This document shows, piece after piece, positions 1-64,000 of a stretch of DNA of 64,000 bases (positions within the stretch are counted from its first letter, which is position 1; the number at the start of each line of letters is the position of its first letter). Source of the stretch: Nitrosopumilaceae archaeon AB1(1) (GTDB taxonomy: Archaea; Thermoproteota; Nitrososphaeria; Nitrososphaerales; Nitrosopumilaceae). The DNA lies in NCBI GenBank assembly GCA_033471095.1, contig CP136752.1:1277775-1341774 (forward strand). The letters are read 5' to 3'. Made by a program: the position numbers and the translations under genes. Under the pieces are notes generated by a model that ran no database searches, was not told the DNA's origin, and worked only from the letters and a program-made list of their open reading frames with translations.

Positions 1-672
1 GGAGGGCTACTAGCAGGTGTACTAGTTGCGATTAAAACAAAGAGACCTGATATCAAGATTATCGGTGTACAGTCTAAATCTCATCCATCAATGAAAAAAT
101 CACTAGACGTAAAATCACATAAAAAAATCCCAGGTAAACGTACAATCGCCGATGGTATAGCTGTAAGTAATCCAGGCATTCAGACATTTAACATTATCAA
201 AAAATTGGTAGACAAGATAGTACTAGTAGGAGAAGAGGATATGATAAAGGCCATGTTTCTATTAATGGAGAGATCAAAAATCATTGTTGAGCCTGCCGGA
301 GTGGTAGGGGTGGCATATCTACTAAAGAATAGGCCAAGATCTAAAAAGAAAATCGTAGTAATATTATCTGGTGGCAATATAGACATGTATCTTTTAGGTC
401 AGATAGTAGACAAGGGGCTTGCCACTATGGGACGATTAATGAAAATTTCAGTACTGCTACCAGACGAAGCAGGCGGATTGAAGAAATTGGTGGACGAAAT
501 CACTAGTCTCAATGCAAATATTGTAGAGGTAGTACACGATAGATTAAGTTTTGATGTTTATGCCGGTTCCGTAGGGGTTACACTTAGTCTTGAGATGGAA
601 GGAAAGGAGCAATCTGGAAAATTAATTCAGCATCTAAAAAATAAAAATATTAAATTTAAGATGATGACATGA
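1..672 (+). CDS. ilvA: Threonine dehydratase (threonine ammonia-lyase), 5' end outside window
   Basis: PLP-dependent deamination of threonine to 2-oxobutyrate, the first step towards isoleucine. The reading frame is open from base 1. The fragment begins in the glycine-rich GGLLAG loop, which binds the PLP phosphate in this fold. The stretch IVEPAGVVGVAYLL and the LSGGNID motif near fragment residue 120 are typical of the family. From about residue 147 there is a C-terminal ACT-like regulatory domain (starting MKISVLLPDEAGGL), as in the short catabolic/archaeal enzymes. The first ATG at 91 is internal, so the true start lies upstream of the window. It ends 3 bp from the convergent purE. A serine-specific relative is possible. 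Confidence 0.88.
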   Translation, partial: GGLLAGVLVAIKTKRPDIKIIGVQSKSHPSMKKSLDVKSHKKIPGKRTIADGIAVSNPGIQTFNIIKKLVDKIVLVGEEDMIKAMFLLMERSKIIVEPAGVVGVAYLLKNRPRSKKKIVVILSGGNIDMYLLGQIVDKGLATMGRLMKISVLLPDEAGGLKKLVDEITSLNANIVEVVHDRLSFDVYAGSVGVTLSLEMEGKEQSGKLIQHLKNKNIKFKMMT

Positions 673-675
673 CTT

Positions 676-1215
676 TTATTTATTGAAATCAGATAGCCCA
701 GAACTTTGTAGTCTAGTGGACTCTTCAACTACAGAGTCAAACCTAGAAGTCACATATTTATTTAATTTTTCAGCCAAGGATGCAGATTCTATTCCAAGTA
801 TTCGTAATGCAAACAGACCAGCATTTGCAGATTTATTTATTCCAACTGTTGCAACAGGTGAACCGGTTGGCATTTCAGATATTGATAAAAGTGAGTCTAG
901 CCCACCGAATGCAGATGTGGTCTTTTCAGAATGTTTGTCATTGTAAATTAGTATTGGCACACCAATAACTGGAATTACAGTATGAGAGGATATCATTCCT
1001 GGCAAGTGTGCAGCACCACCGGCTCCGGCAATTATTACTTTGATATTGTTTTTTTGAGCAAATTCAACATATTGTGGAATCCTAGTAGGTGTTCTGTGTG
1101 CAGATATTATCTGATCATCGTGTTTAACATCAAATTCATCTAATATTACAGCTGCCTCTTTCATTATTCTAGCATCAGAGCTAGAACCCATTATTATTCC
1201 AACTTGGAATCCCAT
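676..1215 (-). CDS. purE: N5-carboxyaminoimidazole ribonucleotide mutase (PurE)
   Basis: Purine biosynthesis enzyme that interconverts N5-CAIR and CAIR. At 179 aa it has normal class I PurE length. Visible motifs are GSSSD at residues 10-14, SAHRTP at 38-43 and AGAGGAAHLPGM at 63-74, all in the active site, plus the C-terminal ANAGLFALRIL helix. The usual PMGVPVATV loop reads PTGSPVATV here. The start is an ATG with no better upstream candidate. It is convergent with ilvA and lies about 60 bp downstream of the glutamine amidotransferase on the same strand, so it may be co-transcribed with gdhA. No purK is seen in the window. Confidence 0.93.
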   Translation of the reverse strand: MGFQVGIIMGSSSDARIMKEAAVILDEFDVKHDDQIISAHRTPTRIPQYVEFAQKNNIKVIIAGAGGAAHLPGMISSHTVIPVIGVPILIYNDKHSEKTTSAFGGLDSLLSISEMPTGSPVATVGINKSANAGLFALRILGIESASLAEKLNKYVTSRFDSVVEESTRLQSSGLSDFNK

Positions 1216-1277
1216 ACTGAATCAACACATAGATGATTTTTAACCATATCTACAAAATAGGATACACAACTAGTAAA

Positions 1278-1940
1278 CTATTTTACTAGTAGTGATTTGA
1301 AATTCTCATAAAAACTATTCATGTTTGACTTTAATTTTTCTGCAAAAATTTTCTCATCAGGCTCTAGATTACAATCTAGCCATTTTTGCACAAGGGGAAT
1401 ATCAGCTTCTAGGTGAAATTGCAGTCCCACCACACTCCCCAATTGAAAGGCCTGATTAGGATATGTTTGAGATGAGACCAAGAGTTTGGCACCAATAGGT
1501 AGATTAAATGTGTCATGATGCCAGTGAAACGCAACAAAAGGATCGTCAAATCTAGAAAATAGAGTGTTTTTCCCCAAAGGTGTCGGACATAGATTATCAT
1601 AGTAACCAAACTCTAAAGACTTGCCACGATACACTTTGGAGTCAAATGCTCTAGCTGCTAGTTGAGATCCAAGACATATTCCCAGTACAGGTTTTTTCAA
1701 TTTTGCATAGATACGTATTAAATCAATTTCTTCTCTCAGATAGGAAAGTGTATCATTTGCATTTTGTGGAGATCCCAGAATTATCAACATGTCATAATTA
1801 TCATCACAAATCTCATCACACCATGCACAAAGTGTGGTGATTGAATAACTATCATTTCTCAAAAGTGTTTCTAGTGTACCCAAAGTCTCATTTGGGCTAT
1901 TCTGTAAAACAAGTACACTTGACAAACCCGTCAGGGCCAA
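1278..1940 (-). CDS. Class I glutamine amidotransferase (GMP synthase-like glutaminase)
   Basis: A stand-alone glutaminase domain of 220 aa. The nucleophile elbow GICLGSQ places the catalytic Cys at residue 89; QFHLE supplies His176 and Glu178 of the triad. The overall pattern matches the GATase1 GMP-synthase-like group, which includes stand-alone proteins of unknown acceptor. It starts with TTG at 1940 and overlaps the end of gdhA by 10 bp, so translation is probably coupled. Its role is unproven: linkage to glutamate dehydrogenase suggests nitrogen metabolism. It is not the guaA synthetase itself, because there is no ATP-pyrophosphatase domain. Confidence 0.8.
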   Translation of the reverse strand: MALTGLSSVLVLQNSPNETLGTLETLLRNDSYSITTLCAWCDEICDDNYDMLIILGSPQNANDTLSYLREEIDLIRIYAKLKKPVLGICLGSQLAARAFDSKVYRGKSLEFGYYDNLCPTPLGKNTLFSRFDDPFVAFHWHHDTFNLPIGAKLLVSSQTYPNQAFQLGSVVGLQFHLEADIPLVQKWLDCNLEPDEKIFAEKLKSNMNSFYENFKSLLVK

Positions 1941-3205
1941 ATATTTCGAAGATTAAAGGCTTCAACTACACGTTCAACTGCCAATACCATGGCAGCTTTA
2001 CGCATATCAATTTTATATTTTTTTGATAATTTCAAAGTATCATTAAATCCACGAGTAATGTTTTTCTGCATTTTTTTTGCAACCTCATCAAATTCCCAAT
2101 AATACCCCATATTATTTTGAACCCACTCTAAATAAGATATACAAACACCACCAGAATTTGCCAAGATATCAGGGACAACAATTATACCCTTTTTGTAAAT
2201 GATTGGATCTGCCTGAGGAAGAGTTGGACCGTTTGCCGCCTCACCAATAATTTTACACTTTAATTGTGATGCAATCTTTGGTGTGATTTGATTCTCAAGT
2301 GCAGCTGGAATCAATATATCACATTTTGTAGTTAATAGTGTGTCAGTGGAGATTTTGACACTTCCAGGAAATCCAACAACCGTCCCCTTTTTCTCCTTGT
2401 ATTTCATCAAGGTATTTACCTTGAATCCTTTTTTTACTAAAATTGAACCCTTTGAATCACTAGCTGCTATAACCTTTGCTCCCATTTTTTCTAGATACAC
2501 ACCTGCATATGTGGCAGCATTTCCAAAACCTTGCAATACAATAGTTGCACCCTTGAGTTTTAATTTTTTAGTCTTTGCAGCTTCACGTACACAATAGGCA
2601 ACGCCAAGACCAGTTGCAACATTTCTAGCAAGTGAGCCTCCCAATAGTATTGGTTTGCCAGTAATTACGCCTAGTTGATTAGTAATACCATTTAGTTTTC
2701 CAAACGTATCCATTATTTGTGTCATCTCTTTACCAGTCGTGTATACATCAGGTGCAGGAATATCTTTTTGTGGGCCAATAATTTCAGATATTTGAAATGC
2801 AAAACGACGAGTAAGACGTTCCATTTCAGCAGCACTTAGTTTTTCTTTTTTAGGATTCACAAACACGCCTCCTTTACCGCCGCCTAATGGTACATCTACA
2901 ACGGCACATTTCCAAGTCATCCATGCAGATAGGGCCATTACTTCACGTTCCATATACTCAATTCCACCTTGTGGATCAAAGAATCGAATTCCACCTTTGT
3001 ATGGACCACGATCGTTATTATGTTGACTACGAAATCCAGTAAATACACGAATCTTTCCATCATCCATACGAACAGGAATCTTTACTCGCAGTACTTTGTT
3101 TGGAATTGCCAGATAGTCTCTCAACCCTTTGTCTTTAATTTTTAAAATATCACAGGCATCATACAATTGCTTTGTGGCATTCTTGAATGGATCGTTTATT
3201 ATCAA
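1931..3205 (-). CDS. gdhA: Glutamate dehydrogenase, NAD(P)-dependent
   Basis: Interconverts 2-oxoglutarate plus ammonium and glutamate, a main ammonium assimilation route in archaea. At 424 aa it is a hexameric-type GDH. The substrate region GGIRFFDPQGG and the lysine-bearing VPLGGGKGGV are present, followed by a Rossmann domain with LQGFGNAATYAG and the GEAANGPT and ILANSGGV motifs. The best start is TTG at 3205; an AT-rich TATA-like element (AAATACTTAAATA) is centred about 26 bp upstream, which would give a leaderless or nearly leaderless mRNA. The next gene overlaps its stop codon. Cofactor preference cannot be read with confidence. Confidence 0.93.
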   Translation of the reverse strand: MIINDPFKNATKQLYDACDILKIKDKGLRDYLAIPNKVLRVKIPVRMDDGKIRVFTGFRSQHNNDRGPYKGGIRFFDPQGGIEYMEREVMALSAWMTWKCAVVDVPLGGGKGGVFVNPKKEKLSAAEMERLTRRFAFQISEIIGPQKDIPAPDVYTTGKEMTQIMDTFGKLNGITNQLGVITGKPILLGGSLARNVATGLGVAYCVREAAKTKKLKLKGATIVLQGFGNAATYAGVYLEKMGAKVIAASDSKGSILVKKGFKVNTLMKYKEKKGTVVGFPGSVKISTDTLLTTKCDILIPAALENQITPKIASQLKCKIIGEAANGPTLPQADPIIYKKGIIVVPDILANSGGVCISYLEWVQNNMGYYWEFDEVAKKMQKNITRGFNDTLKLSKKYKIDMRKAAMVLAVERVVEAFNLRNIWP

Positions 3206-3463
3206 GAATTTTAATGGAATGATATTGTATTTAAGTATTTTTCACTATGATTATTAACAATTAACTCATTGCCACTAGTACCAAGTTTATTTGGTGTGGA
3301 TTTTACAGATATGTCACATAAATAGTCGGCAAATATCTCAGATTGAGTTTTTAAATTAATAGTATCAGATTCGTCATATTGCATATATCAAATATTTGAT
3401 TTTTTTCCATCACATCATTGTGGTCAAAATTAGGTTTGAGTGAAATGATTTTATGTAAGGAAT

Positions 3464-6229
3464 TTAAGATACGAGTTTGACAGATTTAATTTTTTTATGT
3501 AGATAAACAAATGCCAATGTTGGTAGACCAACATAAATTAGCAAGTTGATAGCAATTACAAGTAATCCCAAAGCCAACACACTATTCTCCGAGTCATCTG
3601 CCATCGTCATTATAGAGACACTAGAGAGTAGAGGATACAGAATAGTCTGAATTATTTCACGCAGTAGAGGGTTTTCACGCTCAGCATCTGCAATTACAGG
3701 TGAAAAGGTGTAATAGATTTGGTTGAATGATGTTATGAAGGATATTCCAGGTAGACTAGTCATTAAAGTTGTATCACGTATCTCTCTGAGCATTTGTACT
3801 TGTTGTGAAAGCTCAGTTCCATATACTGCTGTTGCGATTAGACAACCACCTTCACCAGTAGTGGTAGTAGAGTTATCATTATTCATGGTTTTATCATCCT
3901 TTATGGTTTTATTGTCCATTATGGTTTTATCATCCTTTATGGTTTTATCATCCTTTATGGTTTTATCATCCTTTATGGTTTTATCATCCTTTATGGTTTT
4001 ATCATCCTTTATGGTTTTATCATCCTTTATGGTTTTATCATCCTTTATGGTTTTATCATCCTTTATGGTACCGGTAGATGTAACAGGTAATGTAGAATCA
4101 AAAGTGATGGACCCTGTGGGTTGAGAAACATCTACTAATTTTTGTTCACTTGTAAAGAAAGTATTAGAGTATACACTAGCCTTTACAGATACAAAGCGTT
4201 CATCAGAAGACACTAGACCCAAATAGACAACTCTATCAGAGTAGGGCTGTGTTAGGGAGAGTTGAGTTGTAATTACTCCTAGTTTGGAACTACTAACAGT
4301 AACAAAAGCATCATCAGATGATGGGCTAGCAATAATTTCAACTAGTTTTTTATCATCAGTTACTTCCCAAGATATTTTGTGAATAATAGCCTCTGCAATT
4401 ATTGGGGTTTGACCACCAGTGAATATACGACCTGCGCCGCCGCCTCCTCCTGAGCTACTGCCACCACCACTACTAGTAAATGGAATAGATGCAGGTACTT
4501 GAATACTAGTGGTACTAGTGGTACTGGTTGAAGATGTTAGAGCATAGGTGGATAGGTGTGTGGTGTAAATTGTTACATGAGTGTTGTCATCTACAAAACA
4601 TTCGTTTGTGGTAGTAGTGGTTAAAAGAGTATTAATTTCTGTGATATTACTAGTACCACAGGATGATATCTGGGTTGGTGTAGAGCCAATAGTATTTACA
4701 TAATATGCATTATAATTATTTCCACCTTGATTTTCAAATACAATAGACGCAACTGTATCACCTAGGTTGAGATCAATTGTTACATCTCCCAAAGTTATAG
4801 CTGTAATCGTTACATGACTAGTAGTAGTCTGACCTACAGTTGTAGAGGGTATAGTAATAGTAGCAGTACGTGGTGCAAGGAATTGCGAATCCCAAGTACC
4901 ATCGTGAGTGATATTAGTACTAGTAGGTATCATGACTGTAATGTCATAAGTAGATACAAGTTTGGCACTTAATCCTGCAGTGATAGTAATAGTATTGCCA
5001 AAAGAAGCAGCGGTATAATTGATAATAACATTTTGATGTTCAGGTGTGAGAATTAATGGTGTGTCTATACGAAGAATGGTAGGAGACACCACCTGATCGC
5101 TTGATGTAACATTACTTTGGATGTTGAAAGACAGATTATCAAGATGTACAGTATTAACAAGAGATATTAAACTATTATTTGCAACATCCACAATTGCTCT
5201 AAGATCCACATTTTGAGCATACATACTAAAAGATTTAGCTATTAATTCAGATTCTGTGATATTAAAAGTAAAAACCAAAGTGGGATTATTTGTATAAGTA
5301 ATATTAGAAGCGTTGAAACGTGCTCCTATTATACTCACTTGTGATGGATTAATTGTATTTATATTTTCACTAAATGTAACAGTTAGAGTATGTGCTATAG
5401 TGTCATATACTGGAGTACCAACAACTGTGGGTCGTATAGTATCACGAACAACTATGGTTCGATTCACTTGGATAGCATCTCCTGCCGAATTCGTAGAGTC
5501 AAAAGTGATGGTATAGTTGCCCAAGGTATCAGTGTCTACAGTGTCACCGCCAATGACTAATGCAGAGCCATCATTAGTAATGGCGCCTTGATCAGTATAT
5601 GCATTGCCTTGCTCTACATAAACAGTAGCATTACCAATTAGTGTGATTAGTGGTCCAATAGAGGTATTGGTGGAAGATATTAGAGCATAGGTGGATAGGT
5701 GAGTGGTGTAAATTGTTACATGAGTATTGTCATCTACAAAACATTCGTTTGTGGAACTAGTAGTTAAATTCGTATTAATTTCAGTGATATTGCTAGTACC
5801 ACAAGAGAAAATCGAGGTTGGTGCAGAGTTTGTAGAATTTGCATAATATGCACTATAATTATTTCCGCCTTGATTTTCAAATAAAAGAGATGCAACTTTG
5901 TTTAGGTTAAGATCAGTGGTTGTATCTCCCAAAGTTATAACTGTAATCGTTACATGACTAGTAGCAATTTGACCTACAGTTGTAGATGGTACAGTAATAG
6001 TAGCATTACGTGGTGCAAGGAATTGCGAATCCCAAGTACCATCATGAGTAATATTAGTACTAGTAGGTATCGTGACTGTAATGTCATTAGTAGATACAAG
6101 TTTGGCACTTAATCCTGCAGTGATATTAGTAGTATTGCCAAAAGAAGCAGCAGTATAATTGATAGTAACATTTTGATGTTCAGGTGTGAGAATTAATGGT
6201 GCGTTTATATGAAGAAGTGTAGGGGACAC
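3464..6229 (-). pseudogene. C-terminal part of a giant surface adhesin-like protein (CFI-box, C-terminal membrane anchor)
   Basis: 921 aa of extracellular, Ser/Thr/Asn-rich sequence. It carries Ig-like DUF5011-type repeats (GNATVYVEQGNAYTDQGA and relatives), two near-duplicate modules ending in VDDNTHVTIYTTHLSTYAL, a Gly/Ser-rich linker, about ten copies of a six-residue TIKDDK repeat, then a CFI-box-like domain (CLIATAVYGTELSQQV) and a C-terminal hydrophobic segment followed by lysines, consistent with membrane anchoring. The first codon used here is internal: sequence just upstream in this frame reads LNVGKNLNVQSNVTSS, which continues the protein encoded by the preceding fragment in another frame. 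I therefore read it as the 3' part of one broken gene spanning to about 12.47 kb. Confidence 0.72.
3884..4068 (-). repeat. 18-bp tandem repeat encoding TIKDDK
   Basis: About ten copies of an 18-bp unit (tttatggttttatcatcc on the + strand) lie in frame inside the adhesin gene. Most copies are identical; one encodes TIMDNK and the last is degenerate. The encoded stretch is highly charged and presumably an extended stalk between the outer domains and the membrane-proximal CFI-box. There are no spacers, so it is not a CRISPR array. Confidence 0.9.
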
Positions 6230-6251
6230 TACCTGATTGCTTGATGTAACG

Positions 6252-8264
6252 TTACTTTGGACGTTTAAGTTTTTTCCTACATTCAGCTAAAGCATTATTT
6301 GCAGTATCTAAAACAGAAGCTGTAGGGAAATGTACATTAGCTCCAGAACTTGGTTGTAGATTTGTATCAATCACATTTTCAGATATACTGTTATTAAAAG
6401 TAAAAACCAAAATAGGATTGTTTGTAGAATCAACATTAGTAGTAGTGAATGCTCCTGCAATTATACCCAATCGTGGTGAATTAGGTATGATTACATTTTC
6501 ACTAAAGGTAACAGTTAGAGTATGTGCTAAAGTATCATATATCGGAGTACCAACGACTGTTGGGTTAGTAGTGTCACGAACAACTATAATTCTTTTTACT
6601 TGAAGGGCATTATTTCCTGCCGAATCAGCAGAGTCATACGTGATGGTATAGTTGCCCGAGGTATCAGTGTCTACAGTATCACCACCAATGACTATTGCAG
6701 AGCCATCATGAGCGGTGGCGCCTTGTTCAGTATATGCACTGCCTTGCTCTACGTAAATAATAGCACTACCATTTAGTGTGATGATCGGAGCGGTTCTAGG
6801 TACAACAGTAGCGCCAGATCTATCCTGCGCTCCAGATACATTAAAGAAAGTAGAAGGTGAGTTTTGATTTGCATACTCTGTTGCAATCCAGTCTGCAGAG
6901 CGAGCAGTAGATGATAGTCGGAATTCATCGAATTTGCCATCAAAGTAGGAATCAGCTCTCCAATTGGATTGTCCGATATAGTTTGATGTTCTAGTCACAT
7001 TATTAGATGTATGCACAGCACCACTAGTAATTGAGGTACCATTTTTGTAGATAGTTGCTGTACCTGATGATTCATGTACAACTGTAAAGTATGCCCATTG
7101 ACCTTCCTGTAGAATATCACTAGCTGTGACACCCCGAGATTCGTCAGTCTGTAGCACTTCATATCTTAAACTCTCGGTATTGCCAGGGGTAGCAATTAGA
7201 ATATTGTCTTGTGCCTCACCATTGCCAAAATCAATGATTCTAGCCCCACTTTTAATGATATCAATATTTGCCCATATTGAGATGGTAAAGTCTGTATTGT
7301 TGAATAGACTACCTGCCAAGTCTGGAAGTTCAAGATAAACACCGTTGTTTCTGTCCACTCCATCAAAGTTTATTCCATTACCAATTTGTGCAGCTACTAA
7401 ATCATTAAAGTCAAAGGCAGTAGGGCCTATATAATCTGGTGTTGCATGACAATCATTCCCTGATGAGTCTAGTATAGAGTGTGCACGAAAAGTGGATTGA
7501 TCCATGTGATAAATTATTTCATAGTCTGAATCCCAAACATCAGGATATGCAATAGATGACGCTGTTGAGACATTATAATACATGTAGAGTGTGGTATCAC
7601 TGGTATTGCTCAAAGTAGGTAGACGAACCCAAGCTACTAGGGTACCACCAAAAGCATCATTAGTAAATGATACAATTTCATACTCTAAGAGGGTAGTGCC
7701 ATCAGTAGTAGTGAATCTTATATCTTGTCCAGCAGATTGAACATGTATAGAATTAAGATTTGTATCATTTATAGATATTAAAGCTGTGAAATTTTCATGA
7801 TTTCCAATTACTTGGGATGAATCCATAGTAATCTGTAGTCTTGTGTTCCAAGAGGCACCTAGTATTTGTTGAACAACTACAGTTCTATTAACTTGGGTGG
7901 CATTATTTCCTGATGAATCAGCAGAGTGGTATGTGATGGTGTAATTGCCTGCAGTATTTGTATCTACAGTATCACCACGAATAACGATAGGAGAGCCATC
8001 ATCAGTAGTGGCGTTTTGCTCAGAGTAGGATGAGTAAATTTCTACATAAACGACATTATTACCATTCAGTGTGATTACTGGGGGAGTATCATCTGGTGCA
8101 TTAAAAATTATTACAGTTCTAACAACTTGGGTGGCATTATTGCCTGATGAATCAACAGAGTTGTATGTGATGGTGTAATTGCCTTCAGTATCTATATTTA
8201 CAGTGTCACCACCAATTATTACTGGAGAGTTGTCATCAGTAGTGGCGTTTTGCTCAGAGTAGGA
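6252..8264 (-). pseudogene. Middle part of the giant surface adhesin-like protein (DUF2341, LamG-like)
   Basis: Open for 670 codons after the stop of the preceding fragment and in the same frame as it; the first ATG is at 7826. It carries two DUF5011-like Ig repeats, a DUF2341-type module (LVAWVRLPTLSNTSDT), a concanavalin A/LamG-like lectin fold (IIYHMDQSTF through FDGKFDEFRLSSTARS), another Ig-like repeat and a SwmB-like segment. The lectin block is a near copy of one at about 8.85-9.9 kb. The C-terminal 12 residues (ECRKKLKRPK end) do not fit the repeat pattern, whereas the next frame resumes it, so a frameshift sits near 6.26-6.29 kb, next to an A6 run. Likely not translated as a separate protein. 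Confidence 0.62.
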
Positions 8265-11200
8265 TTAGCCAAGTTCTACATAAACAGTAGCATTACCAAT
8301 TAGTGTGATTGCTGGGGGAGTAGTGTCACGAACAACTATAATTCTATTCACTTGGGTGGCATTATTTCCTGATGAATCAGCAGAGTGGTATGTGATGGTG
8401 TAATTTCCCACGAGAGATGAATTTACAGTGTCACCACCAATTATTACTAGAGAGCCATCATCAGTAGTGGCGTTTTGCTCAGAGTAGGATGAGCCAAGTT
8501 CTACATAAACAGTAGCATTACCATTCAGTGTGATTACTGGGGGAGTAGTATCTAGAACGTTATTATTCACAGGTTGATTCACAAAGTTTTCTAGTGTTAT
8601 GTCTGTACTTTGAGTAGAGTTTATTCCACCACTAGTTTTAGTATATGAGATAGTGATGGTTTCATTTGCCAAGAGATTTCTGCTTAAATTCAGAGTAATT
8701 GAAGAGGAGTCTGATGTTATACTATCTATTGTAGCAGATGTTCCATTAAGAGCAAAGTCTGTAGTAGGAATAACCGAATAGATAATGTTTTCATTAAAAG
8801 TAATTATAATGTTATAACCTTGTGTGTTGGTAATAGCAGAAGTTATCGCTACACTTCTATCTTCAGGTGCAGAGAAAGTTAAGAAAGTAGAAGGAGAGTT
8901 TTGATTTGCATACTCTGTTGCAATCCAGTCTGCAGAGCGAGCAGTAGAGGATAGTCGGAATTCATCGAATTTGCCATCAAAGTAGGAATCAGTTCCCCAA
9001 TTGGATCTTCCGATATAGTTTGATGCTCTATTCTCATCAAGAGATGTATGCACAGCACCACTAGTAATTGAGGCGCCATTTTTGTAGATAGTTGCTGTAC
9101 CTGATGATTCATGTACAACTGTAAAGTATGCCCATTGACCTGTCTGCAAAATATCACTAGCTGTGACACCATCAGAGCTGGTACCCTGTCGCATATCATA
9201 TCTCAAATGCGGGTTAGTGCGATGGGCAGCAATTAGAATATTGTTATCATCCTGACCCTTGCCAAAATCAACGATTCTAGCCCAATTTTTAAGGACATCA
9301 ATATTTGCCCATACCGAGATGGTAAAGTTTGTATTGTAGAATAGACTAGCTGTCAAGTCTGGAAGTTCAAGATAAACACCGTTGGCGTGGTCTACTCCAT
9401 CAAAGTTTATTCCATTACCAATTTGTGCAGATACTAAATCATTAGAGTCAAAGGGAGTAGAGCCTTCAAATAGTGGTGTTGCATGACGATTATTCCCTGA
9501 TGAGTCTAGTGTAGATTGTGCACCAAAAGTGGATTGATCCATGTGATAAATTATTTCATAGTCTGAGTCCCAAACATTATCATGTATAATAGTTGTCGCT
9601 AATGAGACATTATAATACATGTAGAGTATGGTATCACTGGTACTGCTCAAAGTAGGTAGACGAACCCAAGCTACTAGAGTACCGATAGTAGCATTATTAG
9701 TAAATGACTCAATTTCATGCGGTAATATAGTAAATCCATCACTGCTAGTGAAAATAATATCAGCTCCGTTAGGTAGAACAGATGAATTGCTCAAAGCAGA
9801 ATCAGAGATACTTACTAGAAGGGTAAAGTTTTGAAGAATTGTAGTTATTTGGTTACTGTTAATAGTAATTTTCTGTCTAGTATCCCACAAGGAAGGTAAA
9901 TCAAAAAATGGAACATTATTAGTGATTGGTTGATTTATAAAGTTTGCAAGTGATAAATTATTTACGTTTGTAATATTACTAGTTGTTTGACTATATGATA
10001 GTGTTAATGATAATGCAGGTGGAATGTTAGAGTCTAGTGTTAGATTGATGGCAGTGTCATTATGTCTAGTTATACTAGTTGTGGCAATACCTGAAATACT
10101 CACTGCAAAGTCAGTTGGAGAAGTGGTATTGGTAAGAGTGATTTCTCTATCAAAGTTGACAGTAATGTTGTCACCTCGCTGGTTTGTATAGGCGTTAACA
10201 AAGATTGGGGGTGGCAGAACATTATTAGTGATTGGTTGATTTATAAAGTTTGCAAGTGATAAATCATTTACGTTTGTAATATCACTAGTTGTTTGATTAT
10301 ATGATAGTGTTAATGATGATGTGGATGAAATACTAGAGTCTAGTGTTAGATTGATGGCAGTGTCATTATGTCTAGTTATACTAGTTGTAGTAATACCTGA
10401 AATATTTACTGCAAAGTCAGTTGGAGAAGTGGTATTGGTAAGAGTGATTTCTCTATCAAAGTTGACAGTAATGTTGTCACCTCGCTGGTTTGTATAGGCG
10501 TTAACAAAGATTGGGGGTGGCAGAACATTATTAGTGATTGGTTGATTTATAAAGTTTGCAAGTGATAAATCATTTACGTTTGTAATATCACTAGTTGTTT
10601 GATTATATGATAGTGTTAATGATGATGTGGATGAAATACTAGAGTCTAGTGTTAGATTGATGGCAGTGTCATTATGTTTAGTTATACTAGTTGTAGTAAT
10701 ACCTGAAATATTTACTGCAAAGTCAGTTGGAGAAGTGGTATTGGTAAGAGTGATTTCTCTATCAAAGTTGACAGTAATGTTGTCACCTCGCTGGTTTGTA
10801 TAGGCGTTAACAAAGATTGGGGGTGGCAGAACATTATTAGTGATTGGTTGATTTATAAAGTTTGCAAGTGATAAATTATTTACGTTTGTAATATTACTAG
10901 TTGTTTGACTATATGATAGTGTTAATGATAATGCAGGTGGAATGTTAGAGTCTAGTGTTAGATTGATGGCAGTGTCATTATGTTTAGTTATACTAGTTGT
11001 GGCAATACCTGAAATACTCACTGCAAAGTCAGTTGGAGAAGTGGTATTGGTAAGAGTGATTTCTCTATCAAAGTTGACAGTAATGTTGTCACCTCGCTGG
11101 TTTGTATAGGCGTTAACAAAGATTGGGGGTGGCAGAACATTATTAGTGATTGGTTGATTTATAAAGTTTGCAAGTGATAAATCATTTACGTTTGTAATAT

Positions 11201-12320
11201 CACTAGTTGTTTGATTATATGATAGTGTTAATGATGATGTGGATGAAATACTAGAGTCTAGTGTTAGATTGATGGCAGTGTCATTATGTCTAGTTATACT
11301 AGTTGTAGTAATACCTGAAATATTTACTGCAAAGTCAGTTGGAGAAGTGGTATTGGTAAGAGTGATTTCTCTATCAAAGTTGACAGTAATGTTGTCACCT
11401 CGCTGGTTTGTATAGGCGTTAACAAAGATTGGGGGTGGCAGAACATTATTAGTGATTGGTTGATTTATAAAGTTTGCAAGTGATAAATCATTTACGTTTG
11501 TAATATTACTGGTTGTTTGATTATATGATAGTGTTAATGATGATGTGGATGAAATACTAGAGTCTAGTGTTAGATTGATTGCAGTGTCATTATGTTTAGT
11601 TATACTAGTTGTAGTAATACCTGAAATATTTACTGCAAAGTCAGTTGGAGAAGCGGTACTGATAAGAGTGACTACTTTATCAAAGTTGACAATTATGCTG
11701 TCACCTCGCTGGTTTGTATAGGCGTTAACAAAGATTGGAGGCGGTAGAACATTATTAGTGATTGGTTGATTTGTAAAGTTTGCAAGTGATAAAGTAGGGT
11801 GTAGACTAGTAGTGATATTTGTGCCTGTATCGTTGTATGATAAAAGTGGAGAGTCGTCAAGGGATAGGGTAGAGTTTAGTGAAAGAATTATAGAAGTTGC
11901 ATTATTACTAGTTATACTAACTATAGAAGTGGATGAATTAATTATAGCAAAGTCGCTAAGGAATGTAGTACTACCTACTGCAATATTTTCAGAAAATACA
12001 ACAGTGATATTGCTACCAGTTGTATCAGTATATGCGCTACTAAAACTAGGTGGACCTATGACATTGTTTTGTACAGGAGTAGGACCACTACGTTGAAAAT
12101 TAACACTACCAAATTCAAATATACTTAGACTGCCAGGACGATTATAAGTTACTGAAAAATTAGCGGTGCTGTAAGATATGGGCGGAGATACATCTAGGTA
12201 TGCAGTGGTGGATCCATCATTACCGAAAGCAGTTATGTTTAGAGAAATATTAGTAAAACTAAAAGATGACATCACATTAGACAAAGTAACTGAAAGAGGT
12301 AAATTGAGGATCAAGACCAA
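8265..12320 (-). pseudogene. N-terminal repeat part of the giant surface adhesin-like protein (SwmB-like repeats)
   Basis: 1351 codons of exported-type sequence. Six 102-residue SwmB-like repeats are followed by a DUF2341 plus LamG-like lectin module, another SwmB-like unit and DUF5011-like Ig repeats. The frame ends in VYVELG followed by TAA exactly where sibling repeats read VELGSSYSEQN, so the stop looks like a Ser (TCA) to TAA change, and homology resumes in frame. No genuine start is present: the annotated TTG is internal, and the signal peptide lies in another frame just upstream. Probably a cell-surface adhesin or S-layer-associated protein when intact. Confidence 0.68.
9912..11747 (-). 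repeat. Six direct 306-bp tandem repeats
   Basis: The sequence aacattattagtgattgg recurs at 9912, 10218, 10524, 10830, 11136, 11442 and again at 11748, an exact 306-bp period (102 codons). Units alternate between two subtypes (ISSTSSL versus IPPALSL), which suggests duplication of longer blocks. Every unit encodes NQRGD in the same position. Such near-identical repeats favour recombination and assembly collapse. Confidence 0.93.
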
Positions 12321-12474
12321 TACTACCTGAAGTATAAATTAACCTAGTACCATCATTGTTAGTAGATATCGCTTGTCCAAAAGCAGAATCTAGTGGAAAG
12401 AGCAAAGTGGCAGAGAGAACGATAATAGCAGTTAAAGAGAGAATCATCACAGATGAATGATAGGAATTATGCAA
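12277..12474 (-). pseudogene. Signal peptide fragment of the giant surface adhesin-like protein
   Basis: 65 codons from TTG at 12474; a more likely start is the ATG at 12447. It encodes a Sec-type signal peptide: hydrophobic core ILSLTAIIVLSATLLF followed by SAFGQA as a probable cleavage site. After LIYTSGSIGL the frame runs out at 12277, while the overlapping frame from about 12320 continues the mature protein (LPLSVTLSNVMSSFSF). A one-base frameshift near 12.31 kb separates the export signal from the body of the adhesin. Confidence 0.66.
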
Positions 12475-12600
12475 TATTTATTAAAAATAAATAATAACTT
12501 ATAATTGTTTGTCTAGTGGTCAATAGACAGGGCTCTGTTGCAACTTTGGGTGTTATACACATAACTTCTTTTTTGAACTTTAATAAAATATTTATAATTT

Positions 12601-12735
12601 TTAAAAATTAACTGCACTTTTACCAAGTGCTGGTTTACGCAATTCATCTCGTTTACGCATCTTCTCTATTTTCTCAGATTTACGTATTCGTTTTATTTCT
12701 CCTTGTTTAGAATCATCCACATATAGACTATTCAT
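12601..12735 (-). CDS. Small basic hypothetical protein (44 aa)
   Basis: A short ATG-initiated frame encoding a charged, lysine/arginine-rich peptide (EIKRIRKSEKIEKMRKRDEL). It is unrecognised. It sits just inside the left inverted repeat of the decayed insertion region and may be a leftover of a longer gene. The only support is an ATG start and a biased composition. Confidence 0.2.
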   Translation of the reverse strand: MNSLYVDDSKQGEIKRIRKSEKIEKMRKRDELRKPALGKSAVNF

Positions 12736-12794
12736 CAGTTTTTTAAAATTTTTTCTACTTTGGCTTTAGTAGGAAATTCAGCCTCCATTTGACA

Positions 12795-13236
12795 TCATAT
12801 ACTCTGACTAGGCAAACATCCAAAATTATTCTCATTCAGAATTTTAATTAAAAAACTATTCACTGTCGATTCAGGATATCTAATTCTAACCAAAGCGGTA
12901 TAACCATTCTTGAAATTATCACCTATGATTTTTGTACCACCATACACAAAAGAGGCGACATTATTCTTTGATGGAATTATTCGAATATATATTAAATTGT
13001 TTGTAGTAGTTGAAAAATAATCTCTTGAATATATCACACCCTTTTTTTGTAGAAAGAAATAGTCGTTCTGCATACACTACTACTCCTTTGTATCTGAATT
13101 TCAATACTGTCTCCAAGTTAGAATTCACAGCCCCATACATCAAAGAATAGAATTCATGAATCATCATTTTCCTGTTTACTTTTTGTATTAGGTCTAGTTT
13201 CACTGTAATTTTCATATGTAAGTGGACCAATTCCAT
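12795..13236 (-). pseudogene. Frameshifted hypothetical gene
   Basis: Two overlapping minus-strand frames (13236 to about 13070, then about 13073 to 12795) read as one protein of roughly 145 aa if a single frameshift is allowed between VVVYAE and QNDYFFLQKKG. The composition is protein-like: aromatic and basic residues, a segment VASFVYGGTKIIGDNF, and a C-terminal VRIRYPESTVNSF. No family was recognised. It lies inside the decayed insertion region, so it is best treated as debris. Confidence 0.35.
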
Positions 13237-13338
13237 CTCCTCTCTTCTCTATTATGTTCCATTCGATTTACCCTCAAAGCCTGTTTTGATTTATGATGAA
13301 AGCGTTTTTGATTATATCTAGTAATTCACCTAAACATT

Positions 13339-13560
13339 ATGCAAATAATCGAAAGTGTAAATATTAAATTATTCCAGGGAGGATATATTTCAAATATGAA
13401 TAATGATGGAAGATGTGTAATAATTAATCATACTGATATTGTAAGCGGTACTGTGATTAATCATTTGCAAGTTTTTGAATCTTATACAGGTAAAGGACTT
13501 GTGTATGTGTGTGTAAAAATCACACAATTCGAAGAGCAGATTGCAAGTATATACAATTAG
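13339..13560 (+). CDS. Hypothetical protein (73 aa)
   Basis: ATG-initiated frame of 73 codons encoding a beta-rich looking peptide (NIKLFQGGYISNMNND, then VSGTVINHLQVFESYTG). No family or motif was recognised. It lies immediately upstream of the dead transposase, in the same direction, within the decayed insertion region. It could be a genuine small gene or a remnant. Confidence 0.25.
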   Translation: MQIIESVNIKLFQGGYISNMNNDGRCVIINHTDIVSGTVINHLQVFESYTGKGLVYVCVKITQFEEQIASIYN

Positions 13561-13613
13561 TCAAATGTATAATGATTACAAATAGAGGATATACGAATAA
13601 TAATTTTAGAATA

Positions 13614-14444
13614 ATGGAATAGACTAGACTGAATCTGCGTAAATACTGTAATTCAGGTAATATCAAAAAAGATGGTATGAGGAACAACAAACAAGGAAAA
13701 ATACAATGATTCAAATGTTTAGATTGTAATAAACGCTTTACATCAAATTTTGAATTTGAGGGTAAACAATCTGATTCAAAAATAATTACAGGTGCATTAC
13801 AAATGTACTATTCAGGTATGTCAGTTGGAGATATTTCAACACATTATGAGTTTGATACTGATGTGAATCATTCTACTATGAATCGCTGGATTGCCAAATA
13901 CCCTGTAATGTTAACTAGATATCTAGATGAAATCATACCACGTGTTGGCAATTGAGTTCGTGCTGATAAAGTATGAATAAAGGTGTCAGGTACGCCAAAA
14001 TATCTATTTGCATCTATGAATAATGACACTCGTTTTGGGTTAGCTAAAGACATGGTCGATACTAAATTTCAGCACAACGCAGATTATTTGTTGAAACTGA
14101 CTAAATTGATTACTGGGAATAAAACACCCAAGTATTTTATCACAGATGGATTACCATCATAGGGTAAATCGTCAAGAAGAGTATTTGGCAGAGAAACACA
14201 ATATGATTAAATATGATGGAGCGTCTAAATGGTGAGATTCGTGATCGTAGGAAAGTGTTTAGAGGATTGAAGAGAAGATAGTCTGATTATTAATGGTGTG
14301 ACAGTGTATTACAATTATGCCAAAAAGTATAGTGGTATTGACAATAAGAGACCATCTAAGAGAGCAAAGATAATTGTCAAGGGTCATAACAAGTGGAATA
14401 CTTTGATACAGAGTGCAAGTTTGCATGATTATGAAACTATGTAA
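13614..14444 (+). pseudogene. Dead IS6-like DDE transposase
   Basis: With interruptions ignored, the frame reads as an archaeal IS6-type transposase: zinc ribbon (CNSGNIKKDG, then CLDCNKRFT), helix-turn-helix (MYYSGMSVGDIS), first catalytic Asp in VRADKV, KYLFASMNNDTRFGLA, second Asp in FITDGLPS, then the ERLNGEIRDRRKVFRGLK block and the C-terminal HNKWNTLIQSAS. It contains stop codons at 13620, after GKIQ, after RVGN, after ADKV and in LPS, plus later frameshifts. At least three stops fall where Trp is expected (WFKC, WVRAD, WIKV), suggesting G-to-A decay of TGG. It cannot make an active transposase. Confidence 0.8.
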
Positions 14445-14987
14445 TATTCTCTATATCTTTACCACAATTTTTACAGTTTAGATTTGCAAAGGAACTAGGA
14501 TCAAGCATGTCAGGTTCAAATATAGAATCGAATCTTACATACATCACACTCATACTTGAACTTAGATATGATTGGAATTCCATAATACTTCTTTTTAGGA
14601 TCAACAGAATTACATTCTAATTTATTATCTTTTAATAGTAATTCTAGTGCAGTTAATATGAAAGGATGATTTTCAGATGTAACAGGTTTAAAACTTTTTT
14701 CAAAATGATCAGCAATATATTTTTCAATTTCAGCGAGATCACATCCATATCCACTAGTATCATTAAATAAATTTATGAATAATCTCATCAACGCTTCTTC
14801 ATAATTCTTCATTTTCCAACAATATTCTTCAGAATGAGAATTATATCTCATACTCAAACTCCAATCATTTGTTGTGATGCCCATAGATGGAGGCATTTCT
14901 ATTAAATATTGTTTACGATTAAATCCTAAAGATGCAACAGAACATATGACCAAATGTTTTAAACAATGATTCAACACGTTCAATCAT
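14437..14987 (-). pseudogene. Frameshifted hypothetical protein with C-terminal zinc ribbon
   Basis: The longest intact frame (14516-14983) encodes 155 aa ending in ECDVCKIRFYI. Allowing one shift at about 14530, the protein continues DSIFEPDMLDPSSFANLNCKNCGKDIENIT, completing a second CxxC pair and therefore a plausible four-cysteine zinc ribbon. A second shift near the start would restore an ATG at 14987 (MIERVESLFKTFGH). No family was recognised. It is convergent with the dead transposase and has decayed in the same way. Confidence 0.4.
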
Positions 14988-15487
14988 TGACACCTAATGC
15001 TAAAGATTATCAAAGAAAATTAGATTTTGTATTGAAAATAGCAAGGCAGAACGGAATGTCACAAATAGAGATATACGCAAGAGACGTATAAAATCGCAGA
15101 TGGGCATCTGAGCGAGTCCCCTAGTATGTCTAACTGTTGCAGTGTTATGAAAAGCAAAAAATATAATTCCAAGATTGTATCAGGACCGCCATCAGAACAA
15201 GGAAATACATTATTGATTCGTTACAATTTGTGAACACATTTGTGGCATAATTCACTGTTTTTATAATAACAATTATAATTCATTGATTTATGAGTAACAC
15301 CTGATGTTGCAACAGAACCTAATTCAAATGTATATAGTAATCATATGGTATAATAATTATATAAAAATGAAATTCTCTGCATTGAATGAATTAGTGTGGT
15401 CTTTACACTACTCAAACGTGACACATTTGTATTAATTTAGGAATAAAATTATGAAATATGTCCATATTTTAATGAATAACAAGTACA

Positions 15488-15499
15488 TTTTTATATAAT
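15488..15499 (+). promoter_or_regulatory. TATA box upstream of the A-type Fe-S carrier gene
   Basis: The AT-only run TTTTTATATAAT lies 23-34 bp before the ATG at 15522, the spacing expected for an archaeal TATA box driving a leaderless transcript. Confidence 0.5.
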
Positions 15500-15521
15500 C
15501 ATTATACCATTAATAATTAGA

Positions 15522-15872
15522 ATGACTACCGAACAAACACAAAAACTCATATCAATTACACCAAAAGCAGCAGAGAAAATTCAAGAATTTATGAAAGAAG
15601 ACGATACACATCCAGAATATCTACGAATATACATTCAGGGTGGAGGATGCTCTGGAATGAGCTATGGTATGGGATTTGAAAAAGCAGTAGAAGAGGACGA
15701 TCAGATAATTAAAGAGAGCGGCATCAAGGTTTTGGTAGATAGTACCAGTGTTGATCACCTGAAAGGGGCCAACGTTGATTATATCGAGAGTCTCATGGGA
15801 TTTGGTTTTAAAATAAATAATCCAAATGTTACAAAATCTTGTTCTTGTGGCAGTTCTTTCTCTACAAAATAG
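15522..15872 (+). CDS. A-type iron-sulfur carrier protein (HesB/IscA/ErpA family)
   Basis: 116 aa. Family proteins hold and deliver Fe-S clusters to apo-enzymes in the cytosol. The first conserved Cys is in the GGGCSGMSYG motif at about residues 42-51, and the C-terminal pair is in SCSCGSSF, giving the usual three-cysteine arrangement (C...CxC). Residues IYIQGGGCSG and MGFGFKINNPN match the IscA beta-rich fold. A TATA-like box lies about 28 bp before the ATG and no ribosome binding site is evident, consistent with a leaderless mRNA. It is a single-gene unit next to the decayed insertion region. Confidence 0.93.
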   Translation: MTTEQTQKLISITPKAAEKIQEFMKEDDTHPEYLRIYIQGGGCSGMSYGMGFEKAVEEDDQIIKESGIKVLVDSTSVDHLKGANVDYIESLMGFGFKINNPNVTKSCSCGSSFSTK

Positions 15873-16267
15873 ATTTTCCACACAATATTTTTATTATTTA
15901 GTTTTTTTAATGTTATAGTTACTACTATAATTTCAAAAACAATAGAAATCATATATAAATAATTGTGATTAGTGTTAACTGAAATCCCCAACAATTTACT
16001 AGAGTAAATCAAAAAAAGTGACTATACCATCCAAGTGCAATCAAAGTACTAGACTAGAGTTACAAATTTAATAAAAAAACATTATCAATATCATCACACA
16101 ATGAACATATTGAGTGGTATAGTATTTAGAATTTAGACATTCATCACAGGGGATATGATATTGATTAGTAATTATATCACGTGTGTAATTCTAGGGACAA
16201 AACGCTCTAGTTTTGTAAGGTATTACAGTTTGAGCAGATTAAGAAAAGAACATTAGAGAATTCAAGA
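15873..16267. other. Intergenic stretch without a supported gene
   Basis: 395 bp between the Fe-S carrier gene and the 3' end of the acyl-CoA synthetase. It starts with a T-rich run (about 15885-15912) that could end transcription of the upstream gene. Beyond that I see only AT-rich sequence and no convincing coding frame or RNA. Confidence 0.4.
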
Positions 16268-18373
16268 TTAGTGTTTATGAGAAGACAGGGCAGATGCTGC
16301 AGCTACCCAAGAAAGTATGTCATCGTATACAGGTAGATTAAAAGATTCAATCTGTGCAGATATTTTTTGTGTGTATGGACCACCTGTACCACCAATCAAT
16401 ATGGGTTTTTTACGTATTTTACCAAATTCAGACTAATATTTTACTATAATCTCTTCAAGAGGATCATCTTGGAATACAAACCAAGGCATAATAATATCGA
16501 CATTAGGATCGTCCATGAACGCTTTAATTGTAAATCTATAGTCATCTGCGTTAGCCCCACCAGTCACGTCGACTGGGTTTCCTGTACCAATCACATAAGT
16601 TGATGGAAAGTGCTTGATCATTTTTTTACGTGTACTATTTGTAACTTTGGCCAAAGTTAAATTTAATCGCTCAAAATGATCAATTGCTCCAATCATAGGT
16701 CCTGCACCATTACTACACAAGGCAACACGGTTACCTTTGGATTTAGGTTGCCAAGCAAGAGCTTTTGTAACTGCCACAAGTTCATGATACCCATCAACAG
16801 ATATCACACCTGCCTGTTTCAGAGCCCCCATAATAATAGAGTTAGAGCCTCCAAGAGAGCCAGTATGAGATGCAGCTTGTTTTGCCCCAACCAAAGATCG
16901 ACCACTCTTCCAAATCACAATAGGTTTCTTTGTCTGCGAGATGATTTTCTTTGCAGTGTTTATAAATTTACGACCATCGCCGAATCCCTCAACATATAAT
17001 GCGATTACTTTGGTTTGTGGATCACCGGCCAAGTACCATATCAAATCTGCCTCATCCACATCAAATCTATTACCATAGCTTACCATCTTTGATAATCCAA
17101 ACGAATTGGCAGATTCTAAAAAGCTAATCCCCATGGTACCGCTTTGTGACAAAATTGCAACATTACCCAGTTTAGCTCTGACCATTCTCTTTTGACCTTG
17201 AAATGCACAGTCAAGACGATTAGCTGCATTAAACATACCAATGCAATTAGGCCCTATAATACGAATTTTATATTTGGCAGATAGTTGTTTAATTTCTTCT
17301 TCATATTTTGCTCGCTGTCCACCAAGTTCTTTACCACCGCCAGAGACGATAACCACATTATGAATATTTTTTTTAGCACAGTCAAGTAATACCGGTTTTG
17401 TAATAGATAGATCTACAGATATTACTACAAGATCAACCTTGCCTGGAATTGCGGCAATAGAGGGATAACATTTTAGCCCCATGATCTTTTTCTGTTTTGG
17501 GTTAACAGGATACACCTTACCCTTGTAATCATGTTTTGCAAGACTATCCAAGACAGAGTTGCCAATTTTCCCAATGGTATTTGATGCCCCCACCAAAGCA
17601 ACAGATTTTGGAGTAAAAAATGTCTCTATAAATTTAGAGTTTGGAAGAGCTTTGGATATAGAGTTTTTTTGTATATTTTTATGAAGAATAATCTTTGCAT
17701 CTACAACAGCGTATGATTTCGGATACACCATGATTGGGTTAAAATCAATGCTGTTAAAGTGAGAGGCATGATTAATACCTAATTTGCCAATCTTTACCAA
17801 AGCACGTGCAAGCATGTTTAGATCAATTGGTGTACTACCTCGAAATCCACGAAATAGTTGTTTTCCCTTTAATTCAGATATCATGGATTTTGCATCACTT
17901 GTTGTTATTGGTAGCATTCGAAATGACACATCTTTGAAAATTTCAGTCAGTACACCGCCAAGACCCACCATGATCACAGGACCGAACTGTGGATCATTTT
18001 GTAAACCCACAATCATCTCTACTCCTTTAGGTGTCATTCTCTCAAGCAGTATTCCTTTAAACTCAATCTTTTTCTTGGCTGAAAACTTTTTATTCATCTT
18101 TCTAAATTCTTTAATCACAGAATCAAGATTATCAAGACCTACCACTACACCACCAACATCTGTTTTGTGTAAAATTTGTGGTGAGACAACTTTCATCACT
18201 AGTGGGAATCCGATTTGTTTAGCAGCAGTGCGTGCCTGTTTTTCAGTCTTGACTAGTTGGAATTTAGGTACGTTAATTCCATATTGTTTTAATATAGATT
18301 TTGATTGTTCTTCAGTAATTATTTTATGACTAGTCTTGATGGAATCATCAAATATTTGTTTTGCAAGTACCAA
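16268..18373 (-). CDS. ADP-forming acyl-CoA synthetase (3-hydroxypropionate/4-hydroxybutyrate type), interrupted by in-frame TAG
   Basis: Nucleoside-diphosphate-forming acyl-CoA synthetase with the domains fused as ATP-grasp (residues about 20-230; [15 protein letters not shown]) and CoA-binding/succinyl-CoA ligase-like (from about 250; [25 protein letters not shown], and ASHTGSLGG with the His expected to be phosphorylated). In Nitrosopumilus such enzymes activate 3-hydroxypropionate or 4-hydroxybutyrate in CO2 fixation; the substrate cannot be told here. The frame stops at a TAG (16433-16435) after 646 residues, but the next 54 codons in the same frame read [16 protein letters not shown] and end [13 protein letters not shown], a typical C-terminus. 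The full length would be 701 codons. The start is a TTG. Confidence 0.85.
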
Positions 18374-18522
18374 GATAGTGGAATTTTAAGTATTCATATA
18401 ATAAACTTTTGTAAAATCATATCAAGAAATAATAAGAAAATTATGAATTTCAAGACTAGAACATAGATAAAAAATGAAACAATACATCATTCAAATATAT
18501 TCACAATGATGATGAATTAATT

Positions 18523-19218
18523 ATGGAGCCGGGACTTGGAAATAAATGGAATGATATTATAAAAGTACTAGAGGATATCATACCGGTTTATGACAGAGTA
18601 AACTCTTTTATTTCATTTGGCAAGGATGAGGATTTAAGATACAAAGGAATATCCAAAGTGGTAAGAGAGAACAATACCATATTAGATGCAGGTTCTGGAT
18701 TTGGAAATATGTCAAAAACTGTTAAAAAAATACTGGGTGAAAAGACACGTATCATAATGTATGATCCAATATTACAGATGCTCAAGGGTGCTGAATCTCA
18801 TTTTGATACATCACCTGATTTATCATGTGGGATATTTGAATATTTACCATTTCAAAATGAGCAGTTTGATGTTGTCATGTGTGGATACTCTATTCGTGAT
18901 GCACAGAGTCTCAAAGTAGCAATTTCAGAGATGCACAGGGTGCTGAAGAATAATGGGTGTTGGGTAATTGTAGATTTGGGCAAACCAGATAATCAAATCA
19001 TTAGATGTGGTGTTGCAGTATATCTTCGTGCAATTTTGCCACTGGTAGCATGTATAATTGGTGGCAAATTGGGTTTAAAATTTGGTGCGTTATACGAGAC
19101 ATACAAACATTGGCCACAAAATAAAATATTAAAATCACTATTATTAGAAAAATTTTCACGTGTTGAATACAACACAAATGTACTTGGCGCAGCAATAATG
19201 GTTGCAGCATATAAATGA
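18523..19218 (+). CDS. UbiE/MenG-like class I SAM methyltransferase
   Basis: 231 aa. The SAM-binding motif I is LDAGSGFGNMS (about residues 54-64). The upstream YDRVNSFISFGKDEDLR resembles the YDxxNxxLSFG block of UbiE/MenG, and CGYSIRDAQSLKVAISEMHR plus LKNNGCWVIVDLGKP match its post-motif regions. In that family the enzyme C-methylates a demethylated quinone; Thaumarchaeota contain menaquinones, so menaquinone completion is plausible. A hydrophobic segment at about residues 165-180 may mediate membrane contact. The stop overlaps the start of the downstream MFS gene (ATGA), so the two form an operon. Confidence 0.8.
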   Translation: MEPGLGNKWNDIIKVLEDIIPVYDRVNSFISFGKDEDLRYKGISKVVRENNTILDAGSGFGNMSKTVKKILGEKTRIIMYDPILQMLKGAESHFDTSPDLSCGIFEYLPFQNEQFDVVMCGYSIRDAQSLKVAISEMHRVLKNNGCWVIVDLGKPDNQIIRCGVAVYLRAILPLVACIIGGKLGLKFGALYETYKHWPQNKILKSLLLEKFSRVEYNTNVLGAAIMVAAYK

Positions 19219-20366
19219 AAACGCTATTCATCGTTAATCTCACAGGATTAATCATAGGGATTTCATACGGACTGCAAGGTCCCATTATCCCAATATTTGC
19301 AAAAGATGTATTGGGAGCATCGTATGTAGATATTGGGTTTGTAGGTTTTGCAAATTTTGCACCTTACATGTTTATTCCAATTCTTGTCGGTATTCTACTT
19401 GACAGATTTAATAATTCAAGATTATTATCAATTGGGATTATTCTCAACACTCTATCTGTGTACATTTTAACATTAGCACAATCCATTCCAGATGTTATAA
19501 TATCACGAATAATCGCAGGTGTGGCACATGCCTTTTTTTGGCCATCGTCTGAGGCCATCATATCTAATTCTAGTACACCAAGTTCACGGGTCAGTAATTT
19601 AGCTAAATTTTCAGGATTATTCATTACAGGATTTATGATCGGGCCATTTTTGGGAGGGATACTATTTGATAGATTTGATGCAACGTATACAACATTATTT
19701 CAAGTATCCATGTTTATTCTAGCATCTACGATATTATTTGGCATAAAACCAAACAAGAAAATTACGTATATGAGGCACAGACGCATATATTTTTCATTTA
19801 ATGCCATTCGTAAATTGCTTAAATTCCCGGAAATCATCTCAATGTTATTTTTCTGCACCATATCATTTGGAACCATACTTGCAGTATATCCTGCATACCT
19901 ACACGACAATGCATTTTCGCTAGTTGAGATTGAGGTTATGTTTTTTATCTTCGGTATGTCACGTGTGGCTACATTAATTTGTGCAAATTTCTTCAAAAAG
20001 AGAACAAAGATATCTTTACTTTTAATAATTTGTAGTATTACAATAGCCCTTGCAATGTCTTCAATACCAGGTGATTTTTGGTGGTTTATCAGTATCATGT
20101 TACTTTTTGGTTTTGGATTTAGCATATTCTTCCCTCTTAGTTTGGACATAATTCTCAACAAGATTGGTAAAAATGAATCAGGTGGGGCAATAGGGGCGTA
20201 TGAGACAATATTTGGTATAGGCTGGACAATGGGACCATTTTTTGCAGGGTTTTTGTCAATGGGATTTTCAGAATCAACGCCATACATGTTGTACGCCATA
20301 TTTGGCACAATAATAATAGCAATGATAATAATTAGAAGAGATAAATTAGTTTTCAAGTATCAATAG
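19215..20366 (+). CDS. Major facilitator superfamily transporter
   Basis: 383 aa, mostly hydrophobic, with about twelve predicted membrane segments. The first loop contains LGASYVDIGFVGFANF and the A-like motif region LLDRFNNSRLL between TM2 and TM3, typical of MFS drug/metabolite exporters. The duplicated second half begins around residue 205 (FPEIISMLFFCTIS). Translation is coupled to the UbiE-like methyltransferase through a four-base overlap, so the substrate could be related to quinone or lipid chemistry, but this is inference. It ends 7 bp into the convergent gar1-like gene. Confidence 0.85.
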   Translation: MKTLFIVNLTGLIIGISYGLQGPIIPIFAKDVLGASYVDIGFVGFANFAPYMFIPILVGILLDRFNNSRLLSIGIILNTLSVYILTLAQSIPDVIISRIIAGVAHAFFWPSSEAIISNSSTPSSRVSNLAKFSGLFITGFMIGPFLGGILFDRFDATYTTLFQVSMFILASTILFGIKPNKKITYMRHRRIYFSFNAIRKLLKFPEIISMLFFCTISFGTILAVYPAYLHDNAFSLVEIEVMFFIFGMSRVATLICANFFKKRTKISLLLIICSITIALAMSSIPGDFWWFISIMLLFGFGFSIFFPLSLDIILNKIGKNESGGAIGAYETIFGIGWTMGPFFAGFLSMGFSESTPYMLYAIFGTIIIAMIIIRRDKLVFKYQ

Positions 20367-20638
20367 TGTTTACGTTTTCGTTTAGAATTCTTCGATTCTG
20401 AATTGTTTTGTGCCGAAACGGCATACACTGCAACATCATCGTGTTTTTTGGTATAATCAATCATAGGAATACAAGATGCAAAAGGAGAATCGACTTTGCC
20501 AATTATTTCATAAACCTTTAACATACGATTTCCATCAGAGTCACATAGAATAGTTCCCTCTGGCATAAACTCCTCCAACTGAACGATTACTCTGCTGCTT
20601 TTAGCCATGTGTAATGTTTTGCCAACTTTGTTCATCAT
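20360..20638 (-). CDS. H/ACA RNA-protein complex subunit Gar1
   Basis: 92 aa. The core RVIVQLEEFMPEGTILCD followed by GNRMLKVYEIIGKVDSPFASC matches the Gar1 beta-barrel pattern (approach to a G-x-x-V-x-D strand, then IGKV-D and a closing strand). Gar1 binds Cbf5 in H/ACA ribonucleoproteins that make pseudouridine in archaeal rRNA. The tail is Ser/Asn/Lys/Arg-rich (SKNSKRKRKHY), compatible with RNA binding. Convergent with the MFS gene, overlapping by 7 bp. The alternative is an unrelated small beta-barrel protein. Confidence 0.7.
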   Translation of the reverse strand: MMNKVGKTLHMAKSSRVIVQLEEFMPEGTILCDSDGNRMLKVYEIIGKVDSPFASCIPMIDYTKKHDDVAVYAVSAQNNSESKNSKRKRKHY

Positions 20639-20907
20639 GAATTTAGAATATTTTAGTATTATTTATTCAATTTGTTTACAAGTTCTGTAAAGTTGTGGTC
20701 GAATAGTTATTAAGAGAATAGTAGACATTATGAAAATAAAATTACCGTTAATTTCAAAAAATACGCCAAATTGAGAATTTATGGAAAATTACATAAACCA
20801 TCATCCTACTCTAGTAATTTGTAAATTTTAAGTTAATAGAACCTGTTTGCTACATGTAATGTCATTTTAACTCATTCAAGTATTCAAAAGTGATATCATT
20901 ACCACCA

Positions 20908-21924
20908 TCAGCTTATAAATTTACGAACCTTTAGATCACGTAACCTAAATTTTTTCCCATTCTCTAATTTTAAAATAGCATCATCACTTATATCGAATCC
21001 TGACCCTTTATCATAAAATCTAATCATGCCATAATCTAATAGAGTAATTTCAACATCATGTGTTACCTTTGCACCATAAATCAAAATTTTCTTCCCTCTT
21101 ATTCGAACATTATCAGATAAATTTTGTAATATAATCTCATCACCTTCTAAAATAACAGTTTCACATACATCTCCAGCTATAATTTTTCCGTTTGGGGCAT
21201 ACAACTGTGTAAAATGCTCACACAGTATAGTCACTCCAACTCGACCATTCGGATCCGGAAGAGATTCTTTTCTACCTGTAACATCCCCTACTTGGATATC
21301 TCCATTATTGGCAATTATAATAGAGCCAGACTCGACAGTATAGTTATTTGCAAGTGGGTTGTGTAGTATAAAATTTCCATTCTTTACAATGATTTTTGTT
21401 TTAAAATCAGCATATGGTAAAAAATATGGGCTAGTTATGCTACCTCTCATCAGTATAGTTCCATCATATTCAAAATTTCCTGCCCAATATTTACCACGAA
21501 TGAATAACGTTTTATTTGCTTGAATCTCCATTTCAATCTCTCCAAGTTCACTAGAGCCGAACAATCGTTTGTCAACACATCCGTGCAAAATCAAGTCTTC
21601 AACCCATTTTTGTGCAACTTGGATATCTTTGGCAACATTACTTGCTAGAATCAAATTATGCCTTCTTTGTTCTTCCTCATCGAGATCATAAAATTTTGTA
21701 TTGAGTGTATTTTGTGAGAAAGAGTTTGGATATTTTTTCCCAAGTTTGAGTTCTTCGTAGGCAGTCTTTATGATTAGAAATTTTTCATCATCACCGCCAC
21801 GATCAGAGTGATGAAGTAGCACTTGTTCTCGAAATTTCTCTCGCACTATTTCATCAGTAGAGTCATACGGTACTCCCAATATATCATAATTACTACGACG
21901 AGTCAATAATTTAAAAATAAACAT
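20908..21924 (-). CDS. J-domain protein with HSD in place of HPD and a beta-rich C-terminal domain
   Basis: 338 aa. Residues about 11-60 form a J-domain: NYDILGVPYDSTDEIVREKF, then LLHHSDRGGDDEKF and TAYEELKLGKK. The invariant HPD tripeptide needed to stimulate Hsp70 ATPase reads HSD. After a charged linker, residues about 125-335 alternate short hydrophobic strands with polar turns (IIVKNGNFILHNPLANN, GSIIIANNGDIQVGD), resembling a beta-helix or polymer-forming fold. It is not a canonical DnaJ: there is no Gly/Phe region or zinc domain. Function unknown; it may be a DnaK partner with altered coupling or a degenerate scaffold. Confidence 0.7.
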   Translation of the reverse strand: MFIFKLLTRRSNYDILGVPYDSTDEIVREKFREQVLLHHSDRGGDDEKFLIIKTAYEELKLGKKYPNSFSQNTLNTKFYDLDEEEQRRHNLILASNVAKDIQVAQKWVEDLILHGCVDKRLFGSSELGEIEMEIQANKTLFIRGKYWAGNFEYDGTILMRGSITSPYFLPYADFKTKIIVKNGNFILHNPLANNYTVESGSIIIANNGDIQVGDVTGRKESLPDPNGRVGVTILCEHFTQLYAPNGKIIAGDVCETVILEGDEIILQNLSDNVRIRGKKILIYGAKVTHDVEITLLDYGMIRFYDKGSGFDISDDAILKLENGKKFRLRDLKVRKFIS

Positions 21925-21950
21925 CTCATCTAAAAATTTTACTTGAAAAA

Positions 21951-22466
21951 CTATACGATATCAAAATTATCATTAATTAATCGTATACGTTCTTGTGCAT
22001 CAATTCTTTTCAAGACATCTTGTGTTCCTAGCGGAACTAGATTAACCCAATTACCCCTCTGTAATATCAAATTACGAATATTAGTACCAGACAGTTTAGG
22101 ACGTGCAACCATATCAATTGTAATAACAGACATGTTTCGTGTAGTATAGATATTAGCAGTTGTAGAATCGTTGGTAAATAATACATCAAAGTTTGGAACT
22201 ATTTCAGCAATACACGATACCCACTTTTCATGATTATTTACATCTGGAATCTCATAGAGTTTGATACGAGTCTTCTGTGACTCATTTAGAGATAGTGTAA
22301 TCATCTGTGCTCGCTCTTTTGCAGTAAATGGATTACGAATTTGATTAGATTTATTGGAACTTCCAATACCAATGAAAAGTTGATTTACCTTTGTCAGAGC
22401 AAAATCAACTGCATTCATATGACCTAGATGAAATGGTTGAAACCGACCAATCAGAAAACCATCCAT
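21951..22466 (-). CDS. nadM: Nicotinamide-nucleotide adenylyltransferase, archaeal type
   Basis: 171 aa, the normal archaeal NadM length. GRFQPFHLGHMNAV (residues 7-20) contains the HxGH nucleotidyltransferase signature; IGIGSSNKSNQIRNPFTAKER is the second conserved block, and SGTNIRNLI matches the ISSTxxR-type motif near the C-terminus. The enzyme joins NMN and ATP to NAD+ in the cytosol. It is 26 bp downstream of nothing on its own strand; the J-domain gene follows immediately, so the two may share a transcript. Confidence 0.9.
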   Translation of the reverse strand: MDGFLIGRFQPFHLGHMNAVDFALTKVNQLFIGIGSSNKSNQIRNPFTAKERAQMITLSLNESQKTRIKLYEIPDVNNHEKWVSCIAEIVPNFDVLFTNDSTTANIYTTRNMSVITIDMVARPKLSGTNIRNLILQRGNWVNLVPLGTQDVLKRIDAQERIRLINDNFDIV

Positions 22467-22723
22467 GATATTTCAAAGAACTAGATCGTTAAAAAAGATT
22501 TTAAAAATATACATCGGTCAGAATTCATTTAATCTAGTTGAGTTAATCTAAAATTATTAAATAATTAATATGTGAATTGAGTAATGTGAGAATTTGTTGT
22601 AAATACTACAATTATGCATGTTTTTATACAGAACTAAAAATTAATAAAGTTAGATTTAATATATTCTTCATAACTATGTCATCTATCTATTCAAAAAATA
22701 AATTTCAAAAGAGGGCGATGTAA

Positions 22724-23479
22724 TTGGCCATACACAAATTTAATAAAATTTACAATATGGATTGTATTGCAGGAATGCAAAATATTCCTACAGGTAAAAT
22801 TAATCTAATAATAACAGATCCGCCATTTGCAATAGATTTTAAGGCCAATCGAGCAAACTATAATAGAAAATCATCAAATGTGCTTGAAGGGTATAATGAA
22901 ATCAAGGCAAAAGACTATCCCAAATTTACTAATAACTGGATGAAAGAGGCTTATCGTGTACTTGCCGATTCAGGCAGCATGTATGTTTTTTCAGGATGGA
23001 ATAATCTCAAAGACATTCTTGTTGTAATCGATAATTTAGGATTTACCACAATTAATCATATAATATGGAAATATCAATTCGGAGTGGTAACCAAAAAGAG
23101 GTTTGTCTCATCACATTATCATTGTATCTATGTCTGTAAAAATCCAAAAAAACGTATCTTTTATCCATTTGTAAGATTTAGACAAGAACAAAAAGATGAT
23201 CAAGGAAAGAGTCTTCATTATAAGGACAAGGAAGATGTTTGGTATATCAAACGAGAGTATTGGAGTAATCGTGAAAAGACACCGACCAAACTGCCACAAG
23301 AGATTGTAGAGAAAATTTTAGATTACTCTAGTAAAAAAGGAGATGTTGTATTGGATCCATTTTTAGGATCAGGTCAAGTCGCACGTATTGGAAAAATGAA
23401 AAAGAGAAAAATTATTGGGTATGAAATTGTGCCAGAGTATTATAAATTCGCAAAAAACGCATTAAATAAAATAGACTAG
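22724..23479 (+). CDS. DNA methyltransferase (N4-cytosine or N6-adenine, beta class)
   Basis: 251 aa. The catalytic motif TDPPFAIDF (about residues 32-40) precedes the SAM-binding motif DPFLGSGQVARIG (about 213-225), the order of beta-class amino-methyltransferases. The nucleobase cannot be assigned from DPPF alone. The start is a TTG at 22724, preceded by GAGGGCGATG, a possible ribosome binding site. No restriction endonuclease gene is adjacent: the neighbours are nadM and tatA. It may be an orphan regulatory or protective methyltransferase. It ends 4 bp into the convergent tatA. Confidence 0.88.
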   Translation: MAIHKFNKIYNMDCIAGMQNIPTGKINLIITDPPFAIDFKANRANYNRKSSNVLEGYNEIKAKDYPKFTNNWMKEAYRVLADSGSMYVFSGWNNLKDILVVIDNLGFTTINHIIWKYQFGVVTKKRFVSSHYHCIYVCKNPKKRIFYPFVRFRQEQKDDQGKSLHYKDKEDVWYIKREYWSNREKTPTKLPQEIVEKILDYSSKKGDVVLDPFLGSGQVARIGKMKKRKIIGYEIVPEYYKFAKNALNKID

Positions 23480-23799
23480 GTAAAAGTATTCATTTTTTCA
23501 TCTATTGCTTTTTGTAGTGATATAGTGTCCATATCTGTTGAGTCAAGATTTATAGATTTTGCAATAATTTCTAATTTTTTCCGTTCATTATCTACTGGCA
23601 GGGTAGAATCAATTTTTAAATTAGTTGCCTGATCTAATCCATCTCTAATATCAGTACTCATTTTTGTATACTTTGTTTTGATCTTACCCAATTTTTTTGC
23701 TACTTCAGGAAGACGATTAGTTCCTAAAAGCAAAACTATAGTGACAAAAAAAATTATTATCCACTCACCATTCATGATATTCAACATTACATCTTGCAT
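23476..23799 (-). CDS. tatA: Twin-arginine translocase subunit TatA/TatB-like
   Basis: 107 aa. One N-terminal membrane segment (WIIIFFVTIVLLLG) is followed by the short hinge TNRLPEVAKKLGKIKTKY and a charged amphipathic region, the classic TatA/Hcf106 layout. The usual FG before the hinge is LG here. It forms the translocation channel for folded proteins with TatC; no tatC is in the window. It overlaps the 3' end of the DNA methyltransferase gene by 4 bp, convergent. TatA and TatB cannot be separated on this evidence. Confidence 0.85.
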   Translation of the reverse strand: MQDVMLNIMNGEWIIIFFVTIVLLLGTNRLPEVAKKLGKIKTKYTKMSTDIRDGLDQATNLKIDSTLPVDNERKKLEIIAKSINLDSTDMDTISLQKAIDEKMNTFT

Positions 23800-23959
23800 A
23801 CATAATTAACAAATGTATTCAAAATTAAATATTTGCAAAAATAACGTCAAAGTCATCTAAAAAATATACAAGTTTATGAATATAACATCAATTTTACATG
23901 TGGAGAATTTAATTACTTTAGAAATATAAAAACGATATATTTGGTAGGAGCATATACAC

Positions 23960-23970
23960 TAGATAAATAC
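23960..23970 (+). promoter_or_regulatory. TATA box upstream of the SDR gene
   Basis: TAGATAAATAC lies 21-31 bp upstream of the ATG at 23991, fitting an archaeal TATA box with a leaderless or very short leader mRNA. Confidence 0.4.
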
Positions 23971-23990
23971 AACATCAACATGTATTAATC

Positions 23991-24824
23991 ATGCAGAAAA
24001 TAGCATTGGTCACTGGTAGTTCTCGGGGAATCGGACGAGAGATATCATTAGCGTTGGCAAGAGACGGAATCAAGACATATGCTACTGTACGCAATATGGA
24101 ACATGCAGGAGAACTTCAAAAAACTGCAGAATCCGATTCATTACCAATCCAAGTATTACACATGGATGTTACAGATCCACAAATGGTGCAAAAAGTAATT
24201 GACGAAATATTATTACAAGATTCACGAATTGATATACTAGTGAATAATGCAGGGTATGCAATGTTTGGGTGTATTGAGGAGGTAGAAGTGAAAGAATACA
24301 TGGAACAGTTTGAGACTAATTTTTTCAGCATAGTAAGACTAGTCAAATGTGTCATTCCTCATATGCGCAAGCAACAAAGTGGTGTGATAATTAACATTAG
24401 TTCAATTGCAGGTAGAATCGGCTTTCCTGCATCATCTGCATATGCTAGTTCAAAATTTGCACTCGAAGGTCTAAGTGAATGTATGAGATATGAATTGGGC
24501 AAGTTTGGAATCAAAACTATTCTAATAGAGCCAGGAGTGATCAAAACAGATTTTATTGATTCTATGAAGATTGCAAAAAGCAGATCAGATTCACCATATA
24601 AGCAGATTAACCAAACAATGTTAGATGGGGCAAAACTAATGGCAGAAATGGGAACATCACCACAGAGTGTGGCCGACGTTGTGCTGAAAAAAATACAACA
24701 GGTAGATACAGAGCCCAGATATACCGTAGGAAATGATGCAGCAATGTTTGCAGAAGCGAAAAAGACAAAATCAGATTTAGAATTTGAAAATTATTTAAAG
24801 AAAGAAATTTTCAATGAGTTTTAA
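23991..24824 (+). CDS. Short-chain dehydrogenase/reductase
   Basis: 277 aa. The NAD(P)-binding TGSSRGIGREI is at residues 8-18, NNAG at about 83-86, a catalytic Ser in NISSIAGRIG, and YASSKFALEGL provides the YxxxK pair at about residues 152-156. This is the classical SDR pattern. The C-terminal region (YTVGNDAAMFAEAKK) resembles SDRs annotated as acting on acyl or sterol-like substrates, but the substrate is unknown. It is transcribed alone, between tatA and the chromatin-like gene, which is convergent to it. Confidence 0.9.
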   Translation: MQKIALVTGSSRGIGREISLALARDGIKTYATVRNMEHAGELQKTAESDSLPIQVLHMDVTDPQMVQKVIDEILLQDSRIDILVNNAGYAMFGCIEEVEVKEYMEQFETNFFSIVRLVKCVIPHMRKQQSGVIINISSIAGRIGFPASSAYASSKFALEGLSECMRYELGKFGIKTILIEPGVIKTDFIDSMKIAKSRSDSPYKQINQTMLDGAKLMAEMGTSPQSVADVVLKKIQQVDTEPRYTVGNDAAMFAEAKKTKSDLEFENYLKKEIFNEF

Positions 24825-24922
24825 GATATATTTTTGAATTAATAAAAATTGAGAGTGTCTTGTTTAAAAAGAATGTCTAAACAAATTGTATCAGAGATAC
24901 ATGAGTATTTGGAGATTAAAAT

Positions 24923-25318
24923 CTATCTAGAACGAGTTCTAGATCGTGATTTTGATCGTGATGATGACGCTTTTCTTCTAGATTTTGTTTTTCCAGTAGA
25001 AGAACGTTTCATGGTTTTACGCTTTGTCGTTCTTTTTGTTGTCGTAGATTTTTTGGTTGTTCTCTTCGTTTTACGTTTTGAAGTTGTTGCCTTACGTTTT
25101 GGTGCTGCTTTACGTTTAGATGCTGCCTTACGTTTTGGTGCTGCTTTACGTTTAGATGCTGCCTTACGTTTTGGTGCTGCTTTACGTTTAGATGCTGCCT
25201 TACGTTTTGGTGCTGCTTTACGTTTGGTAGTTGTTGCTTTACGTTTGGTAGTTGTTGCTTTACGTTTTGTACGACGTGTTGTTTTACTTTTTGACATTGT
25301 GCGTTTTGCTTTTGCCAT
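24923..25318 (-). CDS. Lys/Arg/Ala-rich histone H1-like DNA-binding protein
   Basis: 131 aa from ATG at 25318; a longer frame exists, but its upstream 25 residues are hydrophobic and out of character. The protein is almost wholly Lys, Arg, Ala, Thr and Ser, built on alternating KRKAAP and KRKAAS hexads, then Thr-rich and finally Ser/Arg-rich tails (SRSKSRSRTRSR). Such composition resembles the C-terminal domain of eukaryotic H1 and bacterial HctB/AlgP-like proteins that bind DNA without a fold. It sits next to topoisomerase IB, divergently, which fits a chromosome-organising role but does not prove it. Confidence 0.7.
   Translation of the reverse strand: MAKAKRTMSKSKTTRRTKRKATTTKRKATTTKRKAAPKRKAASKRKAAPKRKAASKRKAAPKRKAASKRKAAPKRKATTSKRKTKRTTKKSTTTKRTTKRKTMKRSSTGKTKSRRKASSSRSKSRSRTRSR
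25089..25262 (-). repeat. 36-bp tandem repeats in the H1-like gene
   Basis: The unit ccttacgttttggtgctg followed by ctttacgtttagatgctg is repeated about three and a half times, then continues as diverged 18- or 21-bp copies. It encodes alternating KRKAAP/KRKAAS. Length is likely to vary between strains. Confidence 0.8.
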
Positions 25319-25532
25319 ATTTTGTCTGAAAACAACTAGTATATAACTAGATACATTGTAGATAAATTTACTAAAAATAAAAAAAATAAACATAATTTTT
25401 AATTTCTAAAAAAAAAATTGTATTTTTTCATGCCTAAATATATCAAAAATATACAAAACCAAATGAAATTAGTAGAAAACATAACAATTCACAGTTCAAT
25501 TTTTATCTAGTAGTTAAAAATACAAAATGTAA

Positions 25533-27227
25533 ATGAAAAAAGAGAAAAAATGGAAGACATTACAACATAACGGAATATTATTCCCACCAGAATTTGAAAC
25601 AAAAAATATTAAAATTAAATTAAAAGGAAAAGAAATTAAAATTAACCTATTTCAAGAGGAGATGGTATACCAATGGGCTAAAAAGAAAGATACGCCATAT
25701 GTTCAAGATTCAGTATTTCAAAAGAATTTTACAAATGATTTTGCTAAGACCTTGCCTGTGAACTTGAAAAATATCAAATATTCAGATATAGATTTTTCCA
25801 GAGCATATAGAGTTGTGGATAAAGAAAAAGACGCCAAAGATCTAATGACAAAAGAAGAGAGGAAAGAAATTGCAACAAAGAGAAAAAATATTCGTGAAAA
25901 GATGAAAAGTGAATATGGTATAGCAATTATTGACGGTAAAGAAACAGATATTGCAAATTACATGGCAGAACCACCAGGAATTTTTATTGGAAGAGGTCAG
26001 CACCCATTGCGAGGAAAATGGAAAGTACGTATTACAAAAAAAGATGTTGTGTTAAATCTTGGTAAAAACTCAAAAATACCAAAGGGCGATTGGAAGAAAA
26101 TAGAGCACAATCAAGAAGCAACATGGCTTGCGTATTGGATTGATTCATTAACAAAATCACACAAATACATTTGGCTTGCTGATGTTGCAGATTTTAAACA
26201 AGATAAAGACAAATCAAAGTACAACAAGGCAGTAAATCTGTCTAAATCAATTAAAAATATAGAAAAACACATGATCAAAGATATGACATCAAAGGATAAC
26301 ACTAAGCGTACAATTGCAACCATATGCTTTTTGATTTATACAACAGCAATGAGAGTAGGGGATGAAAAAGATCCCGAGGAAGCAGATACCGTTGGAGCCA
26401 CAACACTACGCACAGAGCACATTAAGATAACACCGGATGGTATACTGTTTGATTTTCTCGGCAAAGATAGTATCAGATGGAAAGAAGAGATAAAGAAGAA
26501 TGATAAAAATAATCAACTATATACAAATCTTAAAAAAATCATAAAAGACAAAAAGCCAAAAGAAGAGATTTTTGGCAATATCACATCACGTCAGGTGAAT
26601 AAATACTATTCTAGCATATTAGAAGGATTGTCTGCGAAAGTGTTTAGGACATATCTTGCGTCCAAAGTGGTAGCAAAATCACTCAGTATGAATAAAAATG
26701 TCTCATCAGAGTCTGCGGCTAAAAAACTCTATTTAGCAAAGATATCAAATCTTGAAGCTGCTATTATGTGCAATCATAAAAGAACCATCCCAAAGACATT
26801 TGCAAAATCACTTCAAAAGAAGAAAGACACCCTCAAAAAGATAAAGAACAGTAACACATGGAGGAAAGCAGAGATATCATTACAGGCGGCAAAAAATTCC
26901 AAACCAAAGTCAACAAAACAAAAGACTGCCAAGGTAAGTAGAATTCATAAAGCCAAAATGATGATTAAAAAACGTAAAGAAAAACATGCAGAGAGATTAG
27001 AGAAAGCACAGTTGCAAATTAGTCTTACAGAGAAGACCATGGATTATAATATTGGTACGTCACTTCGAAATTATATCGATCCACGTATATTCAAATCATG
27101 GTCTTCAGAGGTAGATATGCAATGGGAGAAACTCTATACATCTGCCTTGCAAAAAAAATTCCTATGGGTAAAAGAAGAAAAAGGCAAATGGGATAAAGTA
27201 TCAGGATTATATTTATCTGATAAATAG
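25533..27227 (+). CDS. DNA topoisomerase IB, eukaryote-like
   Basis: 564 aa, matching thaumarchaeal Topo IB, a hallmark of this phylum. N-terminal core: GILFPPEF and MAEPPGIFIGRGQHPLRGKWK as in eukaryotic Top1. The catalytic domain contains AMRVGDEKDPEEADTVGA (first active-site Arg), a RTYLASK block and the C-terminal TSLRNYIDPRI with the nucleophilic Tyr at residue 514. A Lys-rich linker at about residues 435-500 separates core and C-terminal domain. The enzyme relaxes positive and negative supercoils through a 3'-phosphotyrosine. It ends only 4 bp before the tRNA-derived repeat that marks the left edge of the genomic island. Confidence 0.95.
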   Translation: MKKEKKWKTLQHNGILFPPEFETKNIKIKLKGKEIKINLFQEEMVYQWAKKKDTPYVQDSVFQKNFTNDFAKTLPVNLKNIKYSDIDFSRAYRVVDKEKDAKDLMTKEERKEIATKRKNIREKMKSEYGIAIIDGKETDIANYMAEPPGIFIGRGQHPLRGKWKVRITKKDVVLNLGKNSKIPKGDWKKIEHNQEATWLAYWIDSLTKSHKYIWLADVADFKQDKDKSKYNKAVNLSKSIKNIEKHMIKDMTSKDNTKRTIATICFLIYTTAMRVGDEKDPEEADTVGATTLRTEHIKITPDGILFDFLGKDSIRWKEEIKKNDKNNQLYTNLKKIIKDKKPKEEIFGNITSRQVNKYYSSILEGLSAKVFRTYLASKVVAKSLSMNKNVSSESAAKKLYLAKISNLEAAIMCNHKRTIPKTFAKSLQKKKDTLKKIKNSNTWRKAEISLQAAKNSKPKSTKQKTAKVSRIHKAKMMIKKRKEKHAERLEKAQLQISLTEKTMDYNIGTSLRNYIDPRIFKSWSSEVDMQWEKLYTSALQKKFLWVKEEKGKWDKVSGLYLSDK

Positions 27228-27231
27228 TTAA

Positions 27232-27254
27232 TAAAACGGGCCCGACCGGATTCG
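27232..27254. repeat. Left attachment-site-like copy of the tRNA-Arg 3' end
   Basis: 23 bp identical to 43567-43589, beginning TAAAACGGGCCCGACC. It covers the discriminator base, the 3' acceptor strand and half of the T arm of tRNA-Arg plus 5 bp of flank. The remaining tRNA sequence is absent here, so it is a remnant or attachment site and not a second gene. Confidence 0.85.
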
Positions 27255-27329
27255 TATACATGGTGGGTGCGAAATCAAAAGTTTGAAAGTTGATTCTAGT
27301 AAAGACATCTAAATATCACAGTGAACTAT

Positions 27330-27367
27330 TGGGGTACCTTTGAACCCCTATATTTTTTTATTTTTTA
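27330..27367 (+). terminator. Possible intrinsic-type terminator
   Basis: GGGGT and ACCCC (27331-27348) can form a 5-bp stem with an 8-base loop, followed by a T-rich run. It lies about 100 bp after topoisomerase IB, just inside the island edge. The stem is short, so the call is tentative. Confidence 0.3.
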
Positions 27368-27445
27368 ATAGTCCAATTTTGTAGAATTCATCATATAATG
27401 TAATTCTAGTTGTATTATATTTTAGGTAAAATTTCACTATTTTAA

Positions 27446-28152
27446 CTAGAAGCAAACACGACTACTATCATCATCTAACCCTAAATCTGGTAATCTATCT
27501 TTAAGAGTATTATACATATTTGGAATAAATGACAACAAATCCTCAGATCTCTCATAAGACTCTGAAGTAGAAATAGGATACTATGAAAATCAATTTCTAA
27601 TATAGATATATGTTCATATTTTATATTTTTATCATGTAAACTCCTATCATAATCGATTCCAATACTCCGATTTTTCTTATGACTGAGTCTATAAAATAAC
27701 CTACGGTATTTTGTAACATCAAAATTTTCATCTGGCACATCAGATCGGATCCCACTCAGTAGGAACAAATACAACACCCCATAACAAGATAAGGATATTT
27801 TCACGCAAATTTATTGCATCACCAATTAATTCTTCATAATTAATTTGAAAATTTTTAGCTGATTGAAGTCATTTGGCTTTTTATTGAAATAACTAACAAA
27901 GGACCGTTATTTTCTGAAAATAATCGCAACGTCTACTATTTTTGGTGCATATACCCCATATAGCTTGACATCTGTTTTTACTTCAATATCATCTCTTTCA
28001 GGCTACATACTTTCAAGTAGTCTTTTATAATAAAATTTAAGAGGTTTTAAGAACAATCTACTGTTAGTTGCTTCAACTGGATTGGGAACATCAATATACG
28101 TTTTTTTCATAGTTTCCAATACCTCGTCTTCCAATTCACCCAATACGATCAC
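27446..28152 (-). pseudogene. Decayed PD-(D/E)XK-like restriction endonuclease
   Basis: No long frame survives, but pieces in three frames read in order as one protein: GELEDEVLETMKKTYIDVPNP, then a TAG, DVKLYGVYAPKIVDVAII, a shift into SENNGPLLVISIKSQMTS, another into NYEELIGDAINLRENILI, then DVPDENFDVTKYRRLFYRLS and a final SESYERSEDLLSFIPNMY. The combination of an Asp before a PLLVISIKSQ strand and the later Y-E-x-x-IGDAINLR block is characteristic of PD-(D/E)XK nuclease-like proteins. At least three shifts and one or two stops are needed, so it is inactive. It sits at the outer edge of the Dnd island. Confidence 0.55.
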
Positions 28153-28499
28153 CCATGTGATTTTTTAATATGTTGTTATTTAAAAATATTGTAGATCATC
28201 ATAGGATTTATAGATAGAATTTAGTGGATTTAGGTAATACAATGGTACTTACATTAGGTATAATAAATTAAAGTCTGTTTTTTATTTTTATGCATGATGA
28301 TACTTTTTGTACTATTTTTTACTATACCTACAGGTCTATTGTATGATTTACCCACAGGTTTTATGGATACAGTCTTTTTTACCCATACGTTTCATCAGCC
28401 TGTCTTTAACCGCTTGGTAACCACTTTTCTTCGTTCAGGAGCATCCGTATTTGTTATTTTTATATTTTTACTACATCTTGTAGATGTGTGAACAATAAA
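28153..28499. other. AT-rich stretch without a supported gene
   Basis: About 350 bp between the decayed nuclease and the HNH gene. A 65-codon hydrophobic frame exists at 28294 on the + strand, but the minus strand opposite it also reads as broken protein-like pieces (TDAPERRKVVTKRLKTG), so I do not accept it as a gene. Confidence 0.35.
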
Positions 28500-29555
28500 T
28501 CATAGAAATTTCTTTACAATCATGTATCCTTGAGTGTGTGCATTATCATAGTGTCTTCTGATAGTTTTCTCAAAATCCATATCTAATCTTACAAGTGATT
28601 TTTCTAATTCTGGTATTTGTACACTATATTCTTTATTTCGTATAATTAGTTTTTTGAGATAATCTTTGGGTGGTAGTGCCCCCAATTTCTTCAAATTACA
28701 CTTTTGACACACAAGAGTTAGATTCCATATATCATCCTCTGCGATATAATCAAATGGAATTACATGTTCGACATGAGTTTGTCTTTTATCTGAAGAAAGA
28801 GAACATCCACAGTAAAAACAATCAGGGAAGAAAGGTTCCAATAACTGTCGATATTTAGTTAGATTTCCTCTGGGAATTTTTTCACCATCTGTTTTTAGTA
28901 TTACTTTTGGAAGTCCAACGTTCCGGCTTTCAAGAAATTTTGCCCATTCTAATATAACGGATCTCATCAATAAAACATTAAATTTTTTCAAGAATTGCAT
29001 TGCATTTGGATTTAGATATATCCCATAATCTAAATCTACGTATTTCTTATTTGAATTGACAACTCTGGCAATTTTATAATCAAAAAATAATTTAGATTCT
29101 ACAGATTTGTTAACTTTGACTTTTTGAAATCTCCATACAACGTTATGAAAGCATTTTTTTTCTATTTGAGCAACACATCTTGAGATTTTTTTAGGTTCCT
29201 TTACCTTTATTTTGTTAAATGTTTGTGGATAGTATGGTTTTGTAAATTCACGTTCTATAATAGTCACTATTTCAGGTTGTTTATTACGTTGTGATGCATG
29301 TTTCATCTTTAATTTACATACTTGGGTCCAATAATATTTTAAAAAATATGCTGCAATAGTTGAATAATCTATATGTAATTTATCATATCTGTTGCTATAA
29401 TCTAATAGAAATCTAGCCATTGCAAATTTGTAGGTGTTGTCTTTTACGCTCATGCCTATTATGTTTAAAAAGACTCTCTCAAATTCATCATCAGATGCAA
29501 TATCGAAATTCAATAGTTTTATGAATAATATGGCTCTGTCATAAAGTTTTCTCAA
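28500..29555 (-). CDS. HNH endonuclease domain protein
   Basis: 351 aa with an alpha-helical N-terminal two thirds of unknown fold and a C-terminal HNH nuclease: CFYCG at residues 246-250, HVEH at 261-264, and LTLVCQKCN at 279-287. The two CxxC pairs should bind structural zinc, and His/Asn residues the catalytic metal. The start given is TTG; the 15 codons above it (YAEIIYDEFETSGLI) look like real protein but run into a TAG at 29601 with no start codon, so the N-terminus may itself be damaged. It stands next to the Dnd operon on the same strand and may be the DNA-cutting effector. Confidence 0.8.
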   Translation of the reverse strand: MRKLYDRAILFIKLLNFDIASDDEFERVFLNIIGMSVKDNTYKFAMARFLLDYSNRYDKLHIDYSTIAAYFLKYYWTQVCKLKMKHASQRNKQPEIVTIIEREFTKPYYPQTFNKIKVKEPKKISRCVAQIEKKCFHNVVWRFQKVKVNKSVESKLFFDYKIARVVNSNKKYVDLDYGIYLNPNAMQFLKKFNVLLMRSVILEWAKFLESRNVGLPKVILKTDGEKIPRGNLTKYRQLLEPFFPDCFYCGCSLSSDKRQTHVEHVIPFDYIAEDDIWNLTLVCQKCNLKKLGALPPKDYLKKLIIRNKEYSVQIPELEKSLVRLDMDFEKTIRRHYDNAHTQGYMIVKKFL

Positions 29556-29809
29556 GATTAGACCACTAGTCTCAAATTCATCATAAATGATTTCTGCATA
29601 CTATAGACAATTACTCCGAATACCATGATTTACCCACATGTTAATGTAATTCGTATTTATAATTACATAGCATTCTCATCATGTTGTGTAAAATGGCAGG
29701 AATAGATTCATCGATGGGAAATGAATCAACTGGGATATCACATACAATAGATACAAATTGAATCTATCTAAAATTTTAATTCAAGCCATATGATTTAAGG
29801 AATTTTGAT

Positions 29810-30847
29810 GTGTGTCAATACAGAATATTTCTCGCTATTCAATGTATGAAAACTGTTAAAACCAATACAGGATTAATCAACACATACTTGTCAAACCTTA
29901 TTCATAGTCCAATATTTGAATATGTTAGAAAGTATTTTGAGTGTAGTGATCCTCAACTAAAAACAATATTCATCTTTGCACCATATATCAAGACTGCTAC
30001 TTTGGATAGACTGTTGTATAACATACATAGTAAAGTAGTCATAATTACTACTTGGAATATACATGATTTCCAATTTGGTTCATCAGAACTTGAACTTTAC
30101 CCATACTGTAAAAAACACAATATCAGTTTATATGTAAACTCTGATTTACACCTAAAGATTTATTCAGTGAATTTAGAGAGTGCAGTACTTGCCACAGGTA
30201 ATATAACAAACAGAGGAATGTTTGTAGATGGCAATCATGAAGCTGCAGTTAAAATAGAATGCCTAGATTACAAAGATTGTCTAGTTTTTGAAAAAATTCG
30301 AAAAGAGTCAAATCTAATAAATGATTATATCTATTACGAATTAAAAAAATGGGTTGGTGCCAATCCAATAAAGAAAACTCTAGAAATAAACCTTGAAGAT
30401 GTTATTCCTCAAGTTAAAAAAGATTGTTTTTTAATCTCAGACCTACCAATGACACATAATGTAGATGACCTCATACTAGGATATACAAGAATTATGCAGG
30501 GTAAAGAACCATCAGAGGATTCAAACACATCTGCGTGTATAATTCATGATATTGTTAATTATGGAATTAATTTAAATTTATCAAAGAATGAATTTGTTAA
30601 AACGTTAACTAGAGAATTTTTTTCACACCCATTTATTCAGAAAATCAATGAATTTATTGCTCCAGAAGCATACTTTGGTAGAATAAAAGAGTGGATACAG
30701 AATAATTGTACTGATGTACCTGTTCCGAGTAGACGTGAACTTACTGGAAATGTACAGGTATTACTAGAGTGGTTTGAGAAATTAGGAAATGGGGAATATA
30801 AAATTGATAGACCACATCATTCTCAAAGAATATACAAAATTAAATAG
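29810..30847 (+). CDS. Phospholipase D-like (PLD) domain protein
   Basis: 345 aa from the given start; the ATG at 29846 is an equally good choice. The region IFIFAPYIKTATLDRLL opens a PLD-type fold, and DLHLKIYSV with ATGNITNRGM supplies an HxK...GN motif (His114, Lys116, Asn131 in the longer numbering). Only one such motif is present, as in BfiI-like nucleases that act as dimers. The C-terminal half is unrecognised and ends in a helical segment. It is the only + strand gene in the defence cluster, convergent with the helicase and divergent from the HNH gene. A DNA-cleaving or DNA-binding role in restriction is inferred. Confidence 0.65.
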   Translation: MCQYRIFLAIQCMKTVKTNTGLINTYLSNLIHSPIFEYVRKYFECSDPQLKTIFIFAPYIKTATLDRLLYNIHSKVVIITTWNIHDFQFGSSELELYPYCKKHNISLYVNSDLHLKIYSVNLESAVLATGNITNRGMFVDGNHEAAVKIECLDYKDCLVFEKIRKESNLINDYIYYELKKWVGANPIKKTLEINLEDVIPQVKKDCFLISDLPMTHNVDDLILGYTRIMQGKEPSEDSNTSACIIHDIVNYGINLNLSKNEFVKTLTREFFSHPFIQKINEFIAPEAYFGRIKEWIQNNCTDVPVPSRRELTGNVQVLLEWFEKLGNGEYKIDRPHHSQRIYKIK

Positions 30848-30862
30848 AAATTACTTGAGATT

Positions 30863-32497
30863 CTATTTCCAATATTCTGTAAAATATTCATATACAGTAT
30901 CAAGCCCACCATACTCTGTAAGTATATTGTCAACTACATCTACTAGTGTAAATACAGTAGTACCCCCAAGCTGTGGACCTCTCATTCCACGTCCAATCAT
31001 TTGACCATATAATACAACAGACTTTGTTGGTCTAGCAATTACTACAGCATCAATTTGAGGTACATCAAAACCAGCAGTAAATACATTGTAATTAAAAAGA
31101 AATTGTATGTTGCCATTTTGGAATTTGTGTACAACATCTTTTCGATATGCTTCAGGGCTAGTACCATCAACATAAGCAGCAGGATAACCACAAGTATCAA
31201 TAAAACTTGCTAATAATTTTGATTGATGTACACTACCACAAAATACTATTACCCTCTTGTATTCATCAGTCATTTTGAGTAAACGTAGTATGATCTTAAG
31301 ATTACGTTTTTGATCATTTGCAATTGTTTCTAAAAGTCCATCTGGAAACTCTAATTCATAATTCCTACCTATCTTTTCCCATTCTTCTTTTGTCAATGTA
31401 TATTCTATTTCAGGGTTTAAAACCTCTCTTTGACATCTAGCCAACACACCTTTTTGTTGAAGATGTTCAATTGTACCTCCTTCATCATCAATTCCTATTA
31501 TATTAAAATTAAAAAATGATCCAAGAACTTCATTTTCTTCAATCATTCCAAATCCTCGTCCTGGTGTTGCAGTAAGCCCCATAATACGAGTTTGTCTTGT
31601 ACGTCTTTCTTTGAGTTTGTTAATTGTGTCTGAATAAGTTGGAGTTATTGCAATATGTGCTTCATCAGTAACTAAAAAATCAGCCTTGAGTTTAGAGTTA
31701 TCATCTAGTGACGTCCTAACTTTTTGATACATTGCAACTGCAAATGCAGAACTTTCCAAACATTTAGGAATAGGAACTTTTCCCCAAATTCTGTACGTTT
31801 TGATTGAGTGTTTCCCAAGATGAGACCAAACACGAATAAATGCATCCATAGCTTGCTCACAAAGTTCTCTACAATCAGCCAACCAAATTACCTGCCGAGT
31901 TTTGTTGTCGTTTAAAAAATGAGATATTATCTCCATCGCAACCCTTGTTTTTCCAGCTCCAGTAGGCATATGTATTAGAAATTTTGAATTTGGATTTTTG
32001 ATTATATCAAGAGCTCTAAATACAACATTTGCCTGATAATCTTTTAGCTGTTTGAATGGATCATCATGACACATTATATCACGGGTTGCAAAAACATCAT
32101 CATTTTCTAATGGAATTAAATAGTCTCGATATCCAAATGCTTCAATAAAGTCACGTGTATCAGAATTATTGCCCCAATGAAATGTAGCTAGTTTATTTCT
32201 AAACTCTACAGTTTGTGTTTCTTCATATGAACCATAGTTTATTTTAATTCTCTTTGCAAAATCAATAATTTGATTACTAGGTGCCCCAAGTAGAAGTTTT
32301 TTTCGAAATGAGGATTGTCTGTATTTATCTAAGTTTAGAGAGTGATGTAATTTGGCAAGTAATTTTTTGTCATTAAATATAGGAATAGGACGATCCGAAT
32401 CAATTTGTGTGAATAAAAAATGGTATGCATTAATAAATTCTTTTAGATCAGATTGTAGTTTTTCTATTTCAAGATACTCATTTAACACAAGAATCAC
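30863..32497 (-). CDS. SF2 DEAD/DEAH-box helicase of the phosphorothioation operon
   Basis: 544 aa. After an N-terminal domain of about 140 residues come the Q-like FKQLKDYQANVVFRAL, Walker A MPTGAGKTRVAM (178-189), DEAH (278-281), GLTATPGRG (motif III) and, in the second RecA lobe, AGFDVPQIDAVVIARPTKS and QMIGRGMRG (motif VI). This is the type I restriction/DndH-like translocase class, without a visible nuclease domain. It starts at GTG, 3 bp after the stop of the GHKL gene, so both belong to the dnd operon. Helicase-like subunits occur in DndFGH and in archaeal Pbe systems. Confidence 0.85.
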   Translation of the reverse strand: MILVLNEYLEIEKLQSDLKEFINAYHFLFTQIDSDRPIPIFNDKKLLAKLHHSLNLDKYRQSSFRKKLLLGAPSNQIIDFAKRIKINYGSYEETQTVEFRNKLATFHWGNNSDTRDFIEAFGYRDYLIPLENDDVFATRDIMCHDDPFKQLKDYQANVVFRALDIIKNPNSKFLIHMPTGAGKTRVAMEIISHFLNDNKTRQVIWLADCRELCEQAMDAFIRVWSHLGKHSIKTYRIWGKVPIPKCLESSAFAVAMYQKVRTSLDDNSKLKADFLVTDEAHIAITPTYSDTINKLKERRTRQTRIMGLTATPGRGFGMIEENEVLGSFFNFNIIGIDDEGGTIEHLQQKGVLARCQREVLNPEIEYTLTKEEWEKIGRNYELEFPDGLLETIANDQKRNLKIILRLLKMTDEYKRVIVFCGSVHQSKLLASFIDTCGYPAAYVDGTSPEAYRKDVVHKFQNGNIQFLFNYNVFTAGFDVPQIDAVVIARPTKSVVLYGQMIGRGMRGPQLGGTTVFTLVDVVDNILTEYGGLDTVYEYFTEYWK

Positions 32498-32500
32498 ATA

Positions 32501-34204
32501 CTATTTTTCTAACGTACTATTGATATTTTTGTGTAAATAATATGTCCAATCATATATCAATTTGTCAATCACATCTCCAGTTATTTGACTTTTTTCCATA
32601 TCCATTTGTTTATGAGCAAGCACAAATGATGCAATAAATAATTCCATAGTACTTTCAATATCTTGTCCTAAACTCTCCAATTGTTCTTTCGTATATGACT
32701 CATCTTTGGATAATTTTTCAGTTAGATCAAATAACTTTTCAAAGAAAGGGTGTTTCATATTCATCTTAATAAGTGATGTACTGCCACGTGTAACTACATC
32801 TATAAAGTTACTACGTGGATCCATCTCAAATGATTTATAAAAAGTCACAGGATTTTGTGAAAGTTTTTCCAATAATATTTTTTGTTCAGCTTCTTTTTTT
32901 ACTCCGGATTCTCGAATTAAAGTATCAATTTCAGTACTCGTAGGTGTATGATCTGAACTATTTTTTTTCAATGTTTCTTCTGATGGTTTTGTTCCAGACA
33001 TAGTACCACCGGTTTTTTTCCTGACATCATCTTTATGTGATTTCCATACTCGTCGTATTTCATCTCTAAAATCATATATTGTAGGGTTTATTGCATCTTG
33101 TATTTTTTTTCGAAGCTCTGTTATTGGTCTTGCACCTACTTTGATATTTTTAATTGAAAACCAATGATCTAAATCTGCATCAAATGCTATTTCACAACCC
33201 CAAAACCTATCCATATCAATGAATCCTTTATAATGACTTGAAGTTTTATCTGTAATCTGATAATAAGGCAAATGTCCATAAAATACTTCTCTGTCATTTC
33301 TTAGTATAGAAATTCCTTCGTTGTGAGGTACATGACGCTTCCTATTGTCTGTAGAGTTACCTGTTCCTCGTTCTTTTCTCCAACTTTCAGGCAGAAGAGA
33401 CATACGGATGGTAATTTTTTTCTGTTCTGTGGATTTAGTAGGGATAGGATCAAATTTATGAGGTATCTCAAGCAAAACAATCTCTGATTCAGGATTAGAG
33501 GTTTCTTCGTTGTATTGAGTACGAGTAACATATAATGGATTTAAAGCAGAGATTTCTCTAGTTTCATCACCATCATCTAAAAAGATATATCTTTGATTTG
33601 GATTGTCAATAACTTTGCTATCTTTGATTATTTGTTGTCCAATAAATTTTCTATACGTTCTTCCTATCCAAACTATCATTTCATCAATAGCCGCATCCTC
33701 ACGATCCCAATTTTTCCATATAACTAAAGTACCATGATCGGCTACAAGATCTGCATACTCTCGTGGAACTTCTACAGGTGTAGGCGGAGGTATTTCTGCA
33801 TCATCATAATCTTTCATTTCATCTAAATCTAGATATGTAAAATTCCACCCTCCACCTTTGGGTTTAGAATAAACTTCTATACGTGTACACTGTGTAATAG
33901 CCCCTAGCGTCATTCCAACACCAAATCTACCTATGCCATCACGTTGGTTATACCTAGCTGAAAATCCTAACTGCATACATTTACCAAGTGTATCAATATC
34001 CATTCCAACTCCATCGTCAGCAAAGGCAATCTCTGTCATATCATATTTGTTCTTTCTTACAAGATTTTTTTTGATTTTTATCTTGATATTCTTTGCCTCT
34101 GCTTGAATAGCATTGTCAATAACTTCACCAATAGCAGATACCGTATTAAAATCAGAATCACGAAGTGATTGAAGTGCCCTTCCTACATGCACTGGTTTGG
34201 TCAT
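32501..34204 (-). CDS. GHKL (Hsp90/MutL/gyrase-type) ATPase of the phosphorothioation operon
   Basis: 567 aa from ATG at 34204; a GTG at 34246 would add 14 residues. Bergerat-fold motifs: N box GEVIDNAIQA (Glu27, Asn31), G1 ADDGVGMDI (about 62-70), G2 GIGRFGVGMT (90-99). The middle section resembles a MutL/MORC transducer region, and the C-terminal 200 residues are charged and helical. MORC-like ATPases act as DNA clamps. It is separated by about 70 bp from dndA and by 3 bp from the helicase. GHKL ATPases are not part of bacterial DndFGH as I know it, which favours a Pbe-like or new restriction module. Confidence 0.82.
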   Translation of the reverse strand: MTKPVHVGRALQSLRDSDFNTVSAIGEVIDNAIQAEAKNIKIKIKKNLVRKNKYDMTEIAFADDGVGMDIDTLGKCMQLGFSARYNQRDGIGRFGVGMTLGAITQCTRIEVYSKPKGGGWNFTYLDLDEMKDYDDAEIPPPTPVEVPREYADLVADHGTLVIWKNWDREDAAIDEMIVWIGRTYRKFIGQQIIKDSKVIDNPNQRYIFLDDGDETREISALNPLYVTRTQYNEETSNPESEIVLLEIPHKFDPIPTKSTEQKKITIRMSLLPESWRKERGTGNSTDNRKRHVPHNEGISILRNDREVFYGHLPYYQITDKTSSHYKGFIDMDRFWGCEIAFDADLDHWFSIKNIKVGARPITELRKKIQDAINPTIYDFRDEIRRVWKSHKDDVRKKTGGTMSGTKPSEETLKKNSSDHTPTSTEIDTLIRESGVKKEAEQKILLEKLSQNPVTFYKSFEMDPRSNFIDVVTRGSTSLIKMNMKHPFFEKLFDLTEKLSKDESYTKEQLESLGQDIESTMELFIASFVLAHKQMDMEKSQITGDVIDKLIYDWTYYLHKNINSTLEK

Positions 34205-34273
34205 AAAATTTAAATACAAATATAGTTTAAAAACTTTTTTAGACACTATTTTGAAAATTCAATTTCTATATTA

Positions 34274-35452
34274 TTACATGGAAATTTTCTTTAAATATTT
34301 AATTGATGAATAAAGCACATCTGTGGCAATTTTGATTTCTTCATCGGTATTGAATCTACCACACCCTATACGAATAGATGTATGTGCCTGTTCCTCAGTT
34401 AGACCCAGAGCTAAAAGAACATGAGATGGTTCTACCATCTGAGTTGTACAGGCAGAACCAGCAGATATAGCAATCTTTTTTGAAACAGAATTTATTATAG
34501 CTTTTCCATCGATTCCATCAAATCGTAAATTTAGATTGTGTGTAAGTTTTTTTGTAGGATGACCATTTAGTTTTGCACCCACATCAGAGAGTTTTTCAAA
34601 TATTTGATCAGTCCATTTTTGATATTGAATATTTTCACTATTCATCTTTTTTTGTGCAATATCGATTGCCTTTGCAAATCCTACTATTCCAGGTACATTC
34701 AAAGTGCCAGATCGAATACTTCGTTCTTGCCCTCCACCATGTATCAAGGGTTCAGATTTTACTCTTGGTTTTACACCACGTACATAAAGAGCACCAATTC
34801 CTTTTGGACCATAAATCTTGTGAGATGAAAATGACATTAGATTGATGTTAAGTTTTTGTACATCTATATTTAGATGACCTACAGCTTGAGCAGCATCAGT
34901 ATGAAATAATATGTCATTATCATGTGCAATTTTACCGATTTCCTCTATATCTGCAATGGTTCCAATTTCATTGTTTGCAAACATTATCGAAATTAAGACA
35001 GTCTCATTCGTTATAGAATCAGATAAAGAATCTAGGTCAATACTGCCAAAATTATTCACAGGTAAATAAGTCACTTTGATGTCGTTTGATTCCAAATATT
35101 TGGAAGTATCCAATATTGCTTTGTGTTCAGTACTGCATGTGATTATATGATTTCCACGATCTTGGTTTTTTCTCATCACACCTTTTAGTGCAAGATTATC
35201 TGATTCAGTAGCACCTGATGTAAAAATAATGTCATCCATAGGTGCGTGTATCACATGTGCGATACTCTCTCTAGAGGTTTGAACTACATTAGATGCATCA
35301 TATCCATATGAATGATCTAGACTAGACGCATTTCCAAAAACTTTGGTAAAATAAGGAATCATTGCCTCCAAGACCATAGGATCAGTAGGCGTGGTCGAAT
35401 GAGAATCAAGATAAATTGAATCGTTAGAATTCCCATCAGAATAAGGTGTCAT
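34274..35452 (-). CDS. dndA: Cysteine desulfurase (DndA/IscS family)
   Basis: 392 aa PLP enzyme that mobilises sulfur from cysteine as a persulfide. HTDAAQAVGHLNID and SFSSHKIYGPKGIGA (PLP-binding Lys) are visible, and the catalytic Cys is in SAGSACTTQMVEPSHVLLALG. The N-terminal IYLDSHSTTPTDPMVLEAM is typical of NifS/IscS. It overlaps orf113 by 17 bp in a dense dnd operon, so it is assigned as the sulfur donor for phosphorothioation. The genome may have another housekeeping IscS/SufS outside the window; a dual role cannot be excluded. Confidence 0.87.
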   Translation of the reverse strand: MTPYSDGNSNDSIYLDSHSTTPTDPMVLEAMIPYFTKVFGNASSLDHSYGYDASNVVQTSRESIAHVIHAPMDDIIFTSGATESDNLALKGVMRKNQDRGNHIITCSTEHKAILDTSKYLESNDIKVTYLPVNNFGSIDLDSLSDSITNETVLISIMFANNEIGTIADIEEIGKIAHDNDILFHTDAAQAVGHLNIDVQKLNINLMSFSSHKIYGPKGIGALYVRGVKPRVKSEPLIHGGGQERSIRSGTLNVPGIVGFAKAIDIAQKKMNSENIQYQKWTDQIFEKLSDVGAKLNGHPTKKLTHNLNLRFDGIDGKAIINSVSKKIAISAGSACTTQMVEPSHVLLALGLTEEQAHTSIRIGCGRFNTDEEIKIATDVLYSSIKYLKKISM

Positions 35453-35777
35453 ATAATCTTCCTACAATTTTATCCACATCTAACTTAAATTCATCGATTG
35501 AAAAAAGTTTTAGTTTCTTTTTCTTAACAGAACTATAAAGTTGTAAAACGTGTTTTGGACAATATACAGTAAACATAAAACTGAAATTACTTATCGGCAT
35601 AATTAGAAATATATCCACTTCTTCAATCCCATTATATGCCTTAAAAAATCCAGGAAAATCATTATATTCTAGAATGCCAAAATCAACAAATAAAAGCATG
35701 ACAAATATTACGTTCAAAATTATATGAAGACACATAAAGATATTATCAAAAGGTATTCCATAATATGTGAAAAGCAT
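35436..35777 (-). CDS. Unrecognised 113-aa protein between dndE and dndA
   Basis: The ATG overlaps the dndE stop codon (TAATG), and its 3' end overlaps dndA by 17 bp, so it is translated as part of the operon. The first about 35 residues are hydrophobic (MCLHIILNVIFVMLLFVDFG), followed by an acidic/aromatic stretch (EYNDFPGFFKAYNG) and a basic C-terminus (SVKKKKLKLFSIDEF). The hydrophobic part may be a membrane segment or buried beta strands. No known Dnd subunit matches from memory. Its position suggests a specific role in this lineage's phosphorothioation system. Confidence 0.6.
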   Translation of the reverse strand: MLFTYYGIPFDNIFMCLHIILNVIFVMLLFVDFGILEYNDFPGFFKAYNGIEEVDIFLIMPISNFSFMFTVYCPKHVLQLYSSVKKKKLKLFSIDEFKLDVDKIVGRLYDTLF

Positions 35778-36181
35778 TATTTTGCTCCTTTAGGCATAGA
35801 AGATGATTCAGCTACTTGCATTTCAGTCAGAAAATTGTATATGTCAAACATATTATTGATTCTTTGTTTTACAGATATAGCACCTCGATTGAGATGAGAT
35901 CTTGTCATTTCAGTCAGATATAATTTTGGATTAAGATTATCTTGTCTCAATCTATTGATCATAAGAGCAAGATACATGTTATAATTTGGAAAAAATAGTT
36001 GTGATGGTAAAAATTCTGTACCAGATTTATTATATTCGTCAGGATTCGGAATACCCTTTTGTTTTATCGATAGACATAGTGAAAGTCGTCCCCAAGATTC
36101 AGAGCCAATACCAGTACTGTTCTTTAACATACCAAATAGATGTGTAGTTCGTGAGCTAACTTTAATTTTATCAAACTGCAA
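35777..36181 (-). CDS. dndE: DNA phosphorothioation protein DndE
   Basis: 134 aa. The N-terminal TTHLFGMLKNSTGIGSES and RLSLCLSIKQKG, then LFFPNYNMYLALMINRLRQ, match the small all-helical DndE family, which binds nicked double-stranded DNA in the modification complex. It starts at TTG, overlapping the dndD end by 11 bp. The lysines expected for DNA contact (IKQKG) are retained. It completes the set dndC, dndD, dndE, the core of the modification complex. Confidence 0.85.
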   Translation of the reverse strand: MQFDKIKVSSRTTHLFGMLKNSTGIGSESWGRLSLCLSIKQKGIPNPDEYNKSGTEFLPSQLFFPNYNMYLALMINRLRQDNLNPKLYLTEMTRSHLNRGAISVKQRINNMFDIYNFLTEMQVAESSSMPKGAK

Positions 36182-38195
36182 TTAAATCACCTCCACTTTT
36201 ATCAAAATATGTTCTATCGATAACACTACAAGCATTTACTGCATCATGTTTAATTAAACCAACTTTTGAAATGTAGGGTTTTAATGAGTCGTAATAAGAG
36301 TTCACAATTTCAGTGTCTGTTGAAAATATAATTATTTGATGTGATGCTTGAGGGTAGAAATTATCAACTAAATTTTCCCGATGTTGTTCATCTAGTCGAG
36401 CAAGTGGTGTATCTATAATAAATGGAAATGGGTGTCCAGAAGTTTTGGCTAGACCCCAAATGATTGCTGTTGCATACATTTGTAATTCACCTTTTGACAA
36501 TTTTTCTTTTTGTATTTCAACATCATTTTTTTGATATAATGATATATTGTAAGTTTCAGGATCGATAGATATTCTAGTAACTAACCAATCTTTGTGAAAA
36601 CACTTCTTGATTCCCTTAAAGATGTTCAATTCTAGTGTTTTAATTTTTTTTTCACGTAGTTTTTGTGAATAGTCTTCTAGTACTTTTTGAATACTCGGTA
36701 TCATGTCTAATCCTCGTAGTTTTCTTTGATTCAAATTTCTTTGTGATAAGCATTTGCGAATTTTACTATTTAATAACACCAACATTGATTTTTTTTGTGA
36801 TTCTATTCTTGTTATAGTCTGTAACTCATATTCCATTTCTCCTATTTCTAGAGTTATTTCTTTAATAGCAGAATACAACGGACCAATTTCATCTTGTTGT
36901 GGTATGACTTCTAATTTGGCGGACAGTTCTTTTAATTGTTCAAGATAGTTTTTATGCGATTCGGATTGTGCAAGTATGACCTCATATTTTTGAGATAGCA
37001 TAGACTGTATTTTTTCTTGCAATATTTTCATGTTAACAAGAGAAAAATCAAATACTAATTTTTGTTGATCAGATATTGATTGAAGTTTGTTGTCAACTAT
37101 TTTTTCAAGACGAACAAGTATATCTTTTTTTGTTTTAGGTTTGTATGAATCTAAAAATGGTTTAAGTGATTTTACAATATAGTCAAAGGCATCATTTAAT
37201 GTATCACTTTCAAAATTCTCCTTGATCTTTGTGATATCACACTGAATTTCATCTTTTATTTGTTCCAATTGATCAGATATTATTACAAAAGGTAGATCAG
37301 TCTCAACTAAATGTTTTAATATATTTTCACGATATGATATATGTTGTTCAAATTCTATCTTTTCATCTAATAATTTTTGTCTATTCTTTGCAAAATCTCC
37401 ACCTAACTTGAAGAATTGTACTTCTTGCAATTCTAAATCATTGTGTCGTCTAGTTATTTCTGTGTTTAAAAATATGCGTTTGTCGTGTAGTTCATCAATT
37501 TTTTTTTGAATCAGAACTTTTTCTTTATTGGATTTTTCCAATTCTGATAACACCTCAGACTCAGAACTATCAGAATTCCGTAAAAAATATAGACCAACAT
37601 CATCATACAATTGTTTAGATATATTTAGCCCAAGTATACTATCAAATGAGGATTTAATGTATTGGTTTTCGTTGCTAGACATTGCTAGATCTTGTATTTT
37701 CTCACCGTCAAAGAAGAATAAATCTGCTATGGTCTTTGGAATCATTTGATTTATGAGTTGTTGAAGGTGTGATTTTTCAAGATTCAACGAATGATATCTT
37801 TTACCGTTTAATGGTTTTTTACATATTTTCAAAAATTCATCAACTTTTCCTTTATTATTTTGCCAAGAACGAGTAACCAAGTACTGGGTAATTATACCGT
37901 TTTGAGCATATTGAAATTCCAATGTAATTGACGCATCTGGAGAACTAGTGCTTTTGTTTACATCTCTATGAAAAAGTCTGTGGATTTTTTCATGATATTG
38001 TTTTTTGTTAATCTTGTTTCGTCCAAAGTTTTCGCCATATAGACATAATGGAATTGATTCAAACAAGGTGGTTTTACCTGCACCATTAATTCCACCGTAT
38101 AAAACTATAGGTTTCTCAATAGTTGTAGTAAAATCAATTTGGTTAGAACCACGGTATACTCCTATATTATCAAGTATGATTTTACTTAAAAGCAT
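36171..38195 (-). CDS. dndD: DNA phosphorothioation ATPase DndD
   Basis: 674 aa SMC/Rad50-like ATPase. Walker A GGINGAGKTT is at residues 34-43, a long charged coiled-coil middle runs from about 210 to 510, the ABC signature-like LSKGELQMYATAIIWGL is near 565-580, and Walker B FIIDTPLARLDE begins at about 592. DndD is thought to open or nick DNA to let sulfur be inserted into the backbone. The ATG overlaps dndC by 14 bp. The match to DndD rests on domain layout plus operon position between dndC and dndE. Confidence 0.88.
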   Translation of the reverse strand: MLLSKIILDNIGVYRGSNQIDFTTTIEKPIVLYGGINGAGKTTLFESIPLCLYGENFGRNKINKKQYHEKIHRLFHRDVNKSTSSPDASITLEFQYAQNGIITQYLVTRSWQNNKGKVDEFLKICKKPLNGKRYHSLNLEKSHLQQLINQMIPKTIADLFFFDGEKIQDLAMSSNENQYIKSSFDSILGLNISKQLYDDVGLYFLRNSDSSESEVLSELEKSNKEKVLIQKKIDELHDKRIFLNTEITRRHNDLELQEVQFFKLGGDFAKNRQKLLDEKIEFEQHISYRENILKHLVETDLPFVIISDQLEQIKDEIQCDITKIKENFESDTLNDAFDYIVKSLKPFLDSYKPKTKKDILVRLEKIVDNKLQSISDQQKLVFDFSLVNMKILQEKIQSMLSQKYEVILAQSESHKNYLEQLKELSAKLEVIPQQDEIGPLYSAIKEITLEIGEMEYELQTITRIESQKKSMLVLLNSKIRKCLSQRNLNQRKLRGLDMIPSIQKVLEDYSQKLREKKIKTLELNIFKGIKKCFHKDWLVTRISIDPETYNISLYQKNDVEIQKEKLSKGELQMYATAIIWGLAKTSGHPFPFIIDTPLARLDEQHRENLVDNFYPQASHQIIIFSTDTEIVNSYYDSLKPYISKVGLIKHDAVNACSVIDRTYFDKSGGDLIAV

Positions 38196-39609
38196 TAGGT
38201 TTCACCTGATTATTTTCGTCTAGTTGTGCAAATAGATCTTTTCTTATCTCATCAATATCATCACGCCATTCCTTGGAAAGAATTTTTTTAATTTTCTCAA
38301 AGATCTTTGCATGATTAGAATTATTTTGTAATTCAAACTCTGAATTTAATAACCGACTTACAAGTTTGTACGGTACATTATGACCATCGCAAACAAGTTT
38401 TAGTATCTCTTGTTCTTGCAGTCCAAATCCACCCATATTGTCAATTGGAGACTCTAGTGAAACACCAATTATATCATGATAAATTAGATATGCGGTGTTT
38501 TGCCAGTCACCGTCTTCCATTCTCCAAATTTTTTGTATCTCATGTATTTCATCTTCAGATATTAGTATCATATCAGGTTCATGTTTTTGTATTTTGACCT
38601 GACCCTCTAGAAGTTTTGTAAGATATTCTTTTCTAAATTGTAATGTATAGGGTCCAGGAGTATAATCAGTACCATTAGTCTTTAGTTCAACTAGTCCATT
38701 TCTACGAGTAATCTGACGGATTTTAGGCCAAAGTTTTGGATCTTGGGTCTTTTTTAGTTCATAGCGTAATTCGGCAAGTGGTTCCATCCATTCATGTCCG
38801 TTTTCAATCATACTATCAAGAGATTTTTGTTTATCAACCACAGTACATGTCCAACATCCAAACCTACCACTACCACAAGAAGGTGTACTGGTATCTACCA
38901 CTAATGGACACTCACTTGCATTGGCATCTTGATATAATGCAAGAAGATCTCGATTGTTGTCACCCCAAAGATTTGGTACCTGCAATAGATAGTTCCATAC
39001 GTCATCTGTCTCAAAATCAACAAGTGGTGTATAAACATAAGTTTGAGCAAATTTTTTATGGTGACTCAAAACACTATTTTCTATCTCTAACATATTCATA
39101 GATTGTTGTCTAGTCGAACTCTCACTTTTACGAGTGCCTAGTAAAACAATCACTTCGCCATATTCAGATACTCGTTCTTTTATGAATCTGTCTGCATTTG
39201 CAATTTTTAATAAATCTGTACACCACCTAAACATAGAAGTAGGTGCAGGATATCCCAGACCTAATATTCTAACCCAAAAAGTGTCTGAAATAGGAGGTCT
39301 CAAAAGGTTGGTAGATATCGGAATATGAGATTTTTTAGATGCTTTTTCCATCTTATCTAATGAAAAAGTTATACGCTTAACTATCTGTGGAGATTCAACT
39401 AGTGTATCAGAAGATACAATGTATATTTTTTTATCAAGTTTTTCAACAGGTAGTTTTGATAATGCATTCCACACAAGTTGAACCATACATGTAGAGTCTT
39501 TGCCTCCACTATACCCAAGAATCCATGGACGAGAGTCATTTAGATAAACAGTTTGAATTTCTTTGTAAATACTCTTGACTGTACGTTTGCTAAATACAGA
39601 TTCGGTCAT
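38182..39609 (-). CDS. dndC: DNA phosphorothioation sulfurtransferase DndC
   Basis: 475 aa PAPS-reductase-like enzyme. The ATP pyrophosphatase P loop GYSGGKDST is at residues 32-40. Four cysteines at 234, 245, 252 and 255 (ECPLV, PSCGSGRFGCWTC) fit the [4Fe-4S] cluster that DndC needs. LGTRKSESSTRQ at about 158-169 and a C-terminal SAM-like helical region follow. It adenylates the phosphate and passes sulfur from DndA to DNA. The ATGA overlap with dndB indicates translational coupling. Confidence 0.93.
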   Translation of the reverse strand: MTESVFSKRTVKSIYKEIQTVYLNDSRPWILGYSGGKDSTCMVQLVWNALSKLPVEKLDKKIYIVSSDTLVESPQIVKRITFSLDKMEKASKKSHIPISTNLLRPPISDTFWVRILGLGYPAPTSMFRWCTDLLKIANADRFIKERVSEYGEVIVLLGTRKSESSTRQQSMNMLEIENSVLSHHKKFAQTYVYTPLVDFETDDVWNYLLQVPNLWGDNNRDLLALYQDANASECPLVVDTSTPSCGSGRFGCWTCTVVDKQKSLDSMIENGHEWMEPLAELRYELKKTQDPKLWPKIRQITRRNGLVELKTNGTDYTPGPYTLQFRKEYLTKLLEGQVKIQKHEPDMILISEDEIHEIQKIWRMEDGDWQNTAYLIYHDIIGVSLESPIDNMGGFGLQEQEILKLVCDGHNVPYKLVSRLLNSEFELQNNSNHAKIFEKIKKILSKEWRDDIDEIRKDLFAQLDENNQVKPNAFK

Positions 39610-40685
39610 TTTTGATACCTCTTTAAATCTTCAGGAATCTTGATTTTACAATGTTCCAACATCACACAAGATCCCAACATAATACCGATGGTTGTTCTAA
39701 CCATCTTTCTGCCTAGTATAAGATTACCTTCCCATACAGAGTTGTTTCTAGACCAATCCAAATTAGATAGGGCAAGTAGCTTTTTCTTCCAAGTGGTTGG
39801 ATGTCGTTTGATTGCAACTCTGCCTGTGATTCCTAGCGAGTTTAAGCAATTTGTATGACCATGTACATAATTTTCACGTAGTTCATCAGGCAATATGTTA
39901 CCATTGATCAAAAGTTGCCATTCAGGAAGAGTTTTAGCAATATAGTTCCAAAATTTATGTATGGTATCTTTTTGTGTTTTGTTTAGGACGTGTATGGATT
40001 GTTTACCAAATATTTTTTTGGTTGCATCAGAGATTCCTCCAAGTGTAAATACTTCTTTTGCATGTTTCCCAATAGTTGTTTTTTCCAATTCCACTCGATC
40101 TTGAAATATTTCAAGTGTCTCGGCAAGATCCACAATAAATTGAGAGTACTTGTCACGTTTATCATACAAGATATTAAGTGATTTTGATGGTTTTACAGCA
40201 TTTTTGTTGAGATCAGCAAACATTTGTTGAGATCGTTTCAACCCCTGATCATCAAAAAAGACAACAGATATAGTCTCATTACCCAATTCTGGTTTCTCCA
40301 TTAACGCATGTTCAATAGCTTTACGCCTATGTTGTCCGTCGTTTATCAAAAGCTTTGATGACATATCTATATACAATCTTCCCAATTTTCCATTTGGACC
40401 CAAATGGGGTACAGGGATAAAGTTCATGTTACCATCAACTGAAGCAGCGAGTGATGAAAAAATATATTCATCAGGATTACTTAAAATATAATTTTTCAGA
40501 TCAGGGATTCTAGAGGATCTAAGAATTCGTTGAGCCCTTAATTTTGGAGGGATTCCATGCTCGTTGAATATGAAAAGTTTCGGAATTATCTTCATAGGAC
40601 ATATTACTACATAATACTCACGATTGGCCTGAATTCCACGTATTGCATCAAAACCATATGTTTCAGAGATCGATTCATTCATCAT
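39606..40685 (-). CDS. dndB: DndB-like DGQHR-domain transcriptional regulator
   Basis: 359 aa from ATG at 40685; a TTG 6 bp upstream is less likely. The signature INDGQHRRKAI is at about residues 114-124, and FADLNKNAVKPSKSLNILYD is the second conserved block of the DGQHR family. In bacteria DndB binds the dnd promoter and represses the cluster. It is the first gene of the operon, which fits autoregulation. Archaeal dnd clusters often lack dndB, so its presence here is worth noting. Confidence 0.85.
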   Translation of the reverse strand: MMNESISETYGFDAIRGIQANREYYVVICPMKIIPKLFIFNEHGIPPKLRAQRILRSSRIPDLKNYILSNPDEYIFSSLAASVDGNMNFIPVPHLGPNGKLGRLYIDMSSKLLINDGQHRRKAIEHALMEKPELGNETISVVFFDDQGLKRSQQMFADLNKNAVKPSKSLNILYDKRDKYSQFIVDLAETLEIFQDRVELEKTTIGKHAKEVFTLGGISDATKKIFGKQSIHVLNKTQKDTIHKFWNYIAKTLPEWQLLINGNILPDELRENYVHGHTNCLNSLGITGRVAIKRHPTTWKKKLLALSNLDWSRNNSVWEGNLILGRKMVRTTIGIMLGSCVMLEHCKIKIPEDLKRYQK

Positions 40686-40702
40686 AATCAATTACCTATT
40701 TA

Positions 40703-40714
40703 GATTTATAAAAC
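40703..40714 (-). promoter_or_regulatory. TATA box of the dnd operon
   Basis: On the minus strand GTTTTATAAATC is centred about 24 bp upstream of the dndB ATG at 40685, in an AT-rich gap with no other gene. This is the only clear promoter seen ahead of the eight-gene operon. Confidence 0.45.
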
Positions 40715-40776
40715 AATCTATTGCAGTATGTTATATGACATTGGCAGTATATTTATTAAGTATAGACACATATCAT

Positions 40777-41015
40777 TTAGAATTCTTTTTTAATAATGTC
40801 TAGATCCTTTTTATTCAGTTTTATTGAGAAAACTGCAGCTTCTGGATGTAATGCACCTTTGGCCATAGGATGAAAAACTATTTTGACTTCGCTACCTTCT
40901 TTTGTGATGTTGACTGGACGATTTCCAATTATTTCTTTTACCACATATAATTATAAAACACATCATTAATAGAAGTTTTGATTTGTGGTTCTGTTACATC
41001 ATAGGGTGTTGCCAT
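40777..41015 (-). pseudogene. Frameshifted small gene upstream of dndB
   Basis: Starts ATG (MATPYDVTEPQIKTSINDVF) and stops early as YNYMW; the adjacent frame continues VKEIIGNRPVNITKEGSEV and KIVFHPMAKGALHPEAAVFS before a normal TAA. Removing two bases near 40945 restores a protein of about 79 aa. Function unknown. Alternatively the second part is a separate protein starting at GTG. Confidence 0.4.
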
Positions 41016-41052
41016 TATATATTTAACAATAATTCAGACATATTCACACCCT

Positions 41053-41337
41053 TCATAATTCTTCGATTTTCTTGTGATCAACTTTCAACCATTTTTTAAG
41101 TTCAGAGTGATTTTTTATACGATTTGCCAAATCAGAGTCCTTAACAAGTATTTCAAATATACTATACACACAATCACCATAATCAGGATCACCCCAAGAC
41201 AGACTACGTAATAATCGTGGGTGATTTTCAATATCAAAAATACAATTCATATCATAACCAAATTTTTTCCAATCGGCATAGCTAAAAGTAGCAGAAGCCC
41301 ACTCATATGCACCGTTAACTAAATCACTAAGTTTCAA
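41053..41337 (-). CDS. Hypothetical protein (94 aa)
   Basis: A compact, well-formed frame from ATG, rich in Trp/Tyr and acidic residues (AYEWASATFSYADWKKFGYD, LRSLSWGDPDYGD) and ending in a lysine-rich helix. No family was recognised. It is within the island, upstream of the dnd operon and on the same strand, and shows no sign of frameshift. Confidence 0.5.
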   Translation of the reverse strand: MKLSDLVNGAYEWASATFSYADWKKFGYDMNCIFDIENHPRLLRSLSWGDPDYGDCVYSIFEILVKDSDLANRIKNHSELKKWLKVDHKKIEEL

Positions 41338-41678
41338 TAATTTTTTCTTAACTAACCATCATAATTAGTTTTAGTGTAAACTCCATAGAGGTAAAATCAT
41401 ACATTATATGAATTTTATTTTCATAGTATACATTTAATCATTTAATCATTTATTCAGATCTTTATTTTTCATGGTAATATGCATGAGATAGTTTGCAAAT
41501 ACGAACTTCCATATTTTAAATACAATTTATTAATTTACTATGCATATGACTTCTGTAATTACAGATGTTTACTCAAAGTTGAAATTTAAGGTTAGGCAGA
41601 ATGGTGAGGACTTCCACAGAATGAGACTACTTAGATTATCATATTTATCTTGGATTGTGTTGGAGTCAAACTTTCTCT
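41338..41678. other. Mostly non-coding stretch in the island
   Basis: 341 bp. A 55-codon frame starts at ATG 41540 on the + strand (MHMTSVITDVYSKLKFKV) and runs 29 bp into the 3' end of the AlbA_2 gene; it is unrecognised and not convincing. The rest is AT-rich and may hold the promoter of the 94-aa gene (TATA-like runs near 41365-41400). Confidence 0.3.
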
Positions 41679-42713
41679 TTATTCAAAGTTTGGAAACCAA
41701 TCTTTGATGTATCTATATTGTTCTTCTACATCTAGACTTTCGGCTCTAGGAGTCGAGCTTCGTATATAAAATAATTTTCCTTTTGACGTGCTCAAATACA
41801 AGGGTTTGTTAGAAGGGAGAATCTGTATCAAACAAATAGTTTTATCGTTAATTTTACGAAAGTGTATCTTCATTTTTCGATCTAAAAATATTTTATCTTT
41901 AATGAAATTAGCAAATTGATCTCTCATATTATTTGCAAAGGAATCAGAATAATCAGTAAACCCTCCAAATTTAAGATCTTTTTCCAATCCACATATTATA
42001 CCTGAAGAATTTATACCAAGAAATAGAAAACCCCCATTGGAGTTACCAAATGCAGATATAGCTGTGGCCACAAACTTTATGGCAGATTTTTGCAAATTCT
42101 TTACAATTTCGAGATCTTTGTTTGATCCAGTTAAATAATTCTCTATCTGTAATTGATAATGATAAAATTCTTTAAACTCATGAATCTGATCTTCGGTTTT
42201 TGGTATTTCTTTTGTTTCTAGATCAATAAATTCATAATTTGATGTTGTCGTTGATTTTTTATTTTTATTAGTTTTTGATAATGTTTTAACTCTTCCAATT
42301 TCGCCGTTTTCAAGCATAACTTTTATTCCATGTGGATGGGTTTCAGAGGATGTCAAAAAATTTTTCACAGTTCCAATTGTGAGTTTTTCCGTTCCTTGAT
42401 TTTCTTTGGTTACAATTTCTACTTGCATACCAATTTTAATTTGGCTTTTTTTAGGAAAGTATTTGATTCTTGAATCATTTAATATGGCCCATATATATGA
42501 CGAACCACGTATTTCATTACTAATTTTTCCAGGACCACCAACTAAACCCATCTCAAACACTTTTTTAATTTGTGATTTTGGAATATTTTGATCTGTTCTG
42601 TTTGTTATTAAAGAGTTTTTTAAGATAGAGTATGTAAAATCAAGACCACTCTTAGTTTGAAAATGTTCTCTCTCATTTTGACAAATTCTGAGCCAACAAT
42701 GTTCAAATGACAT
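41679..42713 (-). CDS. AlbA_2/Schlafen-like domain protein with an N-terminal YwbE-like segment
   Basis: 344 aa. Residues about 90-145 (IGMQVEIVTKENQGTE, then LTIGTVKNFLTSSETHPHG and GEIGRVKTL) resemble the small DUF2196/YwbE fold. Residues about 175-335 form an AlbA_2 domain: HEFKEFYHYQ, AISAFGNSNGGFLFLGINSS, IHFRKINDKTICLIQIL and FYIRSSTPRAESL. AlbA_2 domains bind nucleic acids or nucleotides and occur in Schlafen-like and defence proteins. The N-terminal 80 residues are unrecognised. It lies upstream of dnd in the island on the same strand, but with its own promoter region. Confidence 0.65.
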   Translation of the reverse strand: MSFEHCWLRICQNEREHFQTKSGLDFTYSILKNSLITNRTDQNIPKSQIKKVFEMGLVGGPGKISNEIRGSSYIWAILNDSRIKYFPKKSQIKIGMQVEIVTKENQGTEKLTIGTVKNFLTSSETHPHGIKVMLENGEIGRVKTLSKTNKNKKSTTTSNYEFIDLETKEIPKTEDQIHEFKEFYHYQLQIENYLTGSNKDLEIVKNLQKSAIKFVATAISAFGNSNGGFLFLGINSSGIICGLEKDLKFGGFTDYSDSFANNMRDQFANFIKDKIFLDRKMKIHFRKINDKTICLIQILPSNKPLYLSTSKGKLFYIRSSTPRAESLDVEEQYRYIKDWFPNFE

Positions 42714-42774
42714 AGTTTTATCATATAGATTGCTGTTAGTAAATATTTCTAGTCATAACAAGGACACCACAAAT

Positions 42775-43061
42775 TTACTTGAGTTTGGCTAAGTTCTCAT
42801 TAATCTTTATTCTTCTTTTTGATAGATATTTTGTAGTATCCTTTGTGCTCATAAACTTTGTACAACTCAGGATATTTTCTACATAGTGTTTTGTCTGTTT
42901 GTCATATGTCTTGTCAAACTCATTTATTGCCTTGGACAGATTTTCTAAATTGATGTTTTCTAGATTATCTTTTTGACCTATGAAAAACTGATTTTGTCTG
43001 CCAAGATGTAAATATCATTTTCACCGTTTATTGTTTTATGATATATTCCCATACTATCCAT
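42775..43061 (-). pseudogene. Frameshifted hypothetical gene near the island right edge
   Basis: From ATG 43061 the frame reads MDSMGIYHKTINGENDIYIL and stops; the next frame continues FIGQKDNLENINLENLSKAI, then KTYDKQTKHYVENILS and STKDTTKYLSKRRIKINENL to a TAA at 42775. One shift near 42990 restores about 95 aa of charged helical protein. No family was recognised. Confidence 0.35.
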
Positions 43062-43189
43062 ACAGGGTAATGTTTAAATTAAAATATTTATCATGTTTGG
43101 ATGGTAATAATGATTCAAAATCACACCTTTAAAAAAAGTAAAAATACAAGAGCAACATAACAAATAAAGTCACCTAGAGGTACACGACA

Positions 43190-43518
43190 AACAAAGGAAT
43201 ACTTGCCGAAGATATAGTAAAAGAAATGCGTGAATCATTTACACGCTCTGAAGTACACATAGACTCGGAGAATGAACAAATCGACCCAATATTAGAGCAG
43301 AAAGAACAAGCACAACAAGTTATTGAAAACGCAACACCAGAAGAACCTGATACAATGCTAAAAGCACTCAGAGAGCAGAATACTGGTAAGATGCAAGTCA
43401 ACGCGTAGTAGATGACCAACAAGATGAACTACTTATCAATCAAGTTTGGGAATTTGTAGGAATATTTGTAAATGGTAAAGATGTACTACGACATCCAGTT
43501 AGAACAAAACAGATGTAA
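43190..43518 (+). pseudogene. Frameshifted hypothetical gene next to the tRNA
   Basis: The frame NKGILAEDIVKEMRESFTRS continues through a Glu/Gln-rich helix to LREQNTGKMQVNA and stops at 43408. An overlapping frame then reads RVVDDQQDELLINQVWEFVG and FVNGKDVLRHPVRTKQM to a TAA. It looks like the 3' part of one small gene with a shift near 43400; no start upstream of the internal ATG at 43226 is clear. It has no recognised function and no resemblance to an integrase. Confidence 0.35.
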
Positions 43519-43566
43519 TGTGTTTACAAGTTTAATCTAAACTTTGAGTGGACTCAAACCCATAGT

Positions 43567-43589
43567 TAAAACGGGCCCGACCGGATTCG
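43567..43589. repeat. Right attachment-site-like repeat (3' end of tRNA-Arg)
   Basis: Identical to 27232-27254. Positions 43572-43589 are the last 18 nt of the tRNA; 43567-43571 are the adjacent flank. Its position at the tRNA 3' end, with the island on the 3' side, is the usual geometry for integrase-mediated insertion. Confidence 0.85.
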
Positions 43590-43646
43590 AACCGGTGACC
43601 TAACGCTCCGCAAGCGTTCGCACTATCCATGCTGTGCAACGAGTCC
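43572..43646 (-). tRNA. tRNA-Arg (anticodon GCG)
   Basis: The reverse complement folds as a cloverleaf: acceptor GGACTCG with CGGGCCC (one A-C mismatch at 3:70 and one G-U), D stem GCAC/GTGC, anticodon stem AACGC/GCGTT with loop TTGCGGA (anticodon GCG, reading CGC and CGU), five-base variable loop, T arm ACCGG-TTCGAAT-CCGGT and discriminator G. No CCA is encoded and no intron is seen. The A-C mismatch in the acceptor stem is unusual and should be checked against relatives. Confidence 0.9.
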
Positions 43647-43698
43647 AAAAAGACATGATTATAAATTTTTAAAAGTGTTTACAAGGGAATTATAAAGA

Positions 43699-44391
43699 TT
43701 ATTTTTCACGAGTAAATAAGAAATAGCCAACAAGACCACCAAGTACACCTCCAGTGATTGGTGCAAGCCAATACATCCACTGATACTCCCATAGACCAGA
43801 TATCAGTGCAGGTCCGAAAGAGCGTGCAGGGTTTACAGAAGCCCCAGTTAGAGGAACGCCTATTAAATGAACAGCCAATACAGCAGCACCAATGGCAAAA
43901 CCTGCCCAACCAGGTGTGGCTTTTTTATGTACGACCACCATGAATATGGTCAATACTAGAAAGAAGGTCAGAATAATCTCTACAGCAATTCCTGCCAACA
44001 CACTTTTATTAATTAAATCACTTGGACCACCATGAATTCCATATCCAACATCTTTGGCAAAGTCTGGCAGTATAGCTGCAATTGCCGCAGCTCCAAATGT
44101 GGCTCCTGCTAATTGTGCACCAATATATCCAATAGCATCTTTAACACTTATTTTTCTTGCAATAAGCATTGGAATAGTAACAGCAGGATTGATGTGAGCT
44201 CCAGATATGTGTCCAAATGCATATACCATAACAGCAACTATACCTCCATGAGCAAGTGCAATAAATAATATAGATTCAATTGTTAATCCTAGAGCATATA
44301 CGCCAACAGATAACACAACGGAAGCAATTCCAAAGAATGCAAGACCGAATGTCACTATAAATTCAGCTAGCCACGCTCGTAAATTCACCAT
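43699..44391 (-). CDS. MIP-family channel (aquaporin/glycerol facilitator)
   Basis: 230 aa from ATG at 44391; a TTG 12 bp upstream is less likely. Two NPA half-helix signatures are present, GAHINPAVT and GASVNPARSFGPAL, with six hydrophobic membrane segments. The Arg following the second NPA is the selectivity-filter Arg. The first half carries FGHISGAH, as in aquaporins. It passively conducts water or small neutral solutes; ammonia or urea has been proposed for some archaeal homologues but cannot be decided here. It lies about 50 bp from the tRNA on the same strand, with TATA-like sequence upstream of the start. Confidence 0.9.
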   Translation of the reverse strand: MVNLRAWLAEFIVTFGLAFFGIASVVLSVGVYALGLTIESILFIALAHGGIVAVMVYAFGHISGAHINPAVTIPMLIARKISVKDAIGYIGAQLAGATFGAAAIAAILPDFAKDVGYGIHGGPSDLINKSVLAGIAVEIILTFFLVLTIFMVVVHKKATPGWAGFAIGAAVLAVHLIGVPLTGASVNPARSFGPALISGLWEYQWMYWLAPITGGVLGGLVGYFLFTREK

Positions 44392-44461
44392 TATATAATT
44401 CAAAAATAGTCACAATATAAACTAACATTATATTAATTATACCCCAATCATATTACTAATC

Positions 44462-44938
44462 ATGCTTAAAGAGGGAGATAAAATTCCAAAGTTCAAACTA
44501 AAGAACGCAGATGATAAAATTATATCCTCAGAAGATTACATGGGGAAAAGACTTGTCATTTATTTTTACCCCAAAGATTTTACCCCTGGATGTACAAAGG
44601 AGGCAGATGGATTCTCATCTAAATATCCAGAATTTGAAAAATTAAATGTTGACATCATAGGGGTGAGCAAAGATAGTGCCAGTATGCATAAAAAATTCTC
44701 AGATAAAAAGAATATACCATATACACTGCTCTCAGATCCTGATGCGACTCTCGCAAAGAGTTTTGGGGTATGGGGTAAAAAGAAATTCATGGGAGTCGAA
44801 TACACAGGTATGATGCGAACAACATTTCTAATAGCCGAGGACGGACTAATATTCAAAGCATACCCAAAGGTAAAAGTATCAGAACACATAGAGCAGGTGT
44901 TAAATGAATGGAAAATAAAAAAAATAGTAAAAATCTAG
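44462..44938 (+). CDS. bcp: Peroxiredoxin (Bcp/PrxQ family)
   Basis: 158 aa thiol peroxidase. The peroxidatic Cys44 is in FYPKDFTPGCTKEADGF. PrxQ enzymes often have a resolving Cys five residues later; here that position is Asp and no other Cys exists, so it is a one-cysteine type needing an external thiol. DIIGVSKDSASMHKKF and MRTTFLIAEDG complete the fold. A TATA-like ATTATATTAATTAT lies about 25 bp upstream of the ATG. It ends 4 bp into the convergent proline-rich protein gene. Confidence 0.92.
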   Translation: MLKEGDKIPKFKLKNADDKIISSEDYMGKRLVIYFYPKDFTPGCTKEADGFSSKYPEFEKLNVDIIGVSKDSASMHKKFSDKKNIPYTLLSDPDATLAKSFGVWGKKKFMGVEYTGMMRTTFLIAEDGLIFKAYPKVKVSEHIEQVLNEWKIKKIVKI

Positions 44939-45810
44939 AAACCTTTTGGAAGTGTACCGCGTTTAGCTTTTGGTGGTGGCATTTCTTGTACTTGTGTTTG
45001 AGCATCGCCTTCTGGAATTGTTATATTATAACCATTGAAGTTTTTACCAACTGGATGAAACGCCATACGTTGTCGTGTTGCAAAGTATTGATTTGATGCA
45101 GCTGTAAAACCTGTAACATTGACTTTTTGCATATTCCAATCACCAGATTTGGATGTACCACGTAGTGCATGTCGGTTTGCCCATGCTCGATTATTTTCTG
45201 GTACATATCCAGTAGTATGTTTTTTATACTCATTCCAATCTTTCATTGGAACATTTTTCCATGCATCTTGTTGTGAACCAAGATTAGATGTGGTATTTTC
45301 ATCAGAAAGTTTAGGTTTGGTTTCTGCTGGAGGTGGAGTCATACCTTTTGGTAATGTACCTTTTGGCAGTGTACCTTTAGTTTCTGCTGGAGGTGGAGGT
45401 GCAGGTTTTGATGCAGTCATACCTTTTGGTAATGTACCTTTAGGCAGTGTAGGTTTAGTTTCTGCTGGAGGTGGAGGTGCAGGTTTTGATGCAGTAGTAC
45501 CTTTTGGTAATGTACCTTTTGGCAGTGTACCTTTAGTTTCTGCTGGAGGTGAAGGTGTAGGTTTTGATGCAGTAGTACCTTTTGGTAATGTGCCTTTTGG
45601 CAGTGTACCTTTAGTTTCTGCTGGAGGTGGAGGTGCAGGTTTTGATGCAGTCATACCTTTTGGTAATGTACCTTTAGGTTTTGCCGCAGATGTTGTAGTT
45701 TGTGTACCGATTTTCTCATCAAGTTCACTAGTTAATTTTGCCAACTGGGCTTCAAGATTTGCAAGTTTTTTTTCCAAATCTTTCTTTGTCGTCGCTTTTT
45801 TTGTAGCCAT
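44935..45810 (-). CDS. Repeat protein with coiled coil and KGTLPKG/Pro-rich repeats
   Basis: 291 aa, unrecognised. The N-terminus is a short coiled coil (KKDLEKKLANLEAQLAKLTS) after a lysine-rich start. Residues about 50-160 are imperfect repeats of KGTLPKGT plus ASKPAPPPPAET. The C-terminal domain (DAWKNVPMKDWNEYKKHTTG, FAASNQY-like stretches, ATRQRMAFHPVGKNFNGYN) is globular looking, and the final residues repeat KRGTLPKGF. No signal peptide is present, so it is probably cytosolic. The modular layout suggests an oligomeric scaffold or nucleoid protein; function unknown. Confidence 0.7.
   Translation of the reverse strand: MATKKATTKKDLEKKLANLEAQLAKLTSELDEKIGTQTTTSAAKPKGTLPKGMTASKPAPPPPAETKGTLPKGTLPKGTTASKPTPSPPAETKGTLPKGTLPKGTTASKPAPPPPAETKPTLPKGTLPKGMTASKPAPPPPAETKGTLPKGTLPKGMTPPPAETKPKLSDENTTSNLGSQQDAWKNVPMKDWNEYKKHTTGYVPENNRAWANRHALRGTSKSGDWNMQKVNVTGFTAASNQYFATRQRMAFHPVGKNFNGYNITIPEGDAQTQVQEMPPPKAKRGTLPKGF
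45335..45685 (-). repeat. Tandem repeats encoding KGTLPKGT-(M/T)TASKPxPPPPAET
   Basis: Four to five imperfect copies of a roughly 84-bp unit within the preceding gene, each encoding one or two TLPKG motifs followed by a Pro-rich linker. High identity between units suggests recent expansion. Confidence 0.7.
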
Positions 45811-46135
45811 ATATCTTTTCTAAAAACTAGTTATTTATTAGATTTTGGTTTACAGGGCAATATTATCAACAAATTTGAGGAAAAACGTGTCAAATTACCC
45901 ATCGAATACACATATTATCATCATTTTATTATATAAATCAGATTATTCTGATCATATGTTTATAATTAATAAGTAAAAAACACACATCACAATCAGGTAT
46001 AGTGAGAAAAATTTACAAGAAAAATAATACTCATCTAGTCATACTTTGAGTTTTGTTAAATCACCCCCCATGTAATAATATAATCACTAGTAGATACAAG
46101 ATAATGTTATAAGATAGACAATAAGACTCAATGTT
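45811..46135. other. Divergent intergenic region
   Basis: 325 bp between divergent genes, rich in A/T, and expected to hold promoters for both. I see no convincing small gene or RNA. Confidence 0.4.
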
Positions 46136-46510
46136 ATGGATGATTTTGAAAAAGAATACCCAGATTTTGATTGGAAGAACATACCTGCATACAAACACCC
46201 ATTAGGAAAAAACTGTCCATGTCCAAAACACGAATACGTCAGAGAGCAGATTAATTTTGCAAAACAAATGGGAAGTGAGGGTAATGATGCACGAGTTACA
46301 TTAAAATTTTGTCCAGATCACTATCGTGTATACATGGAAGAAGTCATTCCAAGTATGCCTTTAAAATATAAAATTCTTACAAAAATTGCTTTGAAGATTG
46401 GAGCCATACGGATTGAACATTTAACATATATGCAATCAGAGATTTGTTTTTACTGCAAATTTGGATCGGGTGGTTTTGATCGTAAAACAGAACTGCCACC
46501 AATTGAATAA
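46136..46510 (+). CDS. Conserved-looking small protein with Cys/His clusters (124 aa)
   Basis: The frame starts MDDFEKEYPDFDWKNIP. Cysteines and histidines are grouped as KNCPCPKHEY, KFCPDHYRVY and EICFYCKFG, consistent with one or two metal sites, probably zinc. Aromatic and charged residues dominate the rest, and no membrane segment is present. I do not recognise the family; it could be a lineage-specific protein. It is convergent with the zinc-finger gene that follows by 1 bp. Confidence 0.6.
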   Translation: MDDFEKEYPDFDWKNIPAYKHPLGKNCPCPKHEYVREQINFAKQMGSEGNDARVTLKFCPDHYRVYMEEVIPSMPLKYKILTKIALKIGAIRIEHLTYMQSEICFYCKFGSGGFDRKTELPPIE

Positions 46511-46511
46511 A

Positions 46512-46742
46512 TCACATAGGATCTATAGTAAGTGATGGTCTATTGGTAGTATCATGATGACATGTTTTTTTACACAAAGGACAACGCTTCCTGTCTAAAA
46601 GAATACACTGACACGTATGATTAAGCATGTATTGTTCGGCAGCCTTTGTATACTCACCAGTCTCATTACAAAAAGTACAAGGTGTGTTAATTAGTAAAAT
46701 TACACCCTTGCCATCACAAATTGGGCATGTCTCATCAGCCAC
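46512..46742 (-). CDS. Small zinc-finger protein (DnaJ-type CxxCxGxG)
   Basis: 76 aa containing CPICDGKG, CTFCNETGEY, HTCQC and CPLCKKTCHH. The first two pairs resemble the CxxCxGxG zinc motif of the DnaJ central domain, and the later pair forms a probable second site. There is no J-domain. Likely a protein- or RNA-interaction module; role unknown. Convergent with the 124-aa gene. Confidence 0.6.
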   Translation of the reverse strand: MADETCPICDGKGVILLINTPCTFCNETGEYTKAAEQYMLNHTCQCILLDRKRCPLCKKTCHHDTTNRPSLTIDPM

Positions 46743-46834
46743 GATAAATCACAATTAATACTACTTATAGAGTTTTAAATAATTATTCACGAATTATAGT
46801 TAGGCTTATACTTGAAATAAATTGTTAATATCTC

Positions 46835-48280
46835 ATGACAATAGTGGATTTACACCAATTCATTAAAAAACTCGAAGAGAATAATGAAATTAAAAAAATT
46901 TCAACTCAAGTAGATACAGATTTAGAGATTGCAGAGATTTTACGCAGGGTAGTTTATCAAAACGGTCCTGCCATATTATTTGAGAACGTCAAGGGATATG
47001 ATATGCCAGTTTTGGGTAATGTATTCGGATCCATGAGACGTCTTGAGATTGGACTTGAGACTAGTGACTTTACAGAGATTGGAAATAGAATAGCAGATAT
47101 GACTAGAATGGACATGCCTACAAATCTATTAGACAAAATTAAAAAACTGCCAGAGCTATCCAAAATGACAGAATCATTTCCAAAATCAGTGAATAGTGGC
47201 CCAGTAACAGAAGAGATTATTAAGAATCCAACATTCAGCTCTATGCCTATTATAAAATCATGGCCAGAGGATGCAGGAAAATTCATAACGTTTGGTCTTG
47301 TGGCCACAAAACATCCTGAGACAGGGGTTCGAAATCTTGGAGTGTACAGAATTCAGATCATTAATGACACACAAGCATTGATGCATTGGCAGAAACACAA
47401 ACGCGGTGCACTACATCATGATTTGATAAAGGACAAGGGTGGAAAGATAGAGGCAGCCATAATTATTGGGGGTGAGCCGGCGACAATATTTTCAGGAGTA
47501 GCACCAGTGCCAGAAGGATTGGACAAGTATCTGTTTGCAGGAATTGTTCAGAGAACAGGAATCAAGACAGTAAAGTGCAAGACAATTAATCTAGATGTTC
47601 CAGCAAATGCTGAGATTGTAATTGAGGGGCATGTAGATCCTAATGATTTACAAGATGAAGGTCCATTCGGAGATCATACAGGATATTATACACCTAAAGA
47701 ACCATTTCCCACATTTACCATAACAGGAATGATGCAACGTAAAAAACCAATATATCATACCACAGTTGTAGGAAAACCAATTCTAGAAGATGCATTTATT
47801 GGCAAAGTAATAGAGAGATCATTTCTTCCATTAATCAAAATGTTTCATCCCGAAGTAGTAGATTATTCAATGCCGCCGGCAGGTTGGTTCCAAGGTATGG
47901 CCATCATATCGATAAAAAAAAGATATCCAGGACAGGCAAAAAAAGTAATGATGGGATTATGGGGTATGGGACAATTAGCATTAACAAAAATGTTTGTAGT
48001 AGTTGATGACAGTGTAAATGTACACGATATCAATGATGTCATATGGGCAATTACAACACGTTGTGATGCTGCAAGAGATGTCATAATTATTGATAATACA
48101 CCAACAGATACACTAGATCCTGCATCACCACGGGTAAATCACGGCTCAAAACTTGGAATCGATGCAACACAAAAGACATCTGAGGAAGGCATGCAAAGAG
48201 AGATACAAAAAGAAGTCGAAATAGATGAGAAAACAAAAAAACTAGTGGATTCTAGATGGTCAGAGTATAACATATCATAA
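46835..48280 (+). CDS. UbiD family decarboxylase
   Basis: 481 aa, normal UbiD length. FLNVKG-like ILFENVKGYDMPVLGN at about 48-63 and the block EIVIEGHVDPNDLQDEGPFGDHTGYYTP, carrying the conserved Glu/Asp near the active site, identify the family. These enzymes use prenylated FMN to decarboxylate aromatic or unsaturated acids; in menaquinone and ubiquinone pathways they act on the aromatic ring carboxylate. A UbiX partner is not in the window. The adjacent convergent MqnC-like gene supports a role in futalosine-type menaquinone synthesis. Confidence 0.88.
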   Translation: MTIVDLHQFIKKLEENNEIKKISTQVDTDLEIAEILRRVVYQNGPAILFENVKGYDMPVLGNVFGSMRRLEIGLETSDFTEIGNRIADMTRMDMPTNLLDKIKKLPELSKMTESFPKSVNSGPVTEEIIKNPTFSSMPIIKSWPEDAGKFITFGLVATKHPETGVRNLGVYRIQIINDTQALMHWQKHKRGALHHDLIKDKGGKIEAAIIIGGEPATIFSGVAPVPEGLDKYLFAGIVQRTGIKTVKCKTINLDVPANAEIVIEGHVDPNDLQDEGPFGDHTGYYTPKEPFPTFTITGMMQRKKPIYHTTVVGKPILEDAFIGKVIERSFLPLIKMFHPEVVDYSMPPAGWFQGMAIISIKKRYPGQAKKVMMGLWGMGQLALTKMFVVVDDSVNVHDINDVIWAITTRCDAARDVIIIDNTPTDTLDPASPRVNHGSKLGIDATQKTSEEGMQREIQKEVEIDEKTKKLVDSRWSEYNIS

Positions 48281-48294
48281 ATGACAAGTCTAAA

Positions 48295-49413
48295 TTATAC
48301 CACATTGTAAAGATTATCTCGTTCCTGTACAGTATAACCAATTTGATTTATAGAGTGTATTATTTTTTGTGAGGACAGTTCAGTTGAACGTGCGCCGGTA
48401 CAAGATACCACTTCCTCACCAATCAATGTGCCGCCAAAATCATTTGCCCCATACCTCAAGGCCATCTGTGCCATACCAATTCCATTTGTAAGCCATGAAG
48501 ATTGGATATGAGGTATTAGACCATCAAACATTATTCTTGACACTGCAATCATTTTAAGTAAAATTGTACCACCGCTACTAGTAATATCAGGATCAACTTG
48601 TTGCATAGGGGTATTATTTGGCTCAAAACTCCACGGTATAAACGCCATAAATCCATGTGTCTTTTCTTGTAATTGTATAATTCGATACATGTGTTCTGCA
48701 ATGTCTGCGTTTGTCTCTACATGACCATACATCATTGTTGCAGATGAAGGAATATCCAACGAGTGGGCCTCATCCATAATTCGAATCCACTCATCAGAGG
48801 TAATTTTTTTGGGACTAATGATTTGCTTTACTGAATCAGTCAAAATTTCTGCTCCAGCTCCGGGAAGTGACTGCAGACCTGCATCTTTTAGTCTAGATAA
48901 AATCTCAAAGGTAGATGATTTCTCAACACGTGCAATCATGTCAATTTCAGATGTTGATAATGCATGAACTCCTATCTGAGGGAATTTTTCCCTAATGTTT
49001 CTAAACACATCCTCATAATACTCTATACCAAGATCAGGATTATGTCCTCCTTGAAATAATACCTGTCGAATCTTAAACATCTCCCATGATAATTTAATTC
49101 TAGTCATTATATCATCAAGTGATTCCGTATATGCATCAGAGGCACCAGGGCTTCGATAAAAAGCACAAAATTTACAATCAGTTATACAGACATTTGTATA
49201 ATTTAAAATTATATTACTAATAAAAGACACATTCATGTCAAACTGTTTTTTGGTAAGATAATTTGCCACCATACCTAAAAGATAGACATCGTCAGATTCT
49301 AGCATACGAATACAGTCATCTTGACTAGGTCTACTACCCAACAGTGAGGACTCGAGTATGTCTTGAATGTCGCTAGTATGTATAGATTCAAGAAGGCTCA
49401 AAACAATTACCAT
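48295..49413 (-). CDS. mqnC: Radical SAM enzyme, MqnC-like (dehypoxanthine futalosine cyclase) or CofH relative
   Basis: 372 aa from ATG at 49413; a TTG 12 bp upstream is an alternative. The cluster motif CITDCKFCAFY holds the CxxxCxxC cysteines for the 4Fe-4S cluster. VLFQGGHNPDLGIEYY, SLPGAGAEILTDSV and GFMAFIPWSFEPNNTPM fit MqnC better than CofH or MqnE. MqnC cyclises dehypoxanthine futalosine in menaquinone synthesis. The neighbouring UbiD-like gene is consistent with that pathway, but F420 genes elsewhere in the window make CofH a fair alternative. Confidence 0.8.
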   Translation of the reverse strand: MVIVLSLLESIHTSDIQDILESSLLGSRPSQDDCIRMLESDDVYLLGMVANYLTKKQFDMNVSFISNIILNYTNVCITDCKFCAFYRSPGASDAYTESLDDIMTRIKLSWEMFKIRQVLFQGGHNPDLGIEYYEDVFRNIREKFPQIGVHALSTSEIDMIARVEKSSTFEILSRLKDAGLQSLPGAGAEILTDSVKQIISPKKITSDEWIRIMDEAHSLDIPSSATMMYGHVETNADIAEHMYRIIQLQEKTHGFMAFIPWSFEPNNTPMQQVDPDITSSGGTILLKMIAVSRIMFDGLIPHIQSSWLTNGIGMAQMALRYGANDFGGTLIGEEVVSCTGARSTELSSQKIIHSINQIGYTVQERDNLYNVV

Positions 49414-49643
49414 AAATATGATCAATATTTAATTCTTAATGACAAATGTGGTATTTTAGATGTACAAAAATCCATAGATAAAACATATTTTGAGTTTATT
49501 CAGATTTCTAGAGTGAAAAATATGATTAATTATTAATTTTATAATTTGCACACATAATTGCAATCTCAAATATATAAAATAATAGAAATATTCAAGTTGT
49601 AATTATATGACAAGTATTCAGTATTAATATTACAAGCAAATAG

Positions 49644-49653
49644 GTTTTAAATA
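49644..49653 (+). promoter_or_regulatory. TATA box of the aromatic amino acid operon
   Basis: GTTTTAAATA is centred 25 bp upstream of the first ATG (49674), with no gene between. The spacing implies a leaderless transcript. Confidence 0.5.
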
Positions 49654-49673
49654 GGCAATACTCTTGTTACGCT

Positions 49674-50462
49674 ATGGTAAGTGGTAAAGATATCAGAATG
49701 AGTAGAATTTTAAAGGATGGTAAGATGTTGTGTATTCCAATGGATCATGGAATATCAAATGGTCCAATTAAGGGATTAGAAAACCCACAACAACTCTTAG
49801 ACACGTGTCAAGACAAAGGGCTCACTAGCGTTATAGTAAATAAAGGAGTGTTGGCATCTATTAATAGTCCTCTTAAAATTGGAACATTATTACACCTATC
49901 TGCAAGTACGTCACTATCAAAATATCCCAACAGAAAAATGATAATTGGAAGCGCACAAGAAGCAGTTGCAATGGGAGCAGATGGAGTATCTTTACATATT
50001 AACATTGGAGGTAATGAGGAACCAGAGATGTTGGAACAGTTGGGATTAATGGTAGAGGAATGTCACAAAGTCAGTATGCCATTATTGGCAATGATGTACC
50101 CTCGTGGTGAAAATATTACAGACCCGCATGATCCTGAAATTGTAGCACATGTATCACGCATAGGTGCAGAATGTGGTGCAGATATTGTCAAGACAGTATA
50201 CACAGGGGATATGGATTCATTTGCTAAAATAGTAAAGAGTACACCTGTACCAATAGTCGTCGCAGGAGGGCCTAAAACAGAGACAGATTTAGAATTACTA
50301 CAGATGACATATCAGATAATGCGTGCCGGTGGAGCAGGAGTCACATATGGCAGAAACATATTTGCTCACGAACACCCTGACAGAATAGTCGAGGCACTAG
50401 CTGATGTAATATTTCACAACAGATCTCCAGATGAGGCGTTGAATAGAATTGAACAAGGGTAG
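49674..50462 (+). CDS. 2-amino-3,7-dideoxy-D-threo-hept-6-ulosonate synthase (archaeal DhnA-type aldolase)
   Basis: 262 aa class I aldolase of the DhnA/FbaB family. PMDHGISNGP (residues about 22-31), GVSLHINIGG, MYPRGENI and the Schiff-base region DIVKTVYTGD with VPIVVAGGPK are typical. In archaea without DAHP synthase it condenses a C3 donor with aspartate semialdehyde to start the alternative shikimate route. It is the first gene of a nine-gene operon, and the following aroB' overlaps by 14 bp, strongly supporting the assignment over a fructose-bisphosphate aldolase role. Confidence 0.88.
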   Translation: MVSGKDIRMSRILKDGKMLCIPMDHGISNGPIKGLENPQQLLDTCQDKGLTSVIVNKGVLASINSPLKIGTLLHLSASTSLSKYPNRKMIIGSAQEAVAMGADGVSLHINIGGNEEPEMLEQLGLMVEECHKVSMPLLAMMYPRGENITDPHDPEIVAHVSRIGAECGADIVKTVYTGDMDSFAKIVKSTPVPIVVAGGPKTETDLELLQMTYQIMRAGGAGVTYGRNIFAHEHPDRIVEALADVIFHNRSPDEALNRIEQG

Positions 50463-51504
50463 AGAATTAATCATAGAACCACGAGGATCAAGGGAGAGTA
50501 TAATCAAACTGCTCGCACTACTCAAAAAGGAGGGAATAGGCATGGTCCACACAAATCCAAAGAATGTCTCAGGTTCACAATTGAAAACAATGCATACATC
50601 ACGAAATTCAGATTATGTAATTATTAAAGAGGGAGAGACCATACCACGTAAAAAAAAAATAGGCAGATACTTTCTTGTAACATCAAACAAAGACATTGAT
50701 AAAATATTTCGCGCTGCAAGCAAGGGGCTTGATTTTGTTTTAATAGAAGTTAAGGATTGGAAGATCATCCCACTAGAGAATATCATTGCCAAACTACACA
50801 ATATTCATACAAAAATATTTGCACGTGCCCACACAGTAGCAGAAGTCAGAAAAATGTTTTCAATTTTAGATATCGGTGTTGATGGAGTGATATTTGCAAC
50901 ATCTTCAATTAATCATGTTCAAGAAGCAATGTTATATCTAGGTACAAAAAACATGCGTCTTGTAAAGTCAAAGATTACAGATATCAAAGAGGTTGGAGAT
51001 GGAGAACGTGTTTGTGTGGATACTGCATCCATACTTAAAAAGGGAGAAGGAATGTTGGTTGGAAACAAATCAAATTTTTTGTTTCTAGTACACAATGAAT
51101 CAGTTGGCTCATCATTTACATCGCCCAGACCATTCAGGGTAAACGCCGGTGCCGTACACTGCTACACACTATCCCCTGACGGTACTACGAAATATCTCTC
51201 AGAAATTGAGTCCGGAGAGGAGGTAATTATTTTAGGCACTAGTGGAAATGCACGCAGAGTAACTGTTGGTAGAAGCAAGATTGAGCGCAGACCAATGCTT
51301 ATGATAAAATCAGTGACAGAAGATGGAGAACACGGTGGAATTATAGTCCAGGATGCAGAGACCATACGATTTGTAAAACCAAATGGCAAGCTAGTATCAG
51401 TCACACATTTGAGAAAAGGAGACAGTGTTTTAGTTTATTCAAAACAATCTACAGGTAGACACTTTGGAATGGAAGTTTCTGACGAATACATACTAGAGAA
51501 ATGA
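50449..51504 (+). CDS. aroB': 3-dehydroquinate synthase, archaeal type II (AroB')
   Basis: 351 aa. It is the partner of the DhnA aldolase in the archaeal route and oxidatively deaminates its product to 3-dehydroquinate using NAD+. The family is recognised from the N-terminal AKLHNIHTKIFARAHTVAEV region, PFRVNAGAVHCYTL and the C-terminal VTHLRKGDSVLVY. The start is TTG (50449), within the upstream gene. It overlaps aroD by 4 bp (ATGA). Canonical bacterial AroB is not present in the window. Confidence 0.9.
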   Translation: MNKGRELIIEPRGSRESIIKLLALLKKEGIGMVHTNPKNVSGSQLKTMHTSRNSDYVIIKEGETIPRKKKIGRYFLVTSNKDIDKIFRAASKGLDFVLIEVKDWKIIPLENIIAKLHNIHTKIFARAHTVAEVRKMFSILDIGVDGVIFATSSINHVQEAMLYLGTKNMRLVKSKITDIKEVGDGERVCVDTASILKKGEGMLVGNKSNFLFLVHNESVGSSFTSPRPFRVNAGAVHCYTLSPDGTTKYLSEIESGEEVIILGTSGNARRVTVGRSKIERRPMLMIKSVTEDGEHGGIIVQDAETIRFVKPNGKLVSVTHLRKGDSVLVYSKQSTGRHFGMEVSDEYILEK

Positions 51505-52169
51505 CTAGTTTGAACACTTGTGTATCCATCGCGGTCAAATCTAAAAAAAAACTTTACAACGATACCATTACTTGTTTAAAAAAATCAAAATATGTGGAAT
51601 TAAGATTAGATCATCTTCCACCAAAAGATGTTCAGATCATACTAGAAGAGTTGGGACCCAAGTTGTCAAGATGTATCTGTACACTACGACCAAAACGTGA
51701 AGGGGGTAATTTCACACAGAGTGAAAAAAAGAGAGTAGAACTGTTAAAAATTATTATTGGTTTTAAACCATATTTAGTAGATATTGAATACAACACACTC
51801 AATAATTATACATCATTATACACACTGGCAAAAAAATCAAACATACTAGTATCATGGCATGATTTTAAAAAAACTCCAAGTGTATCATTATTAAACAAGA
51901 GACTAGACAGTATGCAAAAAATGTCAAAAAATATCAAGATTGTTACAATGTGTACCAAACCAATTGATGCGTCATTAATCATATCATTATATGGCAAAGT
52001 AAAAGCAGATACAAAATTAGTAGCGTTTGGCATGGGCTCAATGGGCAGAATATCCAGACTGTTATGCCTATATTTGGGAAGCCCATTTACATATGTAAGT
52101 TTAGGCAAAGCGGTGGCACCGGGTCAATTCAGTCTAGCAGAGATTATACCGCTTTTAAAGAGGAGATGA
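51501..52169 (+). CDS. aroD: 3-dehydroquinate dehydratase, type I
   Basis: 222 aa. YVELRLDHLPPKDV places the active-site Glu/Arg region, SWHDFKKTPS carries the catalytic His, and IKIVTMCTKPID supplies the Schiff-base Lys region typical of type I enzymes. The C-terminus VALGKAVAPGQ-like GKAVAPGQFSLAEI is diagnostic. It forms 3-dehydroshikimate. ATG overlaps the aroB' stop and the next gene begins 3 bp downstream. Confidence 0.92.
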   Translation: MTSLNTCVSIAVKSKKKLYNDTITCLKKSKYVELRLDHLPPKDVQIILEELGPKLSRCICTLRPKREGGNFTQSEKKRVELLKIIIGFKPYLVDIEYNTLNNYTSLYTLAKKSNILVSWHDFKKTPSVSLLNKRLDSMQKMSKNIKIVTMCTKPIDASLIISLYGKVKADTKLVAFGMGSMGRISRLLCLYLGSPFTYVSLGKAVAPGQFSLAEIIPLLKRR

Positions 52170-52172
52170 GTA

Positions 52173-52991
52173 TTGGTCAAAACATATGCAGTTATCGGTG
52201 ATCCCATTAATCACTCATTATCACCGACGATTCACAATGCAGTATTCAGAGACAAAGACATGGATTGCACATACATTGCATATAGAATTCCAAGAGATGA
52301 ATTAGTAGAAGGAATTAATTCATTGAAAAAAATTAACATATCTGGATTCAATGTTACCATTCCTCACAAAATACAGATGGTAAAATATCTCGATGTGATG
52401 GATGAAAATTGTACTATAACTGGCGCGTGTAATACAGTATTGAATAAAGACGGTACCCTGAAAGGGTATAATACAGATGTGGCAGGATTTATGGAACCAA
52501 TATACAGACGCAATATATCAGTAAAGGGAATGTCTATTTTATTATTGGGTGCAGGAGGCGCTGCCAGAGCAGTTGTGGTAGGATTAAAAAAAGAGTCTGT
52601 TGGAAAGATTTGTATTGCAAATCGCACAGAACAGAGGGCAAAAGAGTTGGCAGATTTTGCATCAAAATTTGGTGTAGAGACTGAGATTCGTACACTAAAT
52701 AATGTATCAGGTATTGGATTCGATATGATCATAAACTCAACATCTCTTGGGTTAGCAGATGAGGTCATACCAATATCAAATGATACAATACAGAGTAGTA
52801 GTATAATTTATGATTTGGTATACAAGCCAATCAACACTGATTTTATAAAAAAAGCCAAAGAATCCAAGGCAAAAATAATTTATGGTTATGAAATGCTACT
52901 AGGTCAGGCAACACGTGCATTTGAAATTTGGCACGGTATCAAAGCACCATATGATATAATGAAGAGATCAATACTTGGTGTTCAGCCCTGA
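52173..52991 (+). CDS. aroE: Shikimate dehydrogenase
   Basis: 272 aa. NHSLSPTIHNAVF binds shikimate, FNVTIPHKIQM contains the catalytic Lys, and GAGGAARAVV begins the NADP(H) Rossmann domain; NRTEQRAKEL is consistent with NADPH preference (basic residue after the strand). The start is TTG at 52173, preceded by AGGAGATGAG, a good ribosome binding site. It reduces 3-dehydroshikimate to shikimate. The stop TGA shares its final A with the presumed ATT start of aroK. Confidence 0.92.
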   Translation: MVKTYAVIGDPINHSLSPTIHNAVFRDKDMDCTYIAYRIPRDELVEGINSLKKINISGFNVTIPHKIQMVKYLDVMDENCTITGACNTVLNKDGTLKGYNTDVAGFMEPIYRRNISVKGMSILLLGAGGAARAVVVGLKKESVGKICIANRTEQRAKELADFASKFGVETEIRTLNNVSGIGFDMIINSTSLGLADEVIPISNDTIQSSSIIYDLVYKPINTDFIKKAKESKAKIIYGYEMLLGQATRAFEIWHGIKAPYDIMKRSILGVQP

Positions 52992-53836
52992 TTCGTGTAA
53001 AGAGTGTTGTACACGGAACTGTATCCATCGTAAATGCGATTGCTACAAAAAAAGGCTCAACTCTGGGCATCGCATTGAAGACAACCGTAATACTAGAGGT
53101 ACAGGAAGGAGAGGGTTTGAGCATCACATCTGAGAATAAAACAATTAGTTCACGTCTAATTACTAAAACTGTTCAAAGGGCAGTGTTGAGAAATAAACTA
53201 GATAACAATCACATACATTTGGATATAAAATCAAATATTCCAACAGGGTATGGATTGAAAAGTTCAAGTTCCATCTCATCGGCCGTATCCATGGCATGTC
53301 ACAAGGCATTTGATAAAAAAACAACCGATGAAAAAATACTAAACGACGGAGTGCTAGCCTCAAAGGATGCCAAAGTGAGCATAACAGGTGGATTCGATGA
53401 TGCTTGTGGATGTTATTATGGAGGATTTGTGGCAACAGATAATGCAAGAATGATTACAACAAAAAGGGAGAAGTGTAAAAACGATTTTGCAGTAATTTTA
53501 ATTCCCAAAACAAGGCGTAAGAATCCTAAAAAACTCGTTCAGGTCAGACCAGCTCTGCGACAAGCATGGAGTCTTGCAAATAAAGGTGACTGGTATAATG
53601 CCATGATTTTAAATGGTTTAGCAGTGTCTGGAATTTTAGGAGTAGAATCAAATATAATTACAGAGTTGTTACAAGCAGGTGCTCTTGGAGCATCCATATC
53701 TGGAAACGGACCGTCGGTTGCAGCAATATCTAAAAAAAGTAGTATACCTAAAATTAAAAAAATATTTCAAAGGTATGAAGGAAGAATTTTAGTATCGGCG
53801 TTAAATAATACAAAGGCAAGAGCATATGAACTGTAG
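52991..53836 (+). CDS. aroK: Shikimate kinase, archaeal GHMP type, with non-canonical start
   Basis: GHMP-superfamily kinase phosphorylating shikimate at O3. The loop IPTGYGLKSSSSISSAV is the ATP-binding motif, and ISGNGPSVAAI is the third GHMP motif. The first ATG (53075) would remove the conserved N-terminal strand: the 28 codons before it read IRVKSVVHGTVSIVNAIAT, matching the family start. No ATG, GTG or TTG lies in frame between the last upstream stop (52952) and 53075. The best fit is ATT at 52991, exactly where an ATG would sit in a TGATG stop-start overlap with aroE; CTG at 52988 is an alternative. Length is then 281 aa. Confidence 0.83.
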   Translation: MRVKSVVHGTVSIVNAIATKKGSTLGIALKTTVILEVQEGEGLSITSENKTISSRLITKTVQRAVLRNKLDNNHIHLDIKSNIPTGYGLKSSSSISSAVSMACHKAFDKKTTDEKILNDGVLASKDAKVSITGGFDDACGCYYGGFVATDNARMITTKREKCKNDFAVILIPKTRRKNPKKLVQVRPALRQAWSLANKGDWYNAMILNGLAVSGILGVESNIITELLQAGALGASISGNGPSVAAISKKSSIPKIKKIFQRYEGRILVSALNNTKARAYEL

Positions 53837-55085
53837 TGTTGGAAAGAGTAAACTTTATGGCAATTTAACATGCCCCACAAACAAGAGTTATACGCACAGA
53901 GCCATATTTATGGCATCATTATCTGATGGGAAAAGTATAATTCAGAATCCTTTACTATCACAAGATACCATTGCAACAATAGAGGCATGTAAGGTATTTG
54001 GAGTAAATATTCAAGAGTCAGATAGTGATTTAATTATTAAAAATTCTATTACATCCACAGTGCACGCCGCTGTAATTGACGCTGAAAATTCCGGTACAAC
54101 AATCAGGATAGCTGCCTCCATTGCAAGTCTAATCGATGGAAAATCAGTCTTATCTGGTGATCAAAGTCTCAAAAAACGACCAATGAAACCACTACTCGAT
54201 GCGCTCGAATCAATTGGCGCAAAGTGTACGTCAGATGATGGTAAACCTCCCATCACAGTTACTGGAAAAGTACTAGGCGGATCAGTCAAGATACAGGGGG
54301 ATATTTCTAGTCAATTCATAACATCTCTATTAATAATAGGCGCAAGAACACAAAAGGGATTAACAATACAAGTGAAAGGAGAACTAGTATCAAGACCATA
54401 TCTAGATATGACGATATCTATGATGAAAAAATTCGGAGTTGATGTTGATGTGATAGAGCCATTTAAAAAATATCACATCCCTGCACAGATGTATAAACCA
54501 ACTACACTTGTCATTCCATCAGATTTCTCAAGTCTTGCAATATTATTAGCTGCTGCCGTACTTTTAGGAGACAAACTCACAATAAATATCAAAATGGGAG
54601 GTACACCACACGGCGATGAGGCATTTATAGATATGTTGGAGAGATTGGGGGCAGATATTGTTCTAGTAAATGATACAATTACTACTGCATCACCAAAATT
54701 ATTCCAAGGAGGAACGTTTGATTTAGGAGATACGCCGGATTTATTACCTGCGTTAGCAATATTGGCATTAAAGAGTACAAAACCAATAAAAATCAAAAAC
54801 GTAAAACATGCCAGATTTAAAGAGACAGATAGAATAGCAGTTTTATCAAGTGAGCTTGCAAAAATTGGACTAATCATAAAGGAGAGCGAGGACGGTATGA
54901 CTCTGGAAAAAGGTGATCTGCACGGAGCACATTTGGATGCAAAAGGAGATCATAGATTATTCATGGTATTCTGTATTGCAGGTATGTATATTGGAGACTG
55001 TACGGTATCAGACCCAGAGTCAGTTGGAGTGTCATATCCAGAATTCATCTCAGATATGAAAAAAGTTGGTGGAGAGATTAATTAA
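53826..55085 (+). CDS. aroA: 3-phosphoshikimate 1-carboxyvinyltransferase (EPSP synthase)
   Basis: 419 aa. CPTNKSYTHRAIFMASLSDG at residues 14-33 contains the phosphate-binding Lys/Ser/Arg; AENSGTTIRIAAS corresponds to the NxGTxxR loop; LKKRPMKPLLDALESIGA, DISSQFITSLL and FKETDRIAVLSSEL follow in order. It condenses PEP with shikimate 3-phosphate. The start overlaps the aroK end by 11 bp. A gap of 140 bp with its own TATA-like element (about 55194-55202) separates it from aroC. Confidence 0.94.
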   Translation: MNCSVGKSKLYGNLTCPTNKSYTHRAIFMASLSDGKSIIQNPLLSQDTIATIEACKVFGVNIQESDSDLIIKNSITSTVHAAVIDAENSGTTIRIAASIASLIDGKSVLSGDQSLKKRPMKPLLDALESIGAKCTSDDGKPPITVTGKVLGGSVKIQGDISSQFITSLLIIGARTQKGLTIQVKGELVSRPYLDMTISMMKKFGVDVDVIEPFKKYHIPAQMYKPTTLVIPSDFSSLAILLAAAVLLGDKLTINIKMGGTPHGDEAFIDMLERLGADIVLVNDTITTASPKLFQGGTFDLGDTPDLLPALAILALKSTKPIKIKNVKHARFKETDRIAVLSSELAKIGLIIKESEDGMTLEKGDLHGAHLDAKGDHRLFMVFCIAGMYIGDCTVSDPESVGVSYPEFISDMKKVGGEIN

Positions 55086-55225
55086 TTCACATGTTTTATT
55101 GTAAAAATCAACAAGATATCAAAAATTATGGGAGATGAACTAAATGATAGATGCAACATTGTGAATAGGCACGATATAATTATTCACAAACAATTTTTAA
55201 ACATGATTATACACAAGAAAATAGG

Positions 55226-56317
55226 TTGTCATCGAATTCTTTAGGACGTAAATTAATTTTAACTAGTTTTGGAGAGAGTCACGGCAAATGTATTGGAACC
55301 GTATTAAACGGGTGTCCTGCAGGACTTGAGTGAAGTGAAAAAGACATACAACCCATGTTAGATCTTCGCAGACCAGGGCAATCTGCAATAACCACACAAA
55401 GAAAAGAAAAAGATATCGTAGAAATAATATCAGGTGTATTCAGAGGATATACCACAGGCGCTCCAATTACAATGATAATTTGGAACAAGGATAAAAAATC
55501 AAAAGATTATGATAATTTGCAAAATAATCTACGACCAGGTCACGCAGACTATCCTGCTATGATAAAATATAAAAAATTTAATGACTATCGTGGTGGTGGA
55601 AGATTCTCTGGCAGACTCACAGCAACTCATGTAATGGGAGGGGCAGTTGCAAGAAAATTATTACAAGAGATATCCATAAAGGTATATTCTTACACAACAC
55701 AAATTGGCAAGACACAGATAAGATCCACACCATTAATAATCACACCAAAAATGATATTCAGCAATGATACTCGATGTCCCAACAAGGCAGACGCAAAAAA
55801 AATGTATCAAGAAATCATATCTGCACGAAAGAGCGGAGATACGCTGGGTGGAATAATTGAATCAGTTACGACTGATCTGCCAGTTGGAATGGGAGAACCC
55901 ATATTTGGATCTCTTGAATCAGAACTAAGTGCAGCAATTTATTCAATACCATCAGTTAAAGGAGTAGAATTCGGATCAGGTTTTGACGGTTCAGAGAAAA
56001 GGGGGACCGAAAATAATGATTTATACATTAAAAAAGGCAAAAACATCAAAACTAGTACAAATAATTCAGGAGGCATACTTGGAGGACTTTCCATTGGAAT
56101 GCCTCTTAAAATGAGAATAGCTTTCAAACCAGTCTCCTCTGTAGCACAAAAGCAAAAGACCGTCAATATAAAAACTGGTAAATCTGCAACACTACACATC
56201 AAGGGACGACACGATCCATGTGTAGTTCCAAGAGCAGTACCGGTCGTAGATGCTCTCGTATCACTAGTACTTGCAGATCATGCATTAATTGGTGGTTTCA
56301 TTAAACAGGTACTATAA
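55226..56317 (+). CDS. aroC: Chorismate synthase, interrupted by in-frame TGA
   Basis: The frame from TTG 55226 reads [20 protein letters not shown] with the catalytic His of GESHG, then NGCPAGLE, a TGA at 55331-55333, and continues in frame [17 protein letters not shown] to the end of a full-length enzyme (363 codons). Family sequences usually have Leu or another hydrophobic residue at the stop position (GL.LSEKDI). [15 protein letters not shown] and the C-terminal [15 protein letters not shown] are intact. A product from the downstream ATG 55355 would lack the His and the first 43 residues. A TATA-like box is about 28 bp upstream of the TTG. Either a mutation, an error or readthrough. Confidence 0.85.
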
Positions 56318-56318
56318 C

Positions 56319-57647
56319 ATGGAAGATATAGATTCAATTCGTAATGAAATTGACAAAATTACACAAGAGATGATTATTTTATTTAAAAAACGCCTAGAAT
56401 TATCACAGAAGATAGGTATTGCAAAGAAAGATGTAGGAAGAAAAATCATTGATAAAACCAGAGAAGAGCAATTATTCAATAAAATGCAGATACTAGTCAG
56501 TGAAATTGGTTTAAATAAAGCAAGTGCTGGAAGGTTTGTTAATTTTTTGATTAATGAATCAGTAAGAGTACAATCAATTAAGAATAATGCACATTTGTCA
56601 ATATTTTACAAAGCAAAAGAGATGGAAAAAAATGGTAAAGATATGATACACATGGAGATAGGTGAGCCAGATTTTATGGCGCCCAAATCATTACAAAATG
56701 CATTATCGGATGCATACAAATTAGGATTCACAAAATATGGTATGCCTCAAGGAGATCAAACATTACTTGAAGAATTGGCAAAAAAGCACAAAGTCATGCC
56801 AGAGAATATAATAATTACTCATGGGGGAAGATTCGCAGTATTTGCCGCAATCACTACTCTGTTAGTTCCTGGCGATGAGGTAATAATTATAGAACCGGCA
56901 TGGTCTGCATACAGACAATGCGCAGAATTTGCAGGTGTTAAAACTAAAATAATAAAGACGAGTATTGAGGAGTGTTGGGAGCCATCATTAGATGACATAA
57001 GAAAAGCGACAAGTATCAATACAAAGATGATAATACTAAACTATCCAAACAATCCAACAGGTAAGATTCTCTCAAACACAACTCTAGACAGTATAGTTAA
57101 TTTAGCAAAAGAAAATGATTGGTATATACTCAGTGATGAGGTTTACTCTACATATACATACACTGCTTTTAAAAGTATACTAGAATATAATTATGAGAAA
57201 GGTATCGTTGTAAATTCATTTTCAAAATCTCACGCAATGACCGGATTTCGAATTGGGTATGCAATAACACATAAAGACATAATACAAAAAATGGTAAAAC
57301 TACAAGCATTATGTATCACGAGTGTGTCAGAGCCAATTCAATACGCAGCAATTAATGCAATAAATCAAGATACAAGTAACAACCCTAAAATAATTAAAAA
57401 TCGAATGAATGAAATAATCAAAATTGCTAAAAAAGCAAATTTGAAATTCACCGTTCCAGATGGAGCCATGTATTTATTTTTAGACATGGGAAGAAATGGT
57501 TCAGAATTGGCCAACTCTTTGCTTGAAAAAGGTTTAGCAGTAGCACCCGGAGAGGGATTTGGAGAATATACGAATTTTGTGAGGATATCACTGTGCTCAG
57601 ATGTAAAGGAACTAATATCAGGCATGAAAATGTTAATTGAAATATGA
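56319..57647 (+). CDS. Chorismate mutase fused to aromatic aminotransferase (class I/II)
   Basis: 442 aa from ATG at 56319, right after the aroC stop. Residues about 1-90 (MEDIDSIRNEIDKITQEMI, KRLELSQKIGIAKKDVGRKI, DKTREEQLF) form an AroQ-type chorismate mutase. From about residue 105 a fold-type I PLP aminotransferase follows: MEIGEPDFMAPKSL, LNYPNNPTGKIL, SDEVYSTY and VNSFSKSHAMTGFRIGY with the PLP Lys. The fusion would convert chorismate to prephenate and transaminate prephenate or phenylpyruvate. It overlaps tyrA by 4 bp. Confidence 0.9.
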   Translation: MEDIDSIRNEIDKITQEMIILFKKRLELSQKIGIAKKDVGRKIIDKTREEQLFNKMQILVSEIGLNKASAGRFVNFLINESVRVQSIKNNAHLSIFYKAKEMEKNGKDMIHMEIGEPDFMAPKSLQNALSDAYKLGFTKYGMPQGDQTLLEELAKKHKVMPENIIITHGGRFAVFAAITTLLVPGDEVIIIEPAWSAYRQCAEFAGVKTKIIKTSIEECWEPSLDDIRKATSINTKMIILNYPNNPTGKILSNTTLDSIVNLAKENDWYILSDEVYSTYTYTAFKSILEYNYEKGIVVNSFSKSHAMTGFRIGYAITHKDIIQKMVKLQALCITSVSEPIQYAAINAINQDTSNNPKIIKNRMNEIIKIAKKANLKFTVPDGAMYLFLDMGRNGSELANSLLEKGLAVAPGEGFGEYTNFVRISLCSDVKELISGMKMLIEI

Positions 57648-58495
57648 AAAAAATCACAGTAATTGGAGCAGGGGGAAGAATGGGTAAATGGTTTGTAAGG
57701 TATTTCCTCAAGACGAAAAAATACACCGTCACAGGATTTGATTCTCAAAATAAAGTCAGTATCAAAGATTGTATAGTTGGAAAGTCACTTGTAAGTTCAA
57801 TTTTAAGTGCAGATTTTGTATTTTTATGTACGCCAATAAGACAGACAGCTGAGGTCATAAGACTCATATCTAAAGAGATGAAACGAGACGCATTCATTAT
57901 TGACATTGCATCGGAGAAAACAAAAACATCATCAGCCCTATCTAAAATCCCATTAAAGATTAACCCAATTTGTATTCACCCAATGTTCGGACCCGGAACA
58001 CAGAAAGTTAACGGACAAAATATTATCATAATACCAATTAAAGATGCAAAAAAAGAGTTGACAGTAGTCAAATCATTATTTGCAGGGGCAAACTTTGTAA
58101 CTACAAATGCACATGAACACGATAAAAAAATTGGATTAATACTTGGTCTTACACATACAATTAATCTAATACTAGGAAGCATAATTACTAAAGATGAAAA
58201 ACTTCAACTCATTGAGAAAATGTCAGGTACTACATTCAAGGCACATCGAGTACTAGTAGATGGTCTAACTTCTGAATCACCAGAGATGATTGAAAGCATT
58301 ATGTTAAATCCAGAAATGCGCAGATATGCTGAAGAATTTTGGAAGGAATTAGGCAGAGTTTTGACCATAATTCAAGAAAACAAGACAGACGAATTGTTAG
58401 ATTATATCAAAAAATGTCAAAATGACATAGCAGATCATACAGATACGGCAAAAGCATCAAAAAAACTATCTAGTATGACAAGTAGTATAAAATAA
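57644..58495 (+). CDS. tyrA: Prephenate dehydrogenase
   Basis: 283 aa. The NAD(P)-binding GAGGRMGKWFVRYF is at residues 8-21, CTPIRQTAEVI and IDIASEKTKTSSAL form the Rossmann edge, and INPICIHPMFGPGTQ contains the HP-MFGP catalytic segment characteristic of TyrA. Residues about 165-260 are the helical dimerisation domain. It oxidatively decarboxylates prephenate (or arogenate) to the tyrosine precursor. It is the last gene of the aromatic operon and ends 8 bp from the convergent thiC. Confidence 0.92.
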   Translation: MKKITVIGAGGRMGKWFVRYFLKTKKYTVTGFDSQNKVSIKDCIVGKSLVSSILSADFVFLCTPIRQTAEVIRLISKEMKRDAFIIDIASEKTKTSSALSKIPLKINPICIHPMFGPGTQKVNGQNIIIIPIKDAKKELTVVKSLFAGANFVTTNAHEHDKKIGLILGLTHTINLILGSIITKDEKLQLIEKMSGTTFKAHRVLVDGLTSESPEMIESIMLNPEMRRYAEEFWKELGRVLTIIQENKTDELLDYIKKCQNDIADHTDTAKASKKLSSMTSSIK

Positions 58496-58503
58496 ATCAC
58501 ATA

Positions 58504-59853
58504 TTACTCTAGCAATACATCAGATTTAGAAGAGATGTTGTCATGTTTAGTAGACGGAGTAGATTTTCTTTGTTGTGGTAGCATAATGTATACACATGCG
58601 CCACCACACATTGTACATGGAACATTATTCCCAGGATGTTGTCCAGTTCTTGCATGAATTCTAGCTGCAGCTTCAGGATCAATAGAGAGTGCCAATTGTT
58701 TTTCCCAATCAAGTGTTCTACGTGCAAGAGTCATGGCAGCATCCCATTTGATTGATTTCTCACGTAGTTTGACAAGATCACCGGCATGAGCTGCTATTCT
58801 ATAAGCAATTAACCCTGCTTTGACATCCTCCACATTAGGTAGTGCCAGATGTTCAGATGGTGTAAGATAACACAATAGATCAACCCCCTCACTTGCAGAT
58901 ACGGCAGCTCCTATTGCACTTGCAATATGATCATGACCAGATGCAATATCAGTTACTAGTGGACCCAATACATAATATGGAACATTACCAATCAAAGACT
59001 TTGCAAGACGGACATTGGCTGCAACTTCATTCAGCGGTACATGACCTGGACCTTCCACCATGACTTGTACATCACTTTTGTGTGCAATTTTTACTAGTCT
59101 GGCAATATTGATCATCTCTTGTACCTGTAGCTCATCGTGTGAATCCAAGATAGAGCCTGGTCTTAACGCATCTCCAAGACTAAAGGTAACATCATATTTT
59201 TTTGCCAACTCTACCAAATAATCAAAATGCTCGAAATATGGATTTTCTTTATCATTTTTCAACATCCATGCCGCAGTAATTGTCCCACCTTTACTTACCA
59301 CGCCACCATGTCTGTTCACCTGTAAAATACGCTTTGCAATATCTTTAGTAATTCCAGAATGAATGGTGGTATAATCGACACCGTCTTTGACATTATTCTC
59401 AAACGCATGTAAAAAATCATCTTCAGACATTTCAGTAGGGGCCTTTCTGGATTGTACGGCCTTGTTGTATGCCTCATAAATTGGAACAGTGCCAAAAGTA
59501 ATTGGTGCGTTACTCAACAATACACGTCTGATACTTGCAATATCGCCACCATCACTCAAATCCATTATGGTATCAGCATGATACTTTACAGCAATCTTTG
59601 CTTTTTCAACCTCACTTTCTTGATCTATGTTTAAAGTAGATGTACCAATGTTTACATTTACCTTGGTCTTTAATCCCTTGCCGATCCCCACATTGTGAAT
59701 ATCTTCCTTTCGTACATTATTACTTGGAATTATTATAGAACCATCGGCTATTCTAGAGCAGAGCCAATTTGTAGAGACATCTTCATCTTTGGCAACCTGT
59801 TTCATCTCATTAGTAATTATGCCACGTCTAGCTTGACTCATTTGTGTAGTCAT
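58504..59853 (-). CDS. thiC: Phosphomethylpyrimidine synthase ThiC
   Basis: 449 aa from ATG at 59853; an ATG 27 bp upstream is possible. It converts aminoimidazole ribotide to HMP phosphate in thiamine synthesis by radical SAM chemistry. DYTTIHSGI, NRHGGVVSKGGT, GDALRPGSILDSHDE, MVEGPGHVPLNEV and TPSEHLALP are all family signatures. The C-terminal cluster motif CTMCGGACVY supplies the Fe-S cysteines. It is divergent from thiDN, sharing a 180-bp upstream region. I found no convincing TPP riboswitch there. Confidence 0.95.
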   Translation of the reverse strand: MTTQMSQARRGIITNEMKQVAKDEDVSTNWLCSRIADGSIIIPSNNVRKEDIHNVGIGKGLKTKVNVNIGTSTLNIDQESEVEKAKIAVKYHADTIMDLSDGGDIASIRRVLLSNAPITFGTVPIYEAYNKAVQSRKAPTEMSEDDFLHAFENNVKDGVDYTTIHSGITKDIAKRILQVNRHGGVVSKGGTITAAWMLKNDKENPYFEHFDYLVELAKKYDVTFSLGDALRPGSILDSHDELQVQEMINIARLVKIAHKSDVQVMVEGPGHVPLNEVAANVRLAKSLIGNVPYYVLGPLVTDIASGHDHIASAIGAAVSASEGVDLLCYLTPSEHLALPNVEDVKAGLIAYRIAAHAGDLVKLREKSIKWDAAMTLARRTLDWEKQLALSIDPEAAARIHARTGQHPGNNVPCTMCGGACVYIMLPQQRKSTPSTKHDNISSKSDVLLE

Positions 59854-60032
59854 ATAAGGAGAGTTGATGCATAGTATCATTTAAACACTAATGTTATGTA
59901 GTCATTCAGGTTTTATTTTAACATCAATACAGACAGCTGAAAATCTTGTCCAATGTAAAAACACATGTCACATAATCAAAATTCATCAAGAGAATTTAAC
60001 ATTTAATATTACGAATATTATGTATAATTACC

Positions 60033-61331
60033 ATGAACATACTAGTTGTAGGTGGCTCAGACACTTCATCGGCTTCAGGAATACAGGGGGATGTCAAGGT
60101 ATTAGCAGAACTCGGAGTGTATAGCCCATCCATAATTACAGCGGTCACATCTCAGAACACCGTTAATTATCACTCTACACATGCATTATCAAAGCAAGTA
60201 ATCGGGGACCAATTTCACTCCATACTGAGTGATTTTAAAATTGATGCAGTAAAGATAGGTATGGTGTATAATTCAGAGATTATACAACAGATACACTCAG
60301 AGATAAAAGATTTAGATGCTCACATCATACTAGATCCTGTAGTAAAATCCACCACTCAAGGAGAATTGATTAAAAGTGAGGCCATTAATCATTATAAAAA
60401 ATTACTACTACCCTTGGCACATTCAATCACACCGAATGTGTATGAGGCATCAATCTTGACTGGTTTAAAATTACAAACAAAACAAAACGTCAGACAAGCA
60501 GCCCAATTAATTCTAAAAATGGGTGTAAAACATGTAATAATAACAGGAAATGAGTTTGAGGCAGATACAGTATCGGATTTAATCGCCTGGAAGAATAATG
60601 AAAAAATATTATCAAGTAGAAAAATAAACACAGAAAATAGAGGCGGGGGATGTCGATTTGCCTGTGCACTTGCCACACAATTAGTAAAGGGATGTGAAAT
60701 TATAAGTGCTGTAAAATTTGCACAAAAATTTACCATTTCATCAATTAAACATGCGCAAAAATATACAAACGGTACAAGTATAGTAGAATCACCATCTAAT
60801 AATCATGTAAAATTATCACTTGCAATTGAGGATTTCCTCAATATTAATCACGTATCAGAAATAATACCAGAGTGTCAGACAAACTTTGTCTATTCAAAAA
60901 ATAACCCAAAATCGATATCAGACATACTTGGCATAAATGGCAGAATAGTCAAAACAGGGGATACAGTCATGTGTGCAGGAGAGTTGATGTATGGATCATC
61001 AAAGCATGTTGCATCAGCAGTACTGGCAATGATGAAAAAATTCAAAGATGAAAGATCTGCTGTGAATATAAAATTCAGCGAGGAGATTATAATTCGTGCA
61101 AAAAACGCCGGTCTAATAGTTGCAAAATATGACAGAAAACTCGAACCGGCAGACAAGAGAATGAAAGAAAATAATACAATATTTTGGGGAACAACAAATG
61201 CAATTAAACATGCACAAGAGGCACCAGAACTAATATATCACATGGGGGATTATGGTAAAGAGCCCATGATATTAATTTTTGCAACAGAACCGTACAAAGT
61301 AATTTCAAAGATCAACAAACTAGTATTATGA
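60033..61331 (+). CDS. Bifunctional HMP-P kinase ThiD / thiamine-phosphate synthase ThiN
   Basis: 432 aa fusion. The N-terminal about 255 residues are ThiD (VVGGSDTSSASGIQGDVKVL, ITAVTSQNTVNYHS, KIGMVYN, DPVVKSTTQG, TPNVYEASILTG). The usual glycine-rich HGTGC anion hole reads RGGGCRFACA here. Residues about 270-432 are ThiN (INGRIVKTGDTVMCAGEL, VNIKFSEEIIIRAKNAGL, IYHMGDYGKEPMILIFATEP), which replaces ThiE in many archaea. It phosphorylates HMP-P and joins the pyrophosphate to the thiazole unit. It is divergent from thiC. Confidence 0.92.
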   Translation: MNILVVGGSDTSSASGIQGDVKVLAELGVYSPSIITAVTSQNTVNYHSTHALSKQVIGDQFHSILSDFKIDAVKIGMVYNSEIIQQIHSEIKDLDAHIILDPVVKSTTQGELIKSEAINHYKKLLLPLAHSITPNVYEASILTGLKLQTKQNVRQAAQLILKMGVKHVIITGNEFEADTVSDLIAWKNNEKILSSRKINTENRGGGCRFACALATQLVKGCEIISAVKFAQKFTISSIKHAQKYTNGTSIVESPSNNHVKLSLAIEDFLNINHVSEIIPECQTNFVYSKNNPKSISDILGINGRIVKTGDTVMCAGELMYGSSKHVASAVLAMMKKFKDERSAVNIKFSEEIIIRAKNAGLIVAKYDRKLEPADKRMKENNTIFWGTTNAIKHAQEAPELIYHMGDYGKEPMILIFATEPYKVISKINKLVL

Positions 61332-61337
61332 TTTTGT

Positions 61338-61350
61338 TAAATAATATAAA
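61338..61350 (+). promoter_or_regulatory. TATA box upstream of the sugar nucleotidyltransferase
   Basis: TTAAATAATATAA lies 24-36 bp upstream of the ATG at 61374, consistent with an archaeal promoter for the two-gene unit. Confidence 0.4.
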
Positions 61351-61373
61351 TACTACAACGAGTAATTAATCGT

Positions 61374-62069
61374 ATGAAAGCAGTTATACTTGCAGGAGGG
61401 CTTGGGACTAGACTGTTACCGTACACTACTATTATACCAAAACCAATGTTTCCATTAGGAGGCAGGCCAGTGTTGGGGCATTTAATAGAATGGTGTAAAA
61501 AAAATAAAATAAAATCCATAGTATTGTGTACAAGTTATTTGGGAAAAACTATTGAGAATTATTTTAAAGACGGTAGTGAATTTGGGGTAGATATCCAATA
61601 CGCAGTGTCGAATAAACCATTATCTACTGCAGGACAATTAAAGTCTGCACAAAAGTATCTTGAGGACACGTTTGTGTGTATGTATGGGGATTCCATTTAT
61701 GGGTTTGATTTAGCAAAAATGATCTCACAGCACAAAAAAACTAGAGCGTTTGTAACAATGAGTCTTTTTGAACATAAAACAGATTTACAGTATGGGGTGA
61801 TAGATACGAAAAACGGTCTTGTGACAGACTGGGCAGAGAAACCAACCATAAAATCAAATATCAATATGGGGTGCTATGTACTGAATTATGATTTACTAGA
61901 CATGATACCGGCAGGTAAAAAATATGATATGAATATTGTGATAAAAAGGGCAATAAATTCAAAAAAAAAGATATCTAGTTTTATGATAAAAAAAGGCTTT
62001 TTAGATATAGGAGATATAGAGTCTTACAGAAAAGCTCAAAGTGTATTTGAAAAAAAGACAAAAAGGTAG
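61374..62069 (+). CDS. Sugar-phosphate nucleotidyltransferase (NTP_transferase family)
   Basis: 231 aa. AGGLGTRLLPYTTIIPKPMF at residues 7-26 is the nucleotide-binding GxGTRLxPxT-K-P signature of RfbA/GlmU/mannose-1-phosphate guanylyltransferase-type enzymes. MYGDSIYGFDL has the metal-binding Asp, and INMGCYVLNYDLL and KGFLDIGDIESYRKA complete the catalytic domain. No beta-helix acyltransferase domain is attached. The next gene, 7 bp away, is a GNA1-like acetyltransferase, so together they may make a UDP- or GDP-activated amino sugar. Confidence 0.87.
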   Translation: MKAVILAGGLGTRLLPYTTIIPKPMFPLGGRPVLGHLIEWCKKNKIKSIVLCTSYLGKTIENYFKDGSEFGVDIQYAVSNKPLSTAGQLKSAQKYLEDTFVCMYGDSIYGFDLAKMISQHKKTRAFVTMSLFEHKTDLQYGVIDTKNGLVTDWAEKPTIKSNINMGCYVLNYDLLDMIPAGKKYDMNIVIKRAINSKKKISSFMIKKGFLDIGDIESYRKAQSVFEKKTKR

Positions 62070-62075
62070 ATCTAG

Positions 62076-62498
62076 TTGGAGCAGTGTATAATCAGAAAAA
62101 TCAAACTGACAGATATTGAAAATGGGTTATTAGATATATTAAAAATTCACAATGGGGAGAAGACAAATCTAAGCAATACACTAATGAAGATTATCAATAA
62201 TCTAAATCATATAATTTTGGTGGCCGAATTGAATAATACCATAATAGGATGTATAACATTATTCATTGAAACAAAATTTATTCACAATGGAGGACTGGTA
62301 TGCCACATTGAAGATATTTACACAAAAGATTCAAGATCAGAGACTAGTATCACATTGATTAAAGAGGCATTAAAGATTTCCAAAAAGTATGGTTGTTACA
62401 AGTCGATACTTGATTGCAGTGATGCGTCAAATTCTTTTTATGAAAAACTTGGATTTAAAAAATTTGCCAATAGCATGAAAATTGAATATTCACAATAA
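62076..62498 (+). CDS. GNAT acetyltransferase, similar to glucosamine-6-phosphate N-acetyltransferase
   Basis: 140 aa starting at TTG 62076. The C-terminal half GCYKSILDCSDASNSFYEKLG strongly resembles eukaryotic GNA1 (CYK-ILDCSD-N-FYEK-GF). The acetyl-CoA pyrophosphate loop, normally RxxGxG, reads KDSRSETSITLIKEAL and lacks the glycines, so cofactor binding may be altered. It is probably co-transcribed with the sugar nucleotidyltransferase, suggesting GlcNAc metabolism. It ends 9 bp into the convergent membrane protein gene. Confidence 0.72.
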   Translation: MEQCIIRKIKLTDIENGLLDILKIHNGEKTNLSNTLMKIINNLNHIILVAELNNTIIGCITLFIETKFIHNGGLVCHIEDIYTKDSRSETSITLIKEALKISKKYGCYKSILDCSDASNSFYEKLGFKKFANSMKIEYSQ

Positions 62499-62936
62499 AT
62501 CTTTTTTTGGAAGTCTATGTTTAATCTTCAGTAACGATACACCTGTAATAATAACAGGTATTGCTATAATCATGAATAGTATAGGAAGTATCAGAGTAAA
62601 GCCGTCAAGATACTGTGGATCAATTTTATCTAAAAGCGTAAAACAGTAATACATTCCTAAAAATAATATAGATCCGCCGACGATAATAATAGAACCAATT
62701 GATTTAGAACCATATCTTTTTGACATTATAAATGACACACCTGTGAGAATTAACCCCGGAGCCGAACCAATAGATATGAATTGTAGTATTTTAGCCGAAG
62801 TATCAAATCCTATCAATAATTGTAAAACATTATCGGTTTCTGATTCAATCATAAAATGAAACAAAGAAGCAATTTCACCAACAAACATTGCAAATAGAGC
62901 CATACCTGCAAGAGCGATATATCTTTCAACTGCCAT
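62490..62936 (-). CDS. Four-helix integral membrane protein of unknown function
   Basis: 148 aa with about four hydrophobic segments: YIALAGMALFAMFVGEIASL near the start, ISIGSAPGLILTGVSFIMS, IIIVGGSILFLGMYYCF, and LILPILFMIIAIPVIITG. The C-terminus is basic (KIKHRLPKKD) and presumably cytoplasmic. No family or catalytic motif was recognised. It is the next gene downstream of cofC on the same strand, about 50 bp away. Confidence 0.6.
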   Translation of the reverse strand: MAVERYIALAGMALFAMFVGEIASLFHFMIESETDNVLQLLIGFDTSAKILQFISIGSAPGLILTGVSFIMSKRYGSKSIGSIIIVGGSILFLGMYYCFTLLDKIDPQYLDGFTLILPILFMIIAIPVIITGVSLLKIKHRLPKKDLL

Positions 62937-62983
62937 GAATAATCTTTAATTGTTTAGTAAATAATTGTAAGCATTACTACACA

Positions 62984-63610
62984 CTAGGATATTATCTCTA
63001 ACAATATTTTGTTAAAATCAGGTTTTGTGTTGAGATTTAAAACATGTAAAATATCTAAATCAGTATCTATGTCAATCATGATTCTGTCACAGTATAACAC
63101 ATTACTGTATTTTGTGTTTAGTCTACCAGAGTCTAGGTGAGTTTTAAAACCTCCCATATCATACAAGGGTGGAATGACTCTACACGGAGTTCTAATTAAC
63201 GCGTTTGTTCCATCAAATTGTCTAGATGGTACAATCAAAACGGATTCGGGTTTGATGAATTGTGTTAAAAAATCCAAATCTTCAGTTTGAATTAATGGAA
63301 TATCTTGCGGTAAAACTATAGATGTGGAACAGTTTTTCTTTCTCAAGTATTCATCGGCCTGTTTTATCGCATCATTTACACCAGAATCGGTTTCCATTCT
63401 TATCTCTGTCACATTAAATTTCTCCCCAATACTCAAAGCATTAGAATCTGCAGTTACTAGCAATATATCATCAATTTTATCAGACGAATCAATTGTCCCA
63501 AGAACCTCTTTTAGCATCAATTCAGATAATTGTATCTTTTGACTAGTGCTCAGAGTTAAACGACTTTTAGCGTGTGAAAATGTTTTTACCGGTACAATAG
63601 CAGATAACAA
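62984..63610 (-). CDS. cofC: 2-phospho-L-lactate guanylyltransferase (CofC)
   Basis: 208 aa. IVPVKTFSHAKSRL at residues 5-18 is the CofC nucleotide-binding start, VTADSNALSIGEKF and VLPQDIPLIQTEDLDFL carry the metal-binding Asp pair, and PSRQFDGTNAL is a family signature. It activates 2-phospholactate (or phosphoenolpyruvate) with GTP in coenzyme F420 synthesis. It directly follows cofD, with a gap of one base. Confidence 0.9.
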   Translation of the reverse strand: MLSAIVPVKTFSHAKSRLTLSTSQKIQLSELMLKEVLGTIDSSDKIDDILLVTADSNALSIGEKFNVTEIRMETDSGVNDAIKQADEYLRKKNCSTSIVLPQDIPLIQTEDLDFLTQFIKPESVLIVPSRQFDGTNALIRTPCRVIPPLYDMGGFKTHLDSGRLNTKYSNVLYCDRIMIDIDTDLDILHVLNLNTKPDFNKILLEIIS

Positions 63611-63611
63611 G

Positions 63612-64000
63612 TCAGATACATTGTTTGGTGATAAATGACGCTAATTTTTGTTCTGCACTTGGTGTATTCATTATAATTTTAGTATGAAGCACATCCATAT
63701 CTAAATCATTAATCTTCGAGGTAAGTGATTTATCTTTGGTATCAATAATTATGGTTTTACACACATTAGAATACATACGTGCTAAACCATAGGATGAGAC
63801 ATCTATACCTGCAGATTTCATGTAATCACCTGCAGGTCCACTAATAGCAGAATTGCCAATTAATGGGCTTATTGCAACAACACGTTTTCTAATTTTAGAG
63901 AGCTCTTTTTGTATTCCCTTGATTTGAAGTATTGGACCAATACTAGTAAGAGGGTTTGCAGGTGCAATTATTACTAGTTCTGAATCGTGTAGTGCATTAA
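63612..64000 (-). CDS. cofD: 2-phospho-L-lactate transferase (CofD), 5' end outside window
   Basis: C-terminal 128 residues, open to the window edge. VIIAPANPLTSIGPIL, VAISPLIGNSAISGPAGDYM, then GIDVSSYGLARMYSNV are CofD signatures: SP-I-G-xx-x-GPA holds the substrate phosphate. It transfers the lactyl phosphate to Fo to form F420-0. The apparent start at 63821 is internal. It is followed immediately by cofC, so they form an F420 operon. Confidence 0.9.
   Translation of the reverse strand, partial: NALHDSELVIIAPANPLTSIGPILQIKGIQKELSKIRKRVVAISPLIGNSAISGPAGDYMKSAGIDVSSYGLARMYSNVCKTIIIDTKDKSLTSKINDLDMDVLHTKIIMNTPSAEQKLASFITKQCI

Follow-up and report, generated by a model that had tools for sequence, protein, structure and literature searches.

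Does the gene for one step of archaeal CO2 fixation end 55 codons early in this genome, or is the TAG that interrupts it present only in the genome record? If the stop were real, an obligate step of carbon fixation in this archaeon would rely on a truncated enzyme, or be absent. The gene lies in a 64-kb stretch of DNA (the window; positions are counted from its first letter), which is part of a single contig of 1.455 Mb.

Identity of the interrupted gene

The relevant features of the locus are the following.

16433..18373, minus strand: open reading frame of 646 codons for a predicted 3-hydroxypropionate--CoA ligase (ADP-forming), assigned from frame, family models and structure match
16433..16435, minus strand: in-frame TAG, one step from TTG; all 100 relatives aligned have Leu in this column
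16271..16432, minus strand: 54 further sense codons of the read-through frame, where the ligase-CoA domain has its final strand and helices
16268..16270, minus strand: TAA closing the read-through frame, near the end point of the relatives

The frame starts with TTG at 18373 and runs for 646 codons, so that the TAG leaves 646 of the 701 residues of the ligase. Both the stop at 16433 near the end of the gene and the 54 in-frame codons behind it had been part of the original prediction, and are confirmed by the frame. The domains follow the expected order, i.e., ATP-grasp, CoA-binding, succinyl-CoA-ligase-like, and most of the ligase-CoA domain (PF13549 at residues 13-230, PF13380 at 256-381, and PF13607 at 403-539); the ligase-CoA domain is incomplete, with the last 55 positions gone if the TAG is real. 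The top family model is NF045492 (E = 0), far over all others, scoring 1158.7 bits with the truncated product and 1244.1 bits with the product of read-through. Both scores are below the curated full-length cut-off of 1300 bits, and the shortfall of the read-through ligase reflects divergence. PDB structure 9y43 matches residues 2-645. These matches name the gene product as the ADP-forming 3-hydroxypropionate--CoA ligase (Nmar_1309 type) that serves in the 3HP/4HB cycle, a pathway covered in PMC11494057, and the earlier identification of a CO2-fixation acyl-CoA synthetase of this cycle is borne out by NF045492 and 9y43.

Two histidines, H69 in the HKTD motif of the ATP-grasp domain and H503 in the ASHTGS motif of the swinging loop, are kept and occupy invariant columns. 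By analogy with H535 and H256, the phosphohistidine sites of Nmar_0206 (PMC11494057), they are predicted to be the two phosphohistidine sites here. The Nmar_1309-type ligase (NF045492; PDB: 9y43) resembles the present one in domain order and catalytic histidines, and Nitrosopumilaceae orthologues are 68-78% identical to it over the body; the difference is in the end of the frame, which comes 55 codons early only in this record. The 4-hydroxybutyrate--CoA ligase (ADP-forming) Nmar_0206 (PDB: 8wzu; PMC11494057) belongs to the same ADP-forming acyl-CoA synthetase superfamily, but has a permuted domain order, about 36% identity to the ligase studied here, and another substrate.

The stop in relatives, and the rest of the genome

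Orthologues were sought in 250 Nitrosopumilaceae genomes, all but its own from species outside the genus of this archaeon; 215 gave a match, and about 150 matches were listed one by one. None of these, except for the present genome, has an internal stop, and the TAG column is occupied by Leu in every one of the 100 aligned relatives, with codons CTT, CTA, CTG, TTG, TTA and CTC. Since the other listed matches are stop-free and the column is otherwise all-Leu, the stop is specific to this genome record. Truncation as a trait of the clade was considered and rejected, every other relative among the matches listed being stop-free.

The search of the genome for an intact paralogue, suggested with the original prediction, gave none: the only other match is the intact 4-hydroxybutyrate--CoA ligase (G000:C1:702891-704963), 36% identical. 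There is likewise no match in the genome to PF00501 (AMP-binding), as would be expected of an AMP-forming replacement. AmoA, the 4HB-CoA ligase and 4HB-CoA dehydratase are all intact.

Divergence and predicted structure of the tail

The 54-codon tail carries the motifs [10 protein letters not shown] and WVAAASAL. The C-terminal motifs anticipated by the original prediction are thus present, but the tail is not fully typical: three of its 13 invariant residues are changed (N663T, R687L and G700K), as are the near-invariant Q698 and W699. The loss of invariant columns is 3/13 in the tail as against 6/236 in the body (Fisher p = 0.008; p = 0.05 when the last four residues are left out). The rarity-weighted divergence of the tail is the highest among all sequences compared, with much of the signal in the last four residues. 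Because several of the changes are multi-step (N663T, W699H and G700K each need two or more base steps), they are evolutionary, and isolated base errors fail to explain them. Scaling the branch lengths of the body tree onto the tail, on the other hand, reveals no extra tail length on this branch; the lineage has diverged throughout, in the body as well as in the tail. The case for relaxed selection on the tail is therefore mixed, conserved-column counts being for it and the branch-scaling test against, and we take the divergence of the tail as weak evidence of a real truncation.

AlphaFold2 confidence over residues 540-646 is mostly about 85-90 when the tail is included and about 70-85 when it is not, and a core strand is missing from the model of the truncated ligase. 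The lower confidence across the ligase-CoA domain suggests that this domain would be destabilised in the truncated form.

Lone in-frame stops across the assembly

We surveyed 476 kb of the assembly (the 64-kb window plus 21 further stretches, 20 of them 20 kb long and the other 12 kb) for stops interrupting conserved genes, with the open frames of two complete relatives, G016 and G003, as the reference and with overlap filtering against antisense ORFs. The survey covered 171 conserved genes and 50,473 aligned residues. Thirteen genes were flagged, and about 10-11 of the 171 (about 6%) were judged, sorting by eye, to be interrupted by a lone in-frame stop that has conserved coding sequence before and after it. 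Stops in genes that the read-through scan identified are listed below, among them that of the genome's sole chorismate synthase gene (AroC), which lies in the window.

L197:15590 (G000:C1 about 807,590): TAA at Ser in Rpo1
L195:15097 (G000:C1 about 663,097): TGA at Arg in MetK
L202:2883: TGA at Arg in CarB (carbamoyl-phosphate synthase large subunit)
L195:2793: TAA at Gln in ribosomal protein S6e
L190:13223: TAA at Gln in CoxB
window 55331..55333, plus strand: TGA in AroC (gene at 55226-56314), Leu in the aligned relative

The same scan gave the TGA at Leu in AroC and the TAG at Leu in the ligase, as well as a TAA in a dihydropyrimidinase/dihydroorotase-like amidohydrolase and a TGA in a dehydrogenase-like protein; a further protein with TGA is 86% identical to its relative and has no model match. 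TAA, TAG and TGA are all represented, at Gln, Ser, Arg, Leu and other residues. Rpo1, MetK and AroC are single-copy in this genome, and stop-free in every relative where they were found. In the control survey of G003 (385 genes) and G016 (388 genes) no comparable lone stop was seen, judged by eye; the matches there were, again by eye, IS-like, antisense or unaligned upstream sequence. Single-base Ns number 21 in the 476 kb of this assembly and zero in 2.0 Mb of the relatives, and frameshifts, found in one of the 171 genes, are not elevated.

The implied rate is about 1.4e-3 substitutions per base (about 1.4 per kb). At this rate, about 0.14 stops are predicted in the 701-codon ligase gene, i.e., a chance of about 13% of having one, and about 3 stops in the conserved codons of a window such as this one, estimated at about 15,000; two were found, in the ligase and in AroC.

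Two other interrupted frames were noticed. At window position 8265 (minus strand) an in-frame TAA lies in a large repetitive surface protein, with 1351 codons before it and about 670 open after it; sister copies of the repeat seem to have Ser at this position, and this is possibly another error. At L187:16540-17767 (minus strand) there is a frameshift and a TAA in a gene 77% identical to a 423-residue protein of a relative.

Explanations of the stop

To our knowledge, no cell is viable with its sole RNA polymerase large subunit and its sole MetK cut short. On this ground, most of the lone stops must have arisen in the record; and since they interrupt about 6% of the conserved genes, including Rpo1, MetK and AroC, each single-copy and indispensable, the TAG of the ligase too is most likely to belong to the record rather than to the organism. 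We put the probability that it is a base-substitution error of the assembly, and not biology, at about 0.8. A Leu codon, probably TTG, would have been recorded as TAG, and the living organism would have an ordinary full-length 3-hydroxypropionyl-CoA synthetase of 701 residues in its 3HP/4HB cycle. We infer one common cause of the lone stops in the assembly, namely sequencing or consensus error. The mixture of stop types, the many residues affected, the few frameshifts and the single Ns fit consensus errors of the substitution type. Nonsense codons produced by consensus error in draft assemblies are likewise scattered over essential genes, in the company of single Ns and with clean relatives; unpolished long-read assemblies, in contrast, typically have indel errors, whereas those here are substitutions.

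A real stop might leave a partly active enzyme of 646 residues, with a ligase-CoA domain cut off before its final strand and helices and the tail now drifting. The excess loss of conserved residues in the tail agrees with this, as do the retention of H69 and H503 in a body still under constraint and the lack of any other such ligase in the genome; yet the branch-length test finds no excess in the tail, the model without it loses a core strand and confidence over 540-646, no other relative among the matches listed is truncated, and essential genes of this very assembly commonly have lone stops; together, these points make a truncated enzyme unlikely. Still more improbable is loss of the 3HP/4HB cycle at the ligase step. 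The sole copy is interrupted and no PF00501 protein could replace it, but AmoA is intact, as are the 4HB-CoA ligase and the 4HB-CoA dehydratase, few conserved residues have been lost from the ligase body, and interruptions extend beyond the genes of the pathway. The null allele of a CO2-fixation gene proposed in the original prediction is thus unsupported, given that about 6% of the conserved genes have a lone stop, Rpo1, MetK and AroC among them.

Organism-wide readthrough or recoding would account for many essential genes having one in-frame stop with conserved sequence downstream. Recoding, however, would match one stop to one residue, and the occurrence of three stop codons at several residues argues against it; no suppressor tRNA was detected, and nothing similar is seen in relatives, so we give this explanation hardly any weight. 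We find it just as hard to believe that all of the stops are real and that the archaeon tolerates or reads through three kinds of them in dozens of genes, RNA polymerase included. As for tRNAs, a CUA anticodon (CTA in DNA) was found in none of the 40 tRNA-like loci, one of which, L182, was not called by ARAGORN; an amber suppressor or pyrrolysine-type tRNA was rejected on this ground.

Base-substitution error in the record, the preferred explanation, has consequences beyond the ligase. The lone stops, including those in indispensable genes, indicate a genome-wide quality problem of this assembly: substitution errors appear to affect the single-contig genome at a rate of roughly one per kilobase or higher. 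Calls of pseudogenes or of lost function made from it are untrustworthy without reads.

Other features of the window

A DNA phosphorothioation cluster (DndA, DndE, DndD, DndC and DndB, by PADLOC models) is located at 34274-40691 on the minus strand, where the Dnd genes are followed by an MzaB-like protein and a PbeA/restriction-type helicase. Near the ligase, at 13803-14430 (plus strand), a gene-poor stretch contains fragmented transposase- or integrase-like frames, which, from their translations alone, are probably the remnant of a mobile element.
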